Assembly (NCBI GenBank): GCA_011523505.1
Contig: WTGP01000026.1
Location: 62,001-126,000 of the forward strand
DNA: 64,000 nt
Direction: 5' to 3'
DNA from: Gammaproteobacteria bacterium
GTDB lineage: Bacteria; Pseudomonadota; Gammaproteobacteria; Steroidobacterales; Foliamicaceae
The notes beneath the pieces are model-generated. The model saw nothing but the letters and a program-made list of their open reading frames with translations. It made no database searches and was not told the DNA's origin. The translations under genes and the position numbers were made by a program. Positions 1 to 64,000 of this stretch are shown one piece after another; within the stretch, counting starts at the first letter, position 1; each line of letters starts with the position of its first letter.

Positions 1-254
1 TCCGCGAGGTATTCGGCGCGCTGGCGGCCCAGCTTGACCGTCGCGACGCCCAGGACAACCTGGAAGCCGGGCAGGCGCTTAAGAATTCCGGGCTCGAATA
101 CCTGGCTCCGACGTCCGACGAAGTTCTCCGCTGGCGCCAGGCATTCGGTCAAATCTACCCCGAACTGGTGCGTGAAGCGGGGATGTCACGCGACATGCAT
201 GAAGAAATCATGCAGACGCTGCACGATTTCCGCGGCGAATCGGGATCCGGCTGA
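1..254 (+). CDS. TRAP transporter substrate-binding protein DctP, C-terminal fragment (truncated by window edge)
   Basis: Open frame from position 3 (REVFGALAAQLDRRDAQDNLEAGQALKNSGLEYLAPT...) to TGA at 252-254; directly followed by DctQ and DctM homologues. Confidence 0.7.
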   Translation, partial: REVFGALAAQLDRRDAQDNLEAGQALKNSGLEYLAPTSDEVLRWRQAFGQIYPELVREAGMSRDMHEEIMQTLHDFRGESGSG

Positions 255-289
255 TCCACGTGCCGCACTGGCGCTGACGCGAGTATCCA

Positions 290-805
290 GTGACGGGCAG
301 GGCGGGAAAGAGGGCCGGGCTGCTGCTGACCGGCCTGCTGGCCACTTTCCTGGGCGCCATGCTCGTTCTGGCGGCGGCGCAGATCCTTTGGCGCAACGTC
401 TTTCGCATGTCGATTCCGTACAGCGAGCAGGTGCTGGAATGGTTGGTGCTCTGGATTGCGTTGCTGGGCGCGATGGCAGCCAGCATCGGCAGCCGCCACA
501 TCACGATAGACGCACTCTCGCAGGTGCTCTCGGAATCGGCCCGCAGATGGGTGGGCGTGGCGGCGCAGTTTTTCGCACTGGTCGCCTGCGTGGCGCTGTT
601 ACTGATCTGCGGGGCCTATTGGCTGGACACCATGAGCTATGGCGAAACCACGCTGGGCGGACTCCCGCGATGGGCATTTGAGGTCATTCTGCCGGTTGCC
701 TTTGCCGTGATGGCGGGCGCCCACCTCGCTCACATGGTTTCGCTGCTGCGGCACGGGCGCCTCGCCGGGGGCGCGGGAACGGCCGTCCCTCCGAAGGCGG
801 ATTGA
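290..805 (+). CDS. TRAP transporter small permease subunit (DctQ family)
   Basis: 171 aa with four hydrophobic segments, between DctP tail and DctM. Confidence 0.85.
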   Translation: MTGRAGKRAGLLLTGLLATFLGAMLVLAAAQILWRNVFRMSIPYSEQVLEWLVLWIALLGAMAASIGSRHITIDALSQVLSESARRWVGVAAQFFALVACVALLLICGAYWLDTMSYGETTLGGLPRWAFEVILPVAFAVMAGAHLAHMVSLLRHGRLAGGAGTAVPPKAD

Positions 806-809
806 ACCC

Positions 810-2063
810 ATGCACTGGCTTGTTCTGGGGTTGCTGGCCATTTTGGGAGTGCCGCTCTTCGCGATCATCGCGGGCGGAGCGATGCTCGGCTACCTGAGCG
901 CAGACATTCCCCTGGCCTCCATCGCCATCGAAATACTGGGCGTGGCGACGCTGCCTGCGCTGGTCGCCATTCCCCTGTTCTGCTTCGCCGGATACGTGCT
1001 GGCGGAGAGCCCGGCGCCGAAGCTGCTGGTGCGCCTGAGCGAAGCCCTGGTGGGGTGGATGCCCGGGGGCCTGGCGGTTTTCGCGTTGGCCGTCTGCGCG
1101 CTGTTCACGGCATTCACGGGCGCGTCCGGCATCACCATCATCGCGATGGGCGCCTTGCTCTATCCGGCGCTGAAACAGGCGCGCTACCCGGAGGGATTTT
1201 CCCTAGGGCTGGTCACCACCGGCGGCAGCCTGGGGCTGCTGTTCGCGCCTTCCCTGCCTTTGATTCTCTACGGCGTCGTCTCCGAAACCCGCATCGACTC
1301 GCTGTTCAGGGCCGGCGTGCTGCCCGGCCTGGCCATGATCGTTCTCCTTGCCGCGTACTGCCTGTGGGTCAACCGCAGCGAACGCCGGCCGCTTTCCAGC
1401 TTCGATTGGCGCGAGGTCGCCGGCGCGGTCAGGGCCGCCGGCTGGGAGCTGCCGTTGCCGGTTATCGTGCTGGGCGGCATCTATTCCGGCTACTTCGCGA
1501 TTTCCGAGGCGGCGGCGGTCACGGCGCTCTACGTCGTGATCGTGGAAGTGTTCATCCGCCGCGCCATTCCGCTTTCGCGCCTGCCGCTGATCATGCGCGA
1601 TTCGATGACGCTGGTGGGCGGGATACTGCTGATCCTGGCCGTATCGCTGGCGTCCACCAACCTGATGATCGACGCCGAGGTGCCCCAGCGGCTGCTGGCG
1701 GTGGTGGGCGAGGTCGTGAGCGGACCCGTGACCTTCATGCTGGCCTTGCTGGTGTTCCTGCTGATCCTGGGCGCTTTCCTGGACATCTTCTCCGCCATCG
1801 TGCTGGTCGTGCCGCTGATCCTCCCGGTCGCGGCCCAGTTCGGCGTGCACCCGGTCCACCTGGGCATCATTTTCCTGGCGACCATGCAGCTGGGTTACCT
1901 TACGCCCCCCGTGGGTCTTAACCTGTTCATTGCGAGCTACCGGTTCGAGCAGCCGATCGTTCGCGTTTACCTGGCCAGCCTGCCGTTTCTGCTGGTGCTC
2001 ATGGCAGCGGTGCTGCTGATCGCATTCTGGCCCTCGCTTTCCCTGTGGATGATCGGAACATGA
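810..2063 (+). CDS. TRAP transporter large permease subunit (DctM family)
   Basis: 417 aa polytopic protein with DctM-like motifs (GASGITIIAMGALLYPAL, LGYLTPPVGLNLF). Confidence 0.92.
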   Translation: MHWLVLGLLAILGVPLFAIIAGGAMLGYLSADIPLASIAIEILGVATLPALVAIPLFCFAGYVLAESPAPKLLVRLSEALVGWMPGGLAVFALAVCALFTAFTGASGITIIAMGALLYPALKQARYPEGFSLGLVTTGGSLGLLFAPSLPLILYGVVSETRIDSLFRAGVLPGLAMIVLLAAYCLWVNRSERRPLSSFDWREVAGAVRAAGWELPLPVIVLGGIYSGYFAISEAAAVTALYVVIVEVFIRRAIPLSRLPLIMRDSMTLVGGILLILAVSLASTNLMIDAEVPQRLLAVVGEVVSGPVTFMLALLVFLLILGAFLDIFSAIVLVVPLILPVAAQFGVHPVHLGIIFLATMQLGYLTPPVGLNLFIASYRFEQPIVRVYLASLPFLLVLMAAVLLIAFWPSLSLWMIGT

Positions 2064-3160
2064 TTCGTAAAACAACCCTTGCATTGTGCGCCCCTGCGGT
2101 GCTCGCGTTCGCCGCCGGAGGGGCGCACGCGGACCTTGATTTGCGTGAAATACGCCTGCCGCCGGGCTTCGAGATCGAGGAGTACGTGAGCGGCTTGCGA
2201 AACGCCCGCGGGCTCGCGATCGGCGAGAACGGCACGCTGTTCGTCGGCACCCGCAACGTCGGTAAGGTGTACGCGGTGCGTAATCCGGGCGGACCCGGCC
2301 AGGAGACCATCGAACTGGCCTCGCGCCTGCTCCTGCCCAACGGCGTGGCGGTGCGCGGTTCCTCGCTGTTCGTGGCGGAAGTTCACCGCATTCTGGAATA
2401 CGAGAACATCGAACAGCGGCTCGGGGAGGACATCAGCCCCACGGTGTTTCATGACGGCCTTCCCACCGCCCGGCATCACGGCTGGCGGGCCATGGGCTTT
2501 GCGCCCGACGGCTGGCTGTACGTGGCGGTGGGCGCTCCCTGCAACGTTTGCGACAGCTATGCGACGATCGAGCGTATTCCGGCGCAAGGCGGCGAACGCG
2601 AGGTCTATGCGCGGGGCGTGCGCAACAGCGTGGGTCTGGCCTGGCACCCGGAAACCGGCGAGCTCTGGTTCACGGAAAACGGACGGGACCTGATGGGCGA
2701 CGACATTCCACCGTGCGAGCTGAACCATGCCCCGCGGCCCGGCATGCACTTCGGTTTCCCTTTCTGTCATGGAACGGACATCCCCGAACCTGACGCAAAA
2801 TGGGCGGCGCTGGGCGAATGCGCTTCGGCCACGCCGCCGGCACAGGAACTGGGGCCTCATACCGCGCCGGTGGGCCTCACTTTCTACACCGGCGACGCCT
2901 TTCCCGCCGGATACAAGGGGCGGCTGTTCATCGCCGAGCACGGCAGCTGGAACCGCAGCGAGAAGATCGGCTACCGGGTGATGATGCTGGAGCTCGAGGG
3001 CAATGAAGTCGTGAGCTACGAGCCGTTCGCGGAGGGCTGGCTGCGCGGCGAGGAGACGCTCGGACGGCCGGCTTACGTCATCGAGGATCGCGACGGCAAT
3101 CTGCTGATCAGCGACGACCACCGCGGCGTCGTATACCGCGTCCGCTACACCGGCGCCTGA
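2060..3160 (+). CDS. Secreted PQQ-dependent sugar (glucose/sorbosone) dehydrogenase-like beta-propeller
   Basis: ATG overlaps dctM stop (ATGA); signal peptide; LPPGFEIEEYVSGLRNARGLAIGENGTLFVGTR...GLAWHPETGELWFTENGRD...FIAEHGSWNRS motifs. Confidence 0.85.
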   Translation: MIRKTTLALCAPAVLAFAAGGAHADLDLREIRLPPGFEIEEYVSGLRNARGLAIGENGTLFVGTRNVGKVYAVRNPGGPGQETIELASRLLLPNGVAVRGSSLFVAEVHRILEYENIEQRLGEDISPTVFHDGLPTARHHGWRAMGFAPDGWLYVAVGAPCNVCDSYATIERIPAQGGEREVYARGVRNSVGLAWHPETGELWFTENGRDLMGDDIPPCELNHAPRPGMHFGFPFCHGTDIPEPDAKWAALGECASATPPAQELGPHTAPVGLTFYTGDAFPAGYKGRLFIAEHGSWNRSEKIGYRVMMLELEGNEVVSYEPFAEGWLRGEETLGRPAYVIEDRDGNLLISDDHRGVVYRVRYTGA

Positions 3161-3210
3161 CGGGGCGTATCCGGTACACTAGGCGCCGCAATTCTGAGGA
3201 GTAAAAGCTC

Positions 3211-5064
3211 ATGATCGGGAAGATATTTCGTGCTATCTGGACGGGTGTCGACGGTTTTCGCAAGGTCATCCACCTGGTCCTGATGATTTTCGTGTTCGTT
3301 TTGATGCTGGCGGCGCTGGGATCGGGCCCGACGGCAGTGAATATCAAGGACGGCACCGTCCTGCTCCTGAATCCCTCGGGCGTGCTGGTGCATGAACTCA
3401 GCGCCGGAGAGCTTGATCTGGAATTGCTGCGCATGAACGACGACCCGCCGCCCGAAACGCTGGTAAGGGACGTGGTGCGGGCGCTTCGGCACGCCGCGGG
3501 AGACGACCGGATCGCGGGCGTGCTGGTGGACATCGACGGCCTGGCCGGCGGCGGCTTCACCAAGTTGCAGGACATCGCCGCGGCGATGCGCGAGTTTCGC
3601 GAGTCGGGCAAACCCATGATCAGCTATTCGAGCTGGTACGGACAAAGCGGCTATCTGCTGGCGTCGCAGGCGGACGAGGTGTTCGTGCACGACTACGGCG
3701 GGGTGGACATCCGGGGCATGGGCCGCTGGCGGATGTACTACGCCGAAATGTTCAAGAAACTCGGCATCGATCCGCACGTGTTCCGGATAGGCGAGTACAA
3801 GTCCTTCGTCGAGCCTTATTTCCGCAACAGCATGTCCGACGAGGACCGGCAGAGCGCCGAGCAGTGGCTGGGCGCGCTTTGGGGCGAGTATCAGCGCGAG
3901 GTTACCGGGGCCCGGGAGCTGGCCGCGGACGCGCTGGACCAGTACGCGGCGAACCTGACCGAGGCCCTGGAGGCCGCCGGGGGCGACCTGGCGCGGGTCA
4001 ACCTCGAGGCCGGCCTGATCGATGCGATACACAACGATGAGACCTTCACGGAATACATGAAGGAGCGCTTCGGCGATTCCGACGACGGCGAATACCACAA
4101 GGTGGGGTTCGCGAACTACCTTACGGTGGCCGACCGCGAGAACCCGCCGTACTCCGACGACGAAAACAAGGTGGGCGTGGTCGTGGTGGCCGGTCCCATC
4201 ATTGACGGCAGCGCCGGTCCCGGCGCCGCCGCCGGCGACAGCATCGCCAAGCTGGTCCGCCATGCCGCCGAGGAGGACGATATCAAGGCGCTGGTTTTGC
4301 AGGTGGACAGCCCCGGAGGCAGCGCGTTCGCGTCCGAAGTGATTTCGGGCGCGGTCGCGACCGTTTCCGCAGCGGGCAAGCCGGTCGTGGTTTCCATGAG
4401 CAGCGTGGCGGCATCCGGCGGTTACTACGTGGCCGCGGAGGCCGACGAAATCTGGGCGTATTCGGGAACCATTACCGGATCGATCGGCGTGGGCGCGGTG
4501 TTCTTTACCGCACCGAAACTGCTGGAGCGCATCGGCTTTACCGAGGACGGCCTGGGAACCACGCCGTTGTCGGAACAGGGGCGCATCGGCGCGGACCTGG
4601 ACGAAGGCCTGCGCCGGCAGGTGGACGCGCAGATCGGCAGGGTCTACGATCGGTTCGTGGGCCACGTATCCCAGGGACGGGGACTGACGTTTGAAGAAGT
4701 GGACGATATCGGCCGCGGCCGCGTCTGGATCGGCTCCGACGCCGCGTCCATCAACCTCGTTGACCATATCGGCACGCTGAAAGACGCGGCCGAGAGCGCC
4801 GCCGGGCTGGCCGGCCTGGAAGAGGGCAATTACAGCGTGGAGCGGATCAATCGCAAGCGCCCGTTCTTCACCGGCCTGAGCGAATTCTTCCAGTTGCGGC
4901 TGGCGAGGCTCCAGCAAAGGCTGGGCATGGGTTCGGAGCCGGACCGGTTCATGGACGCGGTCCAGCAGGCGCGAAAGATATTGAACGCCGAACTGGACCA
5001 ACTCGCGCAGCTCAACGATCCGCGCGGCTTCTACTACCATTGCGGAACCTGCGCCGCCTATTGA
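3211..5064 (+). CDS. sppA: Signal peptide peptidase SppA, 67K type
   Basis: 617 aa; Ser motif SMSSVAASGGYYVA, Lys motif GEYKSFVEPYFRNSMSDEDRQ; one N-terminal TM segment. Confidence 0.93.
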   Translation: MIGKIFRAIWTGVDGFRKVIHLVLMIFVFVLMLAALGSGPTAVNIKDGTVLLLNPSGVLVHELSAGELDLELLRMNDDPPPETLVRDVVRALRHAAGDDRIAGVLVDIDGLAGGGFTKLQDIAAAMREFRESGKPMISYSSWYGQSGYLLASQADEVFVHDYGGVDIRGMGRWRMYYAEMFKKLGIDPHVFRIGEYKSFVEPYFRNSMSDEDRQSAEQWLGALWGEYQREVTGARELAADALDQYAANLTEALEAAGGDLARVNLEAGLIDAIHNDETFTEYMKERFGDSDDGEYHKVGFANYLTVADRENPPYSDDENKVGVVVVAGPIIDGSAGPGAAAGDSIAKLVRHAAEEDDIKALVLQVDSPGGSAFASEVISGAVATVSAAGKPVVVSMSSVAASGGYYVAAEADEIWAYSGTITGSIGVGAVFFTAPKLLERIGFTEDGLGTTPLSEQGRIGADLDEGLRRQVDAQIGRVYDRFVGHVSQGRGLTFEEVDDIGRGRVWIGSDAASINLVDHIGTLKDAAESAAGLAGLEEGNYSVERINRKRPFFTGLSEFFQLRLARLQQRLGMGSEPDRFMDAVQQARKILNAELDQLAQLNDPRGFYYHCGTCAAY

Positions 5065-5076
5065 GCAGCGACTGAC

Positions 5077-5820
5077 ATGCTGGTAGCCGACAACGTCACT
5101 TACAGCTACTGGGGACAGGCCCGGCCGGCCGTGGCCCAGGCGAAGTTGCAGGTTGCGCCCGGCACGATCGTCGCGCTGGTTGGCCCCAACGGCGCAGGCA
5201 AGACAACGCTCATCCATTGCCTTGCCGGCCTGTTCGAGCCGGAAGCGGGTTCCGTACGCAGTGAAGATGGCGATGTGCGCGCGGATTTGCGCCGGCACCG
5301 GGCGCGGACCGGGTTTCTCTCCGAGCACTATGGCCTGTATTCCGGGCTGACGGCGCGCCAGAGCATGGAATACGCCGCTCAGTCACGGGCGCGGGCATTC
5401 CCCGAGTTGCTGTTTCCGGCCGCCCGTAGCGAAGCGATCGAACAGGTGGCGGAAGAGTGCATGGTGGCGGACCTTCTGGACATGGAGCTGGACTCGCTTT
5501 CGCGCGGCCAGCGGCAGCTCCTGGCAATCGCCGAGGTGGAGGTTTCCCGTCCTCCGCTGCTGTTGCTTGACGAGCCGGCGTCGGGCCTGGACCCGGACCA
5601 CCGCGAACGACTGGCCGCCAGGCTGGGACAGTTGAGGGAAAGCGGCCGGGCCGTGCTCGTGTCCTCTCACATCCTGGCGGAACTGGAGGAGTACGCGACC
5701 GACCTTGTCGTGATGCAGGAAGGGGCGACGCTGCCCCAACAGAGCGGGTTGGCTCCGGGCAGTCTGCGGGACGTGTATCACCAGGTGCGCGAACAGGCGC
5801 GTGAAATTCCCCATGACTGA
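5077..5820 (+). CDS. ABC transporter ATP-binding protein
   Basis: Walker A GPNGAGKTT, signature LSRGQRQ, Walker B LLLLDEPASGLDPDH. Confidence 0.93.
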   Translation: MLVADNVTYSYWGQARPAVAQAKLQVAPGTIVALVGPNGAGKTTLIHCLAGLFEPEAGSVRSEDGDVRADLRRHRARTGFLSEHYGLYSGLTARQSMEYAAQSRARAFPELLFPAARSEAIEQVAEECMVADLLDMELDSLSRGQRQLLAIAEVEVSRPPLLLLDEPASGLDPDHRERLAARLGQLRESGRAVLVSSHILAELEEYATDLVVMQEGATLPQQSGLAPGSLRDVYHQVREQAREIPHD

Positions 5821-7243
5821 GTTGCTTGCCCGCGTGAATCCGGAACTGCTGCGTGGATGGCGTGCCGAGGCCACCCGATTGCGCCTGGCGATCACGCTGC
5901 TTCTTTCGGCGGGAGTGGCCTGGTGCATCCAACTGGCCTGGGACTGGGGCGCCCTGGGACGTGCGGGAGCTCTTGCATTCGGTGTCCTGAGCCTTGTCGT
6001 TACCCCAATCCGGATCGTCGGCGCCATAGCGGAAGAACACAATCGCCATACCTGGCAGCGTCAGCGCATGAGTGCGCTCAGCCCGGCCCAGTTGATGCTG
6101 GGAAAGGCGTTCGGTTCCACCGGCCTCACGGACCTGGCGGCGCTCTGCGCGCTGGTCTGCTGGGGTCTCGGCGTGTACATGCCGGCGGACAGCTTTCCGT
6201 TGCTTGGCGGGCAGCCCGAGGAGATGATCCGGGAAGTGCAGCGAGTGATTCGCGAAGGCTTCCCGCTGGACGCATGGCTATTGGTTTGCGCGAATATGTT
6301 CGCGCGCTTTCTGGCCCTGGCGCTGGCAATACGAAATTGTGACCGTTCCACGGCGGCTCGCGGCCGGTCGTTCGTCGTTGCCATTCTGCTGTCGCTACTC
6401 CTGACCAGCCCGCTGACAGCGCTGAAGGAGGGACTGACCGGACGGCTGGCGCAGGATATGCCCGACTCGCCAATGTGGTTTGGCTTGCTCCCAATGGACA
6501 ACGACGCCTTTTGGGCGCTCAGCGGGCTTGTGTTCGTCGCGCTGGCCTCCTGCTGGTGCTGGTGTGCGGCCCGCGAAACCCTGAGCGGCGGCCGCTTCGC
6601 AGTCGAAGCCGTTGCGGTCAGCCTCGGCCTGGGGCTGTGGTGGGCCGGCACGGCTTACGCGGCCGGAGCCACAGCAGATTTCGTCTTGATCGAGGCGGGT
6701 TACGGACCCGGGAGGATCGCGACCGCGGCCTTGCTGCTGGTCCTGGTTGCCAGCGCATATCTTTGGGGTGTGGCGGAACGAGTGGACCGCCGCCGGGCGC
6801 GGGAATTTCTCGCCGCGCCGAGTCTCGTCTCCGCTCCGGCCTGGCTGCTGATACTCCTGATGGCGGCCGTCACCGTTGCGGTGCACCTGGTTACAGGGGC
6901 CTTCTCGGAATCCGACGAACTTGGCTACGTGCAGCTCAATTTCTGGGCGGTGGGTCTGCTGGGATTCCTGGTGAGGGACATGGGTATTCTGTTCCTGGTG
7001 CTGGCCGGGCGTGTAAAGCGCTGGCCGGAGCTGGCCGCGCTGGCCTCCTGGCTGGTTCTCGGGCTGTTCCTTCCCGGCGCCCTGGCCGGCGCGGATGCCG
7101 TGGTTGGGGATTTTGAGCTGTACCTGCTGTTCTCGCCCATTTCGATCGAACAATCTACCGGAAGTCTCGTTATTGCGGCGCTTTCGGCCTGGACTCAGGC
7201 TGCCCTGATGGCCGGATGGCTGGTCTGGCGCAGCCGCTCATAG
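5813..7243 (+). CDS. ABC transporter permease-like multi-spanning membrane protein
   Basis: Start overlaps end of ATPase gene; many hydrophobic segments; translational coupling. Confidence 0.75.
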   Translation: MTELLARVNPELLRGWRAEATRLRLAITLLLSAGVAWCIQLAWDWGALGRAGALAFGVLSLVVTPIRIVGAIAEEHNRHTWQRQRMSALSPAQLMLGKAFGSTGLTDLAALCALVCWGLGVYMPADSFPLLGGQPEEMIREVQRVIREGFPLDAWLLVCANMFARFLALALAIRNCDRSTAARGRSFVVAILLSLLLTSPLTALKEGLTGRLAQDMPDSPMWFGLLPMDNDAFWALSGLVFVALASCWCWCAARETLSGGRFAVEAVAVSLGLGLWWAGTAYAAGATADFVLIEAGYGPGRIATAALLLVLVASAYLWGVAERVDRRRAREFLAAPSLVSAPAWLLILLMAAVTVAVHLVTGAFSESDELGYVQLNFWAVGLLGFLVRDMGILFLVLAGRVKRWPELAALASWLVLGLFLPGALAGADAVVGDFELYLLFSPISIEQSTGSLVIAALSAWTQAALMAGWLVWRSRS

Positions 7244-7256
7244 GGGAGCAGCGAAG

Positions 7257-8087
7257 ATGCCCACGGCTACACGACGAGCATTTGTTGGGGCGGCCATAGC
7301 GGCCGCGGGACTGCAGGGTGCGGGGGCGCATGAGCGTCCTGAGGACAGTGTCCTGTTCGTGCTGGTGCACGGCACCGGCCACGGCGGCTGGTGCTGGAAG
7401 TTCGTTCGCGACATCCTTAATGAACAGGGGCACCGTGTCTACACGCCCACGTTGACCGGCTGCGGCGAACGCTCGCACCTGCTTCATCCCGACATCGGGC
7501 TGGAGCTGCACATACAGGACATCGTGAACGTGCTCGAATGGGAAGAGCTCGAAAACGTGGTGCTGGTGGGTCATTCCTACGCCGGGCTGGTGATTTCCGG
7601 CGTGGCGGACCGGGCCAAGGACCGGCTGCGCCACCTGGTCTATCTGGATGCAATCGTTCCCGGAGACGGAGACAGCCTGCTTTCGGCGCGCCGCGACGCC
7701 AGCGCCGAGGAAGTAGCTGCCAACAAGGAGATCTGGGGCCGAATTGCGCCGGACGGCGAGTATGTCATGGGCTTCTCCGCAACGATGTTCGGAATTCCCC
7801 CGGAGTCATCCAACGCGGCCTGGGTGGAGCGCAGACTCACGCCGCACCCGATCAAGAGCTGGCTGGACCCGGTGAAGTTCGAGAACGGCGGCGAGGAAGG
7901 CGTGCCCTGCACGTTCATCGAATGCACCGAGCCGGCCATGCCGGGCGCCGGCCTCAGCGCCCACGCCCAACACGCCAAAGACCATCCGGGCTGGCGCTAC
8001 GTGGAGCTGAAGACCGGCCACGACGCCATGGTGACGGAACCGCAGGCCTGCGCCGACCTGTTCCTGGCCGCCGCCCGTTCTTCCTGA
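7257..8087 (+). CDS. Alpha/beta hydrolase with putative Tat-type signal
   Basis: N-terminus TRRAFVGAAIAAAG; LVHGTGHGGWCWK oxyanion motif, GHSYAG nucleophile elbow. Confidence 0.88.
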   Translation: MPTATRRAFVGAAIAAAGLQGAGAHERPEDSVLFVLVHGTGHGGWCWKFVRDILNEQGHRVYTPTLTGCGERSHLLHPDIGLELHIQDIVNVLEWEELENVVLVGHSYAGLVISGVADRAKDRLRHLVYLDAIVPGDGDSLLSARRDASAEEVAANKEIWGRIAPDGEYVMGFSATMFGIPPESSNAAWVERRLTPHPIKSWLDPVKFENGGEEGVPCTFIECTEPAMPGAGLSAHAQHAKDHPGWRYVELKTGHDAMVTEPQACADLFLAAARSS

Positions 8088-8839
8088 GCCTGGAAACGAT
8101 AACGTTCGTCCTCGTTCACGGCACCGGCCATGGCGGCTGGTGCTGGAAGCTCGTGCGCGACATCCTGGAAGGGCAGGGACATCGCGTCCACACGCCCACG
8201 CTGACCGGCTGCGGCGAACGCTCTCACCTGCTCCGTCCGGACATCGGGCTGGAGACGCACATTACCGACATCGTCAACGTGCTCGAATGGGAAGAGCTGG
8301 ACGACGTGGTGCTGGTCGGCCACTCCTACGGCGGATGCGTCGTTTCCGGTGTGGCGGACCGGGCCAAGGACCGGCTGCGGCACCTCGTGTACCTGGACAC
8401 GGTCATTCTGCGCGATGGCGAAAGCCTGGTCGGCTCACGCCGGCAGATGAGCGATACCGAGGGGGATGCGGATATCGAGCGCCGCCGGAGCATGGCGCCG
8501 GACGGCAAATACATCCTGGCGCGCTCCGGAGAGTTCTACGGAATTCCGCCCGAGCCCGCGGAAATCCTCGGGTGGGTGAACCGTAGGCTGACTCCGCATC
8601 CGCTGAAGAGCTGGCTGGAACCCGTGAAGTTCGAGAACGGCGGCGAACAAGGCATCCCCAGGACCTTCATCCGCTGCACAGACCCGGAAATGCCGTTCAG
8701 CGGAATAAGGGACCACGCGATGTTCGCGAAGGAGCACCCTGAATGGCGGTATGAGGAACTGGCCACCGGTCACGATGCGATGGTGACCGAGCCGCAGGCC
8801 TGCGCCGACCTGTTCCTGGCCGCCGCGCAGTCGTCGTAA
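8084..8839 (+). CDS. Alpha/beta hydrolase, tandem paralogue of the preceding gene, no ATG/GTG/TTG start visible
   Basis: ITFVLVHGTGHGGWCWKLVRDIL...GHSYGG...; nearly co-linear with the 7257-8087 product; possible CTG starts at 8084 or 8090. Confidence 0.8.
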   Translation: MSLETITFVLVHGTGHGGWCWKLVRDILEGQGHRVHTPTLTGCGERSHLLRPDIGLETHITDIVNVLEWEELDDVVLVGHSYGGCVVSGVADRAKDRLRHLVYLDTVILRDGESLVGSRRQMSDTEGDADIERRRSMAPDGKYILARSGEFYGIPPEPAEILGWVNRRLTPHPLKSWLEPVKFENGGEQGIPRTFIRCTDPEMPFSGIRDHAMFAKEHPEWRYEELATGHDAMVTEPQACADLFLAAAQSS

Positions 8840-8866
8840 CCCTCGCGGCGTCCCGCCCTCGCTCCC
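8840..8866. repeat. Partial copy of a dispersed palindromic repeat (second copy at 22268-22302)
   Basis: ccctcgcggcgtcccgccctcgctccc; 19 nt match in inverted orientation and 12 nt in direct orientation to 22268-22302; lies between convergent genes. Confidence 0.7.
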
Positions 8867-8870
8867 GTGA

Positions 8871-11800
8871 TTACATGTTGCGGCGGTACTGGCCTCCGAC
8901 CTCGAATAGCGCATCGGTAATCTGCCCGAGGGAGCAGCACCGTACCGCCTCCATCAGGACTTCGAACACGTTCTCGCCCCCCATTACGGCCTGCCTGAGG
9001 CGGTCCAGCATGGCCGGCGCCTCGTCGGCGTGCGCCTCGTGAAACGCGGCCAGGCGGCGAATCTGGCCTTCCTTTTCCTCCTCGGTGGAGCGGGCCAGCG
9101 GGATGGTCGTGGCGGTCTTCTCCTCCGGGTCGTCCCGCAGATAGGTATTGACTCCCACGATCGGCAGGCTGCCGTCGTGCTTGCGCTGCTCGTATTCCAG
9201 CGATTCGTCCTGGATCCGGCCACGCTGGTAGCCGGTCTCCATGGCGCCCAGCACGCCGCCCCGTTCCGAGAGCCGTTCGAATTCCCTCAGCACCTGTTCC
9301 TCGACCAGGTCCGTGAGTTCCTCGATGATGAAGGAACCCTGGTTCGGGTTTTCGCTGCGCGCCAGGCCCCACTCGCGGTTGATGATGAGCTGTATCGCCA
9401 CCGCCCGCCGGACGCTTCCCTCGGTCGGCGTGGTGATGGCTTCGTCGTAGGCGTTGGTGTGCTGGCTGTTGCAGTTGTCGTAGGCGCCGATCAGGGCCTG
9501 CAGAGTCGTGCGGATGTCGTTGAATTCGATTTCCTGCGCATGCAGGGAGCGGCCCGAAGTCTGCACGTGGTATTTCAGCTTCTGGCTGCGCTCGTTGGCG
9601 CCGTAGCGGTCGCGCATGGCCACGGCCCAGATGCGCCGGGCGACCCGTCCGAGCACGGAATATTCGGGATCCATCCCGTTCGAGAAAAAGAACGAGAAAT
9701 TCGGCGCGAACTCGTCAATCTTCATGCCGCGCGCCAGGTAAGCCTCCACGTAGGTAAAGCCGTTAGCCAGGGTGAAGGCCAGTTGGCTGATGGGATTGGC
9801 GCCGGCCTCGGCGATGTGGTAGCCGGAGATGGAAACGGAATAGAAATGCCGGACCTGCTTGCTGATGAAGTACTGCTGGACGTCGCCCATCATCCGCAGG
9901 CTGAACTCGGTCGAGAAAATGCAGGTGTTCTGCCCCTGGTCCTCCTTGAGAATGTCGGCCTGCACCGTGCCGCGCACGCGTTTCAGCGCGTCGGCCCTTA
10001 TTTCCGCGGCTTCTTCCGGACCCGGGGGACGCCCGTTCGCGTCTGCAAACGCATCGAGCTGCTGGTCGATCGCGGTGTTCAGGAACATGGCGAGGATGGT
10101 GGGGGCCGGACCGTTGATGGTCATGGAGACGGAGGTCGACGGGCTGCATAGCTCGAAGCCCCGGTAGAGCACCTTCATGTCCTCCAGCGTGGCGATGGAA
10201 ACGCCGGAATTGCCGACCTTCCCGTAGATGTCCGGGCGGTGCCCGGGGTCGAACCCATAGAGCGTGACCGAATCGAAGGCCGTGGAAAGGCGTTTGGCCT
10301 CGGAGTGCCGCGACAGGTAGTGAAACCGCCGGTTCGTGCGCGCCGGATCGCCCTCGCCGGCGAACATTCGCAGGGGTTCCTCGCCGCTGCGCTTGAAGGG
10401 AAACACGCCGGCCGTGAAGGGAAAGCGCCCCGGCAGGTTTTCGCGCATCAGCCAGCGCAGCAGGTCGCCGTCGTCGCCGTAGCGGGGCAGGGCCACCTTG
10501 CGCATTTCGTTGCCTGACAGCGTCGTGTAGCTCAGCGAAGTGCGGATTTCGCCCCTGGAGGTGACCTGACGGTGCTCCTTGCCCGAATAGGCCGCGCGAA
10601 CGGCCGGCCATTCCTCCAGCAGCGCGCGGCATTCGTCGTCCAGCGCGGCTTCGCGCCGCCGGATGAGCGATCTCAGCCTGGATCCCGTTTTCCCGCCACT
10701 GTCGTCGCCGGCTTCCTCCAGCATGCGCATCGCATCGCCAAGCCTCTGCCGTTCTCTGGCGGTCTTGGCTTGACGCCCGACCCGTTCGTGGAACGCGCGG
10801 ACGGTCTCGGCGATCTCGGCCAGATAGCGGACGCGCGCTCCCGGAATGACGGCGTCGGAGCGGGACGGCGCCCTGGTCTCGACCTCGGGAAGCAGCGCCT
10901 CGCCCCAGCCGTCCAGCGATTCGCCGAGGCCCTTGTCCCGGAGCGCATCCAGAATGCCGTGGAACAGCGCCGTCACTCCGTCGTCGTTGACCCGCGACGC
11001 GATCGCCCCATATACAGGCATCGCCTCCGGTTCGGTCCCGAACGCCTCGCGGTTCCGGATCATCTGCTTTCGGACGTCCCGCAGGGCGTCGGCGGCGCCC
11101 TTGCGGTCGAATTTGTTGATCGCGACGACATCGGCGAAATCCAGCATGTCGATCTTCTCGAGTTGGGTCGCCGCGCCGAATTCCGGCGTCATGACGTAGA
11201 GGCTGGCGTCGGCATGGGACGTGATCGCGGCGTCGCCCTGGCCGATGCCGGAAGTCTCAACGATGATCAGGTCGAACTCCGCGAGTTGGGCGGCGCCGAG
11301 GATCTCGGGCAATGCTGCGGGGATTTCGCGGCCCGAGGCGCGGGTGCCCAGCGATCGCATGAAGATGTGGGGGTGGCCGATCGCGTTCATGCGTATGCGA
11401 TCGCCCAACAGGGCACCGCCGGTCCTGCGGCGGGTCGGGTCCACCGCGATGACCGCGATTCGCAGGCGATTCCCGAAGCAGAGACGGAAGCGCCGCACCA
11501 GTTCGTCGGTGAGCGAGGACTTGCCGGATCCGCCGGTGCCGGTGATGCCCAGGACGGGCGCGGCGCGGGCCGGTTTTGGCCAATCGACGTCACCCGTCAA
11601 ACCGCGCTCGATGCAGGTGATGGCGCGGCTCAGCGCGGCAAAGTCCCCGAGCCGAAGGCGTTCCGGCTCGACCCGCAGCATGTCTTCGGTCAATGCCTTG
11701 CGCGCTTCGCGGAACACGTCAAGCACCATCCCCTTCAGTCCCATCTTCTGGCCGTCGTCGGGCGTGTAGATGCGGGTTATTCCATATTCGTGCAGCTGCC

Positions 11801-12164
11801 GGACCTCTTCCGGGATGATGACGCCGCCGCCGCCGCCGAAGATGCGGATGTGGCCGGCGCCGCGCTCGCGGAGCATGTCCAGCGCGTAACTGAAATACTC
11901 GAGATGGCCACCCTGGTAGGAACTCAGGGCGATCGCGTGCGCGTCCTCGTGGATGGCGGCGGTGACGACTTCCTCCACGGAACGATTGTGGCCGAGGTGG
12001 ACGACTTCGGCGCCAGCGGCCTGGAGCAGGCGCCGTACGACGTTGATGGCGGCGTCATGGCCGTCGAAGAGGCTCGCGGCGGTTACGAATCGAAGCGGGA
12101 ACCGTTTCCTGGTTGAAGCTCGCTCTATGCCTTGTTTCTGGTCGGATTCTGCATGCGTGTCCAT
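8871..12164 (-). CDS. icmF: Fused isobutyryl-CoA-type mutase (B12 domain + MeaI-like GTPase chaperone + mutase), IcmF family
   Basis: N-terminal B12-binding domain, P-loop GITGTGGSGKSSLTDEL, C-terminal LSTAFDSVTLYGFDP...RPDIYGKVGNSGVSIATLEDMK...SVSMTINGPAP; an in-frame start at 12200 is also possible. Confidence 0.93.
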   Translation of the reverse strand: MDTHAESDQKQGIERASTRKRFPLRFVTAASLFDGHDAAINVVRRLLQAAGAEVVHLGHNRSVEEVVTAAIHEDAHAIALSSYQGGHLEYFSYALDMLRERGAGHIRIFGGGGGVIIPEEVRQLHEYGITRIYTPDDGQKMGLKGMVLDVFREARKALTEDMLRVEPERLRLGDFAALSRAITCIERGLTGDVDWPKPARAAPVLGITGTGGSGKSSLTDELVRRFRLCFGNRLRIAVIAVDPTRRRTGGALLGDRIRMNAIGHPHIFMRSLGTRASGREIPAALPEILGAAQLAEFDLIIVETSGIGQGDAAITSHADASLYVMTPEFGAATQLEKIDMLDFADVVAINKFDRKGAADALRDVRKQMIRNREAFGTEPEAMPVYGAIASRVNDDGVTALFHGILDALRDKGLGESLDGWGEALLPEVETRAPSRSDAVIPGARVRYLAEIAETVRAFHERVGRQAKTARERQRLGDAMRMLEEAGDDSGGKTGSRLRSLIRRREAALDDECRALLEEWPAVRAAYSGKEHRQVTSRGEIRTSLSYTTLSGNEMRKVALPRYGDDGDLLRWLMRENLPGRFPFTAGVFPFKRSGEEPLRMFAGEGDPARTNRRFHYLSRHSEAKRLSTAFDSVTLYGFDPGHRPDIYGKVGNSGVSIATLEDMKVLYRGFELCSPSTSVSMTINGPAPTILAMFLNTAIDQQLDAFADANGRPPGPEEAAEIRADALKRVRGTVQADILKEDQGQNTCIFSTEFSLRMMGDVQQYFISKQVRHFYSVSISGYHIAEAGANPISQLAFTLANGFTYVEAYLARGMKIDEFAPNFSFFFSNGMDPEYSVLGRVARRIWAVAMRDRYGANERSQKLKYHVQTSGRSLHAQEIEFNDIRTTLQALIGAYDNCNSQHTNAYDEAITTPTEGSVRRAVAIQLIINREWGLARSENPNQGSFIIEELTDLVEEQVLREFERLSERGGVLGAMETGYQRGRIQDESLEYEQRKHDGSLPIVGVNTYLRDDPEEKTATTIPLARSTEEEKEGQIRRLAAFHEAHADEAPAMLDRLRQAVMGGENVFEVLMEAVRCCSLGQITDALFEVGGQYRRNM

Positions 12165-12223
12165 TTTCCTGCCTTCATATACCCTCCTCAGCGTCCTCAC
12201 ATCACACGCCTATCCTAGCAGGG

Positions 12224-12775
12224 TTACATGAGGCCGGCTTCGAGCTGGGCGGCCTCGGACATCATGCTCTGGTTCCACGGCGGGTCGAAGACGAGTTCGA
12301 CGGCCACGTCCCTGATCGTGGGGATCAGGGCGATCTTCTCGCGCACGTCCTCCACCAGGATTTCGCCCATGCCGCAGCCGGGGGCGGTCAGCGTCATCTC
12401 CACGGCCACGTTCCGGCTGCCGTCGTCGCGCCGTCTGACCTCGCAGGTATAGACCAGGCCGAGGTCAACGATATTGACCGGGATTTCCGGGTCGTAGCAG
12501 GTCTTCATCTGTTCCCACACCAGCGCTTCTACGTCGGAATCGCCGGCGTTGGCCGGCAGTTTCGGCGGCTCTACGGGCTTCTTGCCGAGCGCGTCGGCGT
12601 CGACGCCCGCGATGCGGTACAGCCAGCCGTCCACATATACGGTGAAGCTGCCGCCCAGCGACTGGGTGATGAACACGAGCTGTCCGGCGTGAAGTTGCGC
12701 CTCCTCGCCGGCGGGAATGATGACCGCCTTGCAGTCGCGGGTCAGGGTGACGGGTTCGCTCTGGTCGCCGAACAT
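12224..12775 (-). CDS. sufT: SufT, DUF59/MIP18-type Fe-S maturation protein
   Basis: YDPEIPVNIVDLGLVYTCEV and TAPGCGMGEILVEDV motifs; position in suf operon. Confidence 0.9.
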   Translation of the reverse strand: MFGDQSEPVTLTRDCKAVIIPAGEEAQLHAGQLVFITQSLGGSFTVYVDGWLYRIAGVDADALGKKPVEPPKLPANAGDSDVEALVWEQMKTCYDPEIPVNIVDLGLVYTCEVRRRDDGSRNVAVEMTLTAPGCGMGEILVEDVREKIALIPTIRDVAVELVFDPPWNQSMMSEAAQLEAGLM

Positions 12776-12780
12776 AACGC

Positions 12781-13257
12781 TTACTCGGTGCTCACGGTGT
12801 TCGGATCGCCTTCGAGCGCCGCTGTAAAGGTCTTCCAGGGCAGGGTGACGCAGCGGATCCGCGAAGGGTAGGCGCGAACGCTGCCCAGGGCAACGATTTC
12901 GCCCAGATCGCCCAGTCCGTTCTCGGCCCCGGGCTTGAACGCTTTCAGGACCTGCTCCGCCTGCTGTCTGGCCTGATCCGCGGTCTCGCCATCAATAAGT
13001 TCGGTCATCATCGATGCCGAGGCCAGACAGATGGCGCAGCCCGCCGCCTCGAAGCTGATCTCGGCGATGACCCCCGGGAGCGAGGGCATCCCGTCCTCCT
13101 TTCCGGGTGTGCGCAGATACACGGTGACCTTGTCGCCGCACAGGGGGTTGAATCCTTCGGCCACCCGGTCGGGCTCGTCCATGGCGTGGAAATTTCGTGG
13201 CGAACGACAGTGTTCCAGCACCGTGCGCTGATAGAGGTTTTGCAGTTCGCTGCTCAT
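12781..13257 (-). CDS. sufU: SufU/NifU-like Fe-S scaffold or sulfur relay protein
   Basis: HCRSPRNFHAM, NPLCGDKVTVYL, GCAICLASASMMTELI motifs; overlaps sufS end. Confidence 0.92.
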   Translation of the reverse strand: MSSELQNLYQRTVLEHCRSPRNFHAMDEPDRVAEGFNPLCGDKVTVYLRTPGKEDGMPSLPGVIAEISFEAAGCAICLASASMMTELIDGETADQARQQAEQVLKAFKPGAENGLGDLGEIVALGSVRAYPSRIRCVTLPWKTFTAALEGDPNTVSTE

Positions 13258-14516
13258 CAGGCCTGGCCCAGCAGCTTGCGCGCGGTCCCGATTCCGGCAA
13301 CAAGACGGTCAACCTCTTCATGGGTGTTGTAGAAGGCGAAAGAGGCACGGGAGGTGCCGGGCACGCCGAAGCGGTCCATCAGCGGCATGGCGCAATGATG
13401 GCCGGCGCGAATGGCGACGCCTTCGTGATCCAGCACGGTGCCGAGGTCATGCGGATGAATGCCGTCGATCACGAACGACACGACCGCGGATTTCGGCGAG
13501 GCCGTGCCGATGATCTTCAGCCCGGGTTCGTCCTGCAAGCGCTCCGTCGCGTACTCCAGCAGGCCGTGCTCCAGCGCCGCGAGACGTTCGAGCCCGTGTC
13601 CGGCGAGGTAGTCCATGGCGGCGCCAAGGCCGACGGCCCCGGAAATATTGGGCGTGCCGGCCTCGAACTTGTGCGGCGGATCGTTGTAGGTGGTGCCGTC
13701 GAAGCGAACTTCGAGGATCATTTCGCCGCCGCCCAGAAACGGCGGCAGATCGTCCAGCCAGGGCTTGCGCGCGTAGAGCGCGCCTATGCCGGTGGGGGCG
13801 TACATCTTGTGGCCCGACAACGCGTAGAAATCGCAGCCCAGCTCCTGCACGTCGAGCGGGATATGCCCGGCGGCCTGGGCGCCGTCGATCAGGATCGGCG
13901 CGCCCGCGCGCCGCGCCAGTTCGCAAATCTCCGCGACCGGGTTGATTACGCCCAGGGCGTTGGACACATGGGTTACCGCCACGAGTCGTGTGTTGCCGCC
14001 GATCAGCCCGGACAGAGCGGCCATGTCGAGCGCGCCCGAGTCCAGGACCGGCGCCACCCGGATTTTCGCGCCGGTGCGTTCGCAGAGCTGCTGCCACGGC
14101 ACGATGTTGGAATGGTGCTCCATGCCCGTGAGCACGATTTCCGAGTCCGCATCCATGCGGCCGTCCATGCAGCGCGCCACCAGGTTGATGGACTCGGTGG
14201 CCCCGCGGGTAAAGACGATCTCGTCGGCGGATAAGGCGTTCAACCAGCCGCGGGTGCGCTCACGCGCTCCCTCGAAGGCCGCGGTCGCTCGGTCGGAACG
14301 GGCATGCACGCCCCGGTGCACGTTGGCGTGCATCTCGACTTCGTAGGTGGTCAGGGCGTCCATGACCGCGCGCGGCCGCTGGGTGGAAGCCGCGTTGTCC
14401 AGGTAGGCGAGGGGCTTGCCGTGCACGGTCGTGGCCAGGCCGGGGAAGTCCGCACGCAGGGTTTGCGCCGACAGCGGTCCGTGGACTGCGGCGAGGCGGG
14501 CGGTGGCGCTGCTCAT
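13257..14516 (-). CDS. sufS: Cysteine desulfurase SufS
   Basis: YLDNAASTQRP, FTRGATESINLVA, ALSGHKMYAPTGIGALY, RAGHHCAMPLM; start at MSSATARLAAVHG rather than the longer ORF start. Confidence 0.94.
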   Translation of the reverse strand: MSSATARLAAVHGPLSAQTLRADFPGLATTVHGKPLAYLDNAASTQRPRAVMDALTTYEVEMHANVHRGVHARSDRATAAFEGARERTRGWLNALSADEIVFTRGATESINLVARCMDGRMDADSEIVLTGMEHHSNIVPWQQLCERTGAKIRVAPVLDSGALDMAALSGLIGGNTRLVAVTHVSNALGVINPVAEICELARRAGAPILIDGAQAAGHIPLDVQELGCDFYALSGHKMYAPTGIGALYARKPWLDDLPPFLGGGEMILEVRFDGTTYNDPPHKFEAGTPNISGAVGLGAAMDYLAGHGLERLAALEHGLLEYATERLQDEPGLKIIGTASPKSAVVSFVIDGIHPHDLGTVLDHEGVAIRAGHHCAMPLMDRFGVPGTSRASFAFYNTHEEVDRLVAGIGTARKLLGQA

Positions 14517-14521
14517 GGCGT

Positions 14522-15385
14522 TCAGGCCGCCAGCCTTTGCGGCGCAAGATCCCGAAGCGCGCGGCTGAGCATTCCGCCGGCCATTTCCTGCGCCCGGGGC
14601 ATTTCGATGTCGTTGCTGATCGAGGAGGCGAACGCCCGCACCAGCAAGGCCCGGGCCTGATCCGGCGGCAATCCGCGGGTCCTCAGGTAGAACAGCGCCG
14701 CCTCGTCCAGCGCGCCGGTGGCGGCGCCATGGGCGCACTGCACTTCGTCGGCGTAGACCTCCAGTTCCGGGCGAGTCTCCATGCGGGCGGATTCGTCGAG
14801 CAGGAGATTGTCGTTCCGCAGCCGGGCGTCGGCGCCCTGGCCGTCCGGGGAAATCAATATCCTTCCCGCGAAGCCCCCTTTGCTCTCCGCGCCCAGAACG
14901 CAGCGGCACAGGCTTTCGCTCTGGGCGTGACGGGCATGGTGGGCGATTTCCAGGTCCAACTCTGCGCGCCGTCCGGTATCCGCCATCATGAGATGGCCGT
15001 GCCGGAAGCGGGAACGGGCGCCCATCAGGCCGGCGCGCAGCGATTCGCGATCGAGGCTTGCGCCGGAACCCACGCGGACAAATTCGAGCCGCGCCTCCCG
15101 TGCAAGGCGAACCTGCCGGTTGATCTCGATCCGGCCTTCCCCTGAATCGTCCACGACGGCAACGTGGCGCATTCGGGCGCCGCGACCCAGTTCAACGTCA
15201 ACCTCAAGGTGCGCGGCGAAGCCGCCGCGGCCCTCGTGAAGCTCCTCGAGGTCCAGCGCGCTTCCCGGTTCGAGCACGATCCGCAGGGCATACGGTGACG
15301 GAGCGTCGGCGCGGTGGTTCAGGCGCAGGGTCTCGGCGCGCCGCTCCCCGGCCTTCACGACGATATCCATCGCCTTGCCGCTCAC
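14522..15385 (-). CDS. sufD: SufD, FeS assembly protein
   Basis: C-terminal AHGAATGALDEAALFYLRTRGLPPDQARALLVRAFA; between sufS and sufC. Confidence 0.92.
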   Translation of the reverse strand: MSGKAMDIVVKAGERRAETLRLNHRADAPSPYALRIVLEPGSALDLEELHEGRGGFAAHLEVDVELGRGARMRHVAVVDDSGEGRIEINRQVRLAREARLEFVRVGSGASLDRESLRAGLMGARSRFRHGHLMMADTGRRAELDLEIAHHARHAQSESLCRCVLGAESKGGFAGRILISPDGQGADARLRNDNLLLDESARMETRPELEVYADEVQCAHGAATGALDEAALFYLRTRGLPPDQARALLVRAFASSISNDIEMPRAQEMAGGMLSRALRDLAPQRLAA

Positions 15386-16139
15386 GCCGCCTCCCTGAGG
15401 AACGGTTCGTACCCCGAAGCCTCGAGTTCGCTGACCAGTTCGGCGCCTCCGGACCGGGCGATGCGTCCACCGGCCAGCACGTGCACCCTGTCGGGCGAAA
15501 CCAGGTTCAGGATCCGCTCGTAGTGCGTGATCAGCACGAACGCCCGCTGGCCGTCGCGCAGTGCGCGGATCCCCGAGGCGACAACCTTCAGCGCATCGAT
15601 GTCCAGCCCGGAATCGGTCTCGTCCAGTACCGCCAGGCGCGGCTTGAGCACGGCGAGCTGCAGAATTTCGTTGCGCTTCTTCTCCCCTCCGGAGAAGCCT
15701 TCGTTCACGCCGCGCTTGAGCAGCTCGGGCTTGAGTTTCAGCCGCGCCGCCTCCGCGCGGGCCTGCTTCAGGAAAGCCGCGGCGTTGATTTCTTCCCTGC
15801 CCGCCGCCTTGCGCTGCGCGTTCACGGCGGAGCGCAGCAGGTACATATTGCTCACGCCCGGTATTTCCACCGGGTACTGGAAGCCGAGGAAAAGTCCCTT
15901 GCAGGCGCGCTCTTCGGGGCTCATTTCCAGCAGGTCCTCGCCTTCCAGCAGCACGCTGCCGCTGGTGACCCCGTAGCCGTCGCGCCCCGCCAGCGTCTGC
16001 GCCAGCGTGCTCTTGCCGGCGCCGTTCGGCCCCATGATGGCATGCACTTCCCCGGCCCGGACCTCAAGCGACAGGCCGCTCAGTATTTCCTTGCCGTCGA
16101 CGCTGACCCTCAGGTCGCGGATGTCCAGCAGCGGCGCGC

Positions 16140-16143
<4 letters not shown>
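15382..16143 (-). CDS. sufC: SufC, FeS assembly ATPase
   Basis: [46 protein letters not shown]. Confidence 0.96.
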
Positions 16144-17593
<1,450 letters not shown>

Positions 17594-17597
<4 letters not shown>

Positions 17598-18052
17598 CGT
17601 CCCATCCTCGCGTTCAGGTCGGCCGACAGCGTGCGGGTCCTGAAGCCGGGAGCGGACCGCCGCAGGTCGCTCAGCGTGACCTCGGTGAGCGCGCCGCGGA
17701 TCGCGCGGTTGATCTGCCGCCAGGCGCCGCCCACGGTACAGAACGATTCCAGTTCGCACTGGCTTTCCGCGTGGCTGCATTCGGTGAGCGCCATCGGTCC
17801 TTCCAGGGCTTCGAGTATCTCCACCGCGTTGATGTCGCGGGCCGCTCGCGCCAAGCGGTATCCGCCCAATGCGCCGCGCTCGGAGCGCACCAGCCCTCGT
17901 CCCGCAAGCTGCTTCAGCAACTTCTGCGCGGTCGGCAGCCTCAGCCGCGTGGCGGCGGCGATTTTCTTGGCCGAAAGCGATCGGCCCTCGGACTGCGCCA
18001 GGCAGCCGAGGATCATGGTCCCGTAGTCCGTAAGCCTGCTGACTCTGAGCAT
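17594..18052 (-). CDS. sufR: Rrf2-family SUF system regulator
   Basis: Rrf2 wHTH ([10 protein letters not shown]...[40 protein letters not shown]) and three-Cys cluster [14 protein letters not shown]. Confidence 0.9.
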
Positions 18053-18076
18053 CTGTGCACGCTCCTGATGGAAACA

Positions 18077-18091
18077 GGACTATTTTAGTCC
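18077..18091 (-). promoter_or_regulatory. Perfect palindrome ggactattttagtcc upstream of sufR; probable Rrf2-family operator overlapping the suf promoter
   Basis: GACTATTTTAGTC inside it fits the published IscR type-1 core GACTRWWWYAGTC; TAAAAT -10-like hexamer on the minus strand lies in the palindrome; 24 bp from the sufR start. Confidence 0.75.
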
Positions 18092-18180
18092 AAAATAAAC
18101 CGAAACCGATACATCGCCGGAAGCATGGGCTTATCGGCTGCCGGGTGGGCCGGCACGTCGGTGGATCGGGTAGAACTTGC

Positions 18181-19641
18181 CTAATTCAAAAGTCGGGTTG
18201 ATTTCGAGCGGATCTCAAAACCACCGTTGAGCGCGGGTTCTACGGAGTAGTGCGCAACGACGGTATCGTTTTCGAGCACGTAAAGCTGTGCCCTTTCCGT
18301 AGCTACGTATAGCGCGTCCTTGTGTTGCAGGATATCGGTGATGACTTCACTGATCGGGTAGATGCGCACATCGCCGGTTTCCATTTCGTATCGAAGCAAG
18401 CCACCGCTATAGTCTGCTCCTTCCGGGTGGCCGGTAAGCCCTATCCAGACCCGGTCGTTCTCGATCAGGATCGCCGACGTGGACCAATCCGCGATTTCCG
18501 GCAGCCTTATGAGTTGGTAGCTGCGACGCTCAATATCGAAGTAACCGAGCGATCCCACTCCGGTCAAACCTTCGCCATCGTAGAAGCTCTTGCCGAACCA
18601 CAGGCGATTTCGGTGGACTGCGAATGCCTCGATCGATTCCAGGATCGTGAAACTGTCGATGTTTCTGGCGTAAGCTGGCTGTGTTTCTGCAAAACGGGAT
18701 CGGTACAGTCCCAGATCTTGCGGTGTGGACTGAGATAGCGGGAACGCTCGATAGGATTCCCCGTCCTGAACGACGATACCGGACAAACGTTCGTAGTGAC
18801 CGCGAGCGTTGTAGTTGTCCAGTGGAAAATCAAATGTCCAAAGCGGAGGTGACGAGGCCGCCTGCACGAAACAACTCGGGTCGGTCTTTGGCGTTATCGA
18901 CGAATCCAGCAGACTCCCTGCGCGGATCGGATTCAGTCTCAAGGTCCGGCATTCAGCTATTGGGCCTGGAATGGTCGCGATAGCCGTCTTGCGCTCGTGT
19001 CCGAAAACCAGTTCCGGCCCTCCCGGAGAGAAACGCGCCACAATGGCCTCTATCCAATCGCGACTGTTCCATAGTCGTTTTGTTGCAAAGTAAACCGCAT
19101 TACCGATTTGCAGCAAGGCACTTTCGCCCAACGGCTCGAATTTCACCTGACCCAATGCTCTCCTGGCATCGGCATCAAAAAACTGCTTGATTGACGTGCA
19201 GTAAATTCCATACATGTCGTCGCAATTCGTTAGAACAACGGAATCTGCATGAATTGCCTCCACCCTGGTAAAGCTAATGTCCCCCTGCTGACGAAGCACG
19301 ATCGGAGGGAAGGCCACCTTCTCCCATCGTGAACCTGGCTCGTCTTTGTCCATGATCGAAAGCACGATCAAATCGTCGTCTCGGTGCAGTTCTGTGGGCC
19401 ACCATTCGGGACGCGGCTCTTTTCGGTGGATCTCGATCGCAATTGCCCGTCCACCGTCCTCCGAAACGGCGGCAAGCTGTTCTACGGTACGCGTATCCGG
19501 GGATTCTTCCGTTTCGGGACGTTGGACTTCAGGCGCCGAAGCCTCCACGGCAGGCAACAAGCCGATCAGGAACGCCAGGACTCCCGTATAAAACGCACGT
19601 ACCGCAGATTTGGTCAAAAATACTGCTGTGCTTCCAAACAT
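18181..19641 (-). CDS. Hypothetical exported protein, probably beta-propeller-like
   Basis: N-terminal hydrophobic segment (start [29 protein letters not shown]); repeated short beta-rich units; a longer ORF to 19800 is open. Confidence 0.55.
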
Positions 19642-19858
19642 GCCAAGAGTATAGGCACAACGAATGCAGCCGTGCTTATGGGAGAGAAAGCACAAGCCGC
19701 AGTCCTTCATCAACTCTGCGAAGGACGCTTTGCGCAACACGACCCGCGCGTTTCTGCAGAAACTTGCGGTCCAGCGTGACGATTTGCGAGAGGTTGACAA
19801 CGGACCTTTATGTAATAATTGGGGCCATAAGTACCTTTATGAAGAGGAAAAGGTATTA

Positions 19859-20698
19859 ATGGACCTATTGAACGATCTGATCAAGGACTCTTTTGGGGCC
19901 GCCGCGGCCCGCGAGTTGTGCCGCAGTAGCGGGCTTTTTGAACCGGGCCGGCTGTACAGGCGTATCGAAATCAGCGAGACGCTGCGCAAGGAATTTGTCC
20001 GGCATGGCGGGGATTCCGGCACCACGAACGCGGCCGTGGCTACCGTGCTGAAGAAGTGGCTCCTGACGCGCGCCAGCCCCTTTCGCAGAGAAATGCGGGG
20101 GCGCTATCGGTTCCTGGGTCTTCAGAGAGAGAACAGGGAGTACCCGGGTGCGGGCGTTGGGGGGTCCCCTGTGCGCGATGCTCCCATGGATTACGTGCCG
20201 ACTCCCGAACGTGAAATCGGCGCAGGCCCCTGTGAAGTGTACGCCTGGTGCATGCCCGGGTATGGGGCTACCCGAGACGGCCGCTGGCCGATAAGAATCG
20301 GCAGGGCCGGAACCGAAGGATTCAAGGGCCAGTTGCGCGACTTTCACGAAAACCTTCCGGAACGGCCCCGCTACCTGCTGAGGCTGGGTTGCGCCGACGA
20401 TGCCGAAGCCCGCAGGCGGGAGTCGCTGCTGCATGCCTGGTTCACGGAACGTGGGCAGCAGCGTGAGGAGGCGTCGGGAGATGCATGGTTCCTGACCAAT
20501 CCCGGCCAGATCGACGAAGCGATACAACAACTGATGGAGGGGGAGATGCATGGCCGCGGCATAACTCTTGAGGAAATGGACAAGCTATTTGCGGAAGCGA
20601 CCAAGGACGTTCCGGACGAGGAATGGGCAAACCTGCCCGACGACCTGATCGACCGGCTTGACGAGTATCTGTACGGCGTGGACCGCTACCGCCAATGA
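19859..20698 (+). CDS. GIY-YIG/T5orf172-like domain protein with antitoxin-like C-terminal tail
   Basis: 279 aa from ATG 19859 with purine-rich RBS; CEVYAWCMPGYG...WPIRIGRAG...LRDFHENL...ESLLHAWFTERG...DAWFLTN; ATGA overlap with PIN gene. Confidence 0.65.
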   Translation: MDLLNDLIKDSFGAAAARELCRSSGLFEPGRLYRRIEISETLRKEFVRHGGDSGTTNAAVATVLKKWLLTRASPFRREMRGRYRFLGLQRENREYPGAGVGGSPVRDAPMDYVPTPEREIGAGPCEVYAWCMPGYGATRDGRWPIRIGRAGTEGFKGQLRDFHENLPERPRYLLRLGCADDAEARRRESLLHAWFTERGQQREEASGDAWFLTNPGQIDEAIQQLMEGEMHGRGITLEEMDKLFAEATKDVPDEEWANLPDDLIDRLDEYLYGVDRYRQ

Positions 20699-21156
20699 AG
20701 ACCGTATTCGCTGACACGGCCTATTGGGTAGCCGTATTCCGGCCGCGCGATCAATGGCGCTCCGCGGCCCGGTTTGCGCTGCGGCAGTTGGGACCAGTCA
20801 ATATCGTAACCACCGACGAAGTCCTGACCGAGTTCCTTGCCAGTGCGTCCAGGGGAGGGCCAGAGGTTCGTCTGAGCGCCGTTCGCAGCGTGCGGGAGCT
20901 GCAGAACAATCCCAGAGTGCGAGTCATGCCGCAGTCCAGGGAGTCGTTTTGCAAGGCGCTGGACCGCTACGCGGCGCGTGCCGACAAGAGCTACAGTCTT
21001 CAGGATTGCGTGTCGATGAACGTCATGGAGGATCAGTCGATTACGGATATTCTCACCAGCGACCGCCATTTCGAACAGGAAGGATTTACCGTGCTCATGA
21101 ATCGGGCCAGCGCGCGTTCGAAGTCGGTTCAGGACGACTTCCCAAGGCCGGGATAA
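20695..21156 (+). CDS. PIN-domain protein (VapC-like ribonuclease)
   Basis: FADTAYW, TTDEVLTEFL, SLQDCVSMNVM, ILTSDRHF supply the acidic PIN residues; start overlaps upstream stop. Confidence 0.88.
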   Translation: MKTVFADTAYWVAVFRPRDQWRSAARFALRQLGPVNIVTTDEVLTEFLASASRGGPEVRLSAVRSVRELQNNPRVRVMPQSRESFCKALDRYAARADKSYSLQDCVSMNVMEDQSITDILTSDRHFEQEGFTVLMNRASARSKSVQDDFPRPG

Positions 21157-21242
21157 TCGCTCACCCGACGGCGAGGTGGCGGCTTCTCCGGGTAAGGAAT
21201 ACACTACACGCCACAAGTGTCCGGACCTTGGGAGATCCACAG

Positions 21243-22259
21243 ATGACGAACGCAAAACTCGCTGAAATCGCACAGGCCATGGTGGCGCCCGGAAAGGGCA
21301 TCCTGGCGGCCGACGAAAGCACTCCAACGATCGGAAAACGCTTTGCGGGCATCGGGGTGGAATCGACCGAGCCGCTACGCCGCGACTACCGCGCCATGCT
21401 GTTTGCCGCACCGGAGGCCGACCAGTACATCAGCGGCGTGATCCTCTTCGACGAAACGTTGCGGCAGACCATGCCGGACGGCGAACCGATACCTCAATAC
21501 CTGGCGGGCCGCGGCATGATTCCCGGAATCAAGGTGGACAAGGGCGCCAAGCCGCTGGCCGGCTGCCCGGGCGAGAAGGTGACGGAAGGGCTGGACGGGT
21601 TGCGTGAGCGGCTGGCGGAGTATCGAAGCCTGGGGGCGCAGTTCGCGAAATGGCGGGCGGTCATCGCCATCGGCGAGGGTGTGCCCAGCGATTGCTGCGT
21701 GCACGCCAACGCCCATGCGCTGGCGCGCTATGCGGCGCTATGCCAGGAGGCCGGCCTGGTGCCCATCGTGGAGCCGGAAGTGCTGATGGACGGGCCGCAC
21801 CCCATTTCGCGCTGCGAGCAGGTGACCGGCGCGGTGCTCGACCAGACCTTCGATGAACTGGAGCGGCACCGGGTGGAACTGGAAGGCATCGTGCTGAAGC
21901 CCAATATGGTCGTCTCCGGAAATGAGTGTCCGGCGCAGGCCGGCGTGGAAGAAGTCGCGGAGGCCACCCTGCGGACCCTGAAGGCGCATGTGCCGGCGGC
22001 GGTGCCGGGCATCGCTTTTCTGTCCGGCGGGCAGTCGGCGGAAGAGGCGACCGCGCACCTGAGCGCCATGAACGCGCGGGGACCGCACCCCTGGCAGGTG
22101 TCCTTCTCCTACGGTCGCGCGCTGCAGGCGCCGGCGCTGGCCGCCTGGCAGGGCAGGGCGGATCAACTGGGCGACGCGCAGCGGGCCTTCGGCGAGCGCG
22201 CCCGGCTAAACGGCCTGGCCCGCACCGGCGACTACCGCCCCGAGCTGGAAGCCGCGTAG
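21243..22259 (+). CDS. Fructose-bisphosphate aldolase class I
   Basis: MVAPGKGILAADESTPTIGKRF; GIVLKPNMV; FLSGGQSAEEAT. Confidence 0.95.
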   Translation: MTNAKLAEIAQAMVAPGKGILAADESTPTIGKRFAGIGVESTEPLRRDYRAMLFAAPEADQYISGVILFDETLRQTMPDGEPIPQYLAGRGMIPGIKVDKGAKPLAGCPGEKVTEGLDGLRERLAEYRSLGAQFAKWRAVIAIGEGVPSDCCVHANAHALARYAALCQEAGLVPIVEPEVLMDGPHPISRCEQVTGAVLDQTFDELERHRVELEGIVLKPNMVVSGNECPAQAGVEEVAEATLRTLKAHVPAAVPGIAFLSGGQSAEEATAHLSAMNARGPHPWQVSFSYGRALQAPALAAWQGRADQLGDAQRAFGERARLNGLARTGDYRPELEAA

Positions 22260-22267
22260 CGGGGTCA

Positions 22268-22302
22268 GGGCGGGACGCCGCGAGGGACATGCCCTCGCTC
22301 CC
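22268..22302. repeat. Palindromic repeat copy gggcgggacgccgcgagggacatgccctcgctccc (partner of 8840-8866)
   Basis: Contains GCGAGGG-acatg-CCCTCGC and GGCG-gga-CGCC hairpins; shared segments with 8840-8866; lies between convergent genes. Confidence 0.7.
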
Positions 22303-22306
22303 TGGA

Positions 22307-23629
22307 TCAGGCTTTCGCGAGGCCGCGCAGCGGTGGTACCAGGTAGTACAGGACCAGGTAAGCCACCATCGAGCCCGCCAGGCCTGACAGCGCCGGCACC
22401 AGCCAATCAGGGGCATTGAAGTAGCTGACCAGTCCCAATGGGTAAGCAATTAGTGCCGCCCAATTGATGAACGGCAAGGCCACTTCGTTATCAGGATCCA
22501 TCTTGCCTCTCGCCACCAAATAATAATGAGCGATAACCGGGCCGATCAGAGGAGGCACAAGCGCCGCCAGTGCAGCAATCCATTCGCCAAAAAACTGGTA
22601 GATCACCAATCCCACGACGGTGCCCAAGAGACCGCAAATGACCGTCATTACTCGTCTGGGACGGCGCATTATGCTGGAAGTCTGAATTACGGGTAGATAC
22701 AGGTTCGCGTCACCCGTTGTCCATAACGCGACGCTCATACCAATCACGCCGAGCCAGGCAATCAATCCTGCCTGTTCGCGCAAATAGGACGTAAAGTCTC
22801 CGTCCCCCCCGTACATGACGCTGCCGAGGGCGCCAACGATCTGGAGAAACCATTGGGCAACTATCAGCACTATGAATGGAATGGCTAGCGCTACCCAGGC
22901 CCTTTTGGCAAAACGCGTGTATTCGGCCATGACAACGGCGCCAACAATCCACGAGCCAATAACCAGATTCGCTCCAGACAGGACGCTCCTGGGCTCGTCC
23001 AAAGCTGCCGCCTTGTCCGATGAAATTGCAAGAAACGCGTCCCATCCTCCGGCTTGGCCAACGTTCAGTTCAATTGTGTACAGTCCCACGCCGACGAGGA
23101 TTACCACGGATGGAATACTGACCCACTCCAGTGCCTTGACCCCGTAGTAGGTAGTAACGGTAAACAGCAATCCGGCCAGTATTGCGACGGCATAGAAGGC
23201 CGGGGAGTCAAAGGACTGCGTCCAGGCAAAGCCGAAGGCGCCTACGACAATTCCTTGCCAGATGATTGTCAATAGCGCAACGAAAAGAACCGGGACGTAA
23301 GCACCAAGTCGACCATATACAAGACGGTAAAGCAAACCGCTGTTGCATGCAGTCTTGTAGCCCATGTAGCCGACAATTGCGCCAATGACAAAGTTGGCCA
23401 GGTTGCCGAAGAAAGATGCCTGGACCGCATCCGGCCAGAAGCTCATCCCCTTGCCAAGCTCGCCGCCGGTCAGCAGGCCGGTCACCAGAAAACCCCAGCC
23501 GAAGGCCAGCGTCAACAGCGGCAGCGTATTGCGCCGTTGCGCGTCGCTGAGCGGCGTCAGCGGGTTGTCGGCGCTTTGCCGCTCCTCCTCGGGCTGCAAG
23601 GTCCACCATTCCCGTAGTCGATTCGCCAT
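22307..23629 (-). CDS. NCS1-family purine/cytosine permease-like transporter
   Basis: Polytopic; GANLVIGSWIVGAVVMAEYTRFAK...; LLPLLTLAFGWGFLVTGLLTGGELGKGMSF. Confidence 0.85.
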   Translation of the reverse strand: MANRLREWWTLQPEEERQSADNPLTPLSDAQRRNTLPLLTLAFGWGFLVTGLLTGGELGKGMSFWPDAVQASFFGNLANFVIGAIVGYMGYKTACNSGLLYRLVYGRLGAYVPVLFVALLTIIWQGIVVGAFGFAWTQSFDSPAFYAVAILAGLLFTVTTYYGVKALEWVSIPSVVILVGVGLYTIELNVGQAGGWDAFLAISSDKAAALDEPRSVLSGANLVIGSWIVGAVVMAEYTRFAKRAWVALAIPFIVLIVAQWFLQIVGALGSVMYGGDGDFTSYLREQAGLIAWLGVIGMSVALWTTGDANLYLPVIQTSSIMRRPRRVMTVICGLLGTVVGLVIYQFFGEWIAALAALVPPLIGPVIAHYYLVARGKMDPDNEVALPFINWAALIAYPLGLVSYFNAPDWLVPALSGLAGSMVAYLVLYYLVPPLRGLAKA

Positions 23630-23643
23630 AGTCGGTATCCCCT

Positions 23644-25149
23644 CTATCCCCGTTGCTCCGACGATTCCTCATCGGATTCCTCGTCTCTGTTTTGGCGCCT
23701 GCCGCCGTCCTCGGCCATCATCTCCACTTGCTCCAGGCGCGCCTCGATACGGCTGCGCCGCACGTCGTCTGCATGCTCGGCGGCCTTCAGGGCCAGCTGG
23801 AGCTGGGTGTGCGCGCCGTTCAGGTTGCGGCGCATGAGTTGGTACTCGGCCATGTAGTAGTGCGCATCGGCCGTCTGGCCCGATTCTCCGCTTGCCTGGG
23901 CCAGCAGCCGCATGGTCTCGAGATCGAGCTTGTCGTCCAGCAGATAGTCCATCAGCAGCTCGCGGGCGAGCGGCGCCTGTCCCTCGGCCAGCAGGACTTC
24001 CGCATAGCGATGCCCAAGGCTCACGTTACCGGGGAACAGCGCCAGCGCCTCATCAAAAATCCGCCGTGCCGTGCGGCCGTCTCCCGCAACCGCGTGGGCC
24101 CGTGCAACCGCGATCCGCAACGGGATGGAGTCCGGATAGTCCGTCAGCAGGTTATTCAGAACAGCCATCGCCTCATCGGCGCGTCCCATGCCCAGAAGGG
24201 CCAGGCCCTGACCGTAGAACCTCCCGACATCCGCCTCGGTCTCCGTGAGCGGTTGCGAGCGGAACTGCCGCATGGCTTCTTCCGGGCTGTCACTCCCCAG
24301 CAGCCGGGCCTGGGCGCGGGCCAGGTAGTAGTTGAGGCTGTTGTCGACGTTGCGCATCATGTCCGGTGTGATCCGGGCGCGCGCCTCGGCCATGCGATTG
24401 ACGTTGACGGGATGCGTGCGAAGGATTTCCGGTATCGCCCTTGCGGAAAGCGATTCCGCGCGCGACATCGTCTCGAAGAAAGCGGGCAGGCCGCGCGGAT
24501 CGAAACCGGCTGCGTAGAGCGTGCCTATGCCGATCCGGTCGGCCTCGTGCTCGTGCGCCCGGGTGAAATTGATCTGCTGCTGCTGCGCCATGCCCGTGCC
24601 GGCCATCAGGGCGCCCTGCATGAAGTCGCCGCCGCCGCCCATCAATCCGCCCACCAGCAGGGCGGCGAGCATCGTGGCCATGGTCATGATCGAGGTCCCG
24701 CGCATGGCCTGAATCTGCCGCGAAATGTGATTCTGGGTCACGTGGGCGATCTCGTGGGCGAGAACTCCGGCCAGTTCGCTCTCATTGGCGGTCGCGTCAA
24801 TCAGGCCCGTGTGCACGCCGATGTAGCCTCCCGGCAGCGCAAACGCGTTGATGGATTGGGCCTTGACGACGAAAAAGTGGAACTGGTGGTCGCCGTTCTG
24901 CGCCCGGTAGGCCAGCCGCCGGCCCAGGCTGGATACGTACTCGTTGATTTCCGGATCGGTCACGAGTCGGCCGGCGCTGCGGAACTGCTCGATGACGCTC
25001 AGTGCGATCGCCCGCTCCTGCTCGCGCGTCAGCACCGTGTCGGCCGGGCTGCCCATGTCGGGCAATTCCGCGCCGCCTTGCATCTGCGCGCCCGCCGGCA
25101 GGGTCTGCAAGGTAAAGGCCAGCATGAGCGCTGCGCTGGTCGCGCGCAT
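23644..25149 (-). CDS. bepA: BepA-like M48 metalloprotease with TPR region
   Basis: HEIAHVTQNH (HExxH), EHEADRIG, signal peptide, C-terminal TPR-like helices; next to bcp/gcvR/dapA as in E. coli. Confidence 0.9.
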   Translation of the reverse strand: MRATSAALMLAFTLQTLPAGAQMQGGAELPDMGSPADTVLTREQERAIALSVIEQFRSAGRLVTDPEINEYVSSLGRRLAYRAQNGDHQFHFFVVKAQSINAFALPGGYIGVHTGLIDATANESELAGVLAHEIAHVTQNHISRQIQAMRGTSIMTMATMLAALLVGGLMGGGGDFMQGALMAGTGMAQQQQINFTRAHEHEADRIGIGTLYAAGFDPRGLPAFFETMSRAESLSARAIPEILRTHPVNVNRMAEARARITPDMMRNVDNSLNYYLARAQARLLGSDSPEEAMRQFRSQPLTETEADVGRFYGQGLALLGMGRADEAMAVLNNLLTDYPDSIPLRIAVARAHAVAGDGRTARRIFDEALALFPGNVSLGHRYAEVLLAEGQAPLARELLMDYLLDDKLDLETMRLLAQASGESGQTADAHYYMAEYQLMRRNLNGAHTQLQLALKAAEHADDVRRSRIEARLEQVEMMAEDGGRRQNRDEESDEESSEQRG

Positions 25150-25175
25150 CAGCGGTCTCGCTGGCGGGGGCGCGT

Positions 25176-25643
25176 TCACAATTCGCGGACGGCCTCCAGC
25201 ACTTCTTCGGCGTGTCCCTTCACCTTGACCTTGCGCCACTCGCGCCGCAACACGCCCTCTTCGTCGATCAGGAAAGTGCTGCGTTCGATACCCATGTACT
25301 TGCGTCCGTACATGCTCTTTTCCTTGATCACGTCATAGGCCTTGCACAGCGTTTCCTCCGGGTCCGACAGCAGGTGGAACGGAAAGTCCTGCCTGGCGCG
25401 AAAGTTGTCGTGCGAACGAATGGACTCGCGCGAAACGCCCAATATGATCGCGTTGGCGGCCGTGAATTCGTCGTGCATATCGCGAAAATTCTGTCCTTCC
25501 AGCGTGCACCCGGGGGTGCTGTCCTTGGGATAGAAGTAAAGCACCAGTTTGCTGCCCTTGAGATCACCCAGCGTTTGCCGGTCGCCTGCAGTGCTGGCGG
25601 AATCGAAATCCGGCGCCGGCGCGCCCACTTCAGTCGTGCTCAT
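25176..25643 (-). CDS. bcp: Thioredoxin-dependent peroxiredoxin (BCP)
   Basis: LVLYFYPKDSTPGCTLEGQNFRD. Confidence 0.94.
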   Translation of the reverse strand: MSTTEVGAPAPDFDSASTAGDRQTLGDLKGSKLVLYFYPKDSTPGCTLEGQNFRDMHDEFTAANAIILGVSRESIRSHDNFRARQDFPFHLLSDPEETLCKAYDVIKEKSMYGRKYMGIERSTFLIDEEGVLRREWRKVKVKGHAEEVLEAVREL

Positions 25644-25675
25644 TCTGGTCCTCCTTGCGGGTCCTCCATTGCCGC

Positions 25676-26206
25676 CTAGCCGTGTATCGGTTCGATGACC
25701 GCGTCCAGGTTGTTCTTGTCGCAGAAATCATGAAAGTCTTCGCGCAGCACGGCAATGCCCACCTCGCGCGGCACATGCACCTCAAGGCGCACCGCCAGCA
25801 TGGCCGCACCGGTACTAGGAGCATTGTAGCGCCGGGCGTGGACCTCGGCGACGGCCAGCTCGCGCCGGGCAAAGAAACTCACCAGCGCCAGCACGAGGTT
25901 GTCCCGTTCCAGCGCCACCGCCTCCACGTGATAGGGCGCCGCGGGCGCCTGCGGCTCCCGCGAGGCCGTTTCGCTGACGGAAATCTCGCAGCCGGTGCGC
26001 TTGGCATAGCGCTCCAGCGCCGTGCGCACCTTGTTCATAGCATGCCAGTTGCCGTTCACCAGCAGCAGGGCGCCGAAGCTGTTTCCCAGTTGGGTCATGC
26101 GGGCGTCCCGGATGTCTCCGCCCGCCTCGCTGACCACTTCGCTGAGTTCGCGCGCGGACGCCTCTTCCTGCGGGCCCAGGGCCGATATCGCCAGTAATTT
26201 TTCCAT
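25676..26206 (-). CDS. gcvR: GcvR-like ACT-domain protein
   Basis: Two ACT-like units; divergent from dapA and next to bcp. Confidence 0.75.
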   Translation of the reverse strand: MEKLLAISALGPQEEASARELSEVVSEAGGDIRDARMTQLGNSFGALLLVNGNWHAMNKVRTALERYAKRTGCEISVSETASREPQAPAAPYHVEAVALERDNLVLALVSFFARRELAVAEVHARRYNAPSTGAAMLAVRLEVHVPREVGIAVLREDFHDFCDKNNLDAVIEPIHG

Positions 26207-26251
26207 GTTGCGGCTAGCTTACACGCGGGAGCGATAAAATGCCGCGCCGTT

Positions 26252-27127
26252 ATGCGCGGAAGCCTCGTAGCCCTGGTGACGCCCATGGACGCCGCGGGCG
26301 CCGTGGATTATCCGGCCGTGGACCGGCTGATCGACTGGCACGCGGATTCAGGCACTGCCGCCCTGGTCGTGGCCGGAACCACGGGCGAATCGGCAACGCT
26401 GACCCATGACGAGCACGCGGACCTGATTCGCTACGTCGCCGGGCGGGCCGGCGGCAGGATTCCGGTCGTGGCCGGCACCGGATCCAATTCCACGGCGCAG
26501 ACGATCGCCCTTTCGCAGGCCGTGGCCGGCTCCGACATCGTCGCCTGCCTGGTCGTTACGCCGTACTACAACAAGCCCACCCAGGAAGGCATGTTCCGGC
26601 ATTTCACGGCGATTGCGGACGCAGTCGAACAGCCCCTGATCCTCTACAATGTGCCGGGCAGGACAGCGGTGGACCTGTTGCCCGAGACGGTGGGCCGCCT
26701 GGCGGAACATCCCCGGATCGGAGCCTTGAAGGAAGCGACCGGCGAGGTCGAACGGGTGGGACGCTTGAGAGCGCTTTGCGGAGAGAGGTTTGCCTTGTAC
26801 AGCGGCGATGATGCGACGGCGAGGGCCTTTATGCTGGCCGGCGGCGACGGCGTGATTTCGGTGACCGCCAATGTTGCGCCCCGGGCCATGGCGGACATGT
26901 GCGACGCCGCGCTGGCCGGAGACTCCGCGCGCGCCGAGGAACGCGACGCGCCCCTGGCCGCATTGCATGACGCTTTGTTCGTGGAATCCAACCCCATTCC
27001 GGTGAAATGGGCCCTGAATCGCATGAACAGGATCGGCGACGGCATCCGGCTGCCGCTCACCCGGCTGTCCGGGCCGCATCATGCACAGGTGCAGGCTGCG
27101 CTGGACCAGGCGGGAGTGTCGTCATGA
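26252..27127 (+). CDS. dapA: 4-hydroxy-tetrahydrodipicolinate synthase
   Basis: GTTGESATLTHDEH; VVTPYYNKPTQEGMFRHF; LYNVPGRTAVDLLP; GALKEATGEVER. Confidence 0.96.
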   Translation: MRGSLVALVTPMDAAGAVDYPAVDRLIDWHADSGTAALVVAGTTGESATLTHDEHADLIRYVAGRAGGRIPVVAGTGSNSTAQTIALSQAVAGSDIVACLVVTPYYNKPTQEGMFRHFTAIADAVEQPLILYNVPGRTAVDLLPETVGRLAEHPRIGALKEATGEVERVGRLRALCGERFALYSGDDATARAFMLAGGDGVISVTANVAPRAMADMCDAALAGDSARAEERDAPLAALHDALFVESNPIPVKWALNRMNRIGDGIRLPLTRLSGPHHAQVQAALDQAGVSS

Positions 27128-27405
27128 GCAAGATGGCGCCTTCGGCCGGACTGGCCGTGCTTGCCCTGGTCCTGCAGGGTTGCGGCGTGGTCGGTGGCGT
27201 GTTCGGCGGCGGCACGCCCCCGTGCGAGATGCCGCAGGAGTACCTGGACGCCGAAGCCGCCAACCCGATGGTTGCGCCCGAGGGGCTGGAGACGCCCCGG
27301 GCTTTCGGAAATCTCGAAATTCCCGAAGGTGAGATACTTGACGGCCAGGCGCGACGGAACAACGGTTCCTGCCTGGAAGAGCCTCCGCGGATCGAACAGC
27401 CCTAG
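27124..27405 (+). CDS. Small lipoprotein at the bamC position (candidate minimal BamC)
   Basis: Lipobox LVLQGC; ATG overlaps dapA stop; EYLDAEAANPMVAPEGLETP resembles the BamC N-terminal lasso. Confidence 0.65.
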   Translation: MSKMAPSAGLAVLALVLQGCGVVGGVFGGGTPPCEMPQEYLDAEAANPMVAPEGLETPRAFGNLEIPEGEILDGQARRNNGSCLEEPPRIEQP

Positions 27406-27433
27406 CAGCCAGGCGCGATAATGGCGCATTGCC

Positions 27434-27521
27434 GGAGAGGTGGCCGAGTGGACGAAGGCGCCTGATTGGAGATCAGGTATACGGTCATACCGTATCGTGG
27501 GTTCGAATCCCACCCTCTCCG
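27434..27521 (+). tRNA. tRNA-Ser (anticodon GGA)
   Basis: Acceptor GGAGAGG/CCTCTCC, anticodon stem CCTGA-TTGGAGA-TCAGG, long variable arm TACGGTCATACCGTA, T arm GTGGGTTCGAATCCCAC; CCA not encoded. Confidence 0.96.
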
Positions 27522-27574
27522 TTTTTCCTTATATTGAAAGCATGCGCAAATTCTTCCGCATCCTGTTCCTTGTT

Positions 27575-28561
27575 CTAATTTGGCCGTTCAGTTTCGGGCC
27601 AAAGGAGAAGCGGTGATACGTCGTCGAGCAGGCGGGTAAGCGCTCGGGGGCGGTACTTCTCCAGCAGCGCAAACAGGATGGCGGCCGTTTCGGCGTCGGG
27701 CTGTCCGGACCAGTCCGACGGCCTGAAATGCATCTGGAACGCCGTGAGCACGGCCTGCGTCCGTGGATCGTGCTCGCCGGTCTCGTCCACGTCGTAGCCA
27801 TAGGCACTTAGGGCCCGCTGGATTAGCGCCAGGGTTGGCGGCTGCGCCTCGAAGCGTTCCCGGTACCGGTCCACGGTGTCGTCGTCGTGCCAGGCCCCGA
27901 TGCCGCGTTCGTATAGCCTGCGCCAGGGGAATGTCGGGCCGGGGTCCAGCCTGCGATCGGGCGCAATGTCGGAATGGCCGACAATGTCGGCCGGGTCGAT
28001 GCGGGGATGGCGCTCGAGGATGTCGAGCACGAGTTCGATGACGAGATCGATCTGTTCCGCGTCGAAATCGTAAAATTCGCAGCGATCTTCCGGCGGGTCC
28101 GGTTCAGTGCCCAGGGGCACCGGGGAGCAAGCCGACCGATTCACGATTTCGATGCCGATGGAACTGGCATTGAGTGCGTCGTCGCCGTTCCAATGGCTGC
28201 GTCCGGCATGCCAGGCGCGGTGTTCCTCGTCGACGAGCCGGTATACCCGAAGCCGCCGGTGCGGATAGGTCGGGTCACCGTTTTCCGGAACCAGGTAGTG
28301 CGCGCTGACGGGACGCTCCCCGCGTTCGGTCAGCATGCGCATCGAACGAGCGAAGTCGACACTCGTGAAATGCATGACAAGGTGCTCGATGCGGCTGCTC
28401 TGGTTCTCGGACGCCACATCGACGAAGCGCAGGGGAGTGCAGGCGAGAAGGGCGAACGCGGTCAGGAAAGCAACGGCCGCTGTGCGCGCCAGCGTGACAA
28501 AAGGGTTCGGGTTGCCCGCAGGCAACGTGCCCGGCGTGATCGGCGCAACCGTGCCGATCAC
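27575..28561 (-). CDS. N-acetylmuramoyl-L-alanine amidase (Amidase_2, AmiD-like) lipoprotein with C-terminal peptidoglycan-binding-like domain
   Basis: SAHYLVPE, AWHAGRSHWNG, SIGIEIVNR, VGHSDIAPDRRLDPGPTFPW; lipobox FALLAC; GTG start overlapping upstream stop. Confidence 0.88.
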   Translation of the reverse strand: MIGTVAPITPGTLPAGNPNPFVTLARTAAVAFLTAFALLACTPLRFVDVASENQSSRIEHLVMHFTSVDFARSMRMLTERGERPVSAHYLVPENGDPTYPHRRLRVYRLVDEEHRAWHAGRSHWNGDDALNASSIGIEIVNRSACSPVPLGTEPDPPEDRCEFYDFDAEQIDLVIELVLDILERHPRIDPADIVGHSDIAPDRRLDPGPTFPWRRLYERGIGAWHDDDTVDRYRERFEAQPPTLALIQRALSAYGYDVDETGEHDPRTQAVLTAFQMHFRPSDWSGQPDAETAAILFALLEKYRPRALTRLLDDVSPLLLWPETERPN

Positions 28562-29136
28562 TTCCCTTTGGGTCTGAACACCGTCGCCACGATGCCGTCG
28601 AGCCGGTTGCAGCGGTCCATCCAGGCCCGCACGTGTGGAAACGGGCCGTAGTCGATCGCCTGCCCGTGCCGGCCGAGCAGGTACGGGGCAATGGCGAAAT
28701 CCACGATGGACAGCTCGCCTAGGACGAATTCCCGCCCCTTGAGCTGACCGTTGAGGACTCCGATATTGAGTTCGACGTCCTTCTCGGCAGTTTTGCTCTT
28801 GGCGCGCACCGCGATGACCGTATTGATAAGGTGGAACGCCTGCCAGTAGAGCCAGCGGTCGCAGTCCGCCCGTCCACCGGGATCGCTGGGCAGCATGCCG
28901 GTTTCCGGGTGCAGCGTGGCGAGATAGCAGAGGATCGCATTCGACTCCCAAAGGCAGAAATCGCCGTCCACCAACAGCGGAGCCTTGCCCATCGGGTTCA
29001 TGCGCCGATAGGCCTCCGTCCTGTTCTCCTGTTCGCGGAACCCCATCGAGTGGATCTCGACCGGGAGGCCGAAGTGCTTGATGAACGCCTCGACCTTGCG
29101 GTTGTTGGGTGTCGGCGAGAACGAATAGAGCTTCAC
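28558..29136 (-). CDS. Glutathione S-transferase family protein
   Basis: GTG start; NRKVEAFIKHFGLP, NPMGKAPLLVDGDFCLWESNAILCYLA; C-terminal LSIVDFAIAPYL. Confidence 0.9.
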   Translation of the reverse strand: MKLYSFSPTPNNRKVEAFIKHFGLPVEIHSMGFREQENRTEAYRRMNPMGKAPLLVDGDFCLWESNAILCYLATLHPETGMLPSDPGGRADCDRWLYWQAFHLINTVIAVRAKSKTAEKDVELNIGVLNGQLKGREFVLGELSIVDFAIAPYLLGRHGQAIDYGPFPHVRAWMDRCNRLDGIVATVFRPKGK

Positions 29137-29156
29137 TCGGAATCTTCCCCCGACTG

Positions 29157-29807
29157 CTAATCGCTGGCGGCCTGCTCTGCGTATTCGGCTCTCCAAGCTT
29201 CCTTTACCTTGCGCGAGCGCTCGATCAAGGGTGTGAACTTATCGTGATCCACGTCCCGCTGGAAGAGCTTTTCGATATAAACCATGGCCGTTATGGGGGA
29301 CTCGGCCCAGTGGATATAGCGCCATCCCTCCGGCTTCTTGCGCATGACCGCGCTCACTCGGACGTCCTCTCCTATCGGGGGGCGGCCCCGCATCTTCATT
29401 TCGAAATGCATGTACCAGGCGGCAATAGCCAGGTCATCGGCGATGATCTTGACTGAAATGTCTCGCATCTCCTCGCGCAGACCTTCCATCACCGGGCTCG
29501 GGAGGGGTGGAGAAAGATAGGCCTTCAGCGGCTCCCAGCCGATGAACCAGCCGTCCTGCTCCTCGGCAAGGTAGAAGGGCACCTCTTCGTCGGGGTCCCA
29601 AAGTTCCAGGACTGTTCGGTAGTCCTGCGAGTTCCATCGTTCCGCGGTCTCGTGAACGAGCGCCTTTACGGCCTCGATATCGTCCTGCTCGGCGGCATGG
29701 GCCGAGTGAATGGCAAGTGCGGTCATGGTCAACGCCACCCCCAATGCAAAATTCGCCCGCAGCGACGCTAACACAGTTGAAGACACAATCACCTCTCTTG
29801 CAGTCAC
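29157..29807 (-). CDS. Secreted SnoaL/NTF2-like domain protein
   Basis: Signal-like N-terminus; VKALVHETAERWNSQDYRTVLELWDPDEEVPFYLAEE. Confidence 0.65.
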   Translation of the reverse strand: MTAREVIVSSTVLASLRANFALGVALTMTALAIHSAHAAEQDDIEAVKALVHETAERWNSQDYRTVLELWDPDEEVPFYLAEEQDGWFIGWEPLKAYLSPPLPSPVMEGLREEMRDISVKIIADDLAIAAWYMHFEMKMRGRPPIGEDVRVSAVMRKKPEGWRYIHWAESPITAMVYIEKLFQRDVDHDKFTPLIERSRKVKEAWRAEYAEQAASD

Positions 29808-30514
29808 TAGTACTCCTCATCGTATTCGATCAGGTCGAAATGGGCGTTCATGTATCCGCCCACGGTAATCTTGACGAAAAGGAACCCGTCCGGAGTGCAC
29901 CACACGTCCTCGGTCGGGTGATAATCGAGCAGGAACCGGTAATGGTCGGTTTCGAACGTCCCGGCCGGCACGGTGATCTCTTCGCGCCCTACGTATTCCA
30001 GGTCGAAATCGGTGGTGCACAGGTTGGGTCCGGAGCATCCGTCGTGTTCGCGTGAAGACATCAGCACGCCGCGGCACGGTTGCGGGTTCTGTTTCGAGGA
30101 GTGGATGAAGCGGGCGCAGTGGATCGCGTCGCAGGACACGGGATGCGCTCCAAAGGACAGCGGCGGCGTGGTTAGATCCATGCGCTGGCTCGTGCGTCCG
30201 GTCGTGACATTGACGGCTTCGCACTCGGCTCCGCCGTCCGTGAAACGGAACCAGCCGCTGCCGAGAAACTTGCCGCTCTGGTGCAAACGGACAAAACAGT
30301 CCAGCGGACGGTAATCAGGGTCGGTCGTATAGACCGTTTCCCGCAAGACGGACCGGTCGGCGACCACACCCGGTTCGATTTCGCAATGCGCCCGCAGGGT
30401 GCGCTGGCCGTCCTCGTGGAAGGTGACCGACCACCATTCCCGCCCGAAATCGCGCCGTTCTCCCTCCGGATCAAAAATATAGGCGATTTTGCCTCGTACG
30501 TTTCGATGTTTCAT
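29807..30514 (-). CDS. Hypothetical protein (cytosolic, beta-rich)
   Basis: 235 aa ORF, start overlaps nothing else, overlaps the next gene by one base; high-GC codon usage. Confidence 0.6.
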   Translation of the reverse strand: MKHRNVRGKIAYIFDPEGERRDFGREWWSVTFHEDGQRTLRAHCEIEPGVVADRSVLRETVYTTDPDYRPLDCFVRLHQSGKFLGSGWFRFTDGGAECEAVNVTTGRTSQRMDLTTPPLSFGAHPVSCDAIHCARFIHSSKQNPQPCRGVLMSSREHDGCSGPNLCTTDFDLEYVGREEITVPAGTFETDHYRFLLDYHPTEDVWCTPDGFLFVKITVGGYMNAHFDLIEYDEEY

Positions 30515-30610
30515 TCCGCAAACCTAGCACAGTAATGTTGACGGGGCGTGTTTAAGGCATCATGTGAGCTCGCCTCAGGGACTCCCCTCTACCAGATCTC
30601 TCCGGGAAAA

Positions 30611-32542
30611 ATGCGCAAGCGGCAACAGGCACGGTTCGGTGCGGGCATAACGCGGCGCGACTTCGTCAACGGGGTGGCGGCCGGCGCCGGCACCGCTCTC
30701 ACGGCGGGCGCTGCTTCGGCCTATGGGCAGGCGGTATCCGATCCGCTGGTGCTGTCGCTTGGCGACGACTGGTACGGCTACGGCGGGGTCGGACCCTACC
30801 GTCATTCGCACGGCAACTCCCCGGAAGTCGTGGAAGCGGCGCATCGCATTCTCGACGGTCGCTTCCCGGTCGATTTGGACCAGCTGGAATCGGTCGAGGA
30901 ATACGATCTGGCGATCGTGGGGGGAGGGATGGCCGGCCTGGGCGCTGCGCTTGAGTTCTCACTCAGGCGCGGGAACGGTCAGACCTGCATCCTGCTGGAC
31001 AACCATCCCATGATCGGCGGCGAGGCCAAGGAAAACGAGTTCCTGGTGAACGGTGAACGGCTGATTGCGCCGCAGGGAGCGAACGGTTTCTTCGTGCCGG
31101 ATGCGCCGGGCGACTTGAGCGCCGCCCGAGGGGACCCGTATTACTACGCCGAGCTTGGCATTCCGCGGGAGTTCACGTTCGCCTCCTGGCCAGAAGACAA
31201 GAAGCCCCTGCGTTTTTGCCGCGACAACTACGGCTACCTGGTAGTCGGACTGCAACGCAACGCCAGCGTGGGACACTTCTTCGAAGATGGAGGCGGCGGC
31301 GAGGGCTCCTGGGCCGTCGACATGTTCCACAATCGGCTTGCCGACACTCCGCTTGGGGAAGCATCGCGAAAAAGCCTGATGGCGTGGTTCGAGTCCGGCG
31401 CCGCCCGCCGTTTCGATTCGCCGGATCGGGCGCGGCGGGCGCTCGACACGATGTCTTACGAGCAGTTTCTCCGCGACGAACTGGACCTGGGCGAGGAGGG
31501 GATCCGTTACGCGGACCTGTTCCTCGCTTCCGCCTGCGGCCTTGGGAGCGACTGCGTGTCGGCCTATGCCGCATACCAGATGCCCATGCCCGGACTGTTC
31601 GGCCCCATGCCGGACGGCATGCGGCGGGTCTCGTTTCCCGGCGGAAACTCCGGGTTCGTCCGGTACTTTCTCAAGCGGCTGGTCCCGGACTCGATCCGGG
31701 GCGGGTCCAGCTTCGAGGACATCATCACAATGCCGGTGAACACGGCCGCGCTGGACCGGCCGGGCCAGCCGATCCGCATGCGCACGAACGCTACCGCAGT
31801 TCATGTCTCGCATGAAGGCGCCGCGGCAGACGCGGGTTCCGTTGCCGTGATCTACACGCGCAACGGGGGCTACCACGGCATCCGGGCGAAGGCGGTCGTG
31901 ATGGCTACGGGGAACTGGATCAATCGGTTGATCGTGCGCGATATGCCGCCTTCGTACCGGGAGGCCTGCGCAAGCTTCCTGCATGCGCCCTTCCTGGTGG
32001 CCAACGTGGCCCTGACGAATTGGCGCTTTCTCTACCGGCTCGGCATTACCGCCGCGATCTGGGACCGGCAGGAAGACGGATTCGGCTTCACCTGCAATAT
32101 CCGCAACCCGATGCAGGTGGGCGACTACAGGCCGCCGCTTGATCCCGACAAGCCGGCCGTCCTGTCTTTCTATACGCCCTTTCATTCGCCCGGCCTCGAC
32201 CCGAAGGTGCAGGTCACGCTGGGCCGGGCGGAACTGCTCGGCGCCTCCTATCCCGAATACGAGGCACGGATCCACCGTCAGATGATGCGTCTGTTCGCCG
32301 CCGCCGGATTCGAGCCGGCGAAGGATGTTGCGGGCCTCATACTCAATCGCTGGGGGCATGCGTATTCGGTGCCGTATCCCGGGTTTTACGGCGGCGCGAA
32401 CGGCACGGCGCCGCGCGATACGCTTCGGAAGAACTACGGGCGCATCGCGTTCGCGCACTCCGAACTCGACGGCAATCAGCATTACGGGCCGGCCGCCGAC
32501 GAAGGCCGCCGGGCGTACCGTCAATTGGCGGACGCGCTTTGA
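30611..32542 (+). CDS. Tat-exported FAD/NAD(P)-binding oxidoreductase, spermidine dehydrogenase (SpdH)-like
   Basis: Tat motif TRRDFVNG; YDLAIVGGGMAGLGAALEF dinucleotide fold; ILLDNHPMIGGEAKENEF. Confidence 0.75.
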   Translation: MRKRQQARFGAGITRRDFVNGVAAGAGTALTAGAASAYGQAVSDPLVLSLGDDWYGYGGVGPYRHSHGNSPEVVEAAHRILDGRFPVDLDQLESVEEYDLAIVGGGMAGLGAALEFSLRRGNGQTCILLDNHPMIGGEAKENEFLVNGERLIAPQGANGFFVPDAPGDLSAARGDPYYYAELGIPREFTFASWPEDKKPLRFCRDNYGYLVVGLQRNASVGHFFEDGGGGEGSWAVDMFHNRLADTPLGEASRKSLMAWFESGAARRFDSPDRARRALDTMSYEQFLRDELDLGEEGIRYADLFLASACGLGSDCVSAYAAYQMPMPGLFGPMPDGMRRVSFPGGNSGFVRYFLKRLVPDSIRGGSSFEDIITMPVNTAALDRPGQPIRMRTNATAVHVSHEGAAADAGSVAVIYTRNGGYHGIRAKAVVMATGNWINRLIVRDMPPSYREACASFLHAPFLVANVALTNWRFLYRLGITAAIWDRQEDGFGFTCNIRNPMQVGDYRPPLDPDKPAVLSFYTPFHSPGLDPKVQVTLGRAELLGASYPEYEARIHRQMMRLFAAAGFEPAKDVAGLILNRWGHAYSVPYPGFYGGANGTAPRDTLRKNYGRIAFAHSELDGNQHYGPAADEGRRAYRQLADAL

Positions 32543-32557
32543 GCTGAGCCCGCGTCG

Positions 32558-33313
32558 TCAGACGCGGTCGGATCGGCCGCCGTCCATCGTGATATTGGCG
32601 CCGACGACGAACCGCGCCCGGCGCGAACAGAGGAACACCACCACGTTTGCAATCTCTTGCGGCGTAGCCATGCGGCCCAGCGGGATCTCTTCGGCCTTCC
32701 TGCGAACGTATTCGGGGTCTTCCGCCTCCAGTTGTGCCCAGATCCCGTCTTCGGACCAGGTCGGGCCGGGCGAGACCACATTGACCCGGACGCCGCCGGT
32801 CGCGAGCTCGTGTGAGAGACCCTTGGCGATGTGCGCCAGCGCAGCTTTGGTTGCCCCGTAGGCGTCCCGCTTGCGCGACGTAGCGGCCGAGGTCGAGCCG
32901 ATGACGACAACGGCGGCGTCGCCGGATTCCCGGGCGGAGTCCTCGAGGTGCGGGGCAACGAAATCGACGATGCGGCTCAGCGCGGCGATCTCGACTTGAA
33001 AGTTGCTCTGCCAAGCTTCTTCGGTGTCGCCGGCGGCCATGGCACTGGCGTTGAGCACGAGCAGGTCGAGGCCGCCCAGGCGGGCGATGGCCTGGTCCAG
33101 CCACTCCAGCGTCGAGCCGGATTCCTCCAGGTCCACGGCCGTGCCCTGAACCGCGGCCGAGGAAGCGCTGCCCGACGGCGGCGTGGCGGACAGCGAACGG
33201 GCGCAGTACTCGACACGGCACCCTTCGGAAGCCAGTCCTTCGACGATGGCGCGTCCTATGCCGCGGGAGCCGCCGGTGACGATTGCCCGCGATTGGCCGA
33301 GGTTCAGGTCCAT
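32558..33313 (-). CDS. SDR-family oxidoreductase
   Basis: AIVTGGSRGIGRAIVEGLA; YGATKAALAHIAKGLSHEL. Confidence 0.92.
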   Translation of the reverse strand: MDLNLGQSRAIVTGGSRGIGRAIVEGLASEGCRVEYCARSLSATPPSGSASSAAVQGTAVDLEESGSTLEWLDQAIARLGGLDLLVLNASAMAAGDTEEAWQSNFQVEIAALSRIVDFVAPHLEDSARESGDAAVVVIGSTSAATSRKRDAYGATKAALAHIAKGLSHELATGGVRVNVVSPGPTWSEDGIWAQLEAEDPEYVRRKAEEIPLGRMATPQEIANVVVFLCSRRARFVVGANITMDGGRSDRV

Positions 33314-33349
33314 TTCGGTTGTGTCCGGGCGGCCGAGGTCGAGGGCCCC

Positions 33350-34099
33350 TCAGGCCGGATCGACCTGCTTCAGGGCTTCAAGGGCGATGGAGATGAGCGT
33401 GCGCTCGGCTTCGGCGTGCTCCCGCTTGCCGATTTTCTGCTTCCTCAGGCTGTTGACGGTGGATGCGCACATGCTTCCCGCCTTGCAACCCAGGGCCTTG
33501 CCGACCGTAAGAATCGCGGACGTCTCCATGTCGACGGCCAGCACGTCCTGCCCGGCCAGTCGTTCCAGGTTATTGCGAACCCGGTCTTCGGTGTCTTCGT
33601 CCAGCGCGAACATGTCCTGGTAGAAACCGTCGAAACTCGCAAAGGCGCCGACATGGTGGGTGGCCTCGCGCCGCGACGCCGCGCGGGTCAGGGCGCTCAC
33701 CAGCCCGGGATCGGCGCTGGAGTTTCCGGCGCCGTGAGCGTATGCGGAGGACGTGCCTTCGAACGACCTGGCGTTCCGGGCGATGATCATGTCGCCGATG
33801 TTGACGGGAGAGAGCCCGATGCTGGTGCCTATGCGCAGGAATACCGAAGCGCCCAGGTTGGCCAGTTCGTGCAGCACGATCGCGGCGATGGGGGAGCCCA
33901 TCCCGAACGCCGACAAGGTGATCCGTGTGTCCCCGTACATCCCGGTCACGGTAGCGAGCCCGCGGTTGACCGGCATCGCCTCCACGTCGCTCAGGTATTG
34001 ACTGAAACGGGGCACCCGGCCCGGGTCGCCCAGCAGAATGACCCGTTCGGCCACCTGCTCGGCGCTGCATCCGATGTACCAGGCCTTTCGCGAATTCAT
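33350..34099 (-). CDS. Nucleoside phosphorylase (uridine/purine phosphorylase-like)
   Basis: ILLGDPGRV; GMGSPIAAIVLHEL; FLRIGTSIGL; VLAVDMETSAI. Confidence 0.88.
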   Translation of the reverse strand: MNSRKAWYIGCSAEQVAERVILLGDPGRVPRFSQYLSDVEAMPVNRGLATVTGMYGDTRITLSAFGMGSPIAAIVLHELANLGASVFLRIGTSIGLSPVNIGDMIIARNARSFEGTSSAYAHGAGNSSADPGLVSALTRAASRREATHHVGAFASFDGFYQDMFALDEDTEDRVRNNLERLAGQDVLAVDMETSAILTVGKALGCKAGSMCASTVNSLRKQKIGKREHAEAERTLISIALEALKQVDPA

Positions 34100-34105
34100 A
34101 TCCCG

Positions 34106-34960
34106 CTACCCATATGAGCGTTCCCGTAACAGCGATGCGGCCGCGTCGATGCCGCTCGCGACAACGGTCCGCAAGTCCGATTCTCCGGCAAGCAGCGCCG
34201 CCAGGCAGCCGCCCGCCAAAGTATCGCCGGCGCCCGAGGCATCGTCGAAGGACAGGGGTTCCACGTCCACCCGAACCGTGATGCCGTCCCATTCCGCCTG
34301 GACGGCATCGCCACCGGCGGTTTCCACGATCACGGGCCGGCGGTGCCCAGGAGTTGCCGCCAGCCCTTCATCGACCCACTCGCGCTCCTGGCGATTGCAA
34401 AAGATGTAGTCGGCGCGCGCGGCCAGCGCCGTGCGAAGTTCGATCGGATACGAGAGCGGATCGTTTTTCATGACCCATGCCACCTTGCAATCGCCGTCGA
34501 TCAGGTCCAACGCCTCGCGGGCGATCCCGGGAGGCCCCACGGTGACGCACAACAAATCGGCGGCCGCGATTACCTCCTTCTGCCGGCCGGTCAGCGTCTC
34601 CCGTCCCAGCATGCCCGGATCGAACAGGCAGCCGCAACTGCCGTCCTGCTGGTAAATCATGAAACACACGGGCGTGTTGCCCGGCTTAATCGTCGCGATC
34701 GCTTCCACGCCGACGCCGTCGCCTTCGGCCCAGGAAGTGAACAGCTCGCCGTGATGATCCGCGCCCACCCAGGTCACGACGGAAACTTCAATGCCTTCCC
34801 TGGCGATCGGGCGGGCCACATAAAGCGGGCAACCGCCCGGGCGGGGAAAGGCGTCGGCGGGGCGCTGCCGGATCATGACCGTGCGGTCACCCGAAAAAAA
34901 ACCGTCGAGCACCGCGGGAAAGTCGATCGACGCATATCCGATCACCGCCACCCTGTTCAC
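34106..34960 (-). CDS. PfkB-family carbohydrate kinase
   Basis: Substrate loop FPRPGGCPLYVA; C-terminal FDDASGAGDTLAGGCLAALL. Confidence 0.9.
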   Translation of the reverse strand: MNRVAVIGYASIDFPAVLDGFFSGDRTVMIRQRPADAFPRPGGCPLYVARPIAREGIEVSVVTWVGADHHGELFTSWAEGDGVGVEAIATIKPGNTPVCFMIYQQDGSCGCLFDPGMLGRETLTGRQKEVIAAADLLCVTVGPPGIAREALDLIDGDCKVAWVMKNDPLSYPIELRTALAARADYIFCNRQEREWVDEGLAATPGHRRPVIVETAGGDAVQAEWDGITVRVDVEPLSFDDASGAGDTLAGGCLAALLAGESDLRTVVASGIDAAASLLRERSYG

Positions 34961-35532
34961 GACAGCAGCCTGACGCCCTCTTCAAGCGGCACGACCCAGC
35001 CCAGGTAGCGTTCGATGTCCTCCAGCGATGCGTCCGCCAGGTGCGGGCGATTGGAGTTGACGGCGTCGCGCACGACGTGGCAGCGATACCCCAGCGAGAA
35101 AGCATCCTGAACCGTCGCCCGCACGCACACGTTTGCCTTGACGCCGCCGATTACAAGTGTTCCTACGTTGAGTTCGCGCAGCAGCAGGTCAAGGTCGGTG
35201 GCCTGAAATGCGCTCATGCGCCGTTTCGGCAGCAGGATTTCGCCCTGGCCCCGGGGCGAGAAGCCCTCGACCAACTGCGAATCGAATTCGCCGTCCACAC
35301 AATGGACCGGGAGCTTGGCCTGCTCGAAGTCGGTCAGCCCGGGCCGGTGCCGCTCGGCTACGAAAATGACGGGGCGTTGCGCATTTCTGGCGCTTCGAAG
35401 CAACGCCCGCAGAGCGGGGAGCAACTCGGCGCTTTCGGAATAGTAGTTCTGACCGTCTTCATGAAAGAAGGAATTCTGCAGGTCGATGAGCAACAGCGCG
35501 ACGGCTGTGGCGTTTCCCATGTGCTCGCTCAC
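34957..35532 (-). CDS. Isochorismatase-family cysteine hydrolase
   Basis: VALLLIDLQNSF; LLPKRRMSAFQATDLDLLLRELNVGTLVIGGVKANVCVRATVQDAFSLGY. Confidence 0.92.
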   Translation of the reverse strand: MSEHMGNATAVALLLIDLQNSFFHEDGQNYYSESAELLPALRALLRSARNAQRPVIFVAERHRPGLTDFEQAKLPVHCVDGEFDSQLVEGFSPRGQGEILLPKRRMSAFQATDLDLLLRELNVGTLVIGGVKANVCVRATVQDAFSLGYRCHVVRDAVNSNRPHLADASLEDIERYLGWVVPLEEGVRLLS

Positions 35533-36323
35533 GAAGACTTGCGCGGGTCGTTCGGCTCTCTTTCATGGTACAGCACCGACAGCGGATTCGAGCGCACCAG
35601 GCGAGCGTCGTACGTATAGCAATCCTGAAGATAGACGGCTTCGATCAGCTCGATGAGATTGCCTCTTTGATCGAAGCTCTTTCGATGCACGAGCATTACC
35701 GCGGACGGCAGCTCGATGCCAAGCTGTTCGGCTTCCTTGTCGGTGGCCAGACGGACGTTGATGGTTTCGTCGGCATGGTCAATCTCGAGTCCGGCTTCAT
35801 CGAAGGTCTTGTAAAGCGAGAAATCCGAATCCGCCACGCGGCTGTCAGGTCCTGTCAGCGCCGCCACGTCCGCGGCAATGCGCATGGGCACGAGCGCCGT
35901 ATGTATGGCCCACGGCAGGCCATCGACATAGCGGATTCGCTCCAGCAGCAATGCCGGCTCGTCGCAGCCGTACTGCAGGGCCTCGCTACGGTCAAGCTGC
36001 CGCTGTTCCATCAGGCGGTGCGAAGGGACCCGTCCCTGGCGCCGCACGGTTTCCGAGAAACCGCGCAGGTAGCCGGGAGAGCGGTGCAGGGCAGGGCGCG
36101 ACACGAAGGTTCCCACGCCCTGGCGACGCTGCAGCAGCCCTTCGGCGAGCAACACGTCGATGGCCTTTACGACCGTGCCCCGGCTCACGCCGAACTTGAG
36201 GCAGAGTTGCGCCTCGCTGGGCAACAGGTCGCCCGGCACCCATCTGCCCGCGCGAATGCCGTCACGAAGCTCATCGGCCAGGACCGCGTAGCGCGGTTTT
36301 CCTGCGTTCCGGTGTGGGGTCAT
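35529..36323 (-). CDS. GntR-family regulator with UTRA domain (HutC/FarR subfamily)
   Basis: wHTH (YAVLADELRDGIRAGRWVPGDLLPSEAQLCLKFGVSRGTVVKAIDVLLAEGLLQRRQGVGTFV) and UTRA-like C-terminus; longer ORF start at 36359. Confidence 0.92.
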   Translation of the reverse strand: MTPHRNAGKPRYAVLADELRDGIRAGRWVPGDLLPSEAQLCLKFGVSRGTVVKAIDVLLAEGLLQRRQGVGTFVSRPALHRSPGYLRGFSETVRRQGRVPSHRLMEQRQLDRSEALQYGCDEPALLLERIRYVDGLPWAIHTALVPMRIAADVAALTGPDSRVADSDFSLYKTFDEAGLEIDHADETINVRLATDKEAEQLGIELPSAVMLVHRKSFDQRGNLIELIEAVYLQDCYTYDARLVRSNPLSVLYHEREPNDPRKSS

Positions 36324-36367
36324 CGGGAGTATTCCTCGTGTGGAACTGCGATTGTGCAAATGACTAC

Positions 36368-36379
36368 TTGACTAGTCAA
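36368..36379. promoter_or_regulatory. 12-bp perfect palindrome TTGACTAGTCAA between gntR and the TonB receptor; candidate operator with embedded -35 boxes
   Basis: Self-complementary; + strand TTGACT-N17-TATTTT; - strand TTGACT-N17-CACAAT. Confidence 0.75.
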
Positions 36380-36463
36380 CTGAATCATTATATTTTCATT
36401 CCGTACCGGTGCTTCAATTGCTGTCGGGTCATGCGATAAATCCATCCATCAAGGGGACACGCC

Positions 36464-38746
36464 ATGCGAAAGATTTTATTGATCCTTACCGCCGTCTCGA
36501 TCCCATTCCTGATTGCGGACATCACGGTTGCACAGGAATCAACTGCGGTTCTCGAAGAGATCGTCGTCACCGCCCAGAAGCGTGAGGAGTCGCTTTCCGA
36601 CGTGGGCATTGCGGTGGACGTGATCAGCGGTGACCGGTTGCGTGAGGCCGGCGCCCTGTCGCTGATCGAAGTCGGACGGTTCTCTCCGGGCCTCAACATA
36701 CAGACGCCGTTCGGGGAATTCGGCTATCCGCTGATCGCGATACGCGGCGTGAACACCGACGGCTTCATCGAAACGCTGCCTCAGTCCACCGGCGTCTATG
36801 CCGACGGAGTCTATGTCTCGCAACCGCCCATGCAGGCTTTTCGGTTGCTCGATCTGGAACGTATGGAGGTATTGAAAGGGCCGCAGGGAACCATTTACGG
36901 GCGCAATACCATCGCCGGAGCCATCAATCTCATCTCCAGGCGTCCCACTTTCGAGCCGGAAGGATATGCGACCGTGGGATTCGGCCGCTACAGCAGGGCA
37001 TCGTTCGAGGGGGCCTACGGCGGCCCGATCTCGGACACGGCAGCCGGGCGGATTGCCGTGAAGTACCTGCGGCAGACGGACAGCCCCCTCACCAACCTGG
37101 ATCCGAATCTGGACGATGGTGGCGAACTCGATCAACTGATGGCGCGCGGGTCCCTGTTGTTTCGGCCGAACGATGATGTCGAGTTGCTGGTGCGGTTCTA
37201 CGCCGGGCGCGACGATTCGGACGTCTGGCCCTGGGCGGCCATCCCTGCGGGTCAGGACACGGATGGGGACGGCATTCCGGACCAGGTCTGCCCCGAATAT
37301 GCGCGCGGGGACGTTGCCGCGGCCCAGGTGAATTGTCTTGCCAGGGACCCGTTCGTCAGCGGTAACACGTTCAACGATACGGACGGAGATCCATACACGA
37401 TCAACCAGAATGCGATCGGTAACCACGGATACCGGTCAAGCGGCATTTCCGCGGAATTGAACTGGAGTCTCAGCCGGATGACCCTGACCTCGGTGACCGG
37501 TTTCGACGATTTCGAACGGCACGACATACTGGACGAGGACGCCGGGCCGACCGTGGCCCTGGACGATGTCCGGAAATCCGACGTGTCGCAGTTCTCGCAG
37601 GAAGTGCGGCTTGCATCCGACGCCGGCGACGGAATGCAGTGGCTGGCGGGGATTTACTATTCTTCCGACGAGATGGAAGGCGATCCCTCCTTCGATTCGG
37701 GCGGCCGCCAGGATTACTCGACTCTGGAAACCGACACTCTCGGCGTGTTCGGGCAGATCGAATACCCCCTTGCCGACAATCTGGCCCTGACCGTGGGCGG
37801 CCGGTGGACCGACGTGCAACGCGATTTCGACTATCGAACGACCGGTTTCTTCGCCTCCGCCGAACTCAAGGCCGGTGCGAGCAGTTCGTTTTCGGACAGC
37901 GACTATTCCGCCCGGGTGGCGCTGGATTGGAACTACAACGACAACACACTGATCTACGCCAGCATTTCCCGTGGATTCAACGCCGGCACCTTCAACAGCC
38001 AGTTCCTGGCGACCGTCGACAACCTGGAGCCGACAAAATCGGAATCGCTGACCGCCTATGAGGTCGGTCTCAAATCGACATTTGCCGGCGGGCGGGCGAG
38101 CGTCGAGGCTGCCGTCTACTACTACGACGCCACCGATCCGCAGGTGGTCGCCGTTGAACCCCTGAGTCTTATATCGGCCAATTTCCTCATCAATGCCGAT
38201 GACTCGAAGATGCAGGGCGGTGAGATTCAGCTTCGCGCACTTGCCGCGGACTGGCTGGAACTCAGCTTCGGCGCGGCGTACATCGACAGCGAATACGGCA
38301 ACCTGGTGACTTCCGTGGCCGGGACGGGCACGGGCAGCCCGTACCCGGACAATGCCCCGGTGTTCGGATCCACCCTCGCGGACCTCACCGGCAACCGCAT
38401 TCCGAACACGCCCGAATTGAGCATCAATTCATCGGCCACGGTCGAATGGCCCGTAACTGACGGGTGGCGCTTCATCGGCCAGCTGGACTTTCTGTGGGAA
38501 GACGACATACCGCGGGATCTCCGCGCCTCGCCGGCTTTGTTCACGGAATCCCATATCGACGTGGACCTGCGATTGGCCTTGCGGTCCGCGGACGACAAAT
38601 GGGATGCCGCGTTCTGGGTGCGTAACCTGACGGATGAGACTTACCTCACCGAAGCGTACGAAGTGCTCGGATTCGGCTTCTACATCGCGGCCGGCAACTA
38701 CAGCTATCCCAGGACCTTCGGGCTCGAACTGACCCGAAATTTCTAG
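36464..38746 (+). CDS. TonB-dependent receptor
   Basis: LEEIVVTAQKREESLSDVGIAVDVISG; plug KGPQGTIYGRNTIAGAINLI; C-terminal RTFGLELTRNF. Confidence 0.96.
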   Translation: MRKILLILTAVSIPFLIADITVAQESTAVLEEIVVTAQKREESLSDVGIAVDVISGDRLREAGALSLIEVGRFSPGLNIQTPFGEFGYPLIAIRGVNTDGFIETLPQSTGVYADGVYVSQPPMQAFRLLDLERMEVLKGPQGTIYGRNTIAGAINLISRRPTFEPEGYATVGFGRYSRASFEGAYGGPISDTAAGRIAVKYLRQTDSPLTNLDPNLDDGGELDQLMARGSLLFRPNDDVELLVRFYAGRDDSDVWPWAAIPAGQDTDGDGIPDQVCPEYARGDVAAAQVNCLARDPFVSGNTFNDTDGDPYTINQNAIGNHGYRSSGISAELNWSLSRMTLTSVTGFDDFERHDILDEDAGPTVALDDVRKSDVSQFSQEVRLASDAGDGMQWLAGIYYSSDEMEGDPSFDSGGRQDYSTLETDTLGVFGQIEYPLADNLALTVGGRWTDVQRDFDYRTTGFFASAELKAGASSSFSDSDYSARVALDWNYNDNTLIYASISRGFNAGTFNSQFLATVDNLEPTKSESLTAYEVGLKSTFAGGRASVEAAVYYYDATDPQVVAVEPLSLISANFLINADDSKMQGGEIQLRALAADWLELSFGAAYIDSEYGNLVTSVAGTGTGSPYPDNAPVFGSTLADLTGNRIPNTPELSINSSATVEWPVTDGWRFIGQLDFLWEDDIPRDLRASPALFTESHIDVDLRLALRSADDKWDAAFWVRNLTDETYLTEAYEVLGFGFYIAAGNYSYPRTFGLELTRNF

Positions 38747-38781
38747 GCCGGGGGCACGAAGCACCAGAGGGAACGCCTGCC

Positions 38782-39246
38782 ATGCCGGAGGAAAAGCCGA
38801 AAGTCGCGATTTCGATCATCACGCTGGGCGTTGACGACGTCGAGCGCTCGGTGCGGTTCTACACCTCGTTCGGCTGGGAAATGTCGCCGGACTCCGACCC
38901 GGCCATGTGCACCTTCATCAATACGCCTTCGACGGTTCTTGGGCTGGTCGGGTACGAGTTCCTGGCCAACGACGCGCTGCTGAAGGCCAAGCCCCGCGCG
39001 CAATACCAGGGCTTCACCCTGGCCGTGAACGGCTCGTCTCCCGAGGAGGTGGACGCGATATTCGAGAACGCCATACGCAACGGCGGCACCGCGCATCAGC
39101 AACCGCAATGGAAGGACTGGGGCGGGTACGACGGCTATTCCGGCTATTTCCTCGATCCGGACGGTTACCCCTGGGAAGTCGCCTACGCCCCGTTTCTCGA
39201 ACTTACCGACGATGGCCGGCTGATGCCCAAGTCCGCGTCCGAATAA
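38782..39246 (+). CDS. VOC (glyoxalase/dioxygenase) family protein
   Basis: ISIITLGVDDVERSVRFYTSFGW; GYSGYFLDPDGYPWEVAYAP. Confidence 0.92.
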   Translation: MPEEKPKVAISIITLGVDDVERSVRFYTSFGWEMSPDSDPAMCTFINTPSTVLGLVGYEFLANDALLKAKPRAQYQGFTLAVNGSSPEEVDAIFENAIRNGGTAHQQPQWKDWGGYDGYSGYFLDPDGYPWEVAYAPFLELTDDGRLMPKSASE

Positions 39247-39262
39247 GGGGAATTGCGCAGGC

Positions 39263-40003
39263 GTGGCAACGGAGACCTCTCGCGGACTGGCGATCGTCAC
39301 CGGCGCCAGCCGCGGCATCGGACGCGCGCTGGCGATCGGACTGGCTGAGGCCGGTTACGGGCTGGCGCTGGTGGCGCGCGACGAGGGCGCGCTCAACGGC
39401 GTGCGGGCGGAGATTCAAGACGTCGATCCGGGCATTGCCGCGAGTTGCCATTCGCTCGACGTCACCGACGCGGCGGCGGTCCGCAAACTCGTTTCCTCGC
39501 TGGCGTCCGAACACGATGCGATCGACGTTCTGATCAATAGCGCCGGCCAATTCCGGCCCGGCAGCATTGAAGCGGAGGTCGAGGACCTGGAAACGGTTGT
39601 GGACACCAACCTGAAAGGCGCGTTCCTGATGCTGAAGGCGGTGGTGCCCGTGATGAAGGCGCAAAAACGCGGCCACATCATCAATCTGTCGTCGATTGCG
39701 GGGAAGTGGGGCTACGCGGGATATGGCGTATATGCTGCATCCAAGTTCGCTTTGCAGGGCCTGTCGGAAAGCCTGTACAAGGAGATGCTGGAGCACGGCG
39801 TGAAGGTGACGGCGATCTGTCCCAACTGGGTCGCGACGGAAATGGCCGTCGCCGCCGGCGGAACCCTGCCTCCGGAAGACATGAATCAGCTTGACGATCT
39901 GGTCGGGACGGTGTCGTGGCTCTTGAGCCTTTCAAAGGCCGCCTGTCCCCGCGAAGTGGTGATCGATTGCATGGGGCATCCGTATGACAGGAATACGCAA
40001 TGA
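39263..40003 (+). CDS. SDR-family oxidoreductase
   Basis: AIVTGASRGIGRALAIGLAEAGYG; INSAGQ; YAASKFALQGLSESL. Confidence 0.94.
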   Translation: MATETSRGLAIVTGASRGIGRALAIGLAEAGYGLALVARDEGALNGVRAEIQDVDPGIAASCHSLDVTDAAAVRKLVSSLASEHDAIDVLINSAGQFRPGSIEAEVEDLETVVDTNLKGAFLMLKAVVPVMKAQKRGHIINLSSIAGKWGYAGYGVYAASKFALQGLSESLYKEMLEHGVKVTAICPNWVATEMAVAAGGTLPPEDMNQLDDLVGTVSWLLSLSKAACPREVVIDCMGHPYDRNTQ

Positions 40004-41130
40004 AAGTGGACAACCGTAATTTCGCCGGCGCGCTGGGCATCTACACGATCGGGGGCCTGTTCTGGGCGTTCCTGCCGTTCTTCGTGGGACTGAAGGTGTC
40101 GACCGGCGGGTTCAGCCAGACGCAGGCCGGCTCGCTCGGTTCCGCCTACCTGATCGGTTTTTCGGTCGCATCCATGACCGCGCTGTGGTGGGCGGGGCGT
40201 TTCAACTGGCGGAAACTGGCCGCGGTCATGGCCGCCGTCGTGATCGCCGCGCTGCTATTGCTGGCGAGGGTCGAAGGCTTTGGAATGAGCCTCATGATCG
40301 TTCCCGTCGTGGGGCTCATGATGGGCGCGTTCTGGACGGTCGCGTACCGGATATTCAGCGGCTCGGCGAACCCGGAACGTGCCTTCTCGATCGGAATCGT
40401 GGTGTCGTACAGCGCGCTCGCGCTGGTGACCTTCGTCATCGGCGAGTACGTGGTCGCCGACTTCGGGCTGAGCGGTTCCAGCTATGTGCTGGGCGGCGTC
40501 GTCCTCTTGCTGGCGCTATCGGCGCTGCTGCTGCCGCGCGCCCTGGCATCGGGCGGCGAAGACTCCGGCCAGGCCTCGTATCGTCCGTCCATGCCTGTGG
40601 CCCTGGCGCTGCTCGCGATCCTGGGCACCAGCTTCGGCTTTGCGGCCGTGTGGGCCTTTACCGAGAGAATCGGCATCGACGCGGGGTTCAATACGTCGCA
40701 GATCAGCCCCGTCATCGCGTCCAACCTGCTGGCGTCGGCGGGCGGTTCGGTGCTCGCGACCCTGCTGGGGATGCGGGTCGGACGCATGCTGCCGCTGTTC
40801 GTTGGAATGCTCGCGATCCTGGTGTCCATCGTCAGCCTGGCCGCGGTGGACAGTTTTTCGACCTATGCGGCCGCGGTCGCCGGCCTGGGTCTCTCCATAG
40901 GCTTCGTGATGCCCTACCAGATGGGTTATCTCGCTGCGTTGGATCGCGACAACCGTTTCGTGCTGCTGATTGCCGCCGCGCAGGGCATAGGCTCCGCCGC
41001 CGGGCCGTTTGCCGGAGGCGCCGCGGCGGACGCGGGCGGATACCGGTTGCTGGTGATCGTGGCCGGCGCCGTCGTTGCCGCGAGCATGCTGGCCATACTG
41101 ATTTCATCAAGGGTGAAGAACGAATCATGA
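40000..41130 (+). CDS. MFS transporter
   Basis: About 12 hydrophobic segments; ATGA overlap with the SDR. Confidence 0.85.
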   Translation: MKVDNRNFAGALGIYTIGGLFWAFLPFFVGLKVSTGGFSQTQAGSLGSAYLIGFSVASMTALWWAGRFNWRKLAAVMAAVVIAALLLLARVEGFGMSLMIVPVVGLMMGAFWTVAYRIFSGSANPERAFSIGIVVSYSALALVTFVIGEYVVADFGLSGSSYVLGGVVLLLALSALLLPRALASGGEDSGQASYRPSMPVALALLAILGTSFGFAAVWAFTERIGIDAGFNTSQISPVIASNLLASAGGSVLATLLGMRVGRMLPLFVGMLAILVSIVSLAAVDSFSTYAAAVAGLGLSIGFVMPYQMGYLAALDRDNRFVLLIAAAQGIGSAAGPFAGGAAADAGGYRLLVIVAGAVVAASMLAILISSRVKNES

Positions 41131-41891
41131 GCATTATTCAGGACTACCGGCGATTGCTGGAAGAGAAGCTGGCCCTCGTTTTCGACAACCAGGAAGATAC
41201 GATCGACAGCGCGGCGGAGATCTGCGCCGCCAGCATCGGCAAGGGCAAGCTCGTGTTTACCTTCGGAACGGGCCATGGCTCGTTCGCCGCGCTGGAGATG
41301 TTCCCGCGCACCGGCACCGCGGTCGGGTTCCGGCCGATTGTCGAGAGCACGATGATTTCGTTTCATCGGGTGCTGGGCGACATGGGCGCGAGGCAATACC
41401 GGTTCATTCACGCCCAGGAAGGCTACGGGAAGGCGATACTGTCCTCGCATCAGACCGACCCGGATGACGCGATGCTGATCTTCTCGCATTCTGGAATCAA
41501 TGCCGTGACCATGGACATTGCCGTCGGCGCCAGGGAGATCGGGATGAAGGTCATCGGCGTAACCAGCGTCCCGCATTCCTCGCAAGTCCCGTCCCGGCAT
41601 TCTTCCGGCAAGCGCCTGTTCGAAGCGGCCGATGTCGTTATCGATACCGGCGCCCCGCTGGGCGATGCCGGCATTTCCATAGACGGCCTGGAAGGCAGCG
41701 TCGGCGCCACCTCGACCAGCGTTGCCATTGCGGTGGGACAGGCCATCAACGCCGCCACGGTGGAAAAGCTGGTGGAGCGTGGCGCGCAGCCGATGATCAT
41801 GGTCAGCCCGAACACCACCGAGAAAGCCAGGGCGAACCAGCTCAACGATCTGAACTACGAGGAGTTGTGGCGACGCTTGTCCTCGCGGTAA
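41127..41891 (+). CDS. SIS-domain (sugar isomerase) protein
   Basis: FTFGTGHGSFAALEMF; DDAMLIFSHSGINAVTMDIAVGAREIGMKVIGVTS; ATG overlaps MFS stop. Confidence 0.85.
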   Translation: MSIIQDYRRLLEEKLALVFDNQEDTIDSAAEICAASIGKGKLVFTFGTGHGSFAALEMFPRTGTAVGFRPIVESTMISFHRVLGDMGARQYRFIHAQEGYGKAILSSHQTDPDDAMLIFSHSGINAVTMDIAVGAREIGMKVIGVTSVPHSSQVPSRHSSGKRLFEAADVVIDTGAPLGDAGISIDGLEGSVGATSTSVAIAVGQAINAATVEKLVERGAQPMIMVSPNTTEKARANQLNDLNYEELWRRLSSR

Positions 41892-41901
41892 TCTCCCGCG
41901 A

Positions 41902-43365
41902 ATGCCACCGTCACTAAAGTGTCTGCCCTTCTACGGGGGCGAATTTCACGCCCCGGCGTCCGATGAGTGGCACGTTGTAGCAGATCCCGCGGACGGTTCG
42001 CGGGTCGGGCGCTGTGCGCTTGCGAACGCCGCGGACATTGACCGGGCCGTCGGCCATGCGTTGCGGGCCAAATCCGCCTGGGCGGACATGCACGCCGATG
42101 CGCGCGCCGCGATCCTTCATCGTGCGGCGGACCGAGTCGAAGCGCGGACCGACGAGATCGCGGAACTCCTTACAAGGGAGCAGGGCAAGCCGCTTTGCGA
42201 CAGCCGCAAGGAGATCGGCTTCGGGGTCCAGGTGATCCGCTATTACGCCGAGGAAGGCCGGCGCAAGTTCGGTTCGCTGCGGCCTTCGTCGCTGCCGAAC
42301 GTCAAGAACGTGGTTTCGTATTTCCCGGTCGGCGTAGTCGGTGCAATCGTGCCCTGGAACTACCCCGTGGACCTGTACTGCTGGAAGGTTGCGCCGGCGC
42401 TGGCGGCCGGCTGCCCGATCGTCGTCAAGCCGCCGCACGAGACGCCGTTCGCCATTGCCGTGGTGCTGGAGTGCTTCGTGGAGGCGGGCGTGCCTTCGGG
42501 CGTGCTGGCCAACGTGCCGGGCACCGGGCCCGAGGCCGGCGCCGCGCTTGCCCGCCACCCGGCCGTCGCCTGCATTTCCGCAACCGCCTCGGTTGCGGCC
42601 GGACAGGACATCATGCGAAACGCGGCCGGCAATCTGAAACGGCTGTCGCTGGAACTGGGCGGGCACTCCCCGTTCATCGTGCTGCCGGATGCGGACATCG
42701 AAGCGGCGGCCAAGGCCGCCATGCGCCGTTCGTTCTCCAACATGGGACAGATCTGCATCACGGTGAACCGCGTCCTCACCCACCCGGACGTCCATTCGCC
42801 GTTCGTGGACGCGCTGGTCGCGGAAACGGAAACGATCGAACTTGGTCCCGGCCTCGACCCCGGCAGGCTGTACGGTCCGGTCACGACGGCCTCGGTGATC
42901 GAGCGCTCGCAGCTCCACATCGACGACGCGGTTTCCAAAGGCGCCAGGGTCATCATCGGCGGCGGCCGCGCCGCAAGCAACAAGCTGGACAAGGGCCTGT
43001 TCTTTCAGCCTACGCTGCTCGATGGCGCGCCGCTCGACAGCCTTCCAATGACCGAGGAAACCTACGGGCCGGTGGCCGCCATCAGAAGTTGCGCGTCGCT
43101 GGATGAGTTGCTGGCCGTGTCGAACAGCCTCAACTTCGGGCTCGCCGCCTACGTCTACTCCGAGAACCTGGAGCTGGCCTGGGCCTTGGCGGACCGCCTG
43201 GAATTCGGGGCCGTGGGCATCAACGTGTCCGACACTTCGGAACTCCAGGCGCCGTTCGGCGGCTGGAAGCTCAGCGGTTTCGGTCGGGAGCTCGGGCCGG
43301 AGGGCCTGGACGCGTTTCTTGAGCCCAAACATGTCAAGATGCGAGTGAACCCGCTGGGTTCCTGA
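41902..43365 (+). CDS. Aldehyde dehydrogenase (NAD(P)-dependent)
   Basis: PWNYPVDLYCWKVAPALAAGC; LELGGHSPFIV; MGQICITVNRV; ETYGPVAAI. Confidence 0.94.
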   Translation: MPPSLKCLPFYGGEFHAPASDEWHVVADPADGSRVGRCALANAADIDRAVGHALRAKSAWADMHADARAAILHRAADRVEARTDEIAELLTREQGKPLCDSRKEIGFGVQVIRYYAEEGRRKFGSLRPSSLPNVKNVVSYFPVGVVGAIVPWNYPVDLYCWKVAPALAAGCPIVVKPPHETPFAIAVVLECFVEAGVPSGVLANVPGTGPEAGAALARHPAVACISATASVAAGQDIMRNAAGNLKRLSLELGGHSPFIVLPDADIEAAAKAAMRRSFSNMGQICITVNRVLTHPDVHSPFVDALVAETETIELGPGLDPGRLYGPVTTASVIERSQLHIDDAVSKGARVIIGGGRAASNKLDKGLFFQPTLLDGAPLDSLPMTEETYGPVAAIRSCASLDELLAVSNSLNFGLAAYVYSENLELAWALADRLEFGAVGINVSDTSELQAPFGGWKLSGFGRELGPEGLDAFLEPKHVKMRVNPLGS

Positions 43366-43383
43366 TCCCAGGGAGGAGTATTA

Positions 43384-44331
43384 GTGAGCATTCACCCGGA
43401 ACTGCTGCCGTTTCGCGATCAATTCCCGACACTGGAATTGACCGGCGAAAACCTTGTGCAGACGCGCGGGGAACTGAACCGTATGACGCTGGAAACGGCG
43501 GCGACGATAGAGGGATTCGATCACGTCGATGTCGCGGACAGGCAGATCGACGGTCCCTCCCCCGGCCAGTCACTCAGGCTCCGGCTGTATTCAAGCGGCA
43601 GTTCACCGGGCTTGCGGCCGTGTATTTTGTGGATTCACGGCGGCGGCTACATCCTCGGCTGTCCCGAGATGGACGAGCAGCTTCTTTGTCGCAAGGCCGA
43701 CGAGCTGGGCTGCCTTGTCGTGGCCGTCGATTACCGCCTGGCGCCCGAGCATCCGTACCCGGCGGCCCTGGACGATTGCGATGCGGCCCTGGGCTGGATT
43801 CTGGAGAATGCCTCGGTGCTGGGCGTGGACACGAGCACGCTTGTGCTGGGCGGGGCCAGTGCCGGCGGGGGCCTTGCGGCGGCGCTGGCGCTTCGCGCGC
43901 GGGACCGCCGGCCCGGCGCGATCACCTTTCAGTGCCTCATCTATCCCATGCTCGATTACCGTACGGGCTCCGCGGAGGCGGAAAGCGCAAGGGATTACTG
44001 GCTGTGGGGCGCCGATCACAACCGCTTCGCCTGGAGCGCCTACCTCGGTCCTAACGACATGACTCACGGCGTCCCGCCGTTGGCCTCGCCGGCGATGGCC
44101 AAACGGCTTGACGGCCTGCCGCCCACTTACCTGTGCATCGGCGACCAGGACCTCTTCTACGAGGAAGATATCGACTACGCGCGGCGCCTCCGCGACAGCG
44201 GAGTGGCGGTAGAACTCGAAGTCGTCCCCGGAGCGCCGCACGGGTTCGACAAATTGCCCGCGCCCTTGTCCGAACAATCCCTGCAGCGCCGTTTCAGGGC
44301 GCTTTCCCGGCACTTCTCGGCGCAATCCTGA
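43384..44331 (+). CDS. Alpha/beta hydrolase fold-3 (HSL-type) esterase
   Basis: LWIHGGGYILG; VDYRLAPEHPYPAALDD; LGGASAGGGLAAALAL. Confidence 0.94.
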   Translation: MSIHPELLPFRDQFPTLELTGENLVQTRGELNRMTLETAATIEGFDHVDVADRQIDGPSPGQSLRLRLYSSGSSPGLRPCILWIHGGGYILGCPEMDEQLLCRKADELGCLVVAVDYRLAPEHPYPAALDDCDAALGWILENASVLGVDTSTLVLGGASAGGGLAAALALRARDRRPGAITFQCLIYPMLDYRTGSAEAESARDYWLWGADHNRFAWSAYLGPNDMTHGVPPLASPAMAKRLDGLPPTYLCIGDQDLFYEEDIDYARRLRDSGVAVELEVVPGAPHGFDKLPAPLSEQSLQRRFRALSRHFSAQS

Positions 44332-44343
44332 ATCGAGGGAAAG

Positions 44344-46350
44344 ATGCGCAATCTTCCGCACAACCGGCTGCCGTTGATGCTGGCGATACTGGCAGCCGCC
44401 CTGCTCGCCGGCTGTGGGGATAACGGCAGGCAGCCGTTCGAGGCGCGCCCCGTCGTTGAGGATCCGGGCTGGCCCACGTACGCGGGCGCGGAAGGGGGAA
44501 CGCGCTATTCGCCGCTGAACCAGATCAACCGCTCCAACGTGGAGGACCTGGAAATCGCCTGGACCTACAACACGGGTCACCTGGATCTCGCGCCGCAGTT
44601 GCGGCCGATGGTGGGCTTTCAGGTGACTCCCATTCTCCTGCCGGACGAGGCCGGGCGGCACCTGGTGTTGTGCGATCCATTGAACCGGATCATGGCGCTG
44701 GACCCGGAGACTGGAGAAGAACGCTGGCGGTTCGATCCCGAGATCGATCTAAGACCGTTCGCCGGGCGCTTCAACTGCCGTGGCGTGACGCACTGGCGCG
44801 ACCCCGAGGCCGCCGAAGCGGACGCTTGCGCGCACCGTCTCATTCTGGCCACCAACGACCGCCGCCTCGTCGCCGTCGATGCGCGTACCGGCCAGCCTTG
44901 CGCGGAGTTCGGCGAAGACGGGTTTGTTGACGTAACGCCGATCATTCTCGAACTGCAGCCGGCCAACCAGCTCCTCACCATGCAGCTGAATTCCCCGGCC
45001 GCGGTGGTCAACGGCGTCATCGTCATCGGCGGGACCGCCGACAAGTTCAAGGACGCCAGTTCCATGAACGGCGCCGTGCGGGCCTTCAGCGCCCGGACCG
45101 GCGAGCACCTGTGGACCTTCGACACGCTGATCCGCGAACCGGCGGACGATCCCGAGAGCAGCGCCTGGCATGTCGGCGGCGCCAACGCCTGGATCAACAT
45201 GACCTGGGACAGCGAACGCGACCTGGTCTTCATCCCCACCGCCAGTCCCGCGCCGAATTTCTACGGCGGCAAGCGTCCGGGCAACAACCTCTATGCGAAC
45301 TCCGTCATTGTTCTTCGCGCCGCCACCGGGGAACTGGTCTGGCACTACCAGGTCCTGCATCACGACCTTTGGGACTGGGACCTCCCGACCAATCCCATAC
45401 TGGCGGAGATCACGCGTGACGGCGAGAAGGTCCCGGTTGCGATGCAACTGACCAAGCAGGGAATGATCTTCACCTTCCACCGCTATACCGGCGAGCCTTT
45501 CTTCGGGATCGAGGAGCGTCCGGTTCCGACCGACGGCATGCCCGAGGACGACGTTTCGCCCACGCAGCCGTTTCCGGTCAGACCGCCGCCGCTGGTCAAG
45601 CACGGGATCGGCCCGGAAGACGCCTGGGGGTTGACGCCCTATGACCGGAACAAGTGCCGCGAACTGATCGAGTCGATGCGCTACGGTCCGATCTACACGC
45701 CGCCGACCACGGAGTTCACGCTGATGATGCCGAACGTGGGCGGAGGCATGAACTGGGGCGGGGGCGCCTTCGACCCGAACAGCAACATCCTGGTTACGCC
45801 GGTGGGCGAGTCGCCTTATTCGCTGCGCCTGGTGCCCAACGCGGACATGGATCCGGAAGCGGCCGGAGCGCCGATGGCGGGGCTGCCGACCGGACCGCCC
45901 GGATACATTGAAGGAACCGACTACGGTCTCGAGCAGGGCCCCCTGTTCTCGCCCTTCATGATGCCGTGCACGGCGCCGCCCTGGGGCAAGCTGGTGGCCG
46001 TGGACATGGCCGCGGGCGAGATCCTCTGGGAAGTTCCGCTTGGACTCGTCGACAAGCTGTCGCCGGTCCCCATACCGCTGCGCTGGGGCACGCCGTTCGC
46101 CGGCGGGCCGATCGCTACCGGGGGCGGCCTGGTCTTTATCGGCGCCACCGCCGACGAGCGCTTCCGCGCCTACGACACCGAATCCGGCGAATTGCTCTGG
46201 GAGATCGAAGGCCCGACATCCGCCAACGCCACGCCGATGACCTATATGGCCGGCGGCAGGCAATACGTCGTTGTCGCCACCGGAGGGCACAACTGGGTCT
46301 ATCCCTTCAAGAAAGGCGACTCGCTGATCGCCTACAGCCTCCCCGATTGA
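44344..46350 (+). CDS. PQQ-dependent quinoprotein dehydrogenase (membrane glucose dehydrogenase-like catalytic domain), lipoprotein
   Basis: Lipobox LLAGCGD; WPTYAGAEGGTRYSPLNQINRSNVEDLEIAWTYNTG; W-motif repeats; HHDLWDWDLPTNPIL. Confidence 0.92.
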   Translation: MRNLPHNRLPLMLAILAAALLAGCGDNGRQPFEARPVVEDPGWPTYAGAEGGTRYSPLNQINRSNVEDLEIAWTYNTGHLDLAPQLRPMVGFQVTPILLPDEAGRHLVLCDPLNRIMALDPETGEERWRFDPEIDLRPFAGRFNCRGVTHWRDPEAAEADACAHRLILATNDRRLVAVDARTGQPCAEFGEDGFVDVTPIILELQPANQLLTMQLNSPAAVVNGVIVIGGTADKFKDASSMNGAVRAFSARTGEHLWTFDTLIREPADDPESSAWHVGGANAWINMTWDSERDLVFIPTASPAPNFYGGKRPGNNLYANSVIVLRAATGELVWHYQVLHHDLWDWDLPTNPILAEITRDGEKVPVAMQLTKQGMIFTFHRYTGEPFFGIEERPVPTDGMPEDDVSPTQPFPVRPPPLVKHGIGPEDAWGLTPYDRNKCRELIESMRYGPIYTPPTTEFTLMMPNVGGGMNWGGGAFDPNSNILVTPVGESPYSLRLVPNADMDPEAAGAPMAGLPTGPPGYIEGTDYGLEQGPLFSPFMMPCTAPPWGKLVAVDMAAGEILWEVPLGLVDKLSPVPIPLRWGTPFAGGPIATGGGLVFIGATADERFRAYDTESGELLWEIEGPTSANATPMTYMAGGRQYVVVATGGHNWVYPFKKGDSLIAYSLPD

Positions 46351-46355
46351 CGCGC

Positions 46356-47015
46356 ATGAAAGCGGAATTCTGGCTGAACAAATGGGAATCGGGGGAGATT
46401 GCGTTCCACCAGGAATCCATCAACGAGTCGTTACAGGAACATTGGCCGTCGGTGCGGGCGCCGGCCGGCGGCGCGGTTTTCGTTCCGCTGTGCGGCAAGT
46501 CGCTGGACATGCGCTGGCTGGCGGAGCAGGGCCACCCGGTCGTTGGACTGGAAGTGAGCGCGCTGGCCTGCGACGCGTTTTTCGATGAGCTTGAAGCCAG
46601 ACCGGTCATCGAAGAGGCCGGGGCCTTTCGTTGCTACAGCGCCGGCTGCTACCGCATCCTCCAAGGCGATTTCTTCACCGCGACGGCCACGGACCTGGGC
46701 GAGATTGCGGCCTTCTACGACCGTGCGGCGCTGGTCGCCATGCCGCCGGACCTGCAGCCGAAATACATGCGCCAGTTGACGAGCCTGCTGCCGCCGGGCT
46801 CGGTTGGGCTGATCAACAGTCTCGAATATCCGCCGGAGGTCATGGAGGGGCCGCCATTTTCCATTGGCGAAACACAGCTCCGCGAACTGCTTGGGCCCCG
46901 TTGCCGGCTAAGCCGTCTTGCGGCCCGCGAAATCAATACCGAGGGAACCAGCCTGGAACAAAAGGGCCTGGTTGGTCTCGCCGAAACCGCGTACCGCGTG
47001 CAAATCGGCGATTGA
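46356..47015 (+). CDS. tpm: Thiopurine S-methyltransferase family
   Basis: FWLNKWESGEIAFHQESINESLQEHW; VFVPLCGKSLDMRWLAEQGHPVVGLEVSALACDAFF. Confidence 0.93.
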   Translation: MKAEFWLNKWESGEIAFHQESINESLQEHWPSVRAPAGGAVFVPLCGKSLDMRWLAEQGHPVVGLEVSALACDAFFDELEARPVIEEAGAFRCYSAGCYRILQGDFFTATATDLGEIAAFYDRAALVAMPPDLQPKYMRQLTSLLPPGSVGLINSLEYPPEVMEGPPFSIGETQLRELLGPRCRLSRLAAREINTEGTSLEQKGLVGLAETAYRVQIGD

Positions 47016-47030
47016 GCGCTAGCCGTCGCG

Positions 47031-48647
47031 CTACAGCTGATCCGTCAGCATCGTGTCTTCCGGGAAGCTCACTTCATACTGGTGGGCGATCCGCCAGCGC
47101 TCGCCGGGTTCCAGCGTCTTCCGCCAGACAATCACGCCCGGGCGTTCGTCGATGTTCTCCTCGTCCGGTTTCGTGGCGCTGCGCGGAACCGACACCTCGA
47201 TACGTTCGTCGCGGGAGACCGGATAGTAGTCGACCACTTCAACGGTCGTTGGCCTGGAATGACGGTTGACGACCTCGAAAAGGAAATCGGCCAGCTGTGT
47301 ATTGCGCGAAGTGAGGAAGCCTTCGCTGCCTTTCCCGCCTCCCTGATCCGTGGCGCTTACCTCGACCTGCCGGTCCGGTCCCATGGGAAGCACGGCCTCG
47401 GCGCCGGGAAGCAGATCCGGCAGTAGCGCCAGACCGGCGAAGGCGCCGTCGACGAAGACACGCATGGGCCCGCCCAATAGCGGCGTCTCGCTGTCGTGTG
47501 TGTATCTCGCGCTGAGAAACGCACGCGCGTTTTGGCGAGGTGTGGTTCGCGTCACCAGGGAAACACCCACGCGATACTCCGCAAGCGGCACGCCCTGGGC
47601 CTGATCGGCGACATTGGAAATACTAGTGCGTTCGGATGCCCGGTAGAGGACCGCATACCTGCCGGAAGGCAACCGGGCCGATGAGACCACAACATCTTCC
47701 ATCATCTGGGCCGCCTCGAACCTCCGCTCGGCTCTGGGCAGGGCCATCCTTGCGCCCATCCGGGGTTCGTAAAGATCGAGAAACCGGCTGTCCTGCTCGG
47801 GCGCCTGCATAGCGCCGCCGGGATTACTGGTGGACAGCGTCAATTCGACGTCATTCCAGTCTTCGCTGGAAGTCTGGCTGACTTGCGCCTCGTGCGTAAG
47901 CCGCAGACGATTGGCCTCCGTGTCGAGATAGGCCGCATAGGACGAACTCCAGCTCGCCTGCCGCTGGAAGTAGGTGACACGCAGGTTGGATTCCAGCGAA
48001 GATTCCGAATCCAGGGAGATCCGCAACACAGCGGAATCCTCCCGGCGATCCCGCTTGTTCTCCAGTTCGCGCTCCAGCATCGACAGTTCCGCCTCCTGAT
48101 CGCGACGCGACTTGCGGGCATTGCGGATCTTCTCCATTGCCGCGCCTGCGCCGCTGCCGATCGAATCCATCGCCTGCTGCCAGGACGCGACATCGGCCTG
48201 GCCCGATACCGCCTCGCGGCGTTCCCGGCCCGCGGAATCCTGTACGAGTCCTTCGAGGAACTTCAACTGGAATTCCGCTATGGCGATTTCATCGTCGATT
48301 GCCTCGATTGCGTCGTTCACTTCCGTAATGGCGGCCTGCAGGCGACGAACTTCCGCGTCGTAGGCATCGCGCTGTTCCCGCACGTCCAGCCGTATGGATC
48401 GCACCTCGACCGTCTCATCCTCGACCATGGCGGTCAGGCGGCCCAGGTCGATATCGCCCGGGAAGCCTTCCAGCAGCACGCTGTTGGCGCCCGGCGTCAG
48501 GGAAACGCGCGCAACCCGGGTCACATCCGCGCCGCGCGGGTAAACGGTCACCGCGTCGATGCGCGATTCAAGCGCCTGCGCCAGTGGCGCGGCCAGTAGA
48601 GATGTTGCCAGGAGGGTGGCGGCGATGGCCGGATTCTTGAATCTCAT
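47031..48647 (-). CDS. DUF4139/MuiA-family protein
   Basis: Signal peptide; IDAVTVYPRGADVTRVARVSLTPGANSVLLEGFPGDID; C-terminal VVDYYPVSRDERIEV. Confidence 0.85.
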   Translation of the reverse strand: MRFKNPAIAATLLATSLLAAPLAQALESRIDAVTVYPRGADVTRVARVSLTPGANSVLLEGFPGDIDLGRLTAMVEDETVEVRSIRLDVREQRDAYDAEVRRLQAAITEVNDAIEAIDDEIAIAEFQLKFLEGLVQDSAGRERREAVSGQADVASWQQAMDSIGSGAGAAMEKIRNARKSRRDQEAELSMLERELENKRDRREDSAVLRISLDSESSLESNLRVTYFQRQASWSSSYAAYLDTEANRLRLTHEAQVSQTSSEDWNDVELTLSTSNPGGAMQAPEQDSRFLDLYEPRMGARMALPRAERRFEAAQMMEDVVVSSARLPSGRYAVLYRASERTSISNVADQAQGVPLAEYRVGVSLVTRTTPRQNARAFLSARYTHDSETPLLGGPMRVFVDGAFAGLALLPDLLPGAEAVLPMGPDRQVEVSATDQGGGKGSEGFLTSRNTQLADFLFEVVNRHSRPTTVEVVDYYPVSRDERIEVSVPRSATKPDEENIDERPGVIVWRKTLEPGERWRIAHQYEVSFPEDTMLTDQL

Positions 48648-48708
48648 TGGTATATCTCCCGCTGCGGTGCGCCTGGCCCTCGATGGGGTTCCGCCGTTTG
48701 CTCTTGCC

Positions 48709-49524
48709 TTACAGGGCCTGCAGCGAAAACGAAACGGGGAAGTCCACGCGAATCTCATCTTCAGTCATTGATGCCGGAAAGGCCGGCAAGGGTTGCGCGC
48801 GCTCCAGCATTCGCAACACCGCGGCGTCCAGCGCCTCCGAACCGGAACTCTTGCTGATCCGGAAGTCCTTGACGCTGCCGTCGCGCAGAATGATCAGCGT
48901 GAGCGTGGCCGTGCCTTCCTCGCGGGCGCGGCGCGCGGCCATGGGGTAGTGCTTGTAGCGATTCACCTGTGCGGCCAGGGTCGCCGCGTATGCCGCCTGC
49001 CGGCCTCTCGAACCGCCCGCGCCGGGGGAATCTCCCGCGCCGGAACCCCGGCGTCTCTGTGTGACGGCGTCATCGCCGGTGCTGCCGCCGGTCGACGGCG
49101 CCGCCGCCTGAACCCCGGTTTGCGGTCCGAGCGCGGGAGCGTCGGTGACGGGTTCCACTGTCTGCGGTTGCTCCACCACCGGGACGGTTTCCTCGACGGT
49201 ATTGGTCTGCACCGCCACTTCGGTAACCTGCTGCGGCGTATCCGGGACCGTCGGCGGGGGCTGGAATTCGGTCTGTACAGGCTCCGGGGGCTGTGGCTCG
49301 GGAGGCTGTTCCACGGGCAGTTGCATCGTTTCGGCTGCATCCGCAGTTGCCAGCGATTCGCCCATGTCGCCCAGCATACCCAGGCCGATCTCGATTCCGC
49401 CCTGGCCCTCGCCGGCCGCGCCGTAGGGATTCAGGCCCATATATCCCACCACCAGCAACAGATGCGCGGCAAACGCCACACTTACGGCAACGCTCCAATG
49501 CAGCATCTTTCGCTGGGGATGCAT
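48709..49524 (-). CDS. TonB-family energy transducer
   Basis: One N-terminal TM, Pro/Glu-rich linker, C-terminal YKHYPMAARRAREEGTATLTLIILRDGSVKDFRISKSSGSEALDAAVLRML. Confidence 0.92.
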   Translation of the reverse strand: MHPQRKMLHWSVAVSVAFAAHLLLVVGYMGLNPYGAAGEGQGGIEIGLGMLGDMGESLATADAAETMQLPVEQPPEPQPPEPVQTEFQPPPTVPDTPQQVTEVAVQTNTVEETVPVVEQPQTVEPVTDAPALGPQTGVQAAAPSTGGSTGDDAVTQRRRGSGAGDSPGAGGSRGRQAAYAATLAAQVNRYKHYPMAARRAREEGTATLTLIILRDGSVKDFRISKSSGSEALDAAVLRMLERAQPLPAFPASMTEDEIRVDFPVSFSLQAL

Positions 49525-49529
49525 GCGGT

Positions 49530-49958
49530 TCAGCCGGGTGACGCAACCCCCAGCGCTTCGGTCGCCAGCGAAACGCGCAACAGGCCGGCGGTCCGCAGCC
49601 GGGCAAGAACCAGCCTCAGCTCGGTGGCCGGCAGCGTGGCATCGGCCTTGACCAGCACCCGCACACTTTGGGGGTCGGCGGCTGCCTCGAGAATGCGGCG
49701 GATTTCACCGGCCAGTTGCTCGCGCCGCAGCGGCCGGTCGTTCAGGTAAAGGGACTGTTGCGCGGTAATCAGCAGCGTGGCCGCGTAGTCGCCCTGGACC
49801 TCGAGGCTCAAAGAGTCCGGCGGGTCGAGCCGGACCGCGTCCGAGCGCTCGATCTGCCCCAGGATCATGAAAAACGCCAGCATCAGGAACACCACGTTGA
49901 TCAGCGGAATCATGCTGTTTTCCTGGGCTTGCGGTTTGCGCTGCCTGTAGAGGTTCAC
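49530..49958 (-). CDS. ExbD/TolR-family protein (second)
   Basis: MIPLINVVFLMLAFFMILG; tail overlaps upstream ExbD. Confidence 0.9.
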   Translation of the reverse strand: MNLYRQRKPQAQENSMIPLINVVFLMLAFFMILGQIERSDAVRLDPPDSLSLEVQGDYAATLLITAQQSLYLNDRPLRREQLAGEIRRILEAAADPQSVRVLVKADATLPATELRLVLARLRTAGLLRVSLATEALGVASPG

Positions 49959-50353
49959 GATGTTTCCCCCATCAGGGACAGGTTCCTGGCACCGGCCATG
50001 TTCAGGCGGTCCAGCAGTGTGACCAGGGCCTGGCTGCTTACGCCCGGCGCCGTGTCGAGGGCGTAGGGGGCCGCCGGATCTGTCGCAACCAGGCTTTGAA
50101 GCGCCTCAGGATCCGAGCCCGGGTATTGAAGCCCCTCGAACGTGAACGACCCGTCTTCGGACTCCAGGCGAATGATCCTGACCTGCTGGGCCGAGGGTTC
50201 CGCGTCGGGGGTGGGGAAGTCCACGGGAATTTCCCGCGCCCGAATCAGGCTGGTGGAAAGCATGAAGAACAGCAGCAGAATGAAGACGACGTCGATCAGC
50301 GGGACCATGCTGATGGCGCGTTTGCGCCGCCGAACCAGGTGGTCAAGCCGCAT
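49955..50353 (-). CDS. ExbD/TolR-family protein (first)
   Basis: ISMVPLIDVVFILLLFFMLSTSL. Confidence 0.92.
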   Translation of the reverse strand: MRLDHLVRRRKRAISMVPLIDVVFILLLFFMLSTSLIRAREIPVDFPTPDAEPSAQQVRIIRLESEDGSFTFEGLQYPGSDPEALQSLVATDPAAPYALDTAPGVSSQALVTLLDRLNMAGARNLSLMGETS

Positions 50354-51032
50354 GCGACCCCGACGTGGATGGTTCGGCCGTGTCCTGGGCGCCCCGGCTG
50401 TTGTAGAGCGTGAACACCTGGGTGACGGCGTCGTTGATCTGCTCCGACACCCGCTGGGTCTTGCGGTCCATCCAGTTGTAGGCGGCCATCACCGGGATCG
50501 CGATGGCCAGCCCCATCGCGGTCGTCAGCAACGCTTGCCAGATCCCTCCGGAAAGCACCGAGGGATCCACCTGGCTGCCTGCGACCTCCATGGCGCGAAA
50601 GGCGGCGATCATGCCCAGTACGGTGCCCAGCAGGCCAAGAAGCGGAGTCAGAGTGCCGATCACCTCCAGCGCCGGCAGTTGGGCGCGCAGACCGTTCAGC
50701 TTTGCCAGGGCGATGCGCTCCAGTTCCTCCCTGAGCGTCGCCTGGTGCGCGTTCCCCTTGGCCAGCTCGCGCATGGCCAGAGCGACGATCTCCGAACTGA
50801 ATCGGTCGGTCTTGAGCATGCGCCAGGCCTCTTCATGCCGACCTTGCCGCCAGGTCGTAAGGGCCTTCGGCAGCTCCTCGTTGTGCTCGGGCCTCAGCTG
50901 GAAAAACTGCCAGAGCTTCATCAGCAGAATACTGAGCGCGGCGATGGAGATGGCGAGCAAAATCCACACCACCGGCCCGCCCGTTTCCAGAAACGCGGCA
51001 AGCCGCCCCAGACTGCCCTCGGCCCCGTTCAT
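50343..51032 (-). CDS. ExbB/MotA/TolQ-family proton channel
   Basis: LEVIGTLTPLLGLLGTVLGMIAAFRAM; GGIWQALLTTAMGLAIAIPVMAAYNW. Confidence 0.94.
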   Translation of the reverse strand: MNGAEGSLGRLAAFLETGGPVVWILLAISIAALSILLMKLWQFFQLRPEHNEELPKALTTWRQGRHEEAWRMLKTDRFSSEIVALAMRELAKGNAHQATLREELERIALAKLNGLRAQLPALEVIGTLTPLLGLLGTVLGMIAAFRAMEVAGSQVDPSVLSGGIWQALLTTAMGLAIAIPVMAAYNWMDRKTQRVSEQINDAVTQVFTLYNSRGAQDTAEPSTSGSHAA

Positions 51033-51101
51033 GGCGCTGGGAGTGAGTTATTCTCGCGCGCCGGGGCCACGCAGAGAAGCAAGAAACCGTTCATCCGTCC
51101 T

Positions 51102-53648
51102 TTAGAAGTAGCGCATCCCTACTTCCATCCAGAACCGCCGCCCTTGGGTGTTTAAACGCCTCATTTGCCTTACGGCTATTGGGCGAGTTTGTGTGTCCAC
51201 GACCCGGTCAAGTAGATTGTGAATCTCGAAGCGGGCGTAGACTTCCGATCCATTGGTCAATGGACGGGTCCATTGAATGCGCGAGTTGATCGTAAACAGG
51301 CTGCCGAACTCGTGATCTTCATAGACGTCATAACGCACGCCCGTATCCGGGCTCGTGTAATCCTCACCGAAATCTACGGCAACAGTTCCACCACGGCGGA
51401 TGACGTAGAAATTTGACCAGGTGAGTCCCCAACCGGGAATCGCCGTTACGGAATTCAACCGAAAGCTCAACGGTATGTTGTAGTCCCACGCAGGGAGTTC
51501 TTCAGGAGGAATCAATTGATCCTTGTAATAGATCAGGTCGGTTTCCAGTTCTTCATCGTAGCTGTCGTCGTCGTAGCGATTACTTTCCGAGTCGCGCCAG
51601 CCCAGACCCATCGTAAAACGTGTTTCCGTCGGACCGAGGACCAGTGGTGTGCTGTTGGTCAATTCCAAAGTGGCGCTCCGCGTCGAACTCCGGCCTTCGT
51701 TGTTGTAGTAGTAAAGCCCGTCGTCCTCGCGCCGCCGGGATACGCCCTTGCGGCTCTCGCGCGTCAGCAACTGCAATTTGCCCTCGAAAGGACCAATTCT
51801 TTGACGCCAACCCAGTGATATCTCGTCAGAATATGGCGTGTCCAAATCCAGAAGGCCACTGCGATTGTCAAATGTCCGGTGCGTACATTGCGGAAACTCA
51901 GGTCTGGAGCAAGGCCTCTCCTGGCCGGGCCGACCGGAAAATCGCGTGAGGTATGAGTAGATTTCCCGCCAGCCGTAAATTGCTTCGTTCAATTGGTAGC
52001 GAAAGAAGCTCCTGCCGTAATAGCGGCTGGCACCTGCGGTGAGTTCTCCACTGCCTTCTTCAAAAGGCGACCAAGCCACACTGACGCGCGGCGAGACATC
52101 AAAGTTTTCCAGGAAACTGCCCCAATCGCCGCGCAGTCCCAGATTGACCTGCAGGTTGCCGAGATCGATTTTGTCTTCAGCGTAGATCGAAAGTTGGTTG
52201 TAATCCAGATCAACCTTGCCCGCGTAAAAGAACTGAAGCGCGCCGTACCTTTCATCTCCTGTATCGCTCTCCCCGCTTCCGTCCTGGTCCACACAACCAA
52301 GGCCTGGCCTGCGGACGTCTATGATGCAGTCGTAGCGCTCAAAGGTAATGTCTTCCGGGCGTTCGTAGTAGGTGCTCGTGTTGCGATACTCACCCCCAAC
52401 CGTGATGGTATGTTCACGACCAGCCAGATTGATGGGATCAAGGCTCCATTTCGGCTTGAGGGCGATGCGGGTTTGCTGTTGATTCATGTCCCCGAAGGCG
52501 CCTTCATACTGGAGTTCCGTGCGCTCATAGGCTTCGTGGGCGGTGAAGTAACTTGTTTCGCTGTCGAGTGAGTCGGAAGTTAGATCAACACTGAGTTTCA
52601 GGTCCAATACCCCTGTGGCTACGGGTCTGTCCAGATCCACGGTGAATCCGTAGCTCTGGTGATCCTTCTTGAATGCGCCGGTGTAGTTTGTGCCCGTTAT
52701 GCCATCGTGCCGGCGGTTTGCGTACCGAAAAGAAAGTCCGGCATTGGTGTTGCCCAACCTGGTGTCCAGGCGGCCCATCAGATTGTCGATATGGTCTTCA
52801 TATTCGACCATCCGCACGATGTCCGTTAGTCCCACCTCATATTCTTGGGTGAAACGGGACTGGCGCCGCGTTAGTCCCAGCGTAAGCCCGAGATTCTCGC
52901 CAAGGCCCTGTTGCATACTGATACCGAAGTTGGTTTTCTGGTAGTCGGGTGTATAAACAGCGTTAATGCGGTCATTGGCGGTAATGTCGTCTTCGGAGAC
53001 ATGAAACCTTTCCCACTCATCCCGCTGCATGCCGAAATGCCAGGAAAACGTATCTTCTCCCTGGTATGACTTGACTTGGGCTGAAACCACCCCGCCTGTG
53101 AAGCCCCCGAACTCCACCGGGATATTGCTGTCGTACACCTCCACTTTGTCGAGCAATTCGACATCCAGGTAGTAGCCCTGCGGTGAGCTCCCATTGATCG
53201 GGGCAAAAAGGCTGGGAATACTGAAGACATCGCCGGTGTGATTACTGTTCAAGAGCCGTTTCGCAATCGCGGGATCAATGTCGCTGGTCGTGTCCGCGCC
53301 ATCGATGAGGAATAGATTCTGGTAGTACAACTGGCCATGAATCGAGATTTCGTCGGGTCGGAGCGTCCCTGTGCCGACACCAAGATCGGCGGTACGAGAG
53401 AAGTCCACTGCGGGGTTCATGCGCAGCAGGTCGGCCAGGTCGCCCTGTCCGGTGGGCATGGTTTCGATGAACTCGGCGTTGTATTCGCTGCGACCCTGCT
53501 GAACGCGCAGCTCGGGTGCTTCGACTTCGATGGGCACAACCAGGGCCTCTTCCTCCTCCTCTTCAGCCTCGGAGTCCTGCGCCAGGACGGGTTGTGCGGC
53601 CAACGAAAGCAAGGCCAGGCAAAGGGCCGATCGTTTGAGTATGTCCAT
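51102..53648 (-). CDS. TonB-dependent receptor
   Basis: Signal peptide, plug (DLLRMNPAVDFSRTADLGVGTGTLRPDEISIHGQLYYQNLFLIDGADTTSDIDP), barrel ending RRFWMEVGMRYF. Confidence 0.92.
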   Translation of the reverse strand: MDILKRSALCLALLSLAAQPVLAQDSEAEEEEEEALVVPIEVEAPELRVQQGRSEYNAEFIETMPTGQGDLADLLRMNPAVDFSRTADLGVGTGTLRPDEISIHGQLYYQNLFLIDGADTTSDIDPAIAKRLLNSNHTGDVFSIPSLFAPINGSSPQGYYLDVELLDKVEVYDSNIPVEFGGFTGGVVSAQVKSYQGEDTFSWHFGMQRDEWERFHVSEDDITANDRINAVYTPDYQKTNFGISMQQGLGENLGLTLGLTRRQSRFTQEYEVGLTDIVRMVEYEDHIDNLMGRLDTRLGNTNAGLSFRYANRRHDGITGTNYTGAFKKDHQSYGFTVDLDRPVATGVLDLKLSVDLTSDSLDSETSYFTAHEAYERTELQYEGAFGDMNQQQTRIALKPKWSLDPINLAGREHTITVGGEYRNTSTYYERPEDITFERYDCIIDVRRPGLGCVDQDGSGESDTGDERYGALQFFYAGKVDLDYNQLSIYAEDKIDLGNLQVNLGLRGDWGSFLENFDVSPRVSVAWSPFEEGSGELTAGASRYYGRSFFRYQLNEAIYGWREIYSYLTRFSGRPGQERPCSRPEFPQCTHRTFDNRSGLLDLDTPYSDEISLGWRQRIGPFEGKLQLLTRESRKGVSRRREDDGLYYYNNEGRSSTRSATLELTNSTPLVLGPTETRFTMGLGWRDSESNRYDDDSYDEELETDLIYYKDQLIPPEELPAWDYNIPLSFRLNSVTAIPGWGLTWSNFYVIRRGGTVAVDFGEDYTSPDTGVRYDVYEDHEFGSLFTINSRIQWTRPLTNGSEVYARFEIHNLLDRVVDTQTRPIAVRQMRRLNTQGRRFWMEVGMRYF

Positions 53649-53665
53649 GGTGTGCCCCCTCATGG

Positions 53666-54817
53666 TCACGGGGTTCGGATAGTCCCCGCGGGTAGTAATT
53701 CTGTTGTGCCGCCGGAATCGGATGCGGACTCGGCCAGGCCGGGCAGGGCGGGTGGTTCGACGAATGCCGGGCGCCGGCCTATGGCGCCGAGAAATGCTTC
53801 GAGTGCCTCGATCTCGTGGTCGTCCAGATCGAGAGGCCGGATCAGCAGCGATAGTTTGGGGGCGCCGGGCCGCGCCCGAGCGCCGACCGGGATGCCTCGG
53901 TTATACATGCGCAGGATGCCCGTGAAATCGTCGAACAGCCCGTTGTGCATCCAGGGTCCTGTGTGCCGTACGTCGCGTAGCGTCGGCGTTCGGAACTTGC
54001 CGCGGTCTTCGGGGTTACCGGTAACGTCGTACCTCCCAAGGTCCTCGAACCGCCTTCCATAGTAACTCAGGCCCGTGTGGTGAAACTGCCCGTCGGAAAA
54101 GCGCGGGCCGTTGTGGCAGTTCATGCATCGCGCGCGGGTGCGGAAAAGATGCAGGCCCTGGATTTCCTGGTTGGTCAGGCGCCTGTAGTCCCCCTGCGCG
54201 AAGCGGTCGAAGCGGCTCGTCGATGAAACGATGGAGCGGACGAAGGAGGCGATGGCCCTGGCGATTCGCTCCCCGGTCACGCCGGGCGAGCCGAACGCTT
54301 CTTCAAATGCCTGAAGATAGCGTTGCGTACCGCGAATCCTCGCGATGACCTGTTCCAGGTCGGCATTCATTTCCGCTGGACTCTGGATCGGCTGAAGCGC
54401 GAGGTCGAGCAGGCCATCCGCCCGGCCGTCCCAGAACAGGCGGTCGAAGTAGGCCGCGTTGAGAAGGGTCATGGCGTTTCGCCGTCCGGCGCGCCGGTCA
54501 TGGCCCGCGGCGACGCGCCTGCCGTCGCCCCAGCCGAGCTGTGGGTCGTGGCAACTGATGCATGCAAGCTGGCCGGAGCCCGAAAGGCGGGGATCGAAGA
54601 AAAGCAGCTTGCCCAGTTCTTCGCTTTCGGGCGTGTGCCATGCAACGGGCGGCAGGGCGGGCAGGGGGGCGATGTCCTCGGCCTGCACGCCGTCGTCCAC
54701 GACAAAGGCCGGCCATTCGGATGGCGGACGACGGTATTTCTCCGCCAGGTCAGCGGGCTCTTCCGCCCTCGCGCCGTTCAGCATGAGCGCGCAAACCAGC
54801 AACAGTATCAGCGCCAT
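53666..54817 (-). CDS. Di-haem cytochrome c peroxidase / MauG family
   Basis: Two haem motifs (CISCH, CMNCH); LFFDPRLSGSGQLACISCHDP; RTPTLRDVRHTGPWMHNG. Confidence 0.93.
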   Translation of the reverse strand: MALILLLVCALMLNGARAEEPADLAEKYRRPPSEWPAFVVDDGVQAEDIAPLPALPPVAWHTPESEELGKLLFFDPRLSGSGQLACISCHDPQLGWGDGRRVAAGHDRRAGRRNAMTLLNAAYFDRLFWDGRADGLLDLALQPIQSPAEMNADLEQVIARIRGTQRYLQAFEEAFGSPGVTGERIARAIASFVRSIVSSTSRFDRFAQGDYRRLTNQEIQGLHLFRTRARCMNCHNGPRFSDGQFHHTGLSYYGRRFEDLGRYDVTGNPEDRGKFRTPTLRDVRHTGPWMHNGLFDDFTGILRMYNRGIPVGARARPGAPKLSLLIRPLDLDDHEIEALEAFLGAIGRRPAFVEPPALPGLAESASDSGGTTELLPAGTIRTP

Positions 54818-54947
54818 CCCGCCCGCAATCGTAAATCATCGCCCCGTTATCCGGCCGTAAGGTTCGCGTAACCGATACGATGCAAAATACGAAACGAGGC
54901 AGGAAGGTGAGAATCAAACCTTCAGCATGATTTTGGGAGAAGTTCAG

Positions 54948-56936
54948 ATGCGCAGATTCCACACACTGATCGTTACCGCGGCGCTTGCCTTTGCTGGCGC
55001 GGCGCACGCCGACGAGATGAGTTTTCCGAAATTGACGCCTGCGGCCATTCCTGGCGCGCCCGGTCTCAGTGAGCCGTTCCTGGTGATGGCCGGCGACGGC
55101 CCGGTGCTCACCGAAAAGCACGGGCTGGCAGCGCCGGCGCTGTGGGACTGGGACGGCGACGGCAGGCGCGACCTGCTGGTGGGTGAGTTCGAGACCAACA
55201 GTTCAGACTTCCCCATGGGCGCGGACGGATCAACGATTCGTGTCTATCTGAACGTGGGGACCGATTCAAACCCGCAGTTCACCGAGGAATTCCAGTGGGC
55301 GCGCGATACCGAAGGCACCATCATGGAAGTCCCGCAATGGTGCTGCATCGGCTTTACGCCGATGTTCTACGACCTGGACGACGACGGCTACAAGGACATG
55401 ATCACCGGCCAGTATCACCCGGGCGAGGTCACGTGGTTCCGTGGCAGCGCCGAGGGGTTCCTGCCCGGCGAGAAGCTCCCGCAGGAGGGCGACCCGGCGG
55501 CAGACGCCAATCCGGCCTTCGATGCGGAGCGGGTGAAATTTGATGCCACGTTCCAACCCTATCCCGGCGAGCCTGGAGACATAGGAACGTTTGAGTACTG
55601 GGTATACAGTTCCGCGACCTTCGGCGACCTGGACGATGACGGCGACTACGACCTGATCGTCGGCGGCAGCGGTGGACTGCGGGTTAGCGAGAACATCGGC
55701 GGTCCAAAGAATCCAAGCTTCGGCGTTCGCGAGCTGCTGCTGGACGTCAATGGTCAGCCCTTGCAAACCCGCTCTTATACGCAAAGCGAGGTCCAGTACA
55801 TGCAGACGGGCATGCGCATGGCGCCGTCCGGCGACGGCAAGCCCAACCCGCTGGCGGTGGACTGGGATCAGGACGGCGTTCTCGATCTGCTGGTGACCGA
55901 TTCGTACCGCGCCTCCAACAGCCGGGCCGTTTCCTTCTTCCGCGGCGTGAAGACGCCGGATGGACATCGCTTTGAGCCGGGCATCGACCTGTTGCCGGCC
56001 GAGAGAGGCGCCAAGGCCATCCCGGGCAGCGGCCAGCGGGTCTATGTGGACGACTGGAACGCCGATGGCGTGAACGACCTGATCATCGGCGCCAGCGTAG
56101 CCACGGTGAATGACGGCGAATTCAGCGATGAGCTGTCCTGGGAGTGGGAGGACGTGAACAAGGTTGAAAGCGCCGGCAAGGATCCGGGACTGTATCCTCC
56201 GAGACCTCGCCCCACGCTGGAATCCCAGCGCGCCATGTACCAGGAAATCGCCGCCGACCGTGCCGCCGAAGGGATCACTATTCAGGTCCCCACCGATGAA
56301 GAGTTGATGCAACAGCTGTCGATGCAGCAGGAGTGGTGGGACAAGGACATCGGCAGACTCTACGATGCGGGCAGGGAGCACTGGCTCACCATGCGGCACC
56401 AGGGACGCATTTACGTGATGCTGGGGAGTCGCGGCGCCGAACAGGATGCGATGATTGCGTCGAAAGCTCCGGTAAACAGGGAAACGGCAAGCGACGGCGA
56501 GTTGCGGACCGCTGATTCGGAAACCGATAACGTGGCGTTATCCCCGGTTTCGATCCGGGTCGAACCCCTTACGATTCTGGAGCCGGGAAGAAGCGTGGAC
56601 ATCGAGGTTCAGCTCGACATGATGGACGGCTGGTACGTTTATGCGCCTACCGGACGGAACGTCGGACAGGGCATGAAGGAAACCAGCGTGCTTTTTTCAT
56701 TGCCTGATGGCCTGAAGGGGGCCGGCGCGGTCCGGATGCCGCCCTACGGGTTCAAGGGCTCGTACGACATTTTTTCAGGCAAGGGAGTCACCTGGGCGAA
56801 GCCGATAGAAGCGATGGCGGGAACCTTGCCCGGGCTCTATGAAGTGAATACCGAGGTGACTTACCAGACTTGCAAGGATGACATCTGTTTGTTGCCGCAG
56901 ACGGAAACCGTCGTTTCGCGGGTGCTGGTGCAGTAG
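54948..56936 (+). CDS. Secreted FG-GAP/VCBS beta-propeller protein with C-terminal DsbD-alpha-like domain
   Basis: Signal peptide; DWDGDGRRDLLVG, DLDDDGYKDMITG, DLDDDGDYDLIVG, DWDQDGVLDLLVT, DWNADGVNDLIIG; C-terminal DGWYVYAPTGRNVG...VTYQTCKDDICLLPQ. Confidence 0.85.
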   Translation: MRRFHTLIVTAALAFAGAAHADEMSFPKLTPAAIPGAPGLSEPFLVMAGDGPVLTEKHGLAAPALWDWDGDGRRDLLVGEFETNSSDFPMGADGSTIRVYLNVGTDSNPQFTEEFQWARDTEGTIMEVPQWCCIGFTPMFYDLDDDGYKDMITGQYHPGEVTWFRGSAEGFLPGEKLPQEGDPAADANPAFDAERVKFDATFQPYPGEPGDIGTFEYWVYSSATFGDLDDDGDYDLIVGGSGGLRVSENIGGPKNPSFGVRELLLDVNGQPLQTRSYTQSEVQYMQTGMRMAPSGDGKPNPLAVDWDQDGVLDLLVTDSYRASNSRAVSFFRGVKTPDGHRFEPGIDLLPAERGAKAIPGSGQRVYVDDWNADGVNDLIIGASVATVNDGEFSDELSWEWEDVNKVESAGKDPGLYPPRPRPTLESQRAMYQEIAADRAAEGITIQVPTDEELMQQLSMQQEWWDKDIGRLYDAGREHWLTMRHQGRIYVMLGSRGAEQDAMIASKAPVNRETASDGELRTADSETDNVALSPVSIRVEPLTILEPGRSVDIEVQLDMMDGWYVYAPTGRNVGQGMKETSVLFSLPDGLKGAGAVRMPPYGFKGSYDIFSGKGVTWAKPIEAMAGTLPGLYEVNTEVTYQTCKDDICLLPQTETVVSRVLVQ

Positions 56937-56946
56937 TGGATCCGGG

Positions 56947-58323
56947 CTAGAACTGCAGGGCGAAGGTAGCGCCGCCGCCCTTCTGGTTGGCGGCTTTCAC
57001 GCTGCCGCCGTGCAGGGCCATGATGGAACGGGTGATGGCAAGGCCCAGGCCGTGCCCGGGCCGATTGGGCGGGTTCTTGGCGAACGGCTGAAAGATGCTG
57101 TCCAGCTCTTGCGCCGGGATGCCGGGGCCCTCGTCCCGCACCGTGATGTTCCTGTCCCGGCTCACCTGCACCAGGAGACGCTGGCCGGTGTCGCTGAACG
57201 AAAGCGCATTGTCCACCAGGTTGGCCAGCGCGATCTGGAGAAGATACTCGTCACCACGCACTTCGACCGGCTGCCCGTCCGCATCCAGGTCGATTTCCAC
57301 GCCCTTGCCGATCACCAGCGGCGCCCGTTCTGTCACGACGCTCTTCGCAATGGAGACGAGATCCACGGCTTCCGAAGGCGTGCCCTGGTTCCGCACGCTC
57401 ATCAGGCGCAACAGCTGATCCACCAGCCTGGACATTCGGCGCAGATCGTCCTTCAGTTCCTCCTTGTCCTCCCCCTCCGGCAGGTTCTCGACGCGCGTAC
57501 GGACTATGGCCAGTGGCGTGCGCAATTCGTGGGCGGCTGCCGCGAGGAAAAAGGCCTGCTCCTCATTGGCCTTGTCGATTTTCCGAATCATTTGGTTGAT
57601 CGCCCTTACCATGGGCAGAATCTCCGTTGGCATGCCGGTCTCCGGCAGGACGTGGCTGGGAGCCTGGGGATCCAGCGAGTGAGCAATACCGGCCAGACGC
57701 CGCAATGAGCGGACCAGTAAGAGAATCAGGCACAGGGCTCCCAGAAATATTGCGCCGCCGACCGCCAGGAGTCTCTGCGAACCCATCCAGAAGACGATGG
57801 GTTCCGCGCCTCTGAGCAAACCGGTCGCCTTTGCGATGGGCGTCTCGATCCCACCGATTTCCAGGTACCACGCCTCTCCGTCCCGGAGGCCCGTCCGGAT
57901 CAGGGCGCGGCTTGCGCCTTCATCGATCCGGACAAACGAAGAACCGAACTGTTCCTCGACGTTGGCGCCCGACGCCAGTTGCGGAAAGTCCGATGCTCCC
58001 TCCCACCTCGGTTCCTCTCCTATCCGAATTTCCTCGCCGCCGCGCCGCATGTACAGGCGAAAGCTGCTGTTGGCCGCTGCCGCAGACTGGACGTCCTCCG
58101 ATTCCGCAATCGTGCCCAGGGGTATTTTCGGATCACTGGCCAATGCGTCCCAAACAGGGCGCAGGACGAGAGCTTCGGTGCGTTCCACGGGATCCCTTTG
58201 CATCTCCATGAACGGCAGGAAAACGAAATAGGCCAGCGCCAGCAGCAACAAAGCGCTGGAAAGCAGCGTTATCTGTCCCACGAGGGAACGGTGGACAGGC
58301 GGTATGCGCCATTTTCCGCTCAT
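56947..58323 (-). CDS. Two-component sensor histidine kinase
   Basis: AAHELRTPLAIVRTRVENL H-box; NLVDNALSFS; DEGPGIP; GHGLGLAITRSI. Confidence 0.95.
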   Translation of the reverse strand: MSGKWRIPPVHRSLVGQITLLSSALLLLALAYFVFLPFMEMQRDPVERTEALVLRPVWDALASDPKIPLGTIAESEDVQSAAAANSSFRLYMRRGGEEIRIGEEPRWEGASDFPQLASGANVEEQFGSSFVRIDEGASRALIRTGLRDGEAWYLEIGGIETPIAKATGLLRGAEPIVFWMGSQRLLAVGGAIFLGALCLILLLVRSLRRLAGIAHSLDPQAPSHVLPETGMPTEILPMVRAINQMIRKIDKANEEQAFFLAAAAHELRTPLAIVRTRVENLPEGEDKEELKDDLRRMSRLVDQLLRLMSVRNQGTPSEAVDLVSIAKSVVTERAPLVIGKGVEIDLDADGQPVEVRGDEYLLQIALANLVDNALSFSDTGQRLLVQVSRDRNITVRDEGPGIPAQELDSIFQPFAKNPPNRPGHGLGLAITRSIMALHGGSVKAANQKGGGATFALQF

Positions 58324-58994
58324 GACTCTTCCCTCAGCATGTAGCCCACGCCGCGCACGGTGTGGATCCGAACGCCGCAGCCGCGGGCGGCAAGCGTCTT
58401 GCGCAAGCGGGACATGTGCGCCTCCAGGGTGTTGGACTCGTATTGCTCGTCGTAGCCGTACATGGAATTCTCCAGCGTGTCGCGTCCCACCACGCGGTTT
58501 GCGCCGTGCATCAACTCCTCGAGTATGACCATTTCACGCCGCGGCAGGATCATCGCTTCCGCATCGACATAGAAGTTGCGCGTATCGCAGTCCAGGCGCA
58601 AGGAGCCGATTTCAAGCACCCGTCCGACTTCCGGAGTGGGGCGTCGTTCGGCAGCTCTTATCCGGGCCAGCAACTCTTCCGGTTCGAATGGCTTGACCAT
58701 GTAGTCGTCGGCGCCCAGATCCAGCCCTTCGACTCGCTCCTGCAATTCTCCGAGCGCGGAAAGCACGAGGAACTTGCAGGCATGATCATGCTTCTGGGCG
58801 AAACGAATCAACTCGATACCGTCGCCATCGGGCAGCCGCCGATCCAGGAGAACGACCTCGTATCCGCTGCCCAGGAGTGCGGAGCGGGCCACCGCCAGGT
58901 TCTCCGCGATATCAACGATGTAGTTGTGGCGCCGCAACAGGCGTTGCGTGACTTTCGCCAGCTCCGGGTCGTCTTCAACCAGCAGGATCTTCAT
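58320..58994 (-). CDS. OmpR-family response regulator
   Basis: MKILLVEDDPELAKVTQRLL; VVLLDRRLPDGDGIEL; DDYMVKPFEPEELLARI; C-terminal wHTH. Confidence 0.95.
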   Translation of the reverse strand: MKILLVEDDPELAKVTQRLLRRHNYIVDIAENLAVARSALLGSGYEVVLLDRRLPDGDGIELIRFAQKHDHACKFLVLSALGELQERVEGLDLGADDYMVKPFEPEELLARIRAAERRPTPEVGRVLEIGSLRLDCDTRNFYVDAEAMILPRREMVILEELMHGANRVVGRDTLENSMYGYDEQYESNTLEAHMSRLRKTLAARGCGVRIHTVRGVGYMLREES

Positions 58995-59096
58995 GACATT
59001 AGGATCGCGCCCTTTGATTATCCCAACCTTACGCGACGCACTGCCTGAGGTGCGGTGCAAAGTACAATGCCCCGGCGCAGGAATCGGGCCGAATCG

Positions 59097-59810
59097 ATGA
59101 CGAAAGTACTTGTTATCCGCAACGTAAGCTATGAAACCGAAGGCATGCTGGAAGCACTCCTTCGCGATCAGGGGCTTACGCTGGACATCGTCGATTTTCA
59201 GCAGGACCCTTCCGCCGAGCCGCGTCTCGACGGGTACGGCGGTCTGGTGGTCATGGGCGGCCCGATGGGCGCCAACGATACCGATCGTTTCCCGTTCCTG
59301 CTCGAGGTGGAGCGCCTCTGCTCGGAAGCGATGGAACGTTCCGTTCCCCTTGTGGGCGTGTGCCTCGGCGCACAGATCATGGCCAAGGTGCTGGGCAGCG
59401 AGGTGTATCCCAACCCAGTGCGCGAAGTGGGCTGGTACGACCTTACGACGACGGAGGGGGGCGCGAGCGACGCGCTGTTCTCGGAACTGGACCCGATTGA
59501 GGTAGTCCTGCAGTGGCACGGCGACACATTCGACCTGCCCAAGGACGCCGTCCTGCTGGCGTCGTCGCCGGATTGCGTCAACCAGGCATTTCGTTACGGC
59601 GAAAACGGCTACGCGGTGCAGTTTCACCTCGAAATCCTGGAATCCATGATCCGGGAATGGGTCCGGAGGGACGCGGCGCGCGGGTGGCTGGGCGAGGAAG
59701 GCCGCATCAGCGCCCCACGCATTCTTGCCGACACGGACACCTACATGAGCCGCTCGGAAGAACTGGGCCGGCGTGTCTATACGCGTTTTGCCCGCATGAT
59801 CGCCGCCTGA
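59097..59810 (+). CDS. Class I glutamine amidotransferase (GMP synthase-like)
   Basis: PLVGVCLGAQIMAKVLG nucleophile elbow; LQWHGDTFDLP; AVQFHLEI. Confidence 0.92.
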   Translation: MTKVLVIRNVSYETEGMLEALLRDQGLTLDIVDFQQDPSAEPRLDGYGGLVVMGGPMGANDTDRFPFLLEVERLCSEAMERSVPLVGVCLGAQIMAKVLGSEVYPNPVREVGWYDLTTTEGGASDALFSELDPIEVVLQWHGDTFDLPKDAVLLASSPDCVNQAFRYGENGYAVQFHLEILESMIREWVRRDAARGWLGEEGRISAPRILADTDTYMSRSEELGRRVYTRFARMIAA

Positions 59811-59829
59811 GACCGGCCGGGGCGGGGTC

Positions 59830-61098
59830 ATGCATGTCCTGATCGTCGGTTGCGGCGTCATCGGCGTCAGTACCGCCTGGTATCTTGCCCGGGGCGGCGC
59901 CACGGTTACGGTCGTGGAGCGCAGGGAGGGACCGTCCCTGGAGACCAGCTTCGCCAATGGCAGCATGCTCACTCCGAGCCTTTCCGCACCCTGGAATTCA
60001 CCGGGCGTGTGGCTGACGGTTCTCAAGTATCTCGGCCGCGAGGAGGCGGCGTTGCTGGTCCGGCTGGCCGCATTCCCCGCACTGTTGGCCTGGAGCTACC
60101 GGTTTCTGCGGAACAGCCGGCCCGACCGCCACGAGGTCAGCTTTAGAAAGAATCTTAAACTATGTAATTATTCCATTGAAATAATGGCGGAAATACGATC
60201 CGAAACCGCTATCGAATACGAGGCTGCCCTCGCCGGTGTTATGGAAGTCTGCCGGGATGAGGCGGCAATGAGACGCGGGCGGGAGCATTCCGCCACACTC
60301 GCGACCCACCGGGTGCCGGTGGAGGAATTGGGCGCCGAGGCGGTGGTGGATATGGAACCGGCCCTGGAGGCGATTCAGCATGAACTGGCCGGCGGATTCT
60401 TTTATCCGGCCGATGAAGTAGGGGACGCCTACAAGTTCAGTTGCCGTCTGCAAGCGCAGGCGGAACGCCGTGGCGCCGCCTTCCGCTTCGGTGAATCGGT
60501 GGAGCGTTTGCTGACGCACAGTGGGCGCTTGCGGGGTGTACGCTTGCGCGGTGGCGAGGAGATTGAAGCCGATCAGATCGTGGTGGCCGCCGGCAGCTAT
60601 ACGCCGGGGCTGGTGCGGCCGCTGGGCGTTCGCGTGCCGGTTTGTCCGGCCAAGGGTTACTCGCTCACCGCGCCCATGCCGGAAGGATTGCCCGTACCGG
60701 GTCACGCAGTGCTGGACGACCGTTACAAGGCCGGCGTAGTGCCGCTGGGCGGCCGTCGGATCCGGGTCGGGGGAACGGTGGAGTTCACCGGCTTCAACCT
60801 GGAGCTTTCGTCCAGGCGCGTAGCAAACCTTCGCAGGCTGCTGGCCGGCGTGCTGCCCCGGCACGCCGAGCGTATTCCCGTTGACGAAATGCGGCCCTGG
60901 TGCGGCCTACGCCCGGCCTCGCCCGATGGCGTGCCGATCCTGGGCGCCGGCGGCATGGACGGATTGTCCCTGGCGACCGGGCATGGCCACCTGGGCTGGT
61001 CAATGGCGGCAGGAACGGGCAAGGCGCTGGCGCAGCAACTGCTGGGCGGGCGCCGGGATTTTCCGCTCGCCGGATATGAACTGTCGAGGTTCGGCTGA
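59830..61098 (+). CDS. D-amino-acid dehydrogenase-like FAD oxidoreductase (DadA family)
   Basis: VLIVGCGVIGVSTAWYLARGGATVTVVERREGPSLETSFANGSMLTPSLSAPWNSPG. Confidence 0.92.
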   Translation: MHVLIVGCGVIGVSTAWYLARGGATVTVVERREGPSLETSFANGSMLTPSLSAPWNSPGVWLTVLKYLGREEAALLVRLAAFPALLAWSYRFLRNSRPDRHEVSFRKNLKLCNYSIEIMAEIRSETAIEYEAALAGVMEVCRDEAAMRRGREHSATLATHRVPVEELGAEAVVDMEPALEAIQHELAGGFFYPADEVGDAYKFSCRLQAQAERRGAAFRFGESVERLLTHSGRLRGVRLRGGEEIEADQIVVAAGSYTPGLVRPLGVRVPVCPAKGYSLTAPMPEGLPVPGHAVLDDRYKAGVVPLGGRRIRVGGTVEFTGFNLELSSRRVANLRRLLAGVLPRHAERIPVDEMRPWCGLRPASPDGVPILGAGGMDGLSLATGHGHLGWSMAAGTGKALAQQLLGGRRDFPLAGYELSRFG

Positions 61099-62267
61099 TG
61101 TCGCGCAAACTCGATCGCTGCTACAACCTTGAGGACCTGCGCAAGCGGGCGCGCAAACGCCTGCCCGCGCCCATGTATCACTACATGCGCGGAGGCGCCG
61201 ACGACGAGTGGTCGCTCAACAACAACACCGCGGCATTCGACCGCTACGAGCTGCTTCCGCGCTACCTGGTCAACGTGGAGAAGATCGACGCGGGGGTCAC
61301 CGTGCTGGGCCAGGAGCTCGAGTGGCCGCTGTTCCTCTCGCCCACCGGGATGTCGCGCATCTTTCATCACGAAGGCGAGATCGGCGCGGCCAGGGCGGCG
61401 CACCGCTCGGGCACGATGTATTCGCTGTCCACCCTGGGTTCGACGAGCATCGAGGACGTGGCGGCGGCCAGCGACGGACCGCGGATGTTCCAGATCTACG
61501 TGCTGAGGGACCCGGGGCTGAACCGGGAGTTCATCGAGCGTTGCAGGGAAGCGAAGTATTCCGCGCTGTGCCTCACGGTGGACGTGCCCGTGGGCGGCAA
61601 TCGCGAACGGGATTTCCACACGGGCATGACGGTGCCGCCGAAGCTGACCTTCATGAGCAAGCTCGACGTGGCGCGGCACGTGAGTTGGACGTATCGCTAC
61701 CTCACCTCGGGCGAGGCCGAAATGGCCAATTTCGCCCACCGCATACGCGATACGGAGGACACCAACCTGATGAGCTATGTCGGGCGCCAGTTCGACATGA
61801 CGGTGGACTGGGACGATGCCGCGCGCATGATCGAACAATGGGGCGGGCCCTTTGCCATCAAGGGGGTGATGTGCGCGGAGGACGCGCGCCGCTCGGTGGA
61901 GGCGGGCGCCAGCGCGGTCATGCTGTCGAATCACGGCGGGCGGCAGCTGGACGGCGCGCCCGCTCCGGTCGATCTGGTGCGCGAGGTCCGCGACGCCATC
62001 GGCGACGCCGCGGAGGTGATCGTTGACGGCGGAGTGCGGCGGGGAACGCACGTCCTGAAAGCCCTGGCGCTGGGCGCGACCGCATGTTCCACGGGCCGCG
62101 GCTATCTGTATGGCCTGGGGGCGGGCGGCGAGGCCGGCGTTGACCGGGCCCTGAAAATTCTTCGTGACGAGGTGGAGAGAGATCTGGCCCTGCTGGGCTG
62201 TGTGCGCGCCCGCGATCTCGACGGGCGTTTCGTGCGGGAGGTCGGACATCAAGGAGCAAGGAAATGA
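61098..62267 (+). CDS. FMN-dependent alpha-hydroxy acid oxidase/dehydrogenase
   Basis: PMYHYMRGGADDEWSLNNN; IKGVMCAEDARRSVEAGASAVMLSNHGGRQLDGAPA; DGGVRRGTHVLKALALGA. Confidence 0.95.
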   Translation: MSRKLDRCYNLEDLRKRARKRLPAPMYHYMRGGADDEWSLNNNTAAFDRYELLPRYLVNVEKIDAGVTVLGQELEWPLFLSPTGMSRIFHHEGEIGAARAAHRSGTMYSLSTLGSTSIEDVAAASDGPRMFQIYVLRDPGLNREFIERCREAKYSALCLTVDVPVGGNRERDFHTGMTVPPKLTFMSKLDVARHVSWTYRYLTSGEAEMANFAHRIRDTEDTNLMSYVGRQFDMTVDWDDAARMIEQWGGPFAIKGVMCAEDARRSVEAGASAVMLSNHGGRQLDGAPAPVDLVREVRDAIGDAAEVIVDGGVRRGTHVLKALALGATACSTGRGYLYGLGAGGEAGVDRALKILRDEVERDLALLGCVRARDLDGRFVREVGHQGARK

Positions 62268-63238
62268 CTGTTCAAGACCCCCCCTCACTTGCCGAGATTC
62301 GCGCCTACCGGGAAGTTGTCAGAGACCGTATCGTGCGCACGCCCGTACACGAATGGCGCGGCACGGAGGTCAGCAGACGCGCGCCGGACATGCGCATATC
62401 GATCAAGTTCGAGCTGTTGCAGATGACCGGCACTTTCAAGGCCAGGGGCGCGCTGGCCTGGATGCTGTCCCTGCCCGAGGAAAAGATAAGAAAAGGCGTT
62501 ACGGCCGTCAGCGCCGGTAATCACGCCGTTGCCGTTTCCTGGGCGGCGCATGTGATGGGCGCGCCGGCCCACGTCGTGATCATTTCTCCCGCCAACCCGG
62601 CGCGGATCCAACAGGCGAGGGCCTGGGGCGCGAAAGTGGAACTGATCGACAACGCGGAAGCCGCCTTTCAACGGGTCCTGAACATCGAGAGGGAGGATGG
62701 GAAGACGCTGGTCCATCCGTTCGAGGGACGTTCGATCGCCATCGGCACGGGCGCGCTGGGAATGGAGTGGCTGGAGCAGGCGCCGGACCTGGACGCGCTG
62801 GTGATCCCGATCGGCGGAGGAGGGCTGATCGCCGGTGTGGGCGCGGCCGTCAAGCGAATTCGTCCGGAGATCGCCGTGTACGGGGCGGAGCCTTTTGGCG
62901 CCGATTCGATGTTCCAGAGCCTGACCCGCAACGAGCCAGTTCAGGCGAAGCGGGTGGATTCTATTGCGGACAGCCTGCGGGCGCCCAACGCTCGCGAGTA
63001 CAGCTTTGATCTGGCACGACGCCACATGGACGATCTCGGCCGGGTCGGCGACGATGAGATCCGCGAGGCGATGCGGCTGATTCTGCGGGAACTGAAGATG
63101 ATGGTGGAGCCCGCCTGTGCGACCGCGACCGCCGCGGCCCTCGGACCGTTGCGCGAACGCCTGGAGGGCAAGCACGTGGGCGTGCTGCTGTGCGGATCCA
63201 ACATCGACCTGGCCACCTTCAGCCGCCTGATCAACTGA
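62264..63238 (+). CDS. PLP-dependent threonine/serine (or hydroxyaspartate) dehydratase family
   Basis: MTGTFKARGA PLP-lysine motif; SAGNHAVAVSWAAHVMG; PIGGGGLIAGVG. Confidence 0.92.
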   Translation: MTVQDPPSLAEIRAYREVVRDRIVRTPVHEWRGTEVSRRAPDMRISIKFELLQMTGTFKARGALAWMLSLPEEKIRKGVTAVSAGNHAVAVSWAAHVMGAPAHVVIISPANPARIQQARAWGAKVELIDNAEAAFQRVLNIEREDGKTLVHPFEGRSIAIGTGALGMEWLEQAPDLDALVIPIGGGGLIAGVGAAVKRIRPEIAVYGAEPFGADSMFQSLTRNEPVQAKRVDSIADSLRAPNAREYSFDLARRHMDDLGRVGDDEIREAMRLILRELKMMVEPACATATAAALGPLRERLEGKHVGVLLCGSNIDLATFSRLIN

Positions 63239-63303
63239 CGGAGGGGTGAGGGCGTTCCGCTCACCAACCCCCACCGGCGCTTCGATTTCGCCGTTCTTCG
63301 CCC

Positions 63304-63825
63304 TCAGTAATTAAGGACGAGGGTTCGCGGCTGACCGAATGAGGGCAGGCTGATGAGGTGAATTCGTCCCGGTCCGAATTCCGCCAGGTCCAGCGCGGCG
63401 GCGTCCCATTCGGCCAGCAGCGCCGAAGCCAGTTTCGTGCCGGCCACGATTATCACGATTTTTCCGCGGTGCTGCCGGGCCAGCCCGCGAGCGAAGGCGG
63501 CGGGGTCCTCGATCAGCACGTCGGTAATGGGCTGATCGAGGCGTTCGGATAGCACGCGGACCGTTTCACGCTCGGGCTCTCCGCCGGCGCTGAAGATGCC
63601 GGCCAACAGGTCGGGGGCGGCAAGATCGCCCGCGAGCCGGCTGAGCGCCTCGGCGCGGGCCCGGCCGGCGTTGCTGAGCGAGGCGGAGTCGCCGTCCTGA
63701 CGCTCGGCGGATGTCACGAGCAGCACCGTTGTAGTGGCCTCACTGTCCTGCAGTTGCCAGACGACGATCAGCACGCCCGCCAGAAAAACGGCTGCCAGCA
63801 GGTTGCGGTAGCGCGGGCGCATCAA
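63304..63825 (-). CDS. Histidine phosphatase-like protein with N-terminal TM
   Basis: N-terminal hydrophobic anchor; LSNAGRARAEALSRLAGDL; weak RHG motif. Confidence 0.55.
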   Translation of the reverse strand: MMRPRYRNLLAAVFLAGVLIVVWQLQDSEATTTVLLVTSAERQDGDSASLSNAGRARAEALSRLAGDLAAPDLLAGIFSAGGEPERETVRVLSERLDQPITDVLIEDPAAFARGLARQHRGKIVIIVAGTKLASALLAEWDAAALDLAEFGPGRIHLISLPSFGQPRTLVLNY

Positions 63826-63931
63826 TTCCCACTAAGGTCGGCAAGCGACATGGCCTCGATAGTACTACTGCGATCTGCGTAAAATAAAGTCTGTTGACGA
63901 CACCCTTTCGCGCATGTGAGGCGAGTTACAA

Positions 63932-64000
63932 GTGGACATCTTCAGCTTTTTCTTCGACAACGTGGGCGCGCTTTTCGCGCTCGCCTTTGTGCTGTTCAAC
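63932..64000 (+). CDS. N-terminus of a membrane protein, truncated by window edge
   Basis: GTG start, VDIFSFFFDNVGALFALAFVLFN open to end of window. Confidence 0.4.
   Translation, partial: MDIFSFFFDNVGALFALAFVLFN

Follow-up and report, generated by a model that had tools for sequence, protein, structure and literature searches.

The closest described relatives of the gene pair reported here are the VapBC toxin-antitoxin modules of type II, in which a small antitoxin of the RHH, AbrB, Phd or similar type, about 70-100 aa in length, is encoded in front of a PIN-domain toxin. Many partners of PIN proteins were listed by Makarova et al. in 2009 (RHH, AbrB, PHD, COG2442, COG2880/DUF104 and others), none of them a GIY-YIG protein (PMC2701414). 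In the PanA/NetFlax network toxins exchange antitoxin domains, one such domain being combined with many toxins, and a GIY-YIG antitoxin is not named in that study of swapped antitoxins (PMC10440598). The R.Hpy188I-like GIY-YIG enzymes are restriction enzymes encoded beside methyltransferases, with neither a tail nor a PIN neighbour. A GIY-YIG or T5orf172 antitoxin was not found among the titles and abstracts listed from the open-access library that was searched.

The window, by which is meant the whole stretch of 64,000 nucleotides that was analysed, holds on its forward strand two overlapping genes that share with VapBC the antitoxin-first operon, the PIN fold with all acidic residues and the C-terminal tail, but here the upstream protein has 279 aa and three parts. 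The exchange of antitoxin domains resembles that of PanA/NetFlax, with the difference that one tail is here combined with many scaffolds and one PIN family. As in the R.Hpy188I-like enzymes, a Lys is found for the Tyr in the YIG half-motif and, in one branch, the Arg is off its usual place (PMC2630997). Tail-less relatives of the T5orf172 (PF10544)/MUG113 (PF13455) type, L007 and L059, have the T5orf172-like domain and the Tyr, Gly, Glu and WF residues in common with gene 1 and appear, from our own reading of the sequences, to share its winged-helix-like N-terminal part, but they lack the tail and the PIN neighbour, and the helix-1 Arg has been lost only on the side of the window's genus. Pairs in which a MazE, DUF104, TacA1, DUF2281 or HicB-like protein ending in HDxYLYG accompanies a PIN protein have a related PIN and the same tail motif as here, but an unrelated N-terminal scaffold and a PIN at most 53% identical to gene 2.

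Taken on this comparative evidence, the pair is very probably a VapBC-like type II toxin-antitoxin module in which the antitoxin scaffold has been swapped for a winged-helix GIY-YIG protein. The PIN ribonuclease encoded by gene 2 would arrest growth, probably through cleavage of an RNA belonging to the translation machinery, and the C-terminal ~40 residues of gene 1 (..LPDDLIDRLDEYLYG) would bind the PIN protein and hold it inactive. In VapBC modules the active site of VapC is covered by the tail of VapB (PMC10127717), and by homology the tail of gene 1 should cover that of gene 2. The usual small DNA-binding part would be replaced by a winged helix, most likely binding the operon's own leader, and by a T5orf172-type GIY-YIG domain from a family that exists alone elsewhere, which most likely binds nucleic acid and sets the timing of PIN release and would not be a second nuclease here. 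Toxicity, neutralisation, autoregulation and a sensing or defence role of the pair are what we infer. The module thus appears VapBC-like in its working parts, and we could not find its antitoxin architecture described.

The gene pair, its site and its distribution

Gene 1, the predicted antitoxin of 279 aa with winged helix, T5orf172/GIY-YIG domain and PIN-binding tail, was delimited by ORF, orthologues and alignment at 19859..20698 on the + strand. Gene 2, the PIN-domain RNase and predicted toxin of 153 aa, follows on the same strand at 20695..21156, and the two overlap by ATGA. Conservation with relatives begins at the ATG at 19859, which was taken as the start of gene 1; a 344-aa in-frame extension was rejected, conservation being seen only from 19859 onward. 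The overlap and the length of the upstream protein had both been given in the earlier note on this DNA, and the ORF coordinates and the conserved start bear them out. The mean pairwise dN/dS within the genus (NG86) was 0.32 for gene 1 and 0.49 for gene 2. Within gene 1 it was lowest in the winged helix (0.18), followed by the GIY-YIG domain (0.30), the tail (0.44) and the linker (0.50). Both genes are under purifying selection, and since the pair in addition recurs at nine loci it is not due to chance.

The pair was found in five of the nine genomes of the gammaproteobacterial genus. When 85,462 species genomes were scanned, three more loci came to light, filed under Latescibacterota (L045), Acidobacteria (L046) and Binatota (L047); their identity to the window is 51-56% for gene 1 and 63-67% for gene 2, and a further locus (L062) belongs to the same phylum as L046. 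Outside the window, gene 1 at these nine loci, five congeneric and four others, is 51-91% identical, and at each of the nine the PIN gene comes immediately after it, with an ATGA overlap. The three non-gammaproteobacterial phyla rest on metagenome bins, in which possible misbinning affects the labels and not the sequence divergence. The distribution is, as judged from these sequences, horizontal and patchy. No relative of gene 1 was found in the viral contigs, phages and plasmids searched. The isolate labels of the metagenome-assembled genomes look, from their names, like host-associated or sponge surveys. A tRNA-Phe gene was seen ~190 bp upstream in the record from Binatota.

In the window the pair lies in a variable insert, delimited by blastn/tblastn at 18096..21196, between a gene for an Rrf2-family regulator, next to suf genes, and a class I aldolase gene. 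The insert is absent from four of the nine congeneric genomes, in which the flanking genes are adjacent (G002, G004, G007 and G008), and the same site is occupied in G001, G003, G005 and G006. Movement of the pair between locations within the genus was considered and rejected, as all five genomes have it at one site with variable flanking cargo. The insert also holds a 539-aa ORF on the minus strand (18181-19800) that is missing from the empty sites and has no Pfam match. An element of ~125 bp at 19674-19804 has relatives beside the module in G003 (upstream) and in G001 (downstream of the PIN gene); mobility mediated by this repeat was dropped as an explanation, the element being present in a single copy in the window's genome.

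Alignment of the five congeneric leaders showed a conserved leader or promoter region upstream of gene 1 (19800..19858, + strand), which is a candidate operator only. Within the genus, conservation reaches about 50 bp upstream of gene 1 and does not extend to the DNA beyond. Within this region a 7-bp inverted repeat, TACCTTT-n10-AAAGGTA, was found at 19832-19855 and is present in two of the five congeneric leaders, and in G003 it shows a matched change of TAC/GTA to TGC/GCA. A sigma-70 scan found no promoter on the + strand. In the search for an operator shared across phyla no leader motif exceeded shuffles, for which reason autoregulation is here only presumed.

The PIN protein and the C-terminal tail

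Gene 2 matches the Pfam PIN family PF01850 (E=5e-9), and its nearest solved relative is VapC20 (profile E=9e-6). Residues D7, E42 (with D41 and E46), D104 and D123 are invariant in the alignment of eight orthologues, in agreement with the earlier reading of a compact PIN protein with all acidic positions. In a tree of 34 PIN sequences the nine GIY-partnered PINs cluster with one another, a single unresolved sequence (L060) excepted, and sit inside a clade of many partner types. A single scaffold swap with subsequent horizontal spread would be the simplest account of this tree. The neighbourhood search across genomes that the earlier note had proposed found a GIY-YIG partner beside all PIN relatives at least 60% identical to gene 2, so that the outcome which would have spoken against that note, PIN homologues regularly lacking the GIY-YIG-like gene, did not arise; those at most 53% identical have other scaffolds with the same tail. 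Congeneric genomes (loci L039 and L041) also carry a second, distant PIN of 33% identity, the antitoxin of which is Phd-like by eye and ends in AIVYG.

The acidic antitoxin tail of gene 1 covers residues 236-279 (20564..20695, + strand), with the core WANLPDDLIDRLDEYLYG. It is common to PIN partners of unrelated folds and absent from the tail-less GIY-YIG relatives, and its ~40 residues are conserved among the orthologues in the alignment. PIN relatives found by their PIN sequence alone pair with small upstream antitoxins of unrelated folds, nearly all ending in ..HD/LDxYLYG; the motif [HL]Dx[YIH]L ends 11 of the 14 small upstream partners. Searched in the last 20 residues of 1771 distinct ORFs, taken from all loci collected up to that point, this motif was found in 26, all of them (26/26) PIN partners, and as it was written after the tails had been seen, a profile is the fairer test. 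When 1956 ORFs were searched with a tail profile trained only on the tails of PIN-found, non-GIY antitoxins, all GIY-YIG partners were recovered, at E-values between 2.5e-8 and 2e-3, and none of the unrelated ORFs fell below E=0.1.

Inversely, a profile of gene 1 found seven more proteins by the tail alone and with PIN information unused, six with a single tail and one with two (L060, the source of two matches), and a PIN gene directly follows each of the seven. The scaffolds among them are TacA1, DUF2281-like, RHH-like, and proteins of 303, 307 and 376 aa, the last with two tandem tails. Among the small partners, that of L018 is MazE according to Pfam, and the labels DUF104, RHH and Phd were given to others by eye. 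On cyanobacterial plasmids the tail matches adjoin PIN matches, with scaffolds that are HicB-like by eye. Tail-less GIY-YIG relatives have no adjacent PIN gene, neither in the congeneric L006 and L007 nor in L015, L059 and L063; a weak PIN match in L006 (E=5e-4) is a short minus-strand ORF and was taken as chance. By these sequence comparisons the tail of gene 1 is homologous to the tails of the small antitoxins of related PINs. The antitoxin-like character that had been read earlier from its acidity is upheld by the profile recovery and the PIN adjacency, that is, by comparative evidence.

Some of the tail carriers deserve description. In L060 (58-1188 and 1187-1604) a 376-aa protein not assigned to a family carries two tandem, predicted PIN-binding tails, and a PIN gene comes directly after it. 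The related 303- and 307-aa proteins of L068 (1495-2406) and L069 (1486-2409; minus strand) likewise bear this tail and precede PIN genes, and they have no Pfam or NCBIfam match; their type is, by prediction, another large non-canonical antitoxin scaffold. In L067 (1309-2521) two tail-bearing RHH-like/PIN pairs stand in tandem, and the second PIN is truncated.

The winged helix and the GIY-YIG domain

Gene 1 itself has no match in Pfam, NCBIfam, PADLOC, PHROG or the PDB sequences. In an AlphaFold2 model built from eight orthologues, residues 1-88 (19859..20122, + strand) show the winged-helix topology H-H-E-H-H-E-E at pLDDT 70-89, and the Foldseek matches of this part are weak and mostly to winged-helix DNA/RNA-binding domains. 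Together with the dN/dS of this part, the model predicts a winged-helix DNA-binding domain, so that the helical or winged-helix-like N-terminus of the earlier note holds as a prediction.

Residues 119-228 (20213..20542, + strand) make up a divergent T5orf172/MUG113 domain of the GIY-YIG superfamily, assigned through relatives by Pfam and by an alignment of 14 domains. Two orthologues exceed the Pfam gathering score of T5orf172 (cut-off 20), L045 with 24.8 bits and L046 with 22.8 bits, L005 has a match below the threshold, and the tail-less L006, L007 and L015 match with E-values of about 1e-7 to 1e-10. The model of the domain is of moderate confidence with a plausible order of elements. Foldseek searches of both models against the PDB gave no GIY-YIG match, leaving the fold unconfirmed, and a domain profile searched against PDB sequences gave chance-level matches only (Csm6, FAK). 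The central GIY-YIG/T5orf172-like domain claimed earlier is thus supported by its orthologues and relatives, but neither by a match of the window protein nor by Foldseek.

Y128, G148 and E188 are invariant across the 14 aligned GIY-YIG domains, as are W210 and F211, and the identity of the domain between phyla is 59-64%. The canonical helix-1 Arg is kept in the other phyla (RRR in L045-L047) and in the tail-less relatives, whereas all five congeneric proteins have Q or L in its place, with K/N and G/A in the registers beside it, as read by eye from the alignment. The congeneric triplets are K/G/Q or N/G/L, and the site in the window is K156/G157/Q158. In relatives of R.Hpy188I the helix-1 Arg can migrate (PMC2630997), and by analogy R160 may be a migrated Arg in gene 1. 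Loss of GIY-YIG catalytic activity is nevertheless likely in the window's genus, and since the canonical Arg is missing there, a part in binding or sensing appears more likely for the domain than that of a functional second nuclease.

The winged-helix-like part seemingly present in the tail-less L007 and L059 suggests that the tail was added onto a pre-existing winged-helix/GIY-YIG protein. In L007 (565-1233, minus strand, and 1441-2112, plus strand) the tail-less winged-helix GIY-YIG protein is a paralogue from G005, and it adjoins, on the other strand, a toxin-antitoxin pair that is HigBA-like by eye.

Possible functions of the pair

The earlier note proved largely right, and its proposal that a GIY-YIG fold had been recruited as antitoxin or sensor is strongly supported by the tail homology and the PIN co-occurrence as far as an antitoxin in place of VapB is concerned, the sensor part being a matter of inference. 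In a stronger form of the swapped-scaffold explanation, the main task of gene 1 would be to recognise, through the GIY-YIG domain, a specific nucleic acid that is foreign or damaged and then to release the PIN protein as an abortive-infection switch. Sensing scaffolds are suggested by the other large, non-canonical tail carriers (303, 307 and 376 aa; L068, L069 and L060), and the GIY-YIG core is under selection (dN/dS 0.30) though the canonical Arg is lost, but neither a trigger nor a phage linkage came out of the searches of viral contigs, phages and plasmids, and we regard this form as rather unlikely. Equally doubtful is the opposite view of an ordinary selfish or stabilising VapBC to which the large scaffold, a repressor only, adds nothing. 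It agrees with the horizontal, patchy distribution, the insertion at a variable site and the strongest constraint being on the winged helix (dN/dS 0.18), but the identity of the GIY-YIG domain between phyla is too high for dead weight.

Somewhat less doubtful, though still tentative, is a general idea in which the tail of ~40 residues, LPxDL..LDxYLYG, acts as a portable leash with which any protein acquiring it could restrain this PIN RNase. Large proteins, the winged-helix GIY-YIG protein and those of 303, 307 and 376 residues, would in this way have been made sensor-gated controllers of the toxin, and what the GIY-YIG protein senses would be nucleic acid of foreign origin or with damage. What the swapped-scaffold explanation implies is that an antitoxin can arise from a protein of a nuclease superfamily by gain of a short toxin-binding tail, and that this tail is defined as a module which scaffolds of many unrelated kinds have in common. 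If true, the tail would give a simple sequence rule for spotting unrecognised antitoxins of any size beside PIN genes, and a sensor role of large antitoxin scaffolds in toxin release would become testable.

The alternative offered in the earlier note, a defence effector made up of both nucleases, is improbable. In the form considered here, the GIY-YIG and PIN domains would both be active and would jointly attack invading nucleic acid, with the tail serving only as an interface for assembly. Both domains come from nuclease superfamilies, the helix-1 Arg and the invariant Tyr and Glu are kept in other phyla, GIY-YIG restriction enzymes consisting of a single component protect against phage (CMoRE, PMC12923530), and the pair is located in a variable insert. 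Against this, neither protein has a PADLOC match, neither defence neighbours nor a phage context was seen, the canonical Arg is replaced in this genus, and the same tail and PIN occur also with non-nuclease antitoxins. Less probable still is a housekeeping RNA-processing unit with a PIN gene that is no toxin, for although some PIN proteins are not toxins, the tail is of antitoxin type and the pair is patchy across phyla, with a clean empty site in four of the nine congeneric genomes.
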